A stretch of DNA of 41,526 bases from Candidatus Methanoperedens sp. (lineage in GTDB: Archaea; Halobacteriota; Methanosarcinia; Methanosarcinales; Methanoperedenaceae), in NCBI GenBank assembly GCA_026552955.1, contig JAPMTS010000013.1, forward strand, positions 2,465 to 43,990, in the 5' to 3' direction. Positions within the stretch are counted from its first letter, which is position 1. The number at the start of each line of letters is the position of its first letter. The position numbers and the translations under genes are program-made. Shown here in pieces: positions 1 through 41,526 of the stretch. A model generated the notes under the pieces. It made no database searches. It had not been told where the DNA came from and saw only the letters and a program-made list of their open reading frames with translations.

Positions 1-10
1 TCCTTAAAAC

Positions 11-24
11 AGGTAATATTACCT
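11..24. promoter_or_regulatory. Perfect 14-bp palindrome, candidate operator
   Basis: AGGTAATATTACCT is a perfect palindrome. It lies about 50 bp upstream of a TATA-like box and 67 bp upstream of a gene whose product has an N-terminal winged-helix-like region. An operator bound by that product is an inference. There is no second copy nearby. Confidence 0.4.
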
Positions 25-63
25 AAAATTAGATTTTATTCCCTGAAAATAGGAAAATATATA

Positions 64-74
64 TCTATATAAAA
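64..74 (+). promoter_or_regulatory. TATA box for the nucleotidyltransferase gene
   Basis: CTATATAAAAT matches the archaeal box A. Its centre is about 22 bp from the ATG at 91, so the start site would fall at or next to the start codon. No Shine-Dalgarno sequence precedes the ATG, which fits a leaderless mRNA. Confidence 0.45.
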
Positions 75-90
75 TAATATCCATCATTAG

Positions 91-1011
91 ATGGAAAACA
101 TACTCGGCACTAGAACAGCGATAAAAATACTGTCCTGTTTGATGAAACATCCTCAGAAAGAATTCAAGGAAATAGATCTGATAAAGGAAAGTAAGGTGGG
201 AAAAGGAGTTGGGGCCGCAGCCATAAATAACTTTTATTTATCAAATATACTAACAATAAAGAGAGCTGGAAAAACAAAAGTTATCCGTCTCAATGCCCTT
301 AATCCAGTTACATTTGCCATAAGGCAGCTTTTTGACCAGTATAAATTTCTTCAATTGCCAGAAAATAAGATTTCGGCTGTTTTGCTGTTTAAGAAAAAGG
401 CATGCCTGATATCAAGATCAATAATCATTTTTGGCTCTCTTGCTGCCGGGACTCATGACGAAAATAGCGATATCGACTTGCTCGTTATCATTGATGATAA
501 GAAAAAGATCGATGGAATAAAAAAAATCAGTGATCAAATCCATGAATTAATTGGAGAATATATTAATATTCACTTCATTACCTCTCAGGAGGCAAAGAAT
601 GAAATGAATACGAATGAACTTATTAGAACTGCACTCATTTACGGTATTCTGGTCTATGGTGGAGATCATGTGCGAGAGCTCATGAAACCATATGATGATA
701 TCAATGATCTCATTTCTATCAGAGAAAGAATAAATGCTGCTCTTAGAAATTACTCTAATAAAGATCTCGAATCAGCACTGGAATCGGGTAATATAGCAGC
801 AGAAGAAATGGCATTCCTTGCCTGTAAACTGGAAGGATTGGATGTTTATTCAAGAAAAGATGCATCTTCAACAATAGCAAAAATAAAAGAATACAAAGCA
901 TTAAGTGAAATGGAAAAACTTGGCATGGAAAATATGCTGGAAGTTCTGGAAAATATTTACTTAAAAATATTCCAGAAAAAAATACGCAAAGGTGAAAGTA
1001 TTGAAAGATGA
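91..1011 (+). CDS. MNT-type nucleotidyltransferase with N-terminal winged helix
   Basis: A 306-residue protein. Residues about 1-75 look like a winged helix-turn-helix. Residues 112-135 carry the minimal nucleotidyltransferase signature, with GS at 115-116 and the DID metal-binding acids at 127-129. The third acidic residue usual on a later strand is not obvious: the corresponding stretch reads YINIHFIT. The C-terminal about 100 residues are helical. The gene overlaps the downstream HEPN gene by 20 bp, the classic MNT/HEPN toxin-antitoxin order. In this family the nucleotidyltransferase is usually the antitoxin and can AMPylate the HEPN toxin. The fused DNA-binding domain suggests autoregulation, perhaps through the palindrome at 11-24. 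Family is secure; toxin-antitoxin function is inferred from context. Confidence 0.8.
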   Translation: MENILGTRTAIKILSCLMKHPQKEFKEIDLIKESKVGKGVGAAAINNFYLSNILTIKRAGKTKVIRLNALNPVTFAIRQLFDQYKFLQLPENKISAVLLFKKKACLISRSIIIFGSLAAGTHDENSDIDLLVIIDDKKKIDGIKKISDQIHELIGEYINIHFITSQEAKNEMNTNELIRTALIYGILVYGGDHVRELMKPYDDINDLISIRERINAALRNYSNKDLESALESGNIAAEEMAFLACKLEGLDVYSRKDASSTIAKIKEYKALSEMEKLGMENMLEVLENIYLKIFQKKIRKGESIER

Positions 1012-1396
1012 ATTGAAAGATGAAATAATTCAAGATTTCGATAGAGCAAGAAATGCATTTGCTTCTGCTATGAGAAATTTCGAAGAAGATGATCTTTTCA
1101 CCGCTTCTAACAGACTATTTGTAGCCTGTGAAAATGCAGTTTATGCATGTATGAAACTCAAGTTTGGGGGAACGACGATTTCCAGAAAAAGGATAATTAT
1201 GAAAATCGAAAGTATTAGCCCCAGTATGATGGAATTATATGAACGTTCCTACGATCTGAGAGTTCAGGCCGATTATGGGAGGAAAAGCAGAATCGTGGAA
1301 TTGAATAAAGAGCGTGTGAGTGAAATGATCTATAAAGTTCAAAAACTTATTCTGGACATTGAAAAAGAATTGAAAAATTCAGGAATTATAACCTGA
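992..1396 (+). CDS. HEPN-domain protein, probable partner of the nucleotidyltransferase
   Basis: A 134-residue all-helical protein starting with GTG inside the upstream gene. The block near residues 90-98 (RVQADYGR) is typical of UPF0332-type HEPN domains, where an R...ADY motif sits before the last helices. The classical R-x4-6-H RNase motif is not clearly present, so it may be a non-catalytic or differently acting HEPN. The 20-bp overlap implies co-translation. A missing strong Shine-Dalgarno supports translational coupling. An alternative is a downstream in-frame TTG start. Confidence 0.7.
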   Translation: MKVLKDELKDEIIQDFDRARNAFASAMRNFEEDDLFTASNRLFVACENAVYACMKLKFGGTTISRKRIIMKIESISPSMMELYERSYDLRVQADYGRKSRIVELNKERVSEMIYKVQKLILDIEKELKNSGIIT

Positions 1397-1417
1397 TTTT
1401 AGGATATAGGTGTAAAT

Positions 1418-1627
1418 ATGAACACAATGGCAGAATCAGAAATTCAGACACAGGTTTTTATTGAAACCTTAAGAAGAGTGGATACGGAGATTGAATCCGC
1501 GATAGAAACTCTTGAAATCATGAGTGATACGCAAACATTGAAAGCAATAGAAGAAGGATTACAGGATATTAAAAATGGCAGAGTTATTAAATTTGAAGAA
1601 TTCTTAAAAAAACATGTATATAAATGA
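1418..1627 (+). CDS. Orphan antitoxin-like small protein
   Basis: A 69-residue acidic helical protein ending in the pattern AIEEGLQDIKNGRVIKFEEF, which resembles the C-terminal, toxin-binding part of RelB/Phd-type antitoxins (a gly-arg-hydrophobic step followed by an acidic helix). It begins 22 bp after the HEPN gene and may belong to that operon. No toxin gene follows: the next 189 bp hold no convincing reading frame. It may be a stranded antitoxin or a regulator. Family assignment is by pattern only. Confidence 0.5.
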   Translation: MNTMAESEIQTQVFIETLRRVDTEIESAIETLEIMSDTQTLKAIEEGLQDIKNGRVIKFEEFLKKHVYK

Positions 1628-1816
1628 TGTTCGAAAACAACTCACTCCCCACTGCCGATTTTCAACCAGTTAAATAGTCCAACAGTTTATTGACGCCATA
1701 GTTCCCTTAGAAAAATCAAACCCAAACTATATTAACAGTTAACTTCATAATGCTTTTTCTCTGAAGTCTTTATTTGAAAAAAGACGTATCAAGTTCTTGT
1801 CATGGTGGGATAAAAT

Positions 1817-2236
1817 TTGAAAAAAACGCTCGAAAAAGGGGGTAGTGTTCTGAAAGATGCACAGGATAAGAAAGAGTGTGCCAAGGATTCCATCAATAAC
1901 GGCATCCAGAAGGTCACTTCTCCTCTTGATAAAATGCAATCACAATTAGATGAGGCAATGAACAAAATTGATGAGCCTTTTGAATCACTTGAAAATAAAC
2001 AGATGCAGGCGAAAATGGCAGTGCAGGCATCAAAAGAAAAAGCAGAAAGCAAGAGCAAATTGGACGGGGTAATGAACAGTGCAAAATCCAGAGCTGATAG
2101 GGCAAAAAGCAGCATTGAGGACAGGCAGCAGAAGTTCCAGAACCTTGGTAAACTGATCGAAGACCTCAAGGAAAAGATACGATCCATGAGTGAAGGCGCA
2201 AAAGTACCGGAGAATATTAAAGAAGGGGGGACATGA
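1817..2236 (+). CDS. Coiled-coil protein upstream of baseplate-spike gene
   Basis: A 139-residue, highly charged, almost wholly helical protein with long heptad-like stretches and no signal peptide or membrane segment. It starts with TTG at 1817, 5-6 bases after a good GGTGGGAT ribosome-binding site. Its stop overlaps the ATG of the next gene (ATGA), so the two are translationally coupled. Because the next gene encodes a gp5/VgrG-like OB fold, this may be a structural or assembly helper of a contractile injection apparatus. No family is recognised and the function is unknown. Confidence 0.55.
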   Translation: MKKTLEKGGSVLKDAQDKKECAKDSINNGIQKVTSPLDKMQSQLDEAMNKIDEPFESLENKQMQAKMAVQASKEKAESKSKLDGVMNSAKSRADRAKSSIEDRQQKFQNLGKLIEDLKEKIRSMSEGAKVPENIKEGGT

Positions 2237-2610
2237 AAGCGGTTGAAGTCATTAAGAAAATCGCACAGGACGAAGCCAAGAAACTGCACATAATGGAAAT
2301 GGGCATTGTGACATCTATATTTCCTCATTCTGAAGAAAGCAACAAAGATAATTACGAGTGCAATGTCAAATTGAAGAACCGCGACCTTGAACTCAGGAAA
2401 GTCCCGATCGCCACACAGCATATAGGATTCACGTATGTTCCCAATGTCGGGGATCTTGTCCTTCTCTCATTCATAAATGGAAATATCAATGCTCCTGTCC
2501 TTATAGGCAGGCTGTACAACGACGAGAACAGGCCCCCGGTCAATAATACCGGAGAGATGGTTTTTGAATCTCCTGACCAGGTTACGGATTGGTACATCAC
2601 ATGCATATGA
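2233..2610 (+). CDS. Baseplate spike OB-fold protein (gpV/VgrG-like), truncated
   Basis: A 125-residue protein. Residues about 22-105 match the OB-fold of phage gpV, T4 gp5 and VgrG spike proteins: the core VPNVGDLVLLSFINGN followed by APVLIGRLYNDENRPP is diagnostic. These proteins sit at the centre of contractile baseplates. After about residue 112 the family pattern stops and the frame ends abruptly, so the beta-helical spike part is missing; it looks like a 5' remnant. Shine-Dalgarno GGGGGG lies just before the ATG. No sheath, tube or baseplate gene is near. A short 38-codon frame (2607-2723) overlaps its end and is not recognisable. Confidence 0.65.
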   Translation: MKAVEVIKKIAQDEAKKLHIMEMGIVTSIFPHSEESNKDNYECNVKLKNRDLELRKVPIATQHIGFTYVPNVGDLVLLSFINGNINAPVLIGRLYNDENRPPVNNTGEMVFESPDQVTDWYITCI

Positions 2611-2709
2611 AGTTCCCCAAAGGGATAGTATCAAAAGCCTTGCATAATGATCTTGATGGAATAATCGAACGAAACCATTATGTTATAAATAACCAAATAA
2701 GAAATACAC

Positions 2710-2898
2710 ATGATGATATCTAAACAAAAAGTTTTTGAGCTCATAGAAGACCTGCCAGATGAATTAGATATTGATGAAATCATGTATCGACTCTATGTCA
2801 GGCAAAAACTTGAAACTGCTGAGAAAGATGTCCGGGAAGGGCGGATTATTTCGCATGAAGAAGTCGTCAGGGAGACTTCTAAATGGTTCGAAAAATAA
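2710..2898 (+). CDS. RelB/ParD-type antitoxin
   Basis: A 62-residue protein with the usual layout of small archaeal and bacterial antitoxins: an N-terminal helix (FELIEDLPDELDIDEI) and a C-terminal segment GRIISHEEVVRE with a final SKWFEK. It neutralises a RelE/ParE RNase or gyrase-type toxin in intact systems. The next frame begins 15 bp inside its end and codes for the start of such a toxin, confirming the assignment. ATG codons at 2710 and 2713 are both possible. Confidence 0.75.
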   Translation: MMISKQKVFELIEDLPDELDIDEIMYRLYVRQKLETAEKDVREGRIISHEEVVRETSKWFEK

Positions 2899-2957
2899 AT
2901 TGGACAATTCGAGCGCTTAACGATTTACATGATATTCATGAGTTTATGGGAGTGTAA
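2883..2957 (+). pseudogene. RelE/ParE toxin remnant, cut after 24 codons
   Basis: The frame overlapping the antitoxin reads MVRKINWTIRALNDLHDIHE..., the standard first helix of ParE/RelE-type toxins. It stops at codon 25 where the sequence changes to GGGAGTGTAACGAATTTTG, the probable left end of the IS256-like element. The catalytic beta-sheet and C-terminus are absent, so no toxin can be made. The antitoxin is therefore an orphan left by an insertion. Confidence 0.7.
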
Positions 2958-3172
2958 CGAATTTTGATGAAACTTCTATGATGTAGTAGAAATATTATAG
3001 GAGTTGAAAGAAAATGGCAGAATTATTTACACCAGAACAAGCAAGAGCATGGCTTAGAGCAAACAATCTAAAAACGGGTAAAAGCATCCAGGATGCGTTT
3101 ATTAACGAGATAAAAGGAGTGCTTCAAGAAGCATTAGAAGAAGAAATGAATAACACTCTTGGTTTTTCTCAG
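2948..3172 (+). mobile_element. IS256-family insertion sequence remnant (left end and transposase N-terminus)
   Basis: The ATG at 3014, preceded by the ribosome-binding site AGGAGTTG, opens a frame whose first about 52 residues (MAELFTPEQARAWLRANN..., LQEALEEEMNNTLGF) are those of IS256/Mutator-type transposases. After LGFS, at about 3170, the sequence turns into the antisense of a beta-helix gene, so the frame to 3388 is chimeric and meaningless. The catalytic DDE domain and the right end are missing. The upstream edge lies where the toxin gene stops matching its family, near 2948. The element is dead. Confidence 0.75.
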
Positions 3173-3607
3173 AGAGATGCCTTCGTAGTTGTTCGATGCA
3201 ATGTTGCCGCTCAGCGTGTTGTTGCTGGAACTGACCTTGATACCTGCCTCTGGAGAATCGTAATAATAATAATCCCCGCCCCCGGTGGCTGTAAATCCTT
3301 CAAGTCTAATTCCATTTGCAGAAAGCGTTATTGCACTTCCGCTTCCCCCTGCGTCAACCACAGGATTGCCAATACCGTGAAGCATTAACTGCTTTGTTAC
3401 GTTCACGTTTTCGAAATAAGTACCGCTTTTGACTAAAATAGTATCCCCATTGCTTGAAGCGTTTATCGCTTTCTGTATGCTTGAATATGCGCATCCGCTG
3501 GGGCAAACCGTAAGGGTCGCTGCATTTGCGCTGCCTGCAAGTAATAATCCCAACACTATCAACCCCACCGCGATCCTGAGCACACCACAACATTTTTTCA
3601 TGACCAT
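3134..3607 (-). pseudogene. NosD-like beta-helix surface protein, 3' end lost
   Basis: Reading leftward from 3607: a signal peptide (basic start, hydrophobic GLIVLGLLLAG, then ANA cleavage region), then repeats of right-handed parallel beta-helix type as in NosD/periplasmic copper-binding and archaeal surface proteins (IQKAINASSNGDTILVKSGT, later NNTLSGNIASNNYEGISL). The family pattern ends at about 3172, where the frame enters the antisense of the transposase remnant and finishes in a nonsense tail. The 5' part is intact with a GGTGG ribosome-binding site and a TATA-like ATTATATA upstream. Normal proteins of this type are several hundred residues long. Confidence 0.7.
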
Positions 3608-3670
3608 GTTTCCACCTATGTATTGGAGAAGTCGATCATGTATATAATGTAAGCAGGTTAAGTTTCCCTG

Positions 3671-3745
3671 TTGTGTACCCTTTCATGTCCACATTGTGGA
3701 TGCCAAGAAACTACAATTCAGCATGGAATACGCTTGCAGAGAGTA
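3671..3745 (+). pseudogene. Zinc-ribbon scrap, possible transposase N-terminus
   Basis: The frame reads SCPHCGCQETTIQHG, a CxxC zinc-knuckle start as found at the N-terminus of IS1-like transposases and many small zinc proteins. The frame then runs into the antisense of rtcA (stop at 3746), so at most about 25 codons are genuine. It may mark another insertion scar next to rtcA. Identification is weak. Confidence 0.3.
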
Positions 3746-4735
3746 TCAAATACACACCCTGAACAAACCCGTTTCCAATTTACCAACCTTGAATTTCACA
3801 GGCAGGAACTGCTCTGTCACCCAAATATTAGTCTTTGTGTGCATGGAAATATTCCGAGCGGTGAATGAACCGCCCCCGGCCAGCGCAATATAAGGTATCA
3901 ACTGATCCTGGAGGAATTCATCCACACCTGACCCCAGATCATCAAGCAGCGCCCTGGCTGCGATGGCGCCAACTTTTTCTGCTTTCAGTCCTGGTTCTCC
4001 CAGAGCTGTCCCGCCAATTGTACCGCACCACAGGGTAATTCCGTTGCCGGTTGATGGATAATTATGAACCTCAGTCAGGATCCTTGAAGTGTAACCATTT
4101 TCAAGCAGAAGCTTCTGGGCTGATGCTGCCTGCCGTTGTGAAACATGGGATGGGAGACCGGATGAATGGGATATTCCTTCTACCTGAGGGCACTTGTCGG
4201 GATCAAAATCTATTTTCTTAAGGTCTGAGGGATTAATAATGGCTTCAATACATCCTCCTCCCCTTGGATAATAGCCTCTCCTGATAAGCCTGAGTTCGCA
4301 TTCATATCCCATCATCCCCAGGGCATAAAGTGTTACAAACCTCATATAATCGATAGAAGGAGACCAACGGACATCAGTTCCGCCGGTTATTTTTATCCGG
4401 GTCATTCCCGGCGCATGCATAAGCGCGGGCATAAGACACTGGAGAAAAAGAGAAATACTTCCCGCAGTTCCGATATCGATCTCATGATTTCCACCCTGTA
4501 TCTTTCCCGGGATAAACGTGAGTCGTGTGGATTGGAGATGACATCCGGAAACGGAAGCTTCGCATATCCTGGCCAGCCCTTCCACTGCTTTTACGTGCTG
4601 TGCAGATAGTCCCGGTTTTGGCCTGCTTTTTCTGATATTTTCTATTTCCACAGGTTTTCCGGAAACTGCGGAAAGAGCCACACTGGTTCGTAATATCTGG
4701 CCGCCCCCTTCTCCGTAGGATCCGTCAATCTTCAT
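3746..4735 (-). CDS. rtcA: RNA 3'-terminal phosphate cyclase
   Basis: A 329-residue, full-length RtcA. It converts RNA 3'-phosphates to 2',3'-cyclic phosphates through an enzyme-AMP intermediate. Visible family marks are the N-terminal GSYGEGGGQILR block, the RPGLSAQHVK-like segment (PKPGLSAQHVKAV), the RRGYYPRGGG block in the middle and, near the C-terminus, the HTKTN motif holding the expected nucleophilic histidine. It stands alone on the minus strand, 176 bp after the cobalamin operon. No rtcB or rtcR is visible. Its last codons abut a probable insertion scar, but the C-terminus ends at the usual place. Confidence 0.93.
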   Translation of the reverse strand: MKIDGSYGEGGGQILRTSVALSAVSGKPVEIENIRKSRPKPGLSAQHVKAVEGLARICEASVSGCHLQSTRLTFIPGKIQGGNHEIDIGTAGSISLFLQCLMPALMHAPGMTRIKITGGTDVRWSPSIDYMRFVTLYALGMMGYECELRLIRRGYYPRGGGCIEAIINPSDLKKIDFDPDKCPQVEGISHSSGLPSHVSQRQAASAQKLLLENGYTSRILTEVHNYPSTGNGITLWCGTIGGTALGEPGLKAEKVGAIAARALLDDLGSGVDEFLQDQLIPYIALAGGGSFTARNISMHTKTNIWVTEQFLPVKFKVGKLETGLFRVCI

Positions 4736-4781
4736 AAATTTCTCCAGAATAAATTAATAACTTATTATACTATAACAATAA

Positions 4782-4832
4782 TGACGAGCAGGTTGGGGAG
4801 TGGGGGTTAGTAAAAAATGTTCCCGCTCGTCA
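4782..4832. promoter_or_regulatory. Inverted repeat with 8-bp arms between cbiC and rtcA
   Basis: TGACGAGC (4782-4789) is the exact complement of GCTCGTCA (4825-4832), with a 35-base loop that can form further G-C pairs (GGGAAC against the C-rich tract on the minus-strand RNA). It lies in the gap after the cobalamin operon and upstream of rtcA, both on the minus strand. It could terminate the operon or regulate rtcA. Confidence 0.4.
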
Positions 4833-4911
4833 GCTTCTTTTATGTTTAGGATATATTTAAATCTTATCCAGAATTGTAACCACCTCCAATATGAGCATGC
4901 ATTCATCTGGC

Positions 4912-5535
4912 TCAAATTTTTGAATCCTTGAACTTGATTTCCACAAGTTCATTGACAACCGCGACAGCTACCGGGGTTCCACCTCTTGTCCCAACGCATG
5001 TGATGGAAGGCACTGCAAGCGTCCTGACTTTTTCCTTAGATTCGGCAGCATTTACAAAACCCACTGGTGTTACTACAAGAAGCGCCGGGTGAAGTCCTTC
5101 CTCTATCATCCTGCAAACAGTGAGCGCAGCTGAAGGTGCATTTCCGATAACTATTATTGCGCCTTCGAGTTCCTCCTTAAGGGCCATGAAGCCCGCACTT
5201 GTTCTTGTCACTCCGGTTTTCCGGGCAATATCGGCCCCTTCGTCAAGGACGCATCTGACATCACAAATATGTCCCCTCTTTGTAATACCAACCTGCGCCA
5301 TCCTGATATCCGTAAAGATAGATCGACCATTCCTGATAGCATCTATTCCTGCATTAACCGGGTCATTATCAAACCTCATTATTTCTGCAAATGAAGTGTC
5401 GCCTGTTGCGATAACGCAACGCTGCCTGATCCTGTCTTCAGGGGTATTTCCTTTCACAATACTCTGTACTATTGACCAGCTTTTTTCGTTGATCTCTTTT
5501 GCTTCCCGTGTGCGTGCGCCGAATTCAATATTCAT
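4912..5535 (-). CDS. cbiC: Cobalt-precorrin-8 methylmutase
   Basis: A 207-residue CbiC/CobH. It moves the methyl group from C11 to C12 of (cobalt-)precorrin-8 to give cobyrinic acid. Family marks: TGDTSFAEIMRF near residue 45, the DIRMAQVGI block, the RTSAGFMAL block, IGNAPSAALTVC and the C-terminal PVGFVNAAESKE. The start at 5535 has an AGAGGA ribosome-binding site and overlaps the end of cbiH by 11 bp. In CobH the active-site histidine sits in an RMVHACG context; here the aligned stretch is RCVIATG, so isoleucine occupies that place. It is the last gene of the five-gene operon. Confidence 0.9.
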   Translation of the reverse strand: MNIEFGARTREAKEINEKSWSIVQSIVKGNTPEDRIRQRCVIATGDTSFAEIMRFDNDPVNAGIDAIRNGRSIFTDIRMAQVGITKRGHICDVRCVLDEGADIARKTGVTRTSAGFMALKEELEGAIIVIGNAPSAALTVCRMIEEGLHPALLVVTPVGFVNAAESKEKVRTLAVPSITCVGTRGGTPVAVAVVNELVEIKFKDSKI

Positions 5536-6292
5536 ATTTCCTCTGGTATCCTCTTGGCGTTATTATCCTGTTCTTCCATAATCTTGACTCGCTGTTGCCG
5601 ATAAGAATCAATGTACTCATATCGATACTATCATTGTATTCCAATATCCTCCCAAGGGTAGTTGCAATTACGGTTTCGCCATTTCGGGAGGCATTTTTTA
5701 CTATCCCGGCAGGTGTAGTTTCACTCCTGTACTTTCTAATGATCTCAACAGCCCCCGAAAAATTCTGCTTTCGAGTCCTGCTTTTCGGATTATAAATAGC
5801 GATCACAAAATCAGCCTGTGCAGCACTCTCCAGACGGCGCCCTATCATTGCGGCGGGTGTGAGAAGGTCACTCAGGCTAATTACTGCAAAATCATTAACA
5901 AGCGGCGCCCCAAGAAGTGAAGCCGCAGCACTTATCGCAGTCACACCCGGGATGACTTCCAGGTCGATATCCCCGGATTTTTCTGCTACCTCTAACACAA
6001 GACCGGCCATCCCGTACACATTTGCGTCCCCGCCGCTGATAATGGATACAATATGGTCAAATCCCAGTTCAACCGCCTTCCTTGCACGCTCAACTTCACC
6101 GCCCATCCCGCTTCGTATGACCTTTTTATCTTTTATTATCTCTGTTATCTGGTCAAGATAAGTGCCATTTCCGATAATGTATTCGGACTCAAGCAGGACA
6201 CTTTCCGCCTTTTTGGTTAGATGCTCTATTGCTCCCGGCCCTATGCCGACGATGTATAATTTACCGTGCGATCGCGATTGTGACATTTCCAT
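5525..6292 (-). CDS. cbiH: Cobalt-precorrin-3B C17-methyltransferase
   Basis: A SAM-dependent tetrapyrrole methylase that methylates C17 and contracts the ring in the anaerobic cobalamin route. Visible: GKLYIVGIGPG at the N-terminus, the SGGDANVYGMA SAM-binding loop, VIPGVTAISAAASLLGAP, and the YNPKSRTRKQ segment specific for CbiH/CobJ. The frame is open to 6337 but AGAGGA just upstream of ATG 6292 (or 6286) favours a start there. It overlaps the end of cbiG by about 30 bp. No extra C-terminal domain (as in some CbiH60 proteins) is present. Confidence 0.92.
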   Translation of the reverse strand: MEMSQSRSHGKLYIVGIGPGAIEHLTKKAESVLLESEYIIGNGTYLDQITEIIKDKKVIRSGMGGEVERARKAVELGFDHIVSIISGGDANVYGMAGLVLEVAEKSGDIDLEVIPGVTAISAAASLLGAPLVNDFAVISLSDLLTPAAMIGRRLESAAQADFVIAIYNPKSRTRKQNFSGAVEIIRKYRSETTPAGIVKNASRNGETVIATTLGRILEYNDSIDMSTLILIGNSESRLWKNRIITPRGYQRKYEY

Positions 6293-7130
6293 AAATCCTC
6301 TTTTTAAGTAACAGTTTCTTTTCCTCTGAAAGTGCAAGCGCAGCCGGTTCGCATACCCCGTTCAAACCAAGACTTTTTGCTTTTGATGGCGTAGGTGCCT
6401 GCATGGAATTTATTATCTCATGCGGAACAAATCTCAGTTCTTTTCCAAATACTGCTGCTGCATCAATAATTCCGGATTCATTTTCTTTTATCCTTGCGGA
6501 TGCGAAATAATTCACATCCTTGATCCTCAGATTTGATTCCGAAATCGCTGCATTTATTGCTTCCACAACCTCTTCCTTACTGACCCCCCGATTTGCACCT
6601 ATTCCCACGACAAGTCCGTTTTTTTTCAGGACACTGACATCATCCCCGACAATTACGATCTTTGGACCTTTTATTTCAAGAACTTCAACATCGCTTTCCA
6701 GCAGTTCCATGTTGAGCTTTTTCGTTGAATCCCTGTTTATTATCCTGCATCCAAGACCTTCTGCTATCCCCTCCACAGATTTTTTTCCCATAACTTCTGT
6801 TGCTGTCGTTATCACAGGGAAAATTCCAATCAGGGCAAGTTTTTTTGCCAGTTCATTCCCCCCATGGTGGCCGCCAAGGATAGGGATCGCAAAATTCAGC
6901 CCCGAATCAACGACCACAACTGCCGGGTCTTTCCATTTATCATTTACAAGAGGAGCAATATTCCTTACTGCAATTCCTGCTGCCATTATGGCTATTATCG
7001 ACCTGTATTCTTTAAAAGCAAGCTTGAAAGCATGACCTGAATATGTTAATATATCTCCGCCGGTAACATCCTTTATTTTTTTTGCAAGGTCAATATTCCT
7101 TGGAAAAGTGATTATTACAGGCTCACCCAT
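6261..7130 (-). CDS. cbiG: Cobalt-precorrin-5A hydrolase
   Basis: A 289-residue CbiG, which opens the delta-lactone of cobalt-precorrin-5A and releases acetaldehyde. The N-terminal domain shows IMAAGIAVRNIAPLV and the PILGGHHGGNELA motif; the C-terminal domain shows GLVVGIGANRGVSKEEV and FVPHEIINS, both typical. Start ATG 7130 overlaps the end of the cbiL/cbiF fusion by 8 bp, so translation is probably coupled. CbiG is specific for the anaerobic (early cobalt) pathway, which fits a strict anaerobe. Confidence 0.92.
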   Translation of the reverse strand: MGEPVIITFPRNIDLAKKIKDVTGGDILTYSGHAFKLAFKEYRSIIAIMAAGIAVRNIAPLVNDKWKDPAVVVVDSGLNFAIPILGGHHGGNELAKKLALIGIFPVITTATEVMGKKSVEGIAEGLGCRIINRDSTKKLNMELLESDVEVLEIKGPKIVIVGDDVSVLKKNGLVVGIGANRGVSKEEVVEAINAAISESNLRIKDVNYFASARIKENESGIIDAAAVFGKELRFVPHEIINSMQAPTPSKAKSLGLNGVCEPAALALSEEKKLLLKKRIYGNVTIAIAR

Positions 7131-8448
7131 AAAGATGAGACCTCTTGAAGTTCAGGGGTGTCAGGACATTTCCAATAATTATCATAGCTGACCTGGCAAT
7201 CCCCTGGGCTTCTACCCTGTCTGCAATATCACCCACTGTCCCAAGGATCACCAATTCATCTTCCCAGGAAGCATGATACACCACTGCAGCGGGTGTTTCC
7301 CGGGGATATTCCACCTCTTCCATGATATTCCTGAGTTTATCAGTTCCAAGATATATTGCCATTGTGGCATTATGGCGCGATAATTCCCGGATCGAATCTT
7401 TCTCAAGGGTTGTTCCTGCAGGTCTTGTGATAATAAGGGTTTCTGTAATGCCATTTATCGTAAGCTGGGTTTTTAATGTTGCTGCAGCTGCAAACAATGA
7501 AGTCACACCAGGAATGATCTCTATTTCTATTCCCTTCTTTTTCAGTTTATCCATCTGTTCTATAATAGCGCCATATAATGAAGGGTCACCGCTATGCAGC
7601 CGGACCACTGTTTTTCCCTCTTCCACTTTCTTTGAAAGCACATCAGTGATATCTTCAAGTTTCATGCCGAAGCTGTCAAGTTTCTCAGCTGTTACATAAT
7701 TCAAAACAACAGGATTAACAAGCGAACCTGCATACATGACAAAATCTGCGGATTCAAGAAGTTCGCGGCCCCTGACTGTAATATATTTTGGATTCCCGGG
7801 TCCTGCTCCCACAAAATAAATGATCTTTTTATTATTTGCTGATATTTTTCCCCGTTTTGCTTCCATCAGGCTAAAATAGTCGCCAGTTTGAGGTATCCGG
7901 CCTGATACCTTCTCATTATCCATAAACAGGCGCTGGGCAAAGATAAATTCATTGTATCCTTCCTCCATCAATGTTTTTTTTACATCTTGAGGATGTTTTG
8001 ATTTGAGAACTATTTTAGTTCGCACAGGAGAGCCATCACTTACTATGAAGGAGCTTTCGATACTGGTATTTGTACGGGATGCATAGGCTGTAACGGAACT
8101 CACACCCGGAATTGTGGAGATTTCAATTCCAGGATATTTTACCTCTATGGTCCTTTTTAAGTGCGAGAATGTTGAAAAAACATTGGGGTCGCCAAGAACC
8201 GCAAATGAAACGATTTTATTTTTTGCCTCATTTGCCACAATCCCTGCATTTTTGTCCCATAATTTTGCCAGCTCCTCTTTATCCTGTATCATGGGAAAAT
8301 CAAGGATTTGGGCTTTAGCATAAGGCAAAACAAGTTTTTCTGCGAGTTTTCCGGGCACGAAAACCTTCTTGCTTTCTTTCATGGCTTTAATTGCTGCCAG
8401 GGTAAGAAGGTCAGGGTTCCCGGGACCAAGACCGATGCCGATCAACAT
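7123..8448 (-). CDS. cbiL/cbiF: CbiL-CbiF fusion: C20- and C11-methyltransferases
   Basis: A 441-residue protein made of two complete tetrapyrrole methylases. Residues 1-205 are CbiL-like (precorrin-2 C20): GIGLGPGNPDLLTL, then AVLGDPNVFSTF and STIPGVSSVTAYA. Residues about 208-441 are CbiF/CobM (precorrin-4 C11): YFVGAGPGNPKYITVRG, MYAGSLVNP, LHSGDPSLYGAI, EIIPGVTSLFAAAA and ITRPAGTT. The usual arrangement is two genes. There is no stop, frameshift or low-complexity linker between the halves, so the fusion looks real. It starts in a TAATG overlap with cbiT. The two steps are not consecutive: C17 methylation by cbiH lies between them. Confidence 0.9.
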   Translation of the reverse strand: MLIGIGLGPGNPDLLTLAAIKAMKESKKVFVPGKLAEKLVLPYAKAQILDFPMIQDKEELAKLWDKNAGIVANEAKNKIVSFAVLGDPNVFSTFSHLKRTIEVKYPGIEISTIPGVSSVTAYASRTNTSIESSFIVSDGSPVRTKIVLKSKHPQDVKKTLMEEGYNEFIFAQRLFMDNEKVSGRIPQTGDYFSLMEAKRGKISANNKKIIYFVGAGPGNPKYITVRGRELLESADFVMYAGSLVNPVVLNYVTAEKLDSFGMKLEDITDVLSKKVEEGKTVVRLHSGDPSLYGAIIEQMDKLKKKGIEIEIIPGVTSLFAAAATLKTQLTINGITETLIITRPAGTTLEKDSIRELSRHNATMAIYLGTDKLRNIMEEVEYPRETPAAVVYHASWEDELVILGTVGDIADRVEAQGIARSAMIIIGNVLTPLNFKRSHLYG

Positions 8449-8969
8449 TATGTGCCACCAACTATCAGGAATATTGGATTTTCAGGTTTGAACATGGTAC
8501 CGCCTGCAAGCTCATTTCCCCTTGATAATTGTATCTGTAGCAATTCCTTGAAAACATTGTTCCTTTTCATCGTTTCCAGGGCGATGGAAACGGTTTCGAT
8601 CTTAACTGCGCTTACAATGAACCTTACCTTTGTTTTTCTTGTCAATATTTCAATAACCTGCCTGATATTTTTACTTCCGCCGATGAACACGCAGTCCATA
8701 TCCATATCGGGAATCAGTGTGCTGGCATCTCCTTTTAATACTGAGATATTATTTATGCAACATTCTTTTATATTGGCAGATGTGGCCGTAATGGCATCGT
8801 TCCTATTGTCAATGGAAATTACTTTTTTTGCCAATTTAGCTGCTGCTATCGAAACAGAACCGCTTCCACAGCCGATATCCACGAATACTTCCGTAGATTT
8901 GATATCCAGCTTTGATAATACAATTGCTATTATTTCTGGCTGTGTAGGAGTTCCCGTTGGATAGAGCAT
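8448..8969 (-). CDS. cbiT: Cobalt-precorrin-6B C15-methyltransferase (decarboxylating)
   Basis: A class I SAM methyltransferase of about 173 residues that methylates C15 and decarboxylates the C12 acetate. The SAM-binding loop is VFVDIGCGSGSVSIAAA; GGSKNIRQVI is the characteristic later motif. The separate CbiE partner (C5) is not in the window. ATG 8969 is preferred over 8978 because the AGGATG ribosome-binding site is too close to the latter. It is the first gene of the operon; a TATA-like CATATAAAG near 9002-9014 on this strand would give a very short leader. Confidence 0.9.
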   Translation of the reverse strand: MLYPTGTPTQPEIIAIVLSKLDIKSTEVFVDIGCGSGSVSIAAAKLAKKVISIDNRNDAITATSANIKECCINNISVLKGDASTLIPDMDMDCVFIGGSKNIRQVIEILTRKTKVRFIVSAVKIETVSIALETMKRNNVFKELLQIQLSRGNELAGGTMFKPENPIFLIVGGT

Positions 8970-9026
8970 AATAATCATCCTAAAAACAGCAGTTTTGGCA
9001 TAAAAACCTTTATATGAACATATTAA

Positions 9027-9042
9027 TCCGAAAACTTTCGGA
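9027..9042. promoter_or_regulatory. Operator-like dyad upstream of cobalamin operon
   Basis: TCCGAAA-AC-TTTCGGA is a perfect 7-bp inverted repeat with a 2-bp spacer. It sits just upstream of the TATA-like box of cbiT, where an archaeal activator or repressor site would lie. No cobalamin-riboswitch-like sequence is seen near it. The binding protein is unknown. Confidence 0.4.
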
Positions 9043-9141
9043 ACAATTATATATGAGCATGAAAAGTTATATATTCATTCCGTTAAAATGTATTATAGAT
9101 ATAAGGTTTTAGTCATTCTTATATACTTTGGGAGGAGGAGT

Positions 9142-9180
9142 GGTATTATTAAAAGCCGATCACTATTAAAAATTAATACC
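9142..9180. promoter_or_regulatory. Inverted repeat upstream of the cytochrome promoter
   Basis: GGTATTA (9142-9148) pairs with TAATACC (9174-9180). It is one of several repeats in the gene-free 8979-9344 interval. The same interval holds four TGGGAG motifs (GGGAG at 9130, 9183, 9210 and 9265). The second follows this repeat directly and precedes the TATA box. Confidence 0.3.
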
Positions 9181-9187
9181 CTGGGAG

Positions 9188-9197
9188 ATATATAAAG
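9188..9197 (+). promoter_or_regulatory. TATA box of the cytochrome gene
   Basis: ATATATAAAG is the best box A between the divergent genes. It predicts transcription from about 9216-9220 and a leader of about 125 bases before the ATG at 9345. Confidence 0.45.
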
Positions 9198-9226
9198 GGG
9201 CAGATTATTGGGAGGTTTAAAAATAT

Positions 9227-9262
9227 ATGAATTGGGTATTTTTTATTTTTTCTAAAGATTGA
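9227..9262 (+). other. Possible 11-codon leader peptide
   Basis: ATG 9227 follows GGGAGG by 12 bases and opens a frame coding for MNWVFFIFSKD, ending at TGA 9260-9262. The stop codon lies inside the 5' arm of the hairpin at 9257-9280. The frame is short enough to be chance, but its ribosome-binding site and position suggest a leader. Confidence 0.25.
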
Positions 9263-9280
9263 GTGGGAGACAACTCAATC
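9257..9280 (+). promoter_or_regulatory. Leader hairpin upstream of the cytochrome
   Basis: GATTGAGT and ACTCAATC form a perfect 8-bp stem around the loop GGGAGACA. The purine loop carries the same GGGAG that recurs upstream and could pair with the 3' end of 16S rRNA. No T-tract follows, so it is more like a regulatory or protective structure than a terminator. Confidence 0.45.
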
Positions 9281-9344
9281 GGAATTTAAATAAAAATAAA
9301 CATATGAAATACATACGTTGAATAAAATAAAGTGAGGTAAATAT

Positions 9345-11798
9345 ATGAAACAGAAATATAGACGAGGTATAGATGTGGTAGACAAACATTTATGCCAAAG
9401 AAAATATATGAGTTTGGGATTACTACTGATAACATTGACGGTTCTTTTGGCAGTGCCGGGAGCTTTAGCAGTAGGTAATTTCCCACCGCTCTTCAATCTA
9501 GAATATAATACCACAGGCACGAGAATTGATGCCAGTTCATGCATCATCTGCCATGCAGGTGTACCTGCGTTGAATGATTATGGAAATGATCTAAATCAAG
9601 CAGGGGTAAATTCAAGCTCTACCGACACCGAATTAATAAATGGTTTGACAGCTATCGAACAACTCGATTCAGATGGTGATGGATTTAGTAATATTGTTGA
9701 AATCAATGAAAGGTTTTTCCCCGGCAATTCATTAGACCATCCGGCAACTACACCAACTGCTACACCAACTGCTACACCAACACCACCTGTTAATGAAACG
9801 ATACTTACATCTTTAAGTGTAACAACTACGCCTTTAATAGATGGCATATCTGAGCCAATATGGGACCAGGCAATCCCATTGATGGTTAATATCTCAGGCG
9901 GGGCCAATGCAGGATCACATAACGTGATATTGAAAAGCATTTATACTGATGACTCAGTATATTTCCTTGTAAAGTGGAATGATCCTACAGAAAGCTTAAG
10001 GCGCATGCCCTGGCAGAAACAGGCTGATGGCACATGGAAACAGCTAAAAACACCTGATGCTAAAGAGGGAGGAGAACAAACTTATTATGAAGATAAGTTT
10101 TCTCAGATATGGAACTTAAATATCACTGGCTTTGAAGTAAGTGGCTGTTCTGTATTATGTCATGCAGGTGAAAATTCCGATGTCAAAGCTTATGGTAATA
10201 AGTATACCGCTAATACTGGAGAAATGGGCGATATTTGGCACATGAAAATTGTGCGAACCAATACAACAGGCTTTGTGGATGATCAATATATAGATTCTAC
10301 AGGCTATAGCAATGCTACACCAGATGCAGGTAGACATAGTGACCCCGGGCTTGTTCCATACTATGATAACATTAATGCAAACAAAACTGCACCGAATTTC
10401 ACCTCGGCAGACCAGCCAGCTCCGCCCTATTGGATATTTGACGATGAGAAGCAGCCTTTCAATGACACATACAGTGTTGACGATGAAATTGCAGGTATTA
10501 TTGTAAGGCCTCCAACAGGAGATAGAGCAGATATCAGGGGCAAAGCAGTTTATATGGATGGCAATTGGACACTGGAATATGGCAGAAAATTGATTACTGG
10601 AAGTCAGTTTGATATTCAGTTCTCAGATTTGAAACAGCAATATCTCTTTGGGACAGCAGTCTTCGATAATGCACAGACAAGACATAGCTATGAAAATGGA
10701 GTGAGCAAATTCGTATTTGCGGCATCTGCTAATGTTACAGATATCATTCCTCCTGTCACGACCATAAGTGGAGTTACTGAAAACGGTTCGTATAATAATA
10801 GTGTGAATGTTACCTTGAATGCTACCGACAATCCAGGAGGATCCGGAGTCAACGAAACATTTTATATGGTTAATGGCGGCCCGACCACAACATATTCGGC
10901 GCCATTCGTTGTTGATACTATCGGTCCGGATAATATAACATATTGGTCAACAGACAACACGGGAAATGTCGAATCCCAGAATATGGTAAACTTTACCATT
11001 GTTAATGTATCAATAGAAGATGCCGTACCACCGGTGACTACAACCACTATTATTGAAAACGGTTCGTATAATAATAGTGTGAATGTTACCTTGAATGCTA
11101 CCGACAATCCAGGAGGATCCGGAGTCAACGAAACATTTTATATGGTTAACGGCGGTCCGACCACAACATATTCTGCGCCGTTCGTTGTTGATACTATTGG
11201 TCCGGATAATGTAACATATTGGTCAACAGACAATGCGGGAAATGTCGAACCCCAGAATATAGTAAACTTTACTATTGTGGAAATACCAGAGGCAAATGCA
11301 ACTGCCATACGAACAATAGAGAATAAATCCATTTTGCCGGGAGAATCGACAATAATTACTGTCAACATCGCCGGGACTGCAAATGCATTAGCTCTTCATG
11401 AAATTCCTCCTGAAGGATGGAATGTAACACGAGGAACAGATAATGCAGATGTTTTCAAGAACAGTACTATTGAATGGGTATGGAAAAACACGGGAGACAA
11501 TAAGACTGTTACCTATACAATGACAGCACCCTCGAACATTTCTATTGGGACTTATAATATCGAAGGAACAATAATAGATGCAAAAGGAACCCTAATAGAG
11601 GTAGCAGGAGATAATAGTGTTAAAATAGATATTCTGGAGTACTACAGAAGACTCGGTGACGATCCTGGTGTAATTGAGACAATGGATCTATTGAGAGCTT
11701 TCGATGACTTCAGAAACAACATAGTTCCTCAAGGATTTGACCGACCATTGAGTGCAGCGGAGGTAGATGACCTGGTTAATGAATGGATAAATTCTTAA
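9345..11798 (+). CDS. Secreted c-type cytochrome with ethylbenzene-dehydrogenase-like domain
   Basis: An 817-residue exported protein. Order of parts: basic N-terminus and hydrophobic signal segment (about 22-42); heme c motif CIICH at 66-70; a calcium-loop-like DSDGDGFSN at 108-116; a Thr-Pro linker; an ethylbenzene-dehydrogenase/DMSO-reductase gamma-type heme domain from about 155 to 455, with a second heme-like motif CSVLCH (C-x3-CH) at 268-273; two nearly identical 92-residue Ig-like repeats; a domain shared with the next gene; and a C-terminal dockerin-like helical pair (RRLGDDPGVIETMDLLRAF). Ribosome-binding site GAGGT precedes the ATG. It probably carries electrons outside the membrane or scaffolds surface partners. 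No C-terminal anchor is visible. Electron partner unknown. Confidence 0.8.
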   Translation: MKQKYRRGIDVVDKHLCQRKYMSLGLLLITLTVLLAVPGALAVGNFPPLFNLEYNTTGTRIDASSCIICHAGVPALNDYGNDLNQAGVNSSSTDTELINGLTAIEQLDSDGDGFSNIVEINERFFPGNSLDHPATTPTATPTATPTPPVNETILTSLSVTTTPLIDGISEPIWDQAIPLMVNISGGANAGSHNVILKSIYTDDSVYFLVKWNDPTESLRRMPWQKQADGTWKQLKTPDAKEGGEQTYYEDKFSQIWNLNITGFEVSGCSVLCHAGENSDVKAYGNKYTANTGEMGDIWHMKIVRTNTTGFVDDQYIDSTGYSNATPDAGRHSDPGLVPYYDNINANKTAPNFTSADQPAPPYWIFDDEKQPFNDTYSVDDEIAGIIVRPPTGDRADIRGKAVYMDGNWTLEYGRKLITGSQFDIQFSDLKQQYLFGTAVFDNAQTRHSYENGVSKFVFAASANVTDIIPPVTTISGVTENGSYNNSVNVTLNATDNPGGSGVNETFYMVNGGPTTTYSAPFVVDTIGPDNITYWSTDNTGNVESQNMVNFTIVNVSIEDAVPPVTTTTIIENGSYNNSVNVTLNATDNPGGSGVNETFYMVNGGPTTTYSAPFVVDTIGPDNVTYWSTDNAGNVEPQNIVNFTIVEIPEANATAIRTIENKSILPGESTIITVNIAGTANALALHEIPPEGWNVTRGTDNADVFKNSTIEWVWKNTGDNKTVTYTMTAPSNISIGTYNIEGTIIDAKGTLIEVAGDNSVKIDILEYYRRLGDDPGVIETMDLLRAFDDFRNNIVPQGFDRPLSAAEVDDLVNEWINS
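10779..11279 (+). repeat. Tandem repeat, two units of 276 bp
   Basis: The segments 10779-11003 and 11055-11279 are almost identical at the DNA level, with only a few third-position and scattered changes; the repeat period is 276 bp (92 codons). Each unit encodes one Ig-like, OmpL47/Big-type domain with the core NGSYNNSVNVTLNATDNPG. The near identity points to a recent duplication or ongoing gene conversion. Confidence 0.9.
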
Positions 11799-11855
11799 GT
11801 AACAAAAAAATATCAGAGTTAAACAAAACGAGATAATATAAATTAAAAGTCTCAT

Positions 11856-11899
11856 GATATTGTTGACACTGCTGCATTAACAACATAGTCAACAATATC
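11856..11899 (+). promoter_or_regulatory. 12-bp perfect inverted repeat between cytochrome and companion gene
   Basis: GATATTGTTGAC (11856-11867) pairs perfectly with GTCAACAATATC (11888-11899) across a 20-base loop. Within it TGTTG can also pair with CAACA at 11881-11885, giving a competing fold. It lies 57 bp after the cytochrome stop and 34 bp before the next ATG. It may be a processing site, terminator or translational control. Confidence 0.5.
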
Positions 11900-11933
11900 G
11901 TAAAAATTTTTAGATTTATCAGGAGAATGGAAA

Positions 11934-12605
11934 ATGGAAAGTAATATTAAAAAGAAATCGGGATATATTATATGTATAATATTATTGATATTTATGTTTG
12001 CGCCAACAGGACAGGCATTAGTATCTGCGCAAAGGACTATTGAGAAAAACGTATTAACAGCAGGAAGTGGAACAAATGTTATTGTTTTCATACAGAATGA
12101 TAACACTGAACCATTGGTTCTGCTGAAAGAGTCAATACCACCTGGCTGGAACCTGAAAAATATATCTAATGATGGAAGTATTTTCAAAGGAGATGAATGG
12201 TTATGGCTGCCAACACCAGGAAATTATACTGATAAAAATGTGATATACAGTATTAATGTCCCTTCCGGCACAATCCCGGGAACTTATAATATTGATGGTA
12301 ATGTCACAGCAGGCTTAAATACAACACTAAAAGTCACGGGAGATCTCACAATAGAAGTTACCAGTGATAGCAGTGGAAGTAGTGATAATCCTACAATAAC
12401 ATCCACACCTGAGAAAAAGGATATAAATGTTACAGGTACACCCCCAGAAACTATTACAACAACAGCAAAACAAACAATTGCTTCGCCAATAGAAACAACA
12501 AAAGAAATGCCGAAACCCACAACAACTAACAAATCACCAGGATTCAGTATATTGATTTCAATTGGAATATTCGTAACAATATATTTCTTGAGAAGAATGA
12601 AATAG
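11934..12605 (+). CDS. Secreted surface protein with PGF-CTERM-type anchor
   Basis: A 223-residue protein with an N-terminal signal segment (about 10-28), a single beta-rich domain (about 32-140), a Thr/Pro/Ser-rich stalk, and a C-terminus SPGFSILISIGIFVTIYFLRR: PGF, a hydrophobic helix and two arginines. That is the tripartite PGF-CTERM signal processed by archaeosortase ArtA, which replaces the helix with a lipid anchor. The beta-rich domain resembles residues about 645-765 of the preceding cytochrome (PPGWNLKN/PPEGWNVTR; SGTIPGTYNIDG/SNISIGTYNIEG). The pair is therefore likely related in function, for example as an anchored partner. No heme motif. Confidence 0.75.
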   Translation: MESNIKKKSGYIICIILLIFMFAPTGQALVSAQRTIEKNVLTAGSGTNVIVFIQNDNTEPLVLLKESIPPGWNLKNISNDGSIFKGDEWLWLPTPGNYTDKNVIYSINVPSGTIPGTYNIDGNVTAGLNTTLKVTGDLTIEVTSDSSGSSDNPTITSTPEKKDINVTGTPPETITTTAKQTIASPIETTKEMPKPTTTNKSPGFSILISIGIFVTIYFLRRMK

Positions 12606-12623
12606 ATATATATTTTTTAATTT

Positions 12624-12983
12624 TTATAATATTAGTTCATCCTCTTTCTTCCATGCAGGATCTACTATGGCCAGGAAAACCAAATCATCCTGACCTGTGT
12701 TTTGAATGAATTGCAGGGAGTTGGGCGGAATATAAATTGCATGACCGGGATGAACTCTTTTTATTTCTGAATCTATGTGCATTATGCCTTCCCCCTCAAG
12801 AATGTAATAAACCTCGGAGGTCTTTAATTTGTGAGGTCTTGATGTCCGGCCAGACTTTATTATGGCATGGGCCAGACTATAATTGATAGCAAGATCTGCC
12901 TTGTCCGGATGCAAAATTTCGCGAAGGATTGAATTATCCCCTGCCGTGAATTCTTCACAATCATTCAAATCCCTGATAAACAT
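12624..12983 (-). CDS. Single-domain cupin protein
   Basis: A 119-residue cupin of the mannose-6-phosphate-isomerase-like group. The two cupin motifs are seen as HKLKTSEVYYILEGEGIMHID and PGHAIYIPPNSLQFIQNTG; the first histidine and the glutamate are present, while the second-motif histidine position is occupied by Gln. Start ATG 12983 is chosen over the upstream TTG. It is convergent with the PGF-CTERM gene. Substrate cannot be told; metal-binding sugar or small-molecule epimerase or sensor roles are common. Confidence 0.8.
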   Translation of the reverse strand: MFIRDLNDCEEFTAGDNSILREILHPDKADLAINYSLAHAIIKSGRTSRPHKLKTSEVYYILEGEGIMHIDSEIKRVHPGHAIYIPPNSLQFIQNTGQDDLVFLAIVDPAWKKEDELIL

Positions 12984-13154
12984 AACCAAGATTATGATTT
13001 CCCGGAAAATAAAGCTTTAGGCTTTCTTCTACCCCCCCACATACTGCATAAAGTCGTTTTCGACCATGCCAGAAATGTTTATCTGTTATGAAACATACAC
13101 ATATTATCAGTATTAAACATTTAAAATATTATTACATGAGTTAAGTGATAAATA

Positions 13155-13469
13155 ATGGTAGATACAAAATTCCTGGAACTTCTGAATGCAACGCTTGGAT
13201 TGTCGATACTTCTTATTGCAATGGTCCTTATTAGAGATTTCAGGAAGCAGTTACTGAATAAAGATAATAAATTAAAGATCCCGCTCATTTTGATGGGTGC
13301 GGGCATAATGGTATTCTCGATCAGGGAATTTTTAAAATATGCGCTGGCAGATAGCACAGATACGGTCCTTGACGAATTACTTGAAACAGTATACCTGTTA
13401 CTGAATCTAGGTGCTTTTTTTTCTCTCTTGATGATAAAAGAATTACCAACAAGGAAAGTCAAACAGTAA
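13155..13469 (+). CDS. Small three-helix membrane protein
   Basis: A 104-residue protein with three predicted membrane helices (about 8-26, 42-60 and 78-96) and a lysine-rich loop between the first two. No family is recognised. It ends 11 bp inside the convergent fwdD gene. TATA-like sequences (TTTAAAATATT) lie about 35 bp upstream. It could be a membrane partner or sensor, but nothing shows which. Confidence 0.6.
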   Translation: MVDTKFLELLNATLGLSILLIAMVLIRDFRKQLLNKDNKLKIPLILMGAGIMVFSIREFLKYALADSTDTVLDELLETVYLLLNLGAFFSLLMIKELPTRKVKQ

Positions 13470-13893
13470 TGGATTTCCTGGTAAATGTATCAATTAATGT
13501 TTCAAGCGTTGTTATTTCTTCTTTTGAAAGAGAGATCTTTGCATTAATATTCTTAAACTCGGGAATTCCTTTTCCCTGTGTATCACCGGATACAAGAGAA
13601 TTTGACCATGGGCTGTTAACCATAAAAGCCAATCCACCCGGCTCGTCTTTTTTGGCTTCCTTTGCTTCCACTATAATACTTCCGTGACTGTTGGATATTC
13701 TCACCCGGTCTTTTGTCTTCAGGCCCATTTTTTGCATATCGATTTTGCTGATTGAGATGGCAGCACTGAACATTTTGTATTCTTCCCCGAACCTGTCGCG
13801 TTCCATTGCTTCAGCCTGGAAGATATCACGATATGTTGTGATCTTTATCTCATATTCCGGGCTTTTCAGGAATTTTCCAATATCCATACTCAT
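13459..13893 (-). CDS. fwdD: Formylmethanofuran dehydrogenase subunit D
   Basis: A 144-residue molybdopterin dinucleotide-binding domain protein, equivalent to the C-terminal domain of larger Mo/W oxidoreductases. Visible: MFSAAISISKIDMQKMGLKTKDRVRISNSHGS and the late GGLAFMVNSPWSN-LVSGDTQGKGIPEFK pattern typical of FwdD/FmdD. With FwdB it builds the pterin active site that reduces CO2 to formylmethanofuran or runs backwards in methane oxidation. ATGA overlap with fwdB and a GGAGG site inside fwdB. Mo or W use cannot be told. Confidence 0.9.
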   Translation of the reverse strand: MSMDIGKFLKSPEYEIKITTYRDIFQAEAMERDRFGEEYKMFSAAISISKIDMQKMGLKTKDRVRISNSHGSIIVEAKEAKKDEPGGLAFMVNSPWSNSLVSGDTQGKGIPEFKNINAKISLSKEEITTLETLIDTFTRKSITV

Positions 13894-15104
13894 GAAATCG
13901 CCTCCAACAATCGATCCATGATTTCTTCATCAGGCATATATCCACTTGTGATGATTTTTGATAAACGTATCAATTTCCCATCCATCCTTATTGCAGTTCC
14001 ACCTGATTCCACTCCTGTCACTGCACACGGAATTGTTACAGTGGCTATTTTTGATGTCATAGAGATACACGGATCGATACATACCACAGGGATTGATGCA
14101 AGATCTTTTAATATAGGACGAGGAAGACTTGCCAGGGGATCAGAGCCCACGATCATGATTGCATCTATGTTTTTTTCAATGAGTGATTCCATTATTGAAT
14201 ATTTATCATCATGAATAGCTTCCTTCTCAAACTTCACACGGTTTACAAAACCTGTTTCTTTGAAAAGCGCTTCATTAAAGCCCCGCATATTGTAATGGCC
14301 AACCATTGGCATTATATTAAAATTCGGGAGCTTTTCTGCAAGAGCGATTAATATATCAAAATCCTCTTTTATCGAATATGTAAGCCCGATACCAACAAAT
14401 ATTGCGCCGAATTCGGCTTTTTTCAAAATGCCTGCAAGCTCAAGCATTTTTTTGGTATCATATACGGGTACTTTTCCGGATAATGCCTCGATCAATGCAA
14501 GAATAAATTCCCGGTCCCCTTTCAAAGGTATCCTGTAAAAGTGTCCTTTGCATATCTTTGCAGTATTTGATTCCCGCACATCTATGGCTATTGCCTTTCT
14601 GTCCTCCTCATATCCGCGCTGGCGTGATTCTCCACGGGGGAAATAAGAGAAACGTGAAAGATGGCGCGGCTGGGAGTCCTGTGCATCCGAACCCCAATAA
14701 ACAAGCACATCTGCTTTATTCCTTATATCATCCAGCGAACATGTCCGTAATTTCTTCTGAAGTATTCTTTCGATAAGGAGCCCCTGGCAAAATGAAGATG
14801 TATCATCTATTACGGCATTTAGTTTTTTTGCAAGCCGGATACCTTTTGCCTGTGCTTCACATGTTGAATTATTCCAGCCAAAAAGCATGATAGATCTGGC
14901 ATTTTTAATGATATCAACGGTTTTCCTGATGGAACTTTCTATGTCGGTTGGTTGTTGATCTATGGAAGGAACAAGCCTGTTCACACAACCCTTCATTCTT
15001 GCGGCCCCTCGCCTGCAAGCATTCCTCGTTTCTTTTATCCTATTATTCTCGACGATTGCTTCAATGTCATCGCATAGAAGCGCACATCCTGTGCATGTGA
15101 CCAT
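13890..15104 (-). CDS. fwdB: Formylmethanofuran dehydrogenase subunit B
   Basis: A roughly 404-residue catalytic subunit of the Mo/W-bis-pterin enzyme. The N-terminus has the [4Fe-4S] motif CTGCALLC...C. DDTSSFCQG holds the cysteine expected to bind the metal. Other family blocks: LVYWGSDAQDSQPRHLSRFSYFP, GHYNMRGFNEALF, and DAIMIVGSDPLASLPRP. ATG 15104 is chosen because AGGGGGA precedes it, whereas 15119 is a TTG with none. The order here is Fe-S protein, fwdB, fwdD; fwdA, fwdC, fwdE and fwdF are not in the window. Confidence 0.92.
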   Translation of the reverse strand: MVTCTGCALLCDDIEAIVENNRIKETRNACRRGAARMKGCVNRLVPSIDQQPTDIESSIRKTVDIIKNARSIMLFGWNNSTCEAQAKGIRLAKKLNAVIDDTSSFCQGLLIERILQKKLRTCSLDDIRNKADVLVYWGSDAQDSQPRHLSRFSYFPRGESRQRGYEEDRKAIAIDVRESNTAKICKGHFYRIPLKGDREFILALIEALSGKVPVYDTKKMLELAGILKKAEFGAIFVGIGLTYSIKEDFDILIALAEKLPNFNIMPMVGHYNMRGFNEALFKETGFVNRVKFEKEAIHDDKYSIMESLIEKNIDAIMIVGSDPLASLPRPILKDLASIPVVCIDPCISMTSKIATVTIPCAVTGVESGGTAIRMDGKLIRLSKIITSGYMPDEEIMDRLLEAIS

Positions 15105-15111
15105 ATTCCCC

Positions 15112-15570
15112 CTAAACAAATTCTATTGCGCCTGTAGGGCACGGGTCTATGCAGGCATAACATAATACCCTGCTTTTCCCAAAGCGTCTGCATTCTTTAA
15201 TATTCGAAGCAATGACTTTTCCATCAACGACTTTGAAAATCACTTTATCATTTGTTGGAGCACACCCCATACCTGCGCCATGCGGGTCGTTGGCTACGTC
15301 CACAGGGCATGCAACAACGCAATTCCCGCAGCCTGTGCATAATTCAGGGTGTACTATCAGACCTGTTTCCTCTGCCCCCGCTGATGGCAAAAGCAGTGAT
15401 TCCAATTTCTCTTTTTGAGGCTTGAAATTCACCTCAAGGAGAGGCGTGCATGCTGCAACATTCTTTTTTCTTCCAAGCAAGGCAACCGCAAATGCCATAC
15501 ATGTGGATTCCCCACATTTCTTGCAGTTGGTTCTGGGTAAAAGCTGATATAGCTCCATAACTGTAACCAT
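15112..15570 (-). CDS. Fe-S protein: corrinoid-protein-type cluster plus ferredoxin domains
   Basis: A 152-residue iron-sulfur protein. Residues about 8-45 match the [4Fe-4S] domain found in the CdhE/AcsC corrinoid protein and RnfB (NCKKCGESTCMAFAVALL, last Cys about residue 41). The rest is a two-cluster ferredoxin: CTGCGNCVVACPVDVA, then CYACIDPCPTGAIEF. It begins the fwdB-fwdD operon (7-bp gap to fwdB) and is most likely the electron-transfer subunit, in the place of FwdG. The extra corrinoid-type cluster is not part of a minimal FwdG. Start could also be the ATG at 15558. Confidence 0.8.
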   Translation of the reverse strand: MVTVMELYQLLPRTNCKKCGESTCMAFAVALLGRKKNVAACTPLLEVNFKPQKEKLESLLLPSAGAEETGLIVHPELCTGCGNCVVACPVDVANDPHGAGMGCAPTNDKVIFKVVDGKVIASNIKECRRFGKSRVLCYACIDPCPTGAIEFV

Positions 15571-15667
15571 AGGTCGAGAATTGATTTTATAAAGGGATAT
15601 ATTTTTCTGGCATTATGATTTTCGAAAGTAAAAAATATAAATAGTATGAATCACTAATAATAATATT

Positions 15668-15949
15668 ATGAAAGTAGTTTTCAGAATTATTGGCTCCGAG
15701 GAAGACCTCAAAGACGTTGAAGGGAAAGAAGAGAATGTACATTTCTGTTTCAGGCCATCTGAAAAAAACGTATTCGAACTGGTAACCAAGACACCAAAAT
15801 TGAAAAGAATACAATTGCCTTCATCTTACCAGAAAACAATTTCAAATACCACAAAAACACTTCTAAAAATGAAAAATATAAAACTTTTGACCGGGGATAT
15901 ATGGGGTCACAGGACAGATATTGACAGGTTTGCAGAGATAGAAGTTTGA
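15668..15949 (+). CDS. DUF1699 family protein
   Basis: A 93-residue protein with the DUF1699 pattern known from methanogens: VHFCFRPSEKNVFELV, QLPSSYQKT and the end LLTGDIWGHRTDIDRF. No biochemical role is known. It is convergent with the HemK2 gene and divergent from the Fe-S/fwd operon. Its presence supports a methanogen-related host. Confidence 0.8.
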   Translation: MKVVFRIIGSEEDLKDVEGKEENVHFCFRPSEKNVFELVTKTPKLKRIQLPSSYQKTISNTTKTLLKMKNIKLLTGDIWGHRTDIDRFAEIEV

Positions 15950-15972
15950 ATTCGGGGGTAAATGATTTTGAC

Positions 15973-16590
15973 TCATTTCCTGGTTTTAGTGGCTACTATT
16001 ACAACAAGTTGTTCAAAATGGAATCTCTCTTTGTTCAATTCTTCAATATGAAACCCAAGCGACTTCACCTTTGATTTTACTGCTTCTATTCCGGTAAGTG
16101 AGGATATAAGCATCAATATCCTTCCATTTTCAAGGAGATTGGAACCGGCTTCCTCAAGAAATCTGTTGATAATTTTCCTGCCGTTGTATCCACCGTCCAA
16201 TGCGATATTGATCCAGCCTGTTGTTCTTTCAGAATCATCAGTAGGAAGATAGGGCGGATTGAATATTATAATGTCAAATTTACCTTTAATACTTTTTAAT
16301 AAGTCTCCCCTTATTGCTTCTATGCCATTGTCTCTTGTGCATTCAACTGCATAAGGATTGATATCGATGCCTGTGATCTTTGCACGTGTATTCTTTTTGA
16401 TCACAGCACAGATTATCCCGCTTCCACACCCTACTTCCAGGATATTTTCCGAATTCTTAATAATTGACAAAGCTGCCTCTGCCAGAAGAAAGGAATCTTC
16501 AGCAGGTTCATAGACCTTTGGTGTGAATTTGATCGTTGTATTTCTATAGAGCATTTTCATTGGAAGTGCTGATTGTTTTTTTCCTCTCAT
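15973..16590 (-). CDS. HemK2/PrmC-type protein methyltransferase
   Basis: A 205-residue class I SAM methyltransferase. VYEPAEDSFLLAEAA is the typical archaeal HemK2/Mtq2 N-terminal block; ILEVGCGSGIICAVI is the SAM loop; FNPPYLP is the NPPY motif that positions a glutamine (or lysine) amide. Homologues methylate the GGQ glutamine of release factor aRF1. ATG 16590 or 16560 are both possible starts. It does not look part of an operon. Confidence 0.85.
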   Translation of the reverse strand: MRGKKQSALPMKMLYRNTTIKFTPKVYEPAEDSFLLAEAALSIIKNSENILEVGCGSGIICAVIKKNTRAKITGIDINPYAVECTRDNGIEAIRGDLLKSIKGKFDIIIFNPPYLPTDDSERTTGWINIALDGGYNGRKIINRFLEEAGSNLLENGRILMLISSLTGIEAVKSKVKSLGFHIEELNKERFHFEQLVVIVATKTRK

Positions 16591-16645
16591 AATACTAATG
16601 CTATAAAATATTTATAATGTATGATAGTGATAAAATGTGATAACT

Positions 16646-16657
16646 CTTAAATATATT
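16646..16657 (+). promoter_or_regulatory. Promoter of the cdh operon
   Basis: CTTAAATATATT is a good archaeal box A. Transcription would start near 16675-16680, giving a leader of about 112 bases before cdhA. Confidence 0.45.
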
Positions 16658-16690
16658 GATGTAAATTAGGGTACAGCGAGTAAATAAGAG

Positions 16691-16746
16691 TTGAATGATT
16701 CAAATAGCATTGGTAAATTATATTATCCTATGAGGTAGTGAGGATA
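16691..16746 (+). promoter_or_regulatory. Structured leader of the cdh operon
   Basis: TTGAATGATTCAA (16691-16703) is an exact dyad just after the predicted start site. TATCCT (16724-16729) pairs with AGGATA (16741-16746) across an 11-base loop. Both lie in the predicted cdhA leader. cdh operons of Methanosarcina are known to have long, regulated leaders; the role here is inferred. Confidence 0.35.
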
Positions 16747-16790
16747 GGAAAGAAATTCATCCAGACAAATGCAAGCAGTGGAGATAATAA

Positions 16791-19163
16791 ATGACCCTAA
16801 AGAAAGGAAGTTTTGTAATAGAAGAATTGGAGAATGTCCAGATAAATATAGGTAAAATTGGCGCAAAAGAAGAACAGATTGCAGAGGGACCTACCCCCAG
16901 GCCGGAAATAATTGGTCTACGGAACTGGGATTACCGCATCCTTGACCGATATAACCCTGTATATACTCCGACGGGTGATACATGTGATTACTGCACATAT
17001 GGTAAATGCGACCTTACGGGGAATAAGGAGGGAGCGTGTGGAATAGATCTTGAGGGACAGTCAGCACGACAGGCACTAATGACAAGTATTATGGGTGCTG
17101 CATGCCATTCTGCTCATGGGAGGCACCTTCTCAACTATCTCATAAAGAAGTATGGAGAAGACTTCAAAATTGATGTCGGGCCAAGTAACCTGCAGGCACC
17201 TCTGACTGAAACGATTATGGGGATACAGCCAAAGACAATTGGAGATTTTATCCCGGTTCTTGAATATGTTGAAGAACAACTTACACAACTTATTGCTATC
17301 ACAAATACAGGCCAGGAAGGTTCTTCCCGTGACTTTGAATCAAAAGCGCTCCATGCCGGAATGCTCGACCTGCTCGGTATGGAGGTCGCTGATATCATCC
17401 AGATATCCTGTCTCGGATTCCCAAAATCTGATGAAAAAGCCCCGATGGCAGAGATAGGCATGGGAATACTTGATCCCAAGAAACCCGTTGTTATATGCGT
17501 TGGGCATAACATTGCAGCTCCGGCATACATTCTTGATAACATGGACAAGAATGGATTATTCGATAAAATAGAGATTGCAGGATTATGCTGTACCGCACAC
17601 GACATGACCCGCTATAATAAGACGGCGAAGATCATCGGTTCCATGAGCAAGGAACTTAAATATATCAGGTCGGGAATACCCGATGTGCTGGTCACGGACG
17701 AACAATGCGTAAGAGCTGATATCCTGAAGGAAGCTCAAAAACTTCACATCCCTGTGATTGCCACGAACGAAAAGATCACATATGGATTACCGGACAGGTC
17801 AAATGACAGTGTTGATGAGATCATTGATGACCTTGTGAGCCAAAAACAATCAGGAGCAGTGCTTCTTGATTTTGAGAAGATCGGGGAGCTGGTTCCTAAA
17901 CTTGCTATGAAGATGGGGGCAATAAGAAAAGCCAAAGGATTGACTGCGCTTCCGAATGATAATGAATTTAAGAAACTTGTGGCAAAGTGTACAAAATGTC
18001 TCCAGTGCACAAAGGATTGCCCACAGGGCCTGCCTATTTCGGATGCTATGACAGCAGCAGTGAATGGCGATTTTTCGCTTTTTGAGACATTACATGATAA
18101 GTGTGTTGGATGCGGACGATGTGATTACAGCTGCCCTGCGGGAATACCGATATTAAATGTTATCGAGAAGGCTTCACAGCGCGTGATACGAGAAGAAAAA
18201 GGGAAAATGAGAATTGGAAGAGGACAAATCGGAGATCCCGAGATACGTGAGGAAGGGCGCAATCTTGTTCTTGGAACAACGCCCGGAGTTCTTGCTTTTG
18301 TAGGCTGCGGGAATTATCCGGACGGTACAAAGGATGTTTATGATATCGTTGAAGAGATGATACAGCGCAGTTATATCATAATTTCTTCCGGATGTGCTGC
18401 CATGGATATCGGGATGTTCAAGGATAAAGAAGGAAAGACCCTTTATGAACGCTATCCCGGAAGATTTGTAAAAGGCAATCTCCTCAATACGGGTTCATGT
18501 GTTTCAAATGCACATATAGCCGCAACAACTATCAAAGTGGCTTCGATATTTGCGGGAAGAAAGACAAAAGGGAATTGGGAAGAGATCGCTGATTATGTAA
18601 TGAACAGGGTTGGAGCTGTAGGAATAGCATGGGGAGCTTACTCGCAGAAAGCTTTCGCCATCGGAACGGGCTGCAACAGGCTTGGCATTCCGGTTGTTGT
18701 CGGGCCGCATGGTACAAAATACAGGCGGGCATTTATCGGGAAACCTTATAAGAAAGATGACTGGAATGTACTGGACGGAAGGGACGGCTCGGTCGTTAAT
18801 GTTGAACCGGCGCCGGAACATCTCATGATAACTGCTGAAACAAAAGATGAGGTCATGCCGCTCCTTGCCAAACTCTGCTTCAGGCCAAGCGATAACAGCC
18901 TTGGGCGGGCTATTAAACTGACCCATTATATTGAACTCAGTGAAAAATACCTGAAAAAGCTGCCGGATGACTGGCATATTTATGTGCGAAATGAAGCTGA
19001 CCTTCCCGTGGCAAAGAGAGAACCGCTTATGAAATTGCTGGAAGAGAAGGGATGGAAGATAGATTGGGAAAAGAAGAAGATAATTGAAGGGCCGCTTCGC
19101 AAAGTTGATGTCTCCTTCCAGCCTACCAATGTTCCACGTCTTTGCAAGGAGGTCAAGAAATGA
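16791..19163 (+). CDS. cdhA: CO dehydrogenase/acetyl-CoA synthase alpha subunit
   Basis: The 790-residue Ni-Fe-S CO dehydrogenase subunit, close to the usual length of about 800. Visible: N-terminal cluster cysteines [13 protein letters not shown]...ACG; the [14 protein letters not shown] block; [12 protein letters not shown]; two ferredoxin-type motifs [14 protein letters not shown] and [14 protein letters not shown] that are specific for the archaeal enzyme; and C-cluster segments [18 protein letters not shown] and IGTGCNRLG. It interconverts CO and CO2 for carbonyl-group synthesis. Ribosome-binding GGAG precedes ATG. ATGA overlap with cdhB. Confidence 0.96.
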
Positions 19164-19726
19164 CACCGAAAGCCCAGGTTATGGGACAAAATGAAGAAAA
19201 AGTGATAGATACCACCCGTCAGGCCGTACCGTTTAACACAGGAAATATTCCCGGTCCGAAAATGGCGCGCGCTGTGATGCCTGCCGTACCGGGGAAAATG
19301 CTTGCAAAGGCAAAGCGCCCTCTTCTGATAGTTGGTTCTGAAATTGATGATCCGGATGTTCTTGCAAGGGTTGTCATGCTGGGGAAAACAGGAATACAAA
19401 TCGCCTCGGTGGGAGACTCTTACAAATACCTTGGGGATAAGGGACTTGATGCCCATTATATGAATATGCATGCGCTAATGTCATATATTTGCGACCCCCA
19501 GTGGCCTGGACTTGACGGAAAAGGCGGATATGACCTCGTAGTCTTTTTCGGGATAACCTATTATTATGCATCCCAGGCAATATCAGCTCTTAAGAATTTC
19601 TCCAAGATCAAAGTGATATCGATAGATAAATACTATCATCCCAACGCGGATATGTCATTCGGCAATCTCAAGAAGGATGTGTTCATCGAAGCGCTTGATG
19701 AAGTCATAGAACAGTTACCAAAGTAA
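19160..19726 (+). CDS. cdhB: CO dehydrogenase/acetyl-CoA synthase epsilon subunit
   Basis: A 188-residue subunit that binds CdhA and is thought to help FAD-linked electron transfer. [14 protein letters not shown] and the [22 protein letters not shown] block are typical. The ATG at 19160 overlaps the cdhA stop and has a strong AAGGAGGT inside cdhA, so it is preferred over the TTG at 19142. It is followed 38 bp later by cdhC. Confidence 0.93.
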
Positions 19727-19764
19727 AAAATTAATATGAAAAATAATTGAAGAGAACGATAATC

Positions 19765-21156
19765 ATGGCAAACGAATTTCCCTTTGAAATCTCACCAATG
19801 TTCGAGGGTGAGCGTGTACGAAAAGACGATATGTTTGTTGAACTTGCAGGACCAAAATCACGTGGATTTGAACTTGTAAGGGCTGCAGCATTAGATGAAA
19901 TAGATGATGGAAAATTTACACTCATTGGGCCTGACCTCTCAAAGATGGAGGAAGGTTCACGTCATCCTTATGCGATGATATATAAGATCGCAGGTAAACT
20001 GGTAGAACCTGACCTTGAGGCAATCGTGGAGCGGCGAAACCATGATTTTCAGAATTACATCCAGGGATATATGCACCTTAACCAGCGTTATGATGTCTGG
20101 GTGAGAATTAATAAAGATGCTATTAAAAAGGGATTAAATTCCTTTGAACAGATAGCTAAAGCCACAATGATGCTTTTTAAGAACGAATTGTCCTTTATAG
20201 AGAAAATCGAAGCAACCTATATAACTGATCCGGATGAAGTTGAAAAACAAAGAACAGATGCTATAAAGATCTATGAAGCAAGGGATGCAAGAACTAAGGG
20301 GCTCCATGACGAAGATGTGGATGTGTTCTATGGCTGCACATTGTGCCAGAGCTTTGCCCCCACAAATGCATGCGTCGTTACTCCTGACAGGATATCCCTT
20401 TGCGGCGCTATCAACTGGTTTGATGGCCGCGCTGCCGCCAAGGTTGATCCTGAAGGACCGCAGTTCGCCATTCCAAAAGGTGAAGTGATAGACGCCATCG
20501 GAGGAGAATATTCAGGTGTCAATGAGAAGGCTGTGGCGCTATCGGGTGGTGAATATTCGCGCATTAAGATACATTCATTCTTTGAGTATCCCCATACAAG
20601 CTGCGGGTGCTTTGAGGTCGTAGGATTCTATATCCCTGAAGTGGATGGAATCGGATGGGTAGACAGGGATTTCACAGGTATTGCCCCGAATGGTCTTGCT
20701 TTTTCCACAATGGCAGGACAAACCGGAGGGGGTAAACAGATAATCGGATTCCTCGGGGTTGGTGTGAATTATTTCCGCTCCCCGAAATTCATTCAGCCTG
20801 ATGGCGGATGGAACCGTGTTGTATGGATGCCAAAGAACCTCAAGGAAAAAATAAAAGCGGATATTCCTCCCGAACTTGTGGATAAATTGCCCACTGAAGA
20901 GAATGTTACTGATCTTAAGACCCTGAAAGAATATCTTGAGAAGAGCCAGCACCCTGTAATGCAGCGCTGGACAAAGGAAGAGGCTGTCGCCGAAGCAGAA
21001 ACGCCATCAGAGATGGCAGCACCCGGGTGGTCAATGCCATCGCCTTCCATGCCAGCAGGGATGCCCATGCAATTCGGTGGCGGGGGAACGAAGCTCAATT
21101 TCAAGAATGCCAGGATTTCTATTGAGCGCATCGTGTTCAAGGGCAAGGAGAAATGA
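19765..21156 (+). CDS. cdhC: Acetyl-CoA synthase beta subunit
   Basis: A roughly 463-residue subunit carrying the Ni-Ni-[4Fe-4S] A-cluster where CO, methyl and CoA combine. A-cluster ligands lie in GCTLCQSFAPTNACVV and, further on, TSCGCFEVVGF. FAIPKGEVIDAIGGEYSGVN is a family block. A Met/Pro/Ala-rich flexible tail joins the last conserved segment. The start is ATG 19765 (MANEFPFEI). Downstream cdhD and cdhE, which normally complete the operon, are absent; an unrelated beta-propeller gene follows. Confidence 0.95.
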   Translation: MANEFPFEISPMFEGERVRKDDMFVELAGPKSRGFELVRAAALDEIDDGKFTLIGPDLSKMEEGSRHPYAMIYKIAGKLVEPDLEAIVERRNHDFQNYIQGYMHLNQRYDVWVRINKDAIKKGLNSFEQIAKATMMLFKNELSFIEKIEATYITDPDEVEKQRTDAIKIYEARDARTKGLHDEDVDVFYGCTLCQSFAPTNACVVTPDRISLCGAINWFDGRAAAKVDPEGPQFAIPKGEVIDAIGGEYSGVNEKAVALSGGEYSRIKIHSFFEYPHTSCGCFEVVGFYIPEVDGIGWVDRDFTGIAPNGLAFSTMAGQTGGGKQIIGFLGVGVNYFRSPKFIQPDGGWNRVVWMPKNLKEKIKADIPPELVDKLPTEENVTDLKTLKEYLEKSQHPVMQRWTKEEAVAEAETPSEMAAPGWSMPSPSMPAGMPMQFGGGGTKLNFKNARISIERIVFKGKEK

Positions 21157-21244
21157 GGCACAGGTAAAGGGAGATTGTGGTATATTTTAAATTACAGCTT
21201 TAAAATGACAACGCAACATTTATCATGGTAAATAGATATATAAC

Positions 21245-22378
21245 ATGATAGGTTTTATGAAAGGATCACATATATTTATTTATTTTTTTTTAATATCGTT
21301 ATTTTCAGCGCCAGTTTCGGCTGACTTTATTATTGAAAACATATCTACTGCTAATATTACTGATAAGGATGTATGGAGTCCTGCTATAAGTCCGGATGGC
21401 AAAACTATCGCATATATTTCCTATGATAATTCTGGATATCAGCAGATTTTCACGATCAAGATAGATGGATCAAAGAAAAAACAGGTAACTACAGACCCAA
21501 ACAAGAAATGGGGAATTGAATGGTTAACAAATGAAATCTCATATATATCCTATGACAAAGATATAGAAAAAATATTCATTGTTTCATTGGATGGATCGAA
21601 AAGAAGGAAACTACTTAATGAAACTATCCGCCAGGGTAGAGAACTGGGAGGGAGTAGCCGTTTCTGGGGTGCAGGTTCGTGGAATCCCGAAAATAAAAAG
21701 ATATTATTTACATCACTGGGCAAAAATGGTTATGAAAAGATCTTTATAGCGAATATAGATGGAACCGGAAAAAAACAGTTCATTAATGACAATTCCCGCC
21801 AGTGGAATCCACGCTGGAGCCCTGATGGCAATTCCATCGTGTTTATCTCCGAGGACAACAAGTCACATGAGCAATTGTTTATGGTCAGTGCTGATGGCAC
21901 AGGTATGAAACAGATTACAACAGATGGTTTTAAGAAATCTGACCTTAATTGGGGAAAAGGTGGGATTCTTTTCATATCGACTGAAATCCAAAAAGCAAGC
22001 AGTGTAAAGATCTTTATCGTTAATCCTGATGGCTCAGGATATAGACGACTCATTGACCAGGGATTCAACCAGGAGAATCCGAGATGGAGCAGGGATGGTG
22101 ATTCCATTCTTTATGAAGATATCGACATTAAAGGTGTTAAATCAATCAAGATATTAAATCTTAAGAAACCTGAAACCGTATCCACGGTATCACCGGTAAT
22201 TCCGACAGTTACCATAACGAGTACGCCCATTCTCACAGAAATGCCTTTAATTGAAGAAACACCCACGGAAAGTCCTTTGGAGGGAACAGTATTATCTCTT
22301 GTGCTCATATTGGGTGTGATCGTTATAATAATGCTGGCTATCCCCTGGATATCAAATTTCTTGTCAAAGAATAAATAA
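21245..22378 (+). CDS. Secreted TolB-like beta-propeller protein with C-terminal membrane anchor
   Basis: A 377-residue protein: signal peptide (about 5-26), six or so PD40/WD40-like blades with repeated WSPDG/WSRDG and GTGKKQ motifs, a Pro/Thr-rich stalk (about 310-345), and a C-terminal hydrophobic helix followed by NFLSKNK. It resembles TolB-type periplasmic propellers but the archaeal function is unknown; it likely displays a ligand-binding domain outside the membrane. It is 88 bp after cdhC and has its own AT-rich upstream region. Convergent with the CorA gene. Confidence 0.8.
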   Translation: MIGFMKGSHIFIYFFLISLFSAPVSADFIIENISTANITDKDVWSPAISPDGKTIAYISYDNSGYQQIFTIKIDGSKKKQVTTDPNKKWGIEWLTNEISYISYDKDIEKIFIVSLDGSKRRKLLNETIRQGRELGGSSRFWGAGSWNPENKKILFTSLGKNGYEKIFIANIDGTGKKQFINDNSRQWNPRWSPDGNSIVFISEDNKSHEQLFMVSADGTGMKQITTDGFKKSDLNWGKGGILFISTEIQKASSVKIFIVNPDGSGYRRLIDQGFNQENPRWSRDGDSILYEDIDIKGVKSIKILNLKKPETVSTVSPVIPTVTITSTPILTEMPLIEETPTESPLEGTVLSLVLILGVIVIIMLAIPWISNFLSKNK

Positions 22379-22379
22379 T

Positions 22380-23501
22380 TCACTCCACTGTTGGCATCAA
22401 TCCTTTCTTTTTGAAGAACCAATATGAACTCCATGTTGCGATTACTGTCGATAGAATAATTAGTATTAAATACCAGCCTCTATCTTCCGGTCCCATATTG
22501 AAAGCAGAATTTCCAAAAACAGTTGCAATTGTATTCGGGACAAGCACGGCAGTTCCCAGGATTGTTAGCCAGGTCATGACAAGCGCCATCCGGTTATTTA
22601 ATATCTGGAGCTGGTTATTGTATATACTTTGTAATACCTCAAGTCCCGATGCAAGCACATCGGACATGTGTTCACTCAGGGCAATATGCCTGTTGACATC
22701 ATCTGACAGGATTCCCATCCTGGCAAGCAATTTCGGGCTGTCGGTCATTAATTCGGCATCCCCGTGCCTTAGCGAATTCACTACATCAAGGGTAGCCCAG
22801 AGCGTATCCATATAGCTGATCAGTGCATGTTTCATGTTATGGATCTCAGGGGCGATCATTCCTCTTGGCATCAGTGGATCCGTCAGGATCTTGCTCAATT
22901 CATCCCCCTGGGCTTCAATTTGTCTTAGATGGTCAAAATTCCTGTTGATATTTTCATCGATAAGTCTTGTCAGGATTATTGTCAATTTATCTTCCAGCAT
23001 CAGATTTGGCTTTATTTTCCTCATAAAAGCGTCAGCATAGCGGGAAAGACGTATAAGACGGGTCACATTATCTTCATGTATTGTCACTATCAGGTCTTTT
23101 CTTATGAGCATCAAAAGGGGGCTGATAAGAACATCGAATTTCTTCACATTGACCGCAGGAAGCATCAATCCCATTTCAGTATCTCTATCTTCATAGGCAG
23201 AAAGATAACTTGACAAGAGAGTGGGCACAAGTGAAGAACTGAATCCCAGGGACATTGCAATTATCTCCGCGTCCTTTTTAATATCTTTTACAGGAAAATT
23301 TAGCCATGCCACAGAAGAATCTTTTAAGAAGGGAATGAAATCATGAGGATTTTCCCCTAATAATTTTAAAGGTCTTCCCCCGGATACAGGAAGCGCCACA
23401 CAGAAAGCCTGTTTGCTGTCAGAAGGGGTCTGTGGAATAACGCAAGATTCTTTTTTTTCTTCACCTAATGTATTAGTCTGAACAGGTTTTTCCTCATTCA
23501 T
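22380..23501 (-). CDS. CorA-family metal-ion transporter homologue, GMN motif altered
   Basis: A 373-residue protein with a long cytosolic part (helices about 170-290) and two C-terminal membrane helices (about 305-325 and 340-362), the CorA layout. The selectivity motif (Y/F)GMN at the end of helix 1 is replaced by FGNS. The loop that follows, PEDRGW, keeps the acidic character of the CorA extracellular loop. It probably transports Mg2+, Co2+ or another divalent ion, but selectivity may differ. GAGGGA before the ATG. Convergent with the beta-propeller gene; one base separates their ends. Confidence 0.8.
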   Translation of the reverse strand: MNEEKPVQTNTLGEEKKESCVIPQTPSDSKQAFCVALPVSGGRPLKLLGENPHDFIPFLKDSSVAWLNFPVKDIKKDAEIIAMSLGFSSSLVPTLLSSYLSAYEDRDTEMGLMLPAVNVKKFDVLISPLLMLIRKDLIVTIHEDNVTRLIRLSRYADAFMRKIKPNLMLEDKLTIILTRLIDENINRNFDHLRQIEAQGDELSKILTDPLMPRGMIAPEIHNMKHALISYMDTLWATLDVVNSLRHGDAELMTDSPKLLARMGILSDDVNRHIALSEHMSDVLASGLEVLQSIYNNQLQILNNRMALVMTWLTILGTAVLVPNTIATVFGNSAFNMGPEDRGWYLILIILSTVIATWSSYWFFKKKGLMPTVE

Positions 23502-23559
23502 AGTCCCTCTTTAATTCAGAATCATATATGCAATCAATCATATTTATGTATGCCTTGCT

Positions 23560-25026
23560 TCAGGTATATTTTTTACAGATTTTTGAACGTTTATCTGATG
23601 CCTTTTTTATCTTTTCGTAAGATCGTCGGATATCTTTTCTTACGACCAGGATATTTTTTTTGATAACAGCTATCTGCCGCTTTGTTTCAAGAGGGGATGG
23701 TCCTCCCTGGACCTGGCGTTTCCTGACATTATCCATCGGGTCAAGGGCCATCCTGACAGCTTTTTCAGTTAGGCCCTTATCACTTAATTTCTCATGTATT
23801 ATTTCCAATGAGATTCTGTCAAGGATCGAAATGGTTGGAGTTATTCCCGTCTTTGCAATCGCCCCCACAATATGGTGTGCGGTCCGAAAAGGAATACCGG
23901 TAGTCCGGACTATGACATCAGCAAGCTCTGTGGCGGTCATGAAACCTATATCAGTTGCCCTGGTCATAGCACCTTTTCTAACACTCATTGTTCCGATCAT
24001 ACCCCGGGCCATTCGAACCGAGGCCCGCACGGTCCTGACTGCGCGCCACAGGTGGGGTGTTGCTTCTTGAAGATCGCGATTGTAGCTATATGGAAGAGCT
24101 TTGCATATCGTAAGAACCGAAATGAGTGTTCCGTGAACAGTTCCGGTCTTTGCCCGCATGAGTTCGGCTATGTCGGGATTTTTTTTTTGAGGCATGATGG
24201 AGGATGTTGATGAATACCTGTCATCAAGTTCAATAAAACCGAATTCAGATGAACTCCACAATATCAGTTCTTCTGCCATGCTGCTCAGATTTGTCATCAT
24301 ATTGGAAAAACAGCTTATGCTCTCGATCATAAAATCGCGTGTACTGACTGCATCCATGGAATTTTCGAATGCCGAATCAAAACCAAGAAGTTCAGTTGTC
24401 CTTTTCCTGTCTATTTCAAAGCCCGTAGATGCAAATGCAGCGGCTCCGAGTGGATTCAGGTTGGTATGTCTGTATGCCGACCTGATTCTCTCAATATCAC
24501 GCATAAATGCATTCGCATGAGCAAGGAGATTGTGAGCAAGAGTGGTGGGTTGTGCATGCTGGGTGTGAGTGTACCCGGGCATTATCGTTTCATGATGTTT
24601 TCCAGCGGTCTTGATTAGCGTTCTCACAAGGTCTACAGCTTCCTCCATAAGACATAAGAGTTCCATCCTGAGGGTAAGACGTATGCATGTTGCAACTTCG
24701 TCATTGCGCGACCTTCCCGAATGCATCCTGCCGCCAGTGTCTTCACCTACCATTTCAATGAGGCGTGCTTCCAGGGCAATATGCACATCCTCATAAGATA
24801 TATCAAGGGCCGTTATGCCATCTTTTTGAATTTTTTCAAGTCCTGATAAAATGGCAGAACAGTCCAATTCAGATATTATTCCCTGTTCTTTGAGCATGAC
24901 AACATGGGCTTTATCAACATCAATATCGGCATTGAAAATCTGTTTATCAGCTTCCATTGATGATGTAAAGCGCATGATATCCTGGTCAGGTGTTACCTGA
25001 AGCCGCCCTCGTCTTAATATATTCAT
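23560..25026 (-). CDS. argH: Argininosuccinate lyase
   Basis: A 488-residue lyase that splits argininosuccinate into arginine and fumarate. Signature block SSIMPQKKNPDIAELM is present, as are GRMHSGRSRNDEVAT and TPGYTHTQHAQPTT-like (MPGYTHTQHAQPTT). Starts at ATG 25026 with AGAG before it. Single gene, divergent from the dys paralogue. Arginine is the upstream source of ornithine and agmatine for the polyamine genes to the right. Confidence 0.96.
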   Translation of the reverse strand: MNILRRGRLQVTPDQDIMRFTSSMEADKQIFNADIDVDKAHVVMLKEQGIISELDCSAILSGLEKIQKDGITALDISYEDVHIALEARLIEMVGEDTGGRMHSGRSRNDEVATCIRLTLRMELLCLMEEAVDLVRTLIKTAGKHHETIMPGYTHTQHAQPTTLAHNLLAHANAFMRDIERIRSAYRHTNLNPLGAAAFASTGFEIDRKRTTELLGFDSAFENSMDAVSTRDFMIESISCFSNMMTNLSSMAEELILWSSSEFGFIELDDRYSSTSSIMPQKKNPDIAELMRAKTGTVHGTLISVLTICKALPYSYNRDLQEATPHLWRAVRTVRASVRMARGMIGTMSVRKGAMTRATDIGFMTATELADVIVRTTGIPFRTAHHIVGAIAKTGITPTISILDRISLEIIHEKLSDKGLTEKAVRMALDPMDNVRKRQVQGGPSPLETKRQIAVIKKNILVVRKDIRRSYEKIKKASDKRSKICKKYT

Positions 25027-25083
25027 AAACTCTCTTTAATTCATGTCAACATTTATAAATATAGGGGCTGTGAATTCCCCTTT

Positions 25084-25104
25084 CCTTTCGGAAAGGCCCA
25101 TGGG
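25084..25104. promoter_or_regulatory. Adjacent palindromes between argH and dys paralogue
   Basis: CCTTTCGGAAAGG (25084-25096) is an inverted repeat, directly followed by the palindrome CCCATGGG (25097-25104). They lie in the 130-bp divergent interval. A TATA-like TTCTTAAATATC (25133-25144) for the right-hand gene lies about 30 bp downstream. They may be an operator for one or both genes. Confidence 0.35.
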
Positions 25105-25179
25105 TTAAATAATTATAGTACAGCTTCAGAAATTCTTAAATATCTACCTGCTTATTTGATTAATAGGAAATATCAGGGA

Positions 25180-26334
25180 ATGAAGGGAATGACTGAAATG
25201 CAGAACAATAACCATAATTACTGGGAGGGAAAAACCATCTCACCAATCGCTCTTGATGATAAAATGACCATAACGCAGCTTGTTGATGACGTATTCGACG
25301 GTATGGGATATAATGCAAAACGATTGGCGCAAGCGTGTCATCTCTTCAAATCCATGCTGGATGAGAATTCAACTGTTTGCCTGACGCTGGCAGGCGCAAT
25401 GACCCCCGTGGGTCTGGGCGGCGGGATAATTAAAATGATAAAGAAGGGATTTGTGGATTGGATAGTTACAACAGGCGCAAATACTTATCATGACCTGCAT
25501 TTTGCGTATCAACTTCCTGTACACCAGGGAGATTACAATGCCAACGATAATGATCTGGCTGAAAATGATGTTGTGCGCATATACGATGTTTATATTGATA
25601 TGCAAAGAACTCTCATTGCCCAGGATAAGATCATACAGACGTTAACAAGGAAAGCCAATGAAAAAAACATGTTCCCTGAAAAATTCTCGACCGCTTATTA
25701 TTATAAGATTCTTGGTGAAGGGGTTCTTGAGACTGCAACGTATCCTGATAAATCTTTTATTGCATCCGCTTCAAAATACAAAGTTCCCGTTTTTGTACCA
25801 AGTTTTGCGGATTCATCGGTTGGCATGGGAACAAGTTACTTACCTATCCTTGCGAATGGAAAATCAGGCTCATCTGAACTTGATCCCCGAAATTTCGTAG
25901 ATCCTAGCCCCACAATGGATGTCCTTGAAAGCGCTGCCATAGTTCATGACAGCATGGTACATGATATCCCGCGCGGAGTCCTTGAAGTTGGAGGTGGCGT
26001 GCCAAAGAATTTCCTCCAGCAGACCGGTCCCATGATCTCCCAGATCATAGGGATGGAATGCCCTGGTGAAAATTTTGTGATCCAGGTAACAGTTGACCGC
26101 CCTGACACAGGCGGACTTTCAGGAGCGACAATAAACGAAGGAAAATCATGGGGCAAAATTCCAAAAGCAGGTGAAGGAAACATAGTTCCATATCTTGATG
26201 CCACGGTAGGCATTCCCATAATCTTTGCATATGCTCTTGAAAACTGCAAACCCAGGAAACCCAGGAAGCTGGGCGAAAGATTGCCCTGGATAACGGGGGA
26301 ATTGATAAAAGCTGCAAGGCTGAATGTGGAATGA
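25180..26334 (+). CDS. dys2: Deoxyhypusine synthase paralogue 2
   Basis: A DHS-family enzyme of about 384 residues. Visible family blocks: VCLTLAGAMTPVGLGG, VTTGANTYHD, EVGGGVPKNFLQQ, DTGGLSGATINEGKSWGKI with the catalytic lysine, and YLDATVGIPIIFAY. It differs from the second DHS in the window (37691-38617) by insertions between residues 100 and 230. Methanosarcinales commonly carry two such genes. One is expected to make deoxyhypusine on aIF5A; the other may use a different acceptor amine. The TATA box predicts a start near 25165, so ATG 25180 or 25189 is preferred over the TTG at 25156. Confidence 0.85.
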   Translation: MKGMTEMQNNNHNYWEGKTISPIALDDKMTITQLVDDVFDGMGYNAKRLAQACHLFKSMLDENSTVCLTLAGAMTPVGLGGGIIKMIKKGFVDWIVTTGANTYHDLHFAYQLPVHQGDYNANDNDLAENDVVRIYDVYIDMQRTLIAQDKIIQTLTRKANEKNMFPEKFSTAYYYKILGEGVLETATYPDKSFIASASKYKVPVFVPSFADSSVGMGTSYLPILANGKSGSSELDPRNFVDPSPTMDVLESAAIVHDSMVHDIPRGVLEVGGGVPKNFLQQTGPMISQIIGMECPGENFVIQVTVDRPDTGGLSGATINEGKSWGKIPKAGEGNIVPYLDATVGIPIIFAYALENCKPRKPRKLGERLPWITGELIKAARLNVE

Positions 26335-26427
26335 GCATAATTCACATGAATTTCACACGTTAATTTATATACAGGAAAATTTACCATAATATTCAAAATA
26401 TTGCTCAAAATATGAGAGGGTAAAGAA

Positions 26428-26592
26428 ATGAAACACACTATTGGAGACATAGTAAGATTCAAACTTGAATCCGGTGAAGTACAGGAAGGAAATATTCAAT
26501 TTATTGAAGAGAACAGGTCTGAAGAAACATTTTATATTAATAGTTTCAACAATTGGGCTTACAAAGTTCCAGGACGAAAAATCATTTCATAA
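26428..26592 (+). CDS. Small 54-residue hypothetical protein
   Basis: ATG 26428, four bases after GAGAGGGTA, opens a clean 54-codon frame. The product starts MKHTIGDIVRFKLESGEVQEG and ends in NWAYKVPGRKIIS. The beta-rich pattern with alternating charges suggests a small SH3- or KOW-like barrel. No family is recognised. A nine-T tract follows its stop, so it looks like a self-contained transcription unit. Confidence 0.55.
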   Translation: MKHTIGDIVRFKLESGEVQEGNIQFIEENRSEETFYINSFNNWAYKVPGRKIIS

Positions 26593-26601
26593 TTTTTTTT
26601 T
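26593..26601 (+). terminator. T-tract terminator
   Basis: Nine consecutive T residues start one base after the stop of the 54-residue gene. Oligo-T tracts in the non-template strand terminate archaeal RNA polymerase without needing a hairpin. Confidence 0.5.
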
Positions 26602-26622
26602 CTTCAAATATTTTCATCTGCA

Positions 26623-27408
26623 TTATCCGATTTGAAAACTCCTCATTGAAATCGAACCATATTGGAAACCTTCATATGTAAATTTTAATGGGTCATTTTC
26701 TTCCTGTAAAGCCAATACATATATCATGGGCAAATAATGGTCAAGTATGGGAACAGCTAGTGCAGCCCCACTCATTTTTTGGTAATCTATGAGAGCGCCA
26801 TGATCCTTATTCAATAGATTTATTTTCACCATATTATCGAATTGTTCAGCCCAATCATATGTTGGAGATTCAATAGTCCTGAAATCAATAATTCCAAGAT
26901 TATGGACAATATTCCCACTGCCTATGATAAGAACTCCTTTTTCTCTCAGGATCGAAAGTTCCGATGCAATATTGTAATGATATTGTATCGGTTTTGGATG
27001 CCATTCATTAAAAGTATAATCGAGACTCATTTCAAAAACCGGAATATCTGCTCCGGGATACATATGCTTTAAAATTGCCCATGAAGCATGGTCTAATCCC
27101 CAATCATCATTACATTTGACCTGCGTCTTTTGTACTGATCTTATCAAGAACCTGGCGTCTTCAGGTGAGCCCTGGCAGGGATATTCCATCTCGAATAATT
27201 CATCGGGAAATCCAAAAAAATCGTGGATTGTTTTTGGTTTTTGCGTACAAGCAACGTATGTCCCCTGTGTCAACCAGTGTGCTGAAATTACCAGTATCGC
27301 TCTGGGTCCTGGTAATTTTTTTCCCAGTTCTGAAAGGCTCTGTGTAAATTGGTTTTTTAAGATCAGGTTCATAGGTGAGCCATGGCCAACGAACAATACG
27401 GGCATTTT
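26623..27408 (-). CDS. LigB-type (YgiD-like) extradiol dioxygenase family protein
   Basis: About 261 residues in the class III extradiol / 4,5-DOPA dioxygenase family. Metal-binding histidines are visible in LFVGHGSPMN, VISAHW, GLDHASW and GSGNIVHNLG. The family is best known for aromatic ring cleavage, but the substrate here cannot be told. The frame is open to 27465 (TTG or GTG starts), but the family starts at MPVLFVGHG (ATG 27408); an alternative is the GTG at about 27435. No neighbours suggest a pathway. Confidence 0.8.
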   Translation of the reverse strand, partial: KMPVLFVGHGSPMNLILKNQFTQSLSELGKKLPGPRAILVISAHWLTQGTYVACTQKPKTIHDFFGFPDELFEMEYPCQGSPEDARFLIRSVQKTQVKCNDDWGLDHASWAILKHMYPGADIPVFEMSLDYTFNEWHPKPIQYHYNIASELSILREKGVLIIGSGNIVHNLGIIDFRTIESPTYDWAEQFDNMVKINLLNKDHGALIDYQKMSGAALAVPILDHYLPMIYVLALQEENDPLKFTYEGFQYGSISMRSFQIG

Positions 27409-27465
27409 CTTATGGTTGATTTCTTCTATCCTGGTCACCCCCCTGAAAAGTGAAATACAAACCAA

Positions 27466-27838
27466 AATTCATCATATAATAGTATTTAGTCTGCTTTTTA
27501 AGATTTAATTAGTTTGTGGTCTATTGCACAATATCTTCAAATCTAACTTTTCCTAATTCTTCTTGAAGCACAAAAATGTATTTAGGAATTTCATTAAACA
27601 TCCTGAAAAGTCAGGCATGGAGAGTGTCAAAAAATCATCATCATGATGTTATTAATTCAGAGAGTAAGATTTATTAATAAGTTTTTGCATAATAGAAACC
27701 AGTGAAGTATTTGTTTCGAGAAATATTTTTCTTAAAGAAAATGCCCATTGAATTTTGTTTGATTTATTGTTAATGCTATTTATAAAAATATACTAAACCA
27801 GTCATGATAATTTGTTATAAAAAATCGGAGGATGAATC
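27466..27838. other. Gene-poor interval
   Basis: A 373-bp AT-rich stretch without a convincing long gene. It holds a small minus-strand frame at 27521-27601 (26 codons, MFNEIPKYIFVLQEELGKV...) that reads like real protein and may be a remnant, a short hairpin CCTGA-AAAG-TCAGG at 27602-27615, and TATA-like sequences before the cysteine mini-gene (ATTTATAAAAATATA near 27778-27793). Confidence 0.4.
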
Positions 27839-27985
27839 TTGAAGTATTGTGTTGATTGCAGATACTTCTCAACAAAAGTAAAAGGAAGCAACAGGGAACA
27901 GTATGACGGTTCCTGCATCAGGATGAAAAAAAATGTATATGAAACAAATCTTGGATGCAAAGAATTCAATGAAGAACGCATTTAG
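27839..27985 (+). CDS. Four-cysteine mini-protein coupled to an ion transporter
   Basis: TTG 27839, six bases after GGAGG, opens a 48-codon frame. The product has a CVDC knuckle at residues 4-7 and two later single cysteines (GSCIRM and LGCKEF), the spacing of a small zinc or Fe-S binding module. It ends seven bases before the transporter start, so they are surely co-transcribed and probably co-translated. It may sense or donate a metal or thiol-reactive ion. It has no membrane segment. Function unknown. Confidence 0.6.
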   Translation: MKYCVDCRYFSTKVKGSNREQYDGSCIRMKKNVYETNLGCKEFNEERI

Positions 27986-27991
27986 GCACAA

Positions 27992-29281
27992 TTGAATACG
28001 CTTCTGGCGATTGGTGTTTTTTTATTTACTTATGCACTGATAATCATAAAACCGAAAAAGATCAATGAGGCCCATGCTGCCTTAATTGGAGCTATACTTT
28101 CCATAATTTTCGTGCTCAATCCACATCATGTGATCGAGGCTCTTGGTTTCTCGACACTGGAAATGCCAGTGCCGCTTGTGACTACATGGAATGTGGTCAT
28201 AATTCTTATTTCCCTGATGATAATCTCAAGTCTCCTTGATGATTATGGTTTCTTTGAGTACTGTGCGAAAAAGGCGATATATGCTTCAAAGAACAGCGGG
28301 CACAGGCTTTTCTTATATACATTTCTTGTGGTTTCCTTTATAGCGCTTTTTGCAGGAAATGACGTTGTTATCCTTACTGCAACTCCAATTATTCTGATCT
28401 TCTGCAAGAATGCCAAGATCAATCCCAAACCCTATATGTATGCTTCATTTTTTGCGGCAAATACTTTTTCAATGCCTCTATATATCGGAAATCTTACGAA
28501 CATCCTTATAGGGGATAGTTTCGGCCTTGATTATTTCGTATTTACAAAATATATGTTTCTTCCCACTATTGCAGCTGCTTCTGTAAATTATCAATTATTG
28601 AAATATATATTCAGGAAACAAATACCGGACAATTTTAATTATAAAGATAATATTGAAGTAGTAATAAAAAATAAATCCCTGGTAGCTCTTGGACTTTCTG
28701 TCCTCCTTGGCGTTATTATTCTGGGAGGTATAGCGAATTATTATAAAGTCCCGATATCCATTATCGCTTCAGGTGGTGCCCTGGTTCTATTGGTATCCGA
28801 AAGAAGGATCGCACACAGGCTGAACAGCATATCATGGAATGTTGTGATCTTTGTTACCGGGCTTTTTATCGTAGTAAAGAGCCTTGATGTTAGTGGAATA
28901 AATAACAGGATTGGTGAAATATTATTTTTAGGAATGAGCGGAAATATTTTCGTAGATACCTATTCCGTGGCTCTCTTATCTGCCTTCATGTGCAATCTAA
29001 TAAATAATATTCCCATGACAGCTATGATGCTGTCAATAATCCAGCAGGCTGGTCTGTCCCCGGATTTTAATACAGCAATGGGATACTCGCTTGTTATCGG
29101 TTCAAACCTGGGCGCCAATTTTACGACATTCGGGGCTCTTGCCGGGATACTCTGGCTTGAGAGCGCACGAAGATACGGATGGCATAGTACAATAACGGAT
29201 CTTTTGAAAATCGGTCTCTTCGTCACTCCCTTAGCTATCCTTGGAGCCAGTATGATACTTGCGATCGAACTGTCGATTTAA
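27992..29281 (+). CDS. ArsB/NhaD-like ion transporter
   Basis: A 429-residue integral membrane protein with about 11-12 helices, in the ion-transporter superfamily that includes ArsB, NhaD and SLC13 carriers. Two half-repeats are visible: GNDVVILTATPIILIFC with PLYIGNLTNILIG in the first, and LINNIPMTAMMLSIIQQ with VIGSNLGANFTTFGALAGILWL in the second; such N-P and GN/SN motifs are typical. Arsenite, Na+/H+ or dicarboxylate transport are all possible. It starts with TTG, coupled to the mini-protein upstream. No arsR, arsA or arsC is beside it. Confidence 0.8.
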   Translation: MNTLLAIGVFLFTYALIIIKPKKINEAHAALIGAILSIIFVLNPHHVIEALGFSTLEMPVPLVTTWNVVIILISLMIISSLLDDYGFFEYCAKKAIYASKNSGHRLFLYTFLVVSFIALFAGNDVVILTATPIILIFCKNAKINPKPYMYASFFAANTFSMPLYIGNLTNILIGDSFGLDYFVFTKYMFLPTIAAASVNYQLLKYIFRKQIPDNFNYKDNIEVVIKNKSLVALGLSVLLGVIILGGIANYYKVPISIIASGGALVLLVSERRIAHRLNSISWNVVIFVTGLFIVVKSLDVSGINNRIGEILFLGMSGNIFVDTYSVALLSAFMCNLINNIPMTAMMLSIIQQAGLSPDFNTAMGYSLVIGSNLGANFTTFGALAGILWLESARRYGWHSTITDLLKIGLFVTPLAILGASMILAIELSI

Positions 29282-29388
29282 GGTTATTTATACAGGCGTA
29301 TCATGACACTATAGAAAGGACATATATCCGATTAACAGTAGATATATATCTCTCTAAGTAGTACTCGAACTCCAATCCAGGTGATATT

Positions 29389-29568
29389 ATGAATCTTATA
29401 GTCAAAGGAACTTTCAAAGCAGGACAAAAATGGGAACCATTTACAAAAAAGTTAACAACATTGAATAAGAAGCTTGCGTTAGAGAAGACATTTTCCCTTA
29501 TTGGAAGCGAGCACAGGTTAAGACGCAGTCTGATCAAGATCAATTCCGTGGACGAGGCCAAAGAATGA
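29389..29568 (+). CDS. rpl18a: 50S ribosomal protein L18a (LX/eL20 family)
   Basis: A 59-residue ribosomal protein beginning MNLIVKGTFKAGQKWEPF and containing FSLIGSEHRLRRSLIKI. This is the archaeal LX/L18Ae protein of the large subunit. GGTGAT lies before the ATG. Its stop overlaps the start of pfdA (ATGA), the standard archaeal arrangement with prefoldin and ftsY. Confidence 0.9.
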   Translation: MNLIVKGTFKAGQKWEPFTKKLTTLNKKLALEKTFSLIGSEHRLRRSLIKINSVDEAKE

Positions 29569-30005
29569 GTGGTGTATTGAACCAGCAGCAACTAGCAGAA
29601 TTATCAGAAAAGCACCAGGTTTATCAATATCAGGCGGAATCTATTGCCCAGCAGATAAATATGGTGAAACTCACCATCAAGGATGTGGAAACCGCATTGG
29701 CCACAATTACGGCTTTAAAAGACGAACCTGCAGGGATAGAAACACTTGTACCCATAGGTTTTGGTTCATTCGTCAAGGCGAACCTTGTGAATACTGATAC
29801 TGTTGTTGTTGGAATAGGGGCGGGAGTGAGCATTGAGAAGAAAATAGAGGATGCAAAGTCTTTCCTTGAAAAAAGAAAAGATGAACTTACAAAATATTAT
29901 GAGCAATTGAACAGCACAATTACAAAGATTGCCCAGGAACTTCAAAATATTGAAAAAACAGTTCAAAAACACCAGCAATCCCAGCAGCCCATGAGAGCTG
30001 AATAA
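29565..30005 (+). CDS. pfdA: Prefoldin alpha subunit
   Basis: A 146-residue protein with two long coiled-coil helices (about 8-50 and 98-138) flanking a beta-hairpin core (ETLVPIGFGSFVKANL and TVVVGIGAGVSIEK). Six such chains (two alpha, four beta) form the jellyfish-shaped chaperone that hands unfolded proteins to the thermosome. It lies between rpl18a and ftsY. Confidence 0.93.
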   Translation: MSGVLNQQQLAELSEKHQVYQYQAESIAQQINMVKLTIKDVETALATITALKDEPAGIETLVPIGFGSFVKANLVNTDTVVVGIGAGVSIEKKIEDAKSFLEKRKDELTKYYEQLNSTITKIAQELQNIEKTVQKHQQSQQPMRAE

Positions 30006-30011
30006 TTTCAC

Positions 30012-31106
30012 ATGTTTGAAAAACTCAAAGAGAAACTTGGTGGTTTTAAGAAATCCCTTGGCCAGGTTTTGGAAACAAAAGAAAAAGAAGCCATAATCAC
30101 AGAATCTACAAAAGTTAAAACCTCCGGGATTGAACAGGACGATAAAACCGAGATCAAGACCGGGATTACAAGTGTTGGGGATATCCAAAAAACTGCACCT
30201 TCGCCGAAATCTCCTGAAAAATTCGGCATATTGGATAAGTTAAAAGCTGCGGTCTTTGAACAGGAATTCATAATAGAAGACAACAGCGTTAAAGATATTC
30301 TGTGGGAGCTTGAAATGGCGCTTCTTGAGAGTGATGTGGCACTTCCTGTTGCTGAGAAAATAGTTGAATCGATAAAACTTGAGCTTGTTGGAACCAGGAG
30401 AAAAATTGGTTCTGATACGGGTAAGATTGTTGAAGAAGCCCTGAAGAAAGCCATCCTGAAAGTAATTTCCGTGGATTCTTTCGATTTTGATGAGTTCATC
30501 AAGAAGGCAAATAAACCTGTTAGCATTGTTTTTGTGGGAGTGAACGGGACAGGCAAGACTACAACTGTCGCAAAAATGGCAGAACGATTCAAATCCCAGA
30601 ATTATTCGGTCGTTATCGCGGCAGGCGATACATTTCGCGCAGGTGCTATCGAACAGATAGACAGGCATGCGGAAGCTCTCGGGATTAAAATAATCAAGCA
30701 TCAGGAAGGCTCGGATCCTGCGGCAATAATATATGATGCAATACAATTTGCAAAAGCAAAACATAAGGACATCGTACTTGCAGATACGGCCGGAAGAATG
30801 CATACGAACATAAACCTTATGGACCAGTTAAGAAAAGTATGCAGGGTTAACAATCCTGACCTTATTATTTTCGTTGATGAGGCTATAGCCGGTAATGACG
30901 CTGTTGAGCGCGCAAAACTGTTCAACAACGCTGTGCCATTTAATGGAAGCATACTGACAAAAGCGGACGCAGATTCAAAAGGCGGTGCTGCAATATCAAT
31001 AACTTACACAACCGGGAAACCAATACTATTCCTCGGAGTGGGGCAGACTTATAAGGATCTTATCAAATTCGAGCCGCAGTGGTTGATATCACGGTTATTT
31101 GAATGA
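30012..31106 (+). CDS. ftsY: Signal recognition particle receptor FtsY
   Basis: A 364-residue SRP GTPase. A charged N-terminal region (about 1-75) is followed by the N domain and the G domain with GVNGTGKTTTVAKMA (P-loop), the DTFRAGAIEQ insertion motif, DTAGRMHTN and TKADADSKGGAAIS. It docks ribosome-SRP complexes at the membrane. Six bases separate it from pfdA; a short T tract (31107-31112) follows its stop. Convergent with tgtA. Confidence 0.95.
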   Translation: MFEKLKEKLGGFKKSLGQVLETKEKEAIITESTKVKTSGIEQDDKTEIKTGITSVGDIQKTAPSPKSPEKFGILDKLKAAVFEQEFIIEDNSVKDILWELEMALLESDVALPVAEKIVESIKLELVGTRRKIGSDTGKIVEEALKKAILKVISVDSFDFDEFIKKANKPVSIVFVGVNGTGKTTTVAKMAERFKSQNYSVVIAAGDTFRAGAIEQIDRHAEALGIKIIKHQEGSDPAAIIYDAIQFAKAKHKDIVLADTAGRMHTNINLMDQLRKVCRVNNPDLIIFVDEAIAGNDAVERAKLFNNAVPFNGSILTKADADSKGGAAISITYTTGKPILFLGVGQTYKDLIKFEPQWLISRLFE

Positions 31107-31115
31107 TTTTTTATA

Positions 31116-32564
31116 CTAATATTTAGATGAAAGCTTTAGTACTTCCATCATTAGCGGATGCCATGAAAAATCATTCAGCGCTATAATAAATTCACAACCG
31201 GCATTTAATTTCATCAATTCAATTAAATTAGCAAGAGCCACGGTCAATGACTCATGATCCGGCTCATCCGTAACCTCAGCATTAAAAGGAAAAGTCTCTT
31301 TGAGTTCCAATGGATATGGGCCAAAAGGCGGTTTAAAATCAAAGACCTGGTCAAATTCATCCTCATTTTCAAGCCGTTGAGTCCTTATAAGAACCTTTCC
31401 GGTTATTTTCAAATTCTTAAGCTTGTTCCTGTGCCTCAAGACCTCAGGCCGCATTGATGATTCAGGACCGCTGTAAAAGAAGGTTGACCTTGATAAAGGC
31501 TGGATCGTTTCGATCCATCCTGAATGGTGTGATAACGCATGCTTCAGTCCTGATAGCAGTTGAGGATGCGCCCTGCAGCGATGTTCCACAAGTTCCCACA
31601 GGCTTCCCTCATGTATCGCCTGTTTCACAACACGTATCTCCTCAAAAGTCACATAGAGATTATGGCGCGCCAGCAATTCTTCACGCTTTTCGCTTTCAAA
31701 CAATTCCCTGGCATTTAGTGAACTGCATATCGGGCATGAACAGGGCAAGTACTGGAGTTGATCCAGGTGATATGTGCCTCGTGCTGTCATATATCTTCCA
31801 TCCTTGGCATACAGGGCATAAGATGCGGAATCAAAGAGGTCGCAGCCCAGGGCCACGGCAAGAGAAAACATCATAGGATGACCTGCCCCGAAAAGATGCA
31901 CAGGTGAAGCCAGTGATAGTCCTTTTTTTGAGGCTACTATAACATCCACCAGTTCTGAAAAACGGTATGATTCCATAAGAGGGACCACAGCACCAAGGGG
32001 ATAAACATCAAAATCCAGCTGGCTAAGCTCACGCGCACAGCTCTGTCTGAGGTCAATAAAAGTCGAACCCTGGACGGGTGCGGCAAGAAGCATATTTTTT
32101 CTTAATCCCAGCGCCTCTTTTTCCCGGATTATTGTCTGTTCAAGTTCAGACTCGGCGCGAATTCGTGAAACATCAGGAGGTGTGGGAATATCAAGAGGCA
32201 CACCGATGTCTGAGCCGATATTTTGCTGGAATTCAACGATCTCTTTATTATTCACTTCCACTTCCCCGTAGATGGATAGCTGGTAAGATCCCGAATCTGT
32301 CATTATGGGGCCGTCGAATCCGATAAGCGAATGAAGTCCTTCCTTGAGGGCGCGTTCTCTTAGTTCAGGCCTGCGGTAAATAATATATGAGTTTGTAATT
32401 ATCATCTCCGCGCCGAATTTTCGAAGTTCCGAGGGCTTGAGGGTCTGGATGTTGGGATTAACAACAGGCATGATGGTTGGCGTTTCGATTATCCCGTGAG
32501 GTGTTTCAAGACGACCGATACGACCGGCGCAGTCCTTATGGAGAATTTCAAAGATAGGAGGCAT
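31116..32564 (-). CDS. tgtA: tRNA-guanine(15) transglycosylase (archaeosine)
   Basis: A 482-residue archaeal TGT that exchanges G15 of tRNA for preQ0 on the way to archaeosine. Visible: MTDSGSYQL with a catalytic aspartate, the PVQGSTFIDLR block, LFGAGHPMMFSLAVALGCDLFDSASY with the second aspartate, and the zinc motif CSCPICSSLNARELF. It has the added C-terminal part beyond the catalytic barrel but lacks an obvious PUA domain, the layout of the shorter archaeal enzymes. Divergent from hss. Confidence 0.92.
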   Translation of the reverse strand: MPPIFEILHKDCAGRIGRLETPHGIIETPTIMPVVNPNIQTLKPSELRKFGAEMIITNSYIIYRRPELRERALKEGLHSLIGFDGPIMTDSGSYQLSIYGEVEVNNKEIVEFQQNIGSDIGVPLDIPTPPDVSRIRAESELEQTIIREKEALGLRKNMLLAAPVQGSTFIDLRQSCARELSQLDFDVYPLGAVVPLMESYRFSELVDVIVASKKGLSLASPVHLFGAGHPMMFSLAVALGCDLFDSASYALYAKDGRYMTARGTYHLDQLQYLPCSCPICSSLNARELFESEKREELLARHNLYVTFEEIRVVKQAIHEGSLWELVEHRCRAHPQLLSGLKHALSHHSGWIETIQPLSRSTFFYSGPESSMRPEVLRHRNKLKNLKITGKVLIRTQRLENEDEFDQVFDFKPPFGPYPLELKETFPFNAEVTDEPDHESLTVALANLIELMKLNAGCEFIIALNDFSWHPLMMEVLKLSSKY

Positions 32565-32741
32565 TATTGCCTAAGATTAGTTTGAGGAGTATATGAGGAT
32601 GAGGTTGGTATAGTGACTTTAAATTAAAATACATCCCGTAACATATTTTATATAAATATGCGAAAGGAGAAAAAAATCTATTTGAATAAGGAAAAATTTA
32701 AAAACTATGAATAATTATAGGATATTTGTTGGATACTAAAA

Positions 32742-34190
32742 ATGAAAAAAAAATTTAATAATAAAATCCTTATTATCGGTTTTGGTTCAGTTTCACAATG
32801 CACCCTGCCCGTTTTAACGGATAAGATCGATGTTGGGCTGGAAAACATTACCATAATTGACTTTGAAGACAAATCAGAAGATTTGAAAAAATATACCGAC
32901 CAGGGATTAAGGTATTTCCGTGAAAAAATTACACCAGAAAATTTAGATCAGGTTTTGTCAAAATATCTGGATAATGGAAGCCTGCTCATTGACCTGGCCT
33001 GGAATATAGGCGCCAATGATATTATTAAATGGTGTCATGATCACAATGTATTGTACGTTAATACTTCAGTTGAACTCTGGGATCCTAATGAGGGAATTTA
33101 CACGAAAAGCCCTTACGAAAAATCGCTTTATTGGCGGCAAATGCAATTGCTTAAACTTTCCCGTGATTGGAAAGATGCGCCGACTGCTGTTATTGACCAC
33201 GGTGCAAATCCCGGCCTCATTTCTCACTTCGTAAAACAAGCCTTGCTGGATATAGCCGAACGCACCTGTGCTGATAAGAAAGTATCTCCGGAAGATGAAG
33301 AAGAAATTGGTATGCTTGCAAAAAACAGGGATTTTGCCCGACTCTCGATGAAATTAGGAATTAAAGTGATCCATTGCAGCGAGCGAGACACTCAAATTGC
33401 CAACAGACCAAAGGAGGTCAACGAATTTGTAGGGACGTGGAGCATTGAAGGACTGAGGGAAGAAGGAACTGCTCCGGCTGAAATAGGTTGGGGGACACAT
33501 GAAAATAAGCTCCCACCCCTGGCCAATAAACCTCCATGCGGACCTGAGAACCAGATTTTCTTGCCACAGATGGGCATTAATACATGGGTAAGATCGTGGA
33601 TACCGGATGAAGAAATTATCGGTATGATGATCCGGCACGGTGAAGCATTCGGTCTTTCGGACAGGTTGACAGTCTGGGAAAATGGCAGGGCGATCTATCG
33701 GCCTACCGTAAATTATGCTTATATGCCATGTCACGATACGCTTTCCTCGCTTTGGGAATTGCGCGGCCGGAATTATGAACTCCAGCCCAGGATCAGGATA
33801 ATGAGAGATGAAATTATATCTGGCGAAGATACTCTGGGGGCGCTCCTGATGGGGCATTTTTATGATTCCTGGTGGACGGGCAGCTCTTTGAGTATTGAGG
33901 AGGCAAGATCTCTTGCTCCCGGCCAAAACGCTACTACTCTCCAGGTAGCGGCAGGTATTATTGCTGCTGTACTCTGGATGCTTGAAAATCCGCGGGAAGG
34001 TATTAAGTTGCCCGATGACCTGCCTCATGATTTTATCCTGGATATCGCTAAGCCATATCTCGGAAAATTTATTTCGACTCCGTCTGACTGGACACCTCTT
34101 AAAAATCGCAAAATCTTTTTTAAAGAACATCCGTCAGCGAAATATAATCCTGATCCATGGCAAATTGAAAATTTTCTTTTCATAGGCTAA
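32742..34190 (+). CDS. hss: Bacterial-type NAD-dependent homospermidine synthase
   Basis: A 482-residue enzyme that joins aminobutyl units of putrescine (or spermidine) into sym-homospermidine. Family blocks: the N-terminal Rossmann start ILIIGFGSVSQCTLPVL, VIDHGANPGLISHFVKQALL, CSERDTQIANRPK, FVGTWSIEGLREEG, EIGWGTHEN, and QMGINTWVRSW. The length equals that of Blastochloris/Legionella-type Hss. The third glycine of the GxGxxG loop appears as serine. The partner decarboxylase starts 26 bp downstream. This family is mainly bacterial, so transfer is likely. A related saccharopine-dehydrogenase-fold enzyme is the chief alternative, judged less likely. Confidence 0.85.
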   Translation: MKKKFNNKILIIGFGSVSQCTLPVLTDKIDVGLENITIIDFEDKSEDLKKYTDQGLRYFREKITPENLDQVLSKYLDNGSLLIDLAWNIGANDIIKWCHDHNVLYVNTSVELWDPNEGIYTKSPYEKSLYWRQMQLLKLSRDWKDAPTAVIDHGANPGLISHFVKQALLDIAERTCADKKVSPEDEEEIGMLAKNRDFARLSMKLGIKVIHCSERDTQIANRPKEVNEFVGTWSIEGLREEGTAPAEIGWGTHENKLPPLANKPPCGPENQIFLPQMGINTWVRSWIPDEEIIGMMIRHGEAFGLSDRLTVWENGRAIYRPTVNYAYMPCHDTLSSLWELRGRNYELQPRIRIMRDEIISGEDTLGALLMGHFYDSWWTGSSLSIEEARSLAPGQNATTLQVAAGIIAAVLWMLENPREGIKLPDDLPHDFILDIAKPYLGKFISTPSDWTPLKNRKIFFKEHPSAKYNPDPWQIENFLFIG

Positions 34191-34216
34191 TAGCAAATAA
34201 TATTTCGGATACCATT

Positions 34217-35404
34217 ATGGATGAGAAACAAAAAGAAATGCTAAAAGAAATTGCCCGGGAACAGGGTACGCCGGTTTTTATTATAGACCATGAAAAGATC
34301 AGGGAGAATTATCGTGAATTCAGGGAAAAATTGCCTGATGTGCAGGCTTATTTTGCGGTAAAGGCCAATTCCAATCCTGAAATTGTCAAAACTATGTATG
34401 AGATGGGTTCTAGTTTCGACGTGGCTTCTTTCCCTGAATTTATGCTGGTCCATGAAAACATCAAGCATTTGTCTGAAAAACAACAGGAAGATTTCATCTG
34501 GAATAAAATTATCTATGCCAATACCATCAAACCTGCCGAAGTCCTGGCCAAGTTGAATGCTTATAAGATCCTGGTTACTTTTGATAATATCGAAGAATTG
34601 AAAAAAATAAAAAAATACTCTCCGGATGTTGGGCTGATTTTGCGGATACGCGTACCTAATACTGGTTCCATGGTCGAGCTTTCCTCAAAATTCGGAGCCC
34701 ATCCCGGAGAAGCAGTTGATCTTATTGCAAAAGCCCTGGAATTGGGGCTCGGAGTTGAAGGCATTAGTTTTCACGTGGGCAGCCAGTGCAATAATTTTGA
34801 TAACTATTCGCAAGCTTTGAATTTTGCCTCATCAATTTTCAATGAAGCAGAATTAAGAAATTTTCATATAGGGTTTACCGGCAAGGAAAACCAGAAAAAA
34901 AGAATTCTAAATATAGGAGGCGGTTTTCCGGTAAGGTACACACCTGACGTAAAATCTTTTGCCGCCCTGGCTGAAATGTTGAATTCGGAAATAAAGCGAA
35001 CCTTCCCGAATGATGACATTGCGGTCATTGCAGAGCCGGGGAGATTTATAGTGGCTACAGCCTGTACTTTAGTCACGAAAATCATCGGCAAAGCTGTTCG
35101 GGATGGAAAAACATGTTATTACCTGGACGACGGTGTATATCATACTTTTTCCGGACAAGTTTTTGATCATCAGCACTATCCGCTGCATTCCTTCAAGGAA
35201 GGGGAGAAAAAAGTTTGCGCCACCTTCGGCCCCACCTGCGACGCTTTCGACACTATTTCCCTTACAGATGAACTGCCTGAGGATCTACAAATTGACGATT
35301 TGCTTTATGCTGAAAATATTGGCGCCTATACGATCGCTTCAACTACCTATTTTAATGGTTTTCCGCCTCCCAAAGTAGTGCATTTGAATAAACAAAGAAG
35401 GTGA
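34217..35404 (+). CDS. Type III PLP ornithine/diamino-acid decarboxylase
   Basis: A 395-residue alanine-racemase-fold PLP enzyme. The PLP lysine lies in QAYFAVKANSNPE (Lys49); further marks are FDVASFPEF, SFHVGSQCNNF, NIGGGFPVRY, IAEPGRFIV, FGPTCDAFD with the catalytic cysteine, and GAYTIAS. It most likely decarboxylates ornithine to putrescine, the substrate of the adjacent homospermidine synthase; lysine or both may be accepted. Co-oriented with hss with a 26-bp gap. Many archaea make putrescine through arginine/agmatine instead, so this cassette is an addition. Confidence 0.88.
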   Translation: MDEKQKEMLKEIAREQGTPVFIIDHEKIRENYREFREKLPDVQAYFAVKANSNPEIVKTMYEMGSSFDVASFPEFMLVHENIKHLSEKQQEDFIWNKIIYANTIKPAEVLAKLNAYKILVTFDNIEELKKIKKYSPDVGLILRIRVPNTGSMVELSSKFGAHPGEAVDLIAKALELGLGVEGISFHVGSQCNNFDNYSQALNFASSIFNEAELRNFHIGFTGKENQKKRILNIGGGFPVRYTPDVKSFAALAEMLNSEIKRTFPNDDIAVIAEPGRFIVATACTLVTKIIGKAVRDGKTCYYLDDGVYHTFSGQVFDHQHYPLHSFKEGEKKVCATFGPTCDAFDTISLTDELPEDLQIDDLLYAENIGAYTIASTTYFNGFPPPKVVHLNKQRR

Positions 35405-35503
35405 AATAGTACAATTCTACGCTATCGCAAGTCTTTTGTTATCCTACTGATCGTTGTACCGGCTCTTGATTTTCATTTTATGCACTCCAATTCCTGTTTT
35501 ATT

Positions 35504-35950
35504 TTATATCTCTTCATGCAGTTTAATGTGTTCTGCGATCGCTTTCCCTAAATTCCTGCAGGTATCAAGACCTTCTTCATCAGGGATGCGCTTTATGCGA
35601 AGAGGAGGCTCGATCACGTTCATGCCATAGCTGGAAAGCATATCTGATACTACAAGGGGGCCTTCTCCACTCCATCCGTATGATCCAAAAGCTGTTCCCA
35701 CTTTCCCTTTAAGAGGGACTTTCGCTAGGCTTTTCACGTACTCGATTACTCTTGGCATTCCTGCGCCTTTATACGTAGCAAGACCTATTGCTATAGCATC
35801 TGCTTTTTCAACATCCCCGGGGGATACTTCATCAAATTTCTTTAATATAACCTCAAGCCCTGCATTCGTTGCCCCTTCTGCGATCGCTTTTGCCATCAAG
35901 CCGGTATTTCCGAATCCTGTGCCATAAAGTATTGTTAGTTTCTTTGCCAT
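35504..35950 (-). CDS. Flavodoxin-domain protein
   Basis: A 148-residue flavodoxin-like protein. The FMN phosphate loop is YGTGFGNTGLMA; LATYKGAGMPRVIEYV and GSYGWSGEGPLV are the later FMN loops, as in the C-terminal domain of FprA-type flavoproteins. ATG 35950 is chosen because GAGGTG lies six bases upstream; earlier in-frame ATGs are too close to it. It directly follows rubrerythrin in the same operon and probably feeds electrons to oxidative-stress enzymes. Confidence 0.88.
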   Translation of the reverse strand: MAKKLTILYGTGFGNTGLMAKAIAEGATNAGLEVILKKFDEVSPGDVEKADAIAIGLATYKGAGMPRVIEYVKSLAKVPLKGKVGTAFGSYGWSGEGPLVVSDMLSSYGMNVIEPPLRIKRIPDEEGLDTCRNLGKAIAEHIKLHEEI

Positions 35951-35960
35951 TTTCATCACC

Positions 35961-36455
35961 TCATTCTACTTTATTGAACATCTCTTTTGGCGCGTTACAT
36001 ATTGGACATTTATCTGGCGCTTCTCCCTCGACCGTATGTCCGCATATCTGGCAAACATAATAATCAGTTTCCTTGTTCTTGCCAAGGTTATCAAGAGCTT
36101 TTTTGATCAGGCTGGCATGGATCCTTTCTACCCTGCTCGCCACATCCAAGCTGAGGATAACTGCATCCGATACATTCTCTGTCTTTGCCTCCTCGATAAA
36201 TTTCGGGTACATCTCCTTGAATTCATGAGTTTCGCCAGCTATGGCACTTTTTAGATTATCGATTGTTTTCCCTACGCCCCCCATCACTCTGAGATGGTTC
36301 TTTGCGTGCACGGTCTCCGCATCTGCTGCTGCTCTAAAAAGTTTTGCGACCTGCTTATATCCTTCCTGATCTGCTTTTTCAGCAAAAGCAAGATATTTCC
36401 TGTTTGCCTGCGATTCTCCTGAAAAAGCCTCTTCCAAATTATTCTGTGTTGTCAT
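35961..36455 (-). CDS. rbr: Rubrerythrin
   Basis: A 164-residue rubrerythrin: an N-terminal ferritin-like diiron domain (EEAFSGESQANRKYLAFA, DAETVHAKNHL, GETHEFKEMYP, VERIHASLI) and a C-terminal rubredoxin domain (YVCQICGHTVEG...CPICNAPKEMF). It reduces hydrogen peroxide in anaerobes. Ribosome-binding site GAGGAT precedes the ATG. It sits between rubredoxin and flavodoxin genes. Confidence 0.95.
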   Translation of the reverse strand: MTTQNNLEEAFSGESQANRKYLAFAEKADQEGYKQVAKLFRAAADAETVHAKNHLRVMGGVGKTIDNLKSAIAGETHEFKEMYPKFIEEAKTENVSDAVILSLDVASRVERIHASLIKKALDNLGKNKETDYYVCQICGHTVEGEAPDKCPICNAPKEMFNKVE

Positions 36456-36505
36456 ATATCCTCATTTTATGTCATTAAATCGATTTTACATTTTGATTCT
36501 TGTGC

Positions 36506-36661
36506 TCACATTTTCTCGAACATATCCTTCCCCACTCCACAATCAGGACATACCCAGTCTTCCGGCAGGTCTTCAAAAGCCGTACCGGGTTTTATTCCTG
36601 GAGCAATTCCAATTTCAGTGTCGTAGATATAGCCACAGGCTATGCATTTATATTTTGTCAT
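36506..36661 (-). CDS. Rubredoxin
   Basis: A 51-residue rubredoxin with the iron knuckles [11 protein letters not shown] and [13 protein letters not shown] and the typical central [11 protein letters not shown]. It carries single electrons, here probably to rubrerythrin. GGGAG precedes the ATG. It lies between the siroheme protein and rubrerythrin, in the same direction. Confidence 0.95.
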
Positions 36662-36700
36662 ATATTTAACTCCCTTTGCAATATTATTTTATATTAACTA

Positions 36701-37354
36701 TTATATTTCCGCTTTGAATTTTTCGAATCCGATCTCTTCGATAAATTCCCCGATCCTTTTTTTTGTAACGTGTCTTTTATAATATGCTATTACCCGTTCA
36801 ACCATATCAAGCGCTTCTTCATCTGATAGGTTTTCACTAAGTGTTGTACCTAACCTGGGTTTTAATCCCGCACTTCCCCCTACGGTGATCCTCCACCCTT
36901 TTGAAGTGCCTATAACTCCTATATCTTTGATAATGGATTCTGCACAAGAATTGAGACATCCTGAAACCCCAATTTTCATTTTTGATGGTAATTCCGGACC
37001 ATAGTTCTTTTCATCCAGTTTCAAACCTATTCCGACTGCATCTTGCTGGCCCCTTTTACAGAAAGTAGTGCCAGGACACATCTTGACACTGCGTACACAT
37101 AGTCCTAATGCGTAACCAGGTTTCATCCCAAGGTCAGCCCACACATTATCCAGGTCTTCCGGTTTTATTCCCACAATCGCTATCCTCTGAGCAGAAGTTA
37201 ATTTCAATGCCTGAGCATTATACTTTTCTGCTACATCAGCAATTTTTCTAAGTCCTGCCGCATCTATTATTCCACCAGGTATGTGTGGAGCAACAGCGAA
37301 TGTCTTTCCATCTCTTTGAGCAATAGCCCCTTTTTCTAACATGTCTTTTGCCAT
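36701..37354 (-). CDS. Small siroheme-[4Fe-4S] sulfite/nitrite reductase-like protein
   Basis: A 217-residue protein of the small dissimilatory-type siroheme reductase group common in methanogens. The cluster-siroheme cysteines lie in VKMCPGTTFCKRG and VSGCLNSCAES. The N-terminal half has the ferredoxin-like reductase repeat (LKLTSAQRIAIVGI). It is single-domain, unlike DsrAB or Fsr, and lacks the extra ferredoxin of larger members. Function in methanogens and ANME is unsettled: sulfite or nitrite detoxification, assimilation or siroheme-related chemistry. Head of a redox operon with rubredoxin. Confidence 0.85.
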   Translation of the reverse strand: MAKDMLEKGAIAQRDGKTFAVAPHIPGGIIDAAGLRKIADVAEKYNAQALKLTSAQRIAIVGIKPEDLDNVWADLGMKPGYALGLCVRSVKMCPGTTFCKRGQQDAVGIGLKLDEKNYGPELPSKMKIGVSGCLNSCAESIIKDIGVIGTSKGWRITVGGSAGLKPRLGTTLSENLSDEEALDMVERVIAYYKRHVTKKRIGEFIEEIGFEKFKAEI

Positions 37355-37435
37355 AAAAACTCCCTTTACTTATCCTAACGACCAGGGATAACATAACGTT
37401 TTCTATTATTCAAATCTTGCCGTTCTTTGTTTTCC

Positions 37436-37600
37436 ATGATTGCCGCTCCTTTTGATTTAACTGCAAAAATATTTTCAGATAAAACAAGACTGAAAATAAT
37501 GGAATTGTTATCTGAAAAGGAATTGACGAATTCACAGCTTGCCAGGATGCTGGATCTGAGTAAGCCAACTATATCCCATCACCTGATCAAAGAATTATAA
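37436..37600 (+). pseudogene. ArsR-type HTH fragment
   Basis: A 54-codon frame starting with ATG at about 37436. It has a clear winged-helix start: FSDKTRLKIMELLSEKEL, then the recognition helix LARMLDLSKPTISHHLIKEL and an immediate stop. Intact ArsR/HTH_20 regulators continue with a beta wing and more helices. The downstream bases do not continue the domain in any frame I could see. It may be a truncated regulator of the siroheme/rubredoxin operon, which diverges from it. Confidence 0.55.
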
Positions 37601-37690
37601 GTAAGTTCACAGTTTATCGAAAGAGATGCATCCATAAACGTGATGTGATTGAAATCATCTGCTGTCTAAAGATTACTTTGATAAGAAAAA

Positions 37691-38617
37691 CTATTTGACA
37701 GCTCCGCTTTTTGCCGCCGCAACAATTATCGGGAGCGTGATCGTAGCATCGGAATACACTGTCACAGATCTTGCTTTTTCCCCGATCTTTCCCCATGAGC
37801 GCGCTTCATCAAGCGTTGCGCCTGAAAGTCCGCCGGTCTCAGGCCTGTCCATGGTCAGGGCAATGGCATAATCAAAAGAACGCGGAGTCACAAGCATGGA
37901 TTGCAGTATGAAGTTCTTAGGCACACCGCCTCCTATTATCATCACTCCGGCGCGTTTTGCGTCAAAACACCTGTCTATCAATCCCCTCATATCCTCAAAC
38001 ACATCAATATTCAGCGGCTTTGTCTGCTTGTACAGCCATGCCTGCAAGCCAATGATAGAATCCTGGATGGCAGGGCAGTAAACAGGCACATTCATATCAT
38101 ATGCGCTTTTTAAGATGGAGTTTTTATCATCAAGTCTTGCACCAATGTGTGAGAGAAGTTCTGTTATTGAAAGCTTCGCAGGGATCTCTTTAAAAATTGA
38201 CTGCAGTTTTTCTTCAAAATCAGTGAAATGATGCTCAGGCAGGAATACATCATAAATTCGATTAACTGCATCATGTTTTAATTTGATGTCGTCAATTGCG
38301 TCTGTTCCCTTGTAATGATGAAGCCCCATGGCCTCGATTATATCATGAACCAGGTTTGCGCCTGTGCTCACAAGAACATCGATCTCCCTGTCCCTTATCA
38401 TATCGCTCACAATATGTCTCATTCCCGCAGGCACCATGGCCCCGGCAAGACCCAGGAATTTTGTGCAATCCCGGTCGTTTATCATTTCCCGGTAAATGTC
38501 AACAGCTTCATAAATGCGCCCTGCCCCGAAAGCGCACCCCGATAAAGAGTCCACAAGCTGATCTACTGTCATGTCCCGCGTTATTTTCGCGGGCCTGATA
38601 GGTTTGTTGAGTTCCAT
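37691..38617 (-). CDS. dys: Deoxyhypusine synthase
   Basis: A 308-residue DHS of canonical archaeal length. It transfers the aminobutyl group of spermidine to a lysine of aIF5A. Visible: KFLGLAGAMVPAGMRH, VSTGANLVHDIIEA, RIYDVFLPEHHFTDFE, VYCPAIQDSIIGLQ, IGGGVPKNF, TGGLSGATLDEARSWGKI with the catalytic lysine, and SDATITLPIIVAAA. Of the two DHS genes in the window this is the closer to the classical enzyme. Followed on its strand by no operon partner. Confidence 0.93.
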   Translation of the reverse strand: MELNKPIRPAKITRDMTVDQLVDSLSGCAFGAGRIYEAVDIYREMINDRDCTKFLGLAGAMVPAGMRHIVSDMIRDREIDVLVSTGANLVHDIIEAMGLHHYKGTDAIDDIKLKHDAVNRIYDVFLPEHHFTDFEEKLQSIFKEIPAKLSITELLSHIGARLDDKNSILKSAYDMNVPVYCPAIQDSIIGLQAWLYKQTKPLNIDVFEDMRGLIDRCFDAKRAGVMIIGGGVPKNFILQSMLVTPRSFDYAIALTMDRPETGGLSGATLDEARSWGKIGEKARSVTVYSDATITLPIIVAAAKSGAVK

Positions 38618-38652
38618 ATTTTTATATTACATATGATTTAATTGATTTAACT

Positions 38653-40026
38653 TCACCGGAAACATTTCACACAGGATAAAATAATATCTTTTTCTTTTGT
38701 TAATGATCTTGCAACCTCGATCCCGCCAGGTAGGTCATTCGCATGATGGATTTTCTTTAAATCCTTCACTATTAATGGTCTCATTCTTTCCCCTACAAGC
38801 ACGAGGGCAGCAAGTTCATGCAGGTGATCATTGATAAACAGGTCAACTCCAGCCGGGTCAAGTCCTTCACATACTTCTTTTGCTTCTTCGCCCAGCACCA
38901 TCACGATCATTTCATCGCCTTTTTTCGAATATTCAAGCGCCTTTTTGGCGGTCCTGATATCCATTCCCGAGTTTGAGTTATCGATCAATATCCTGCCATC
39001 AAATGATTTTTTCTTCATTCGGCCTTCCGCACCTTTAAATTCCAATAATGTACGCTCAATTGTCCCGGAATCGATATTCATGCATAGGGCTGCAGCTATC
39101 GCACACACAAAAGCGGTTTTATAAGAATTTATGTCGTAATCCGAAGCTTCATGAATATGGATCGTGCCATGTTCCTTCCCAAGAAAATAGCCTAATGTTG
39201 CGCCTTTTGCATCCAGGCTCTCAAAATAGACATTACATGCTGCGTTTACAGAATCAGTAAATGAGATAATATCAATATCTCTCCTGCATGCCCCGAAAAA
39301 TCTCAATGCATCATTGTTTACAACAAGTTTGCTCCCGGGTTTTGCATCAAGTATCATCCTTCGCTTTGCATCACTTGCAAGCCCTGTGTTATTTGCTATT
39401 TTATAATCATTGGCTATAGTGGTAATTATACCAATATCGGCAAATCCTGTCCCGCCCAGTGAGACTTCAGCTATGAATACATCGAATCCGACACTGGCAT
39501 CTTGCAGGTGATCAAGAGCCGTCAGGATACCTGCTGGCGTTATGCTCAATCCTTTCCTGAGTATTGTTCCTGTGCTCCAGTCTTCAAGACCCCTGCTTGT
39601 ATGTGAGATCACCTTTTTTTTTCTGGATAAAATATCTGCCAGCAGGAGTGCTGTGCTTGTTTTAGCTTTTGTACCGGTCAGCTCGATTATTGTCCTGTTC
39701 TTAAGGTCGTACCCTGATAAGATATGCCCAACTGCTTGATGATGGGATAGAACAGGGATCTTATTCACCGATGCATCCGATAACATTGGATAATTGGCAT
39801 CAAGGTGAACCGGAGCCACGATAATATCAAAATCAGATGCTTTAAGGGGCTTGCATGATGTTATTATCCCTTCACTTTCAATTTCAGCCAATAATTCGGG
39901 ACTTATGGTCCTATAGACATCTATAGCTGTCACTGCTCCTGTTATCTTCTTCAACTTGCGGGCTATGACAGCCCCCCCATGGGTTAGATCAAGAACAGCG
40001 ACTCTTGATCTATTATGAAAGATCAT
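38653..40026 (-). CDS. cfbE: Coenzyme F430 synthetase (Mur ligase family)
   Basis: A 457-residue MurE-like ligase. The ATP-binding loop is ELTGTKAKTSTALLL; the central domain shows NDYKIANNTGLASDAKRRMIL and the C-terminal ligase domain KGAEGRMKKKSFDGRILIDNSNSGMD. In F430 synthesis it activates a side chain and closes the last carbocyclic ring. The start overlaps the stop of cfbA by one base (TAATG). This gene marks an organism that makes methyl-coenzyme M reductase cofactor. Confidence 0.9.
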   Translation of the reverse strand: MIFHNRSRVAVLDLTHGGAVIARKLKKITGAVTAIDVYRTISPELLAEIESEGIITSCKPLKASDFDIIVAPVHLDANYPMLSDASVNKIPVLSHHQAVGHILSGYDLKNRTIIELTGTKAKTSTALLLADILSRKKKVISHTSRGLEDWSTGTILRKGLSITPAGILTALDHLQDASVGFDVFIAEVSLGGTGFADIGIITTIANDYKIANNTGLASDAKRRMILDAKPGSKLVVNNDALRFFGACRRDIDIISFTDSVNAACNVYFESLDAKGATLGYFLGKEHGTIHIHEASDYDINSYKTAFVCAIAAALCMNIDSGTIERTLLEFKGAEGRMKKKSFDGRILIDNSNSGMDIRTAKKALEYSKKGDEMIVMVLGEEAKEVCEGLDPAGVDLFINDHLHELAALVLVGERMRPLIVKDLKKIHHANDLPGGIEVARSLTKEKDIILSCVKCFR

Positions 40027-40430
40027 TAATTCGAGGAGATAGCTTCAGTGGCCCTCTTGTATGCCAGTTCTGCAACCAGTTCATCAACTCCGAGTGGTTC
40101 TGAATAAATAAGTGCTACATCTCGCCCGTCAAGTTTTATCAGGGTTTTGCGAGAGTCCTTGCTTATACCAAGGATCTGGGGAATATCTTCCATCGTATGC
40201 ACGCCATGCGCCAGGAATATGGGAACGGCTATTATCTTGGAAACTCCTGTCCCTTTGAAAGCATCAAGTCCTTCTTTCATCGTGGGTGTGTTCATATTCA
40301 TAAAACCTGTTCTAACAACAACATTCTTATATTTCTTCGCGATCAGTTCGGCAACACCCGTGACTACCTCTTTATTATGCGGATGTCTGCTTCCATGCCC
40401 AAGTGCAAGTATTCCAATTTTTTCAGTCAT
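40026..40430 (-). CDS. cfbA: Sirohydrochlorin cobalt/nickel chelatase
   Basis: A 134-residue small chelatase (CbiX-S type). Histidines that bind substrate metal are in ILALGHGSRHPHNKEV and VPIFLAHGVHTMEDIPQ. In archaea this enzyme inserts Ni2+ for F430 (CfbA) and Co2+ for cobalamin. Here it shares an operon with cfbE, favouring the F430 role, although it may also serve the cobalamin operon at 4912-8969. GAGGAT precedes the ATG at 40430. cfbB, cfbC and cfbD are not in the window. Confidence 0.9.
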   Translation of the reverse strand: MTEKIGILALGHGSRHPHNKEVVTGVAELIAKKYKNVVVRTGFMNMNTPTMKEGLDAFKGTGVSKIIAVPIFLAHGVHTMEDIPQILGISKDSRKTLIKLDGRDVALIYSEPLGVDELVAELAYKRATEAISSN

Positions 40431-40568
40431 AAAAATCCTCATTTAATCATTATAATAGATTTTTGGTTTTTTATGGTAGTGGCTTCTTATAACACTTTTG
40501 GAAAGCATTAATATTAATTACCCTTCCTTTCAGAAGATCGCAGCATGATATTGATAGAATTACGTGAA

Positions 40569-41526
40569 CTACCCCTTGCTCTCACAAGGGGCTTCCCGCT
40601 TCATTGCTTCTCTATTGAGATTGCTCTGTCGGACTTGAATTCCGGCAATACCTGCCGTACTCCTTTTTTCGATTATTATTGCCGACACTTGGTCTCTATC
40701 CATGACAAGACCGCAGTTCGGGCAATTGTGTATCCTTACGGATAGGTCTTTTGGTACGTGGTGACCACATATACAGGTCTGCGATGTTCCATTGGGATTA
40801 ACCAATTCCACTACCTTACCAGCGTATTCTGCTTTGTAGATAGTAAATTGATTAATTGTGACCATGATGCATCTACTATTGACTTTGCAAGACAATGGTT
40901 TTTAAGCATGTTTTGTATTTGCAATCTCTCAAACACTACATGGTCATAGTTATTAACAAGATCAGTACTTAATTTATGATTGAAATCCCTTCTCTGATTA
41001 CGGATTTTACGATGAACTTTAGCGACTTTTATTCGTTGTTTATTCCTATTCTCTGAACCTTTCTTTTTCGTTGACAGGTATATCTGTTCTCGTGCAAGTC
41101 TTTTTTCTGATTGTCGCAGGTATTTTGGTGATTGAATCTGTTTTCCGTTGCTGAGTTTTATCAGGTTTATTAATCCGACATCTATACCTGTTATAGTTTC
41201 GATTTTAACAGGAATGATTGGAATATCGATTTGACATGAGAATGAAACATACCACTGGTCAACATCTTTCTTAATGGTACATGTTTTGATTTTCCCTTCA
41301 ATCTCACGATGCAATATGATTTTGATTGCTCCTATCTTAGATAAGATAAGTTTTCCATCTTCGAGTTTCAGACCACTGCCGGGGTATGTGAATGAATTAT
41401 ACCTGTTTCGTCCTTGAAATCGTGGGTATCCTTCACCACTATAGAAGTTCTGGAAACTCCTCTCCACTCTTTTCAAGACGTTTTGTAGTACCTGGGAATG
41501 TACTTCTTTCTGGAATGGTGTTTTTG
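40569..41526 (-). pseudogene. tnpB: IS200/IS605-family TnpB, frameshifted and cut by the window edge
   Basis: The right edge cuts into the start; the frame is still open at 41526. Recognisable parts: FYSGEGYPRFQGRNRYNSF, RuvC-I TGIDVGLINLIKLSNG, the bridge segment with repeated Lys/Arg, RuvC-II-like HVVFERLQIQNM, and in another frame SIYKAEYAGK-like sequence, the zinc ribbon TCICG...CPNCGL and RuvC-III MDRDQVSA. The frame changes between about 40838 and 40850, where LINLL should join YKAEYAGK; a single base lost or gained explains it. No tnpA is visible. TnpB is an RNA-guided nuclease in intact elements; this copy is probably inactive unless the shift is programmed or an assembly error. Confidence 0.85.
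40572..40591. promoter_or_regulatory. Hairpin at the 3' end of tnpB, candidate IS605 right-end structure
   Basis: CCCCTTG and CAAGGGG form a 7-bp stem around CTCTCA, covering the last codons of tnpB. IS200/IS605 elements end in such subterminal hairpins, and the guide RNA scaffold overlaps the tnpB 3' end. It would be the right end of this element. Confidence 0.5.

Follow-up and report, generated by a model that had tools for sequence, protein, structure and literature searches.

A bacterial-type hss-odc operon as the probable source of homospermidine in a Candidatus Methanoperedens archaeon

Two adjacent genes in a contig of Candidatus Methanoperedens sp. raise the question of how this archaeon makes its polyamines and from where it obtained the means to do so. 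Within the window (the whole stretch of 41,526 nucleotides that was analysed), a gene for a homospermidine synthase (HSS) is directly followed by a gene for a decarboxylase that may supply its substrate, and two genes of the deoxyhypusine synthase (DHS) family lie on either side of the pair. An earlier note on this DNA regarded a bacterial-type cassette of this kind as odd for an archaeon. That premise is weakened by our survey, in which hss occurs in 36 of the 394 genomes of the phylum and in 10 of its 136 genera, and by published work: homospermidine is known as an abundant polyamine of methanogens (Scherer and Kneifel 1983, as cited in PMC5178350), archaea encoding HSS or SpeY are mentioned in PMC10407285, and archaeal HSS is present in the tree of PMC9992855. 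The kind of pathway is already known, and the added interest of this locus lies in the apparent transfer of the cassette, a coexisting SpeY-like gene and a missing arginine decarboxylase. Our literature search found no publication on Methanoperedens polyamines and no enzyme assay for the HSS or the ornithine decarboxylase (ODC) of this lineage. The cassette consists of the following features:

32646..32657, + strand: TATA-like element TTTTATATAAAT, ending 84 bp upstream of the start of hss

32742..34190, + strand: hss, homospermidine synthase of the bacterial NAD-dependent type, 482 aa (from the open reading frame, Pfam domains and PDB matches)

34191..34216, + strand: hss-odc spacer, 26 bp, with the adjacency kept in relatives

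34217..35404, + strand: odc, alanine-racemase-fold PLP ornithine (lysine/ornithine) decarboxylase, 395 aa (from PDB matches and pocket residues)

Both open reading frames occupy exactly the positions that the earlier note had given them, with hss 26 bp before odc, and their identities are confirmed. HSS aligns over its full length with solved homospermidine synthases (2ph5, E 8e-107, residues 4-477; Blastochloris viridis 6s65, E 2e-93) and contains the Pfam domains Sacchrp_dh_NADP and Sacchrp_dh_C. Relatives at 86-90% identity come from Candidatus Methanoperedens or a Methanosarcinales bin, and this one gene family places the window very probably among these anaerobic methane oxidisers. Nine residues that have been shown or proposed to serve putrescine binding and catalysis in the B. 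viridis enzyme (PMC4725965, PMC8489232) are all identical in the archaeal protein: E117, N162, E210, W229, E237, H296, E298, Y323 and D361 of B. viridis HSS align with E111, N156, E214, W233, E241, H299, E301, Y325 and D363, respectively, in columns that are mostly invariant across the aligned homologues. B. viridis Asp94 is replaced by Asn in the Methanoperedens protein, a substitution with which the B. viridis enzyme (D94N) keeps 61% of its activity (PMC8489232).

The NAD loop of HSS reads GFGSVS (residues 13-18), and the serine in place of the third glycine had been taken as a hint of altered cofactor use. This suggestion does not hold. The third loop glycine is dispensable, because the catalytically active HSS of Pseudomonas aeruginosa (PMC8489232) has the loop GLGTIA, with alanine at that position; the serine is found at the last position of the loop in every archaeal homologue aligned (GYGSVS, GYGAVS), and the NAD-ribose Asp45 of B. 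viridis HSS is conserved as D40. Over the entire length of the solved 6y87 chain, a plasmid-borne P. aeruginosa HSS shows no visible difference from it. The HSS on a plasmid of Legionella adelaidensis (L033, 4001-5446) is ~50% identical to the archaeal protein, compared with 36-39% for other proteobacterial plasmid copies.

The best PDB matches of the ODC are lysine/ornithine decarboxylases (L/ODC; 5gjm, E 3e-69). The PLP lysine (Lys49), the catalytic C341 and the substrate aspartates D317 and D342 are present, and the pocket residues Y308, D317, C341, D342, Y371, S375 and F379 are conserved in the alignment with the Selenomonas enzyme, for which the roles of pocket residues have been described (PMC5115768); the sole exception in the pocket is Tyr298, which corresponds to Phe316. 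Against the diaminopimelate decarboxylase model TIGR01048, the protein reaches 160 bits, short of the cut-off of 298, and a distant homologue elsewhere in the genome (28% identity, at C46) is probably lysA.

The intact residues of both proteins suggest that ODC would decarboxylate ornithine to putrescine, one molecule of which would be oxidatively deaminated by the tightly bound NAD+ of HSS. A Schiff base would then form with a second putrescine and be reduced by the NADH formed, yielding sym-homospermidine and ammonia; for bacterial HSS this course of the reaction is established (PMC4725965, PMC8489232). The 26-bp spacer is consistent with co-transcription of hss and odc in one operon. The TATA-like element is the sole match of its kind within the window, where 0.04 would be expected by chance, and may be an archaeal promoter of the operon. 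The genes flanking hss-odc vary among the Methanoperedens loci compared. At 40569-41476 of the window, two overlapping open reading frames lie in different frames, the longer of which matches TnpB (IS200/IS605 RNA-guided nuclease) from about profile position 80, and this element looks frameshifted or cut.

The arrangement of the two genes recurs in part of the archaea and widely in bacteria. The odc gene follows hss at all three loci of the same genus and at all ten f15 loci, and at 0 of the 17 Methanosarcinaceae-like loci, and a pair in the same order is found in Methanoregula and Methanolinea (Methanomicrobiales). Among bacteria, the pair occurs at most of the Verrucomicrobiota, Planctomycetota, Chlorobiota and Elusimicrobiota loci and at several Omnitrophota loci.

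In the HSS tree (110 rows), the archaeal proteins form one cluster inside the bacterial radiation, with starred branches of 97*, 99* and 98*. Three bacterial bins (L146, L147 and L157) lie inside this cluster, and a tree constrained to keep them out of a single archaeal clade is rejected (AU p 4.8e-6); they may represent either further real transfers or wrongly binned contigs. When the three are removed, the archaea form one clade with a support of 96*. The ODC tree is broadly congruent with the HSS tree at lower support. Methanosarcinaceae hss appears nested inside Methanoperedens in the tree, yet this nesting is not significant (AU p 0.12). The earlier note had proposed to judge the bacterial origin by phylogeny, and the archaeal copies of both proteins are indeed nested among bacteria, but the rejection of the alternative that places the archaea outside one clade of non-proteobacterial bacteria is marginal (AU p = 0.065, with the three doubtful bins dropped). 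The same marginal value, together with the bacterial bins within the archaeal clade, is what could be said for a vertical history of hss-odc in archaea, from which bacteria would have taken the cassette. We consider such a history very improbable, given that a wider and deeper bacterial diversity surrounds the archaeal clade on the starred branches, that hss is patchy in archaea (the 10 of 136 genera given above) and that the HSS family in general is bacterial.

The tree nesting and the conserved gene order favour, short of proof, a transfer of the whole operon from bacteria to archaea. We infer its direction and date, and the donor was most likely a bacterium from the neighbourhood of Omnitrophota, Elusimicrobiota and the PVC group. 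The GC and GC3 of hss-odc are like those of the neighbouring genes, and the acquisition is therefore an old, ameliorated one; a recent transfer marked by odd base composition is ruled out by the same ordinary values. The operon would have entered the Methanomicrobiales/Methanosarcinales lineage long ago. Together with gene identity, these observations support the description of the locus as a bacterial-type cassette leading from ornithine through putrescine to homospermidine.

What else the cell might make depends on the remaining polyamine genes, for which all absences rest on profile searches in a genome that is ~95% complete and are accordingly provisional. The earlier note had seen no spermidine synthase here, and the genome bears this out: neither speD nor speE was found in any of 20 genomes (this one and 19 relatives), while control genomes were matched. 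On this result, the cell's main triamine is probably homospermidine. The arginine and agmatine route, which had been named as the usual one in archaea, is represented by an agmatinase-family gene but not, in our searches, by an arginine decarboxylase. The agmatinase gene lies on another contig, 3 bp after the aIF5A gene, and the two relatives of the same genus that were inspected (L074 and L076) have the pair as well, an association known from Euryarchaeota (PMC5178350). This genome, G337 and G343 gave no match for the pyruvoyl arginine decarboxylase, which was found in G364 and the other 16 genomes of the 20-genome panel; across the family, it was found in 15 of 34 Methanoperedenaceae genomes, and those without it include several that are 98-99% complete. 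A search of the genome for the AAT-fold arginine decarboxylase gave only a weak sub-threshold match. Agmatine is required in archaea for the agmatidine modification of tRNA-Ile (PMC5178350).

The two DHS-family genes, the only such open reading frames in the genome, bear on both the use and the source of homospermidine:

25180..26334, + strand: DHS-family paralogue of SpeY-like type, possibly a second homospermidine synthase (best model NF001980; SpeY/PRK00805 side of the tree)

37691..38617, - strand: dhs, canonical archaeal deoxyhypusine synthase (NF002630, 508 bits, cut-off 364)

Both had been read as deoxyhypusine synthases, which is right for the canonical dhs but not for the paralogue. 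The best model for the latter is NF001980 (homospermidine biosynthesis), at 378 bits below a cut-off of 450, and its relatives, at 380-386 bits, likewise stay below it. The best DHS model, NF002006, gives 212 bits against a cut-off of 434, and NF002699 (the caldomycin synthase CdmS) 163 bits against 500. In the DHS-family tree, where very long branches allow coarse placement only, the paralogue falls on the SpeY/PRK00805 side (96*). On the model scores and this placement, we reject the reading of the paralogue as a second deoxyhypusine synthase. The protein is ~30% identical to cyanobacterial DHS-like proteins, its gene is restricted to this family among the 394 genomes of the phylum, and a scan of the protein against viral contigs gave no match.

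The catalytic lysine motif SWGK is present in both proteins, and in dhs its lysine is aligned to human Lys329. The human spermidine-contact residues Asp243 and Asp316 correspond to Leu and Leu in dhs and, in the alignment, to Met and Leu in the paralogue; the agmatine-only enzyme CdmS has Phe and Leu at these two positions (PMC10981699). The Leu/Leu pair in dhs is a mild argument against a spermidine site of the human kind, and favours neither agmatine nor homospermidine over the other. Two overlapping genes, cfbE (coenzyme F430 synthase) and cfbA (sirohydrochlorin nickelochelatase), occupy 38653-40442 of the window, directly upstream of dhs and on its strand; these F430 genes are in keeping with an anaerobic methane oxidiser.

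Some observations on DHS paralogues were made in relatives. In Methanosarcina-like genomes G381, G384 and G340 (L104, L105 and L106), a PRK00805-type DHS paralogue is preceded, at a distance of a few hundred bases, by a second gene for pyruvoyl arginine decarboxylase, an arrangement that suggests a pairing of decarboxylase and DHS-like protein, perhaps with agmatine as the substrate. A CdmS-type identity of the second Methanosarcina DHS was considered and rejected, as NF002699 has no match at E <= 1e-120 in the 394 genomes and L042 and L051 fit NF002006. The DHS paralogue at L063 (G177) contains one in-frame TAG, a codon that can code for pyrrolysine in that family, and this could be either readthrough or a dead gene.

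Two donors of the aminobutyl group for deoxyhypusine on aIF5A have to be weighed. Under one explanation, hss-odc chiefly feeds DHS and homospermidine is the donor. Homospermidine has been named as a possible DHS donor (PMC5178350), dhs lies 2.3 kb from the cassette at this locus, and with no speD, speE or arginine decarboxylase found, homospermidine and putrescine are left as the evident home-made aminobutyl sources. This role is doubtful, though, since relatives without hss keep DHS, and hss is therefore not generally needed by DHS. Moreover, the aIF5A-agmatinase pair corresponds to the Haloferax agmatine model (PMC5178350), and the residues of dhs at the Asp243 and Asp316 positions resemble those of the agmatine enzyme CdmS (PMC10981699). 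The last two points are also the main arguments for the other explanation, in which DHS transfers agmatine, agmatinase trims the product and hss-odc serves bulk polyamine only; the gene pair is found in this genome and at L074 and L076. We give this explanation a little less than an even chance. Against it, no arginine decarboxylase was found here or in several relatives of 98-99% completeness, and the cell would therefore need to import agmatine or to form it with an enzyme of another kind.

The source of homospermidine can be questioned in a similar manner. HSS and SpeY are unrelated enzymes with one function (PMC9992855), the presence of HSS and a SpeY-like gene within one genome is notable, and the paralogue is possibly a homospermidine synthase too. 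It could even be the main maker, with HSS redundant or directed to another product: its best model is the homospermidine one, it keeps the SWGK motif, and G343, the sister genus, carries a SpeY-like gene but no hss. We find this unlikely, considering its score of 378 bits against the cut-off of 450, its ~30% identity to the cyanobacterial DHS-like proteins and the fully intact active site of HSS.

As a whole, we favour the explanation that hss-odc is an operon of bacterial origin that converts ornithine to homospermidine, the probable main triamine, and that entered the Methanomicrobiales/Methanosarcinales lineage long ago, with a probability of roughly 0.86. A more far-reaching proposal, to which we give little credence, if somewhat more than to a main role of the SpeY-like protein, is that part of the Methanoperedens lineage, in which speD, speE and a recognisable arginine decarboxylase are lacking, has shifted its whole polyamine supply from the archaeal arginine route to the acquired bacterial ornithine route, with two unrelated homospermidine synthases (HSS and the SpeY-like protein) and with deoxyhypusine on aIF5A made from homospermidine or putrescine in place of spermidine or agmatine. 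The favoured explanation would provide a clean case of a two-gene polyamine operon that crossed as a whole between domains and became established among methanogens and anaerobic methane oxidisers; hss-odc would also be a genetic explanation for homospermidine in such archaea. It also sharpens the question of the aminobutyl donor for deoxyhypusine in archaea without spermidine and here seemingly without arginine decarboxylase.

Compared with known systems, the archaeal HSS shares full-length homology, the catalytic residues, the position of the Rossmann loop and the NAD-ribose aspartate (D40 for Asp45) with the bacterial enzymes of B. viridis (4plp/4tvb), P. aeruginosa (6y87) and Legionella (2ph5). 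It differs from them in that the third loop glycine is serine in archaeal copies, Asp94 is Asn, and the present hss adjoins odc. The ODC has the alanine-racemase fold, PLP lysine and pocket residues of the L/ODC of Selenomonas ruminantium (5gjm) and Vibrio vulnificus (2plj), and differs from the former in having Phe316 for Tyr298. The paralogue at 25180-26334 belongs to the same superfamily and tree side as SpeY, the DHS-like homospermidine synthase of cyanobacteria and others, but remains below the NF001980 cut-off at ~30% identity; with CdmS, which carries out agmatine homocoupling, it shares the superfamily without reaching the NF002699 cut-off. HSS is orthologous to that of Methanosarcina and Methanolobus (75-84% identity) and of the hss-odc pairs of Methanoregula and Methanolinea (~65%), whereas Methanosarcinaceae hss loci are without an odc neighbour and retain pyruvoyl arginine decarboxylase and agmatinase. 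The hss-odc cassettes of Omnitrophota, Verrucomicrobiota, Planctomycetota, Chlorobiota and Elusimicrobiota agree with the present one in gene order and orientation, with proteins ~55-72% identical, and differ from it in that their hosts are bacteria.
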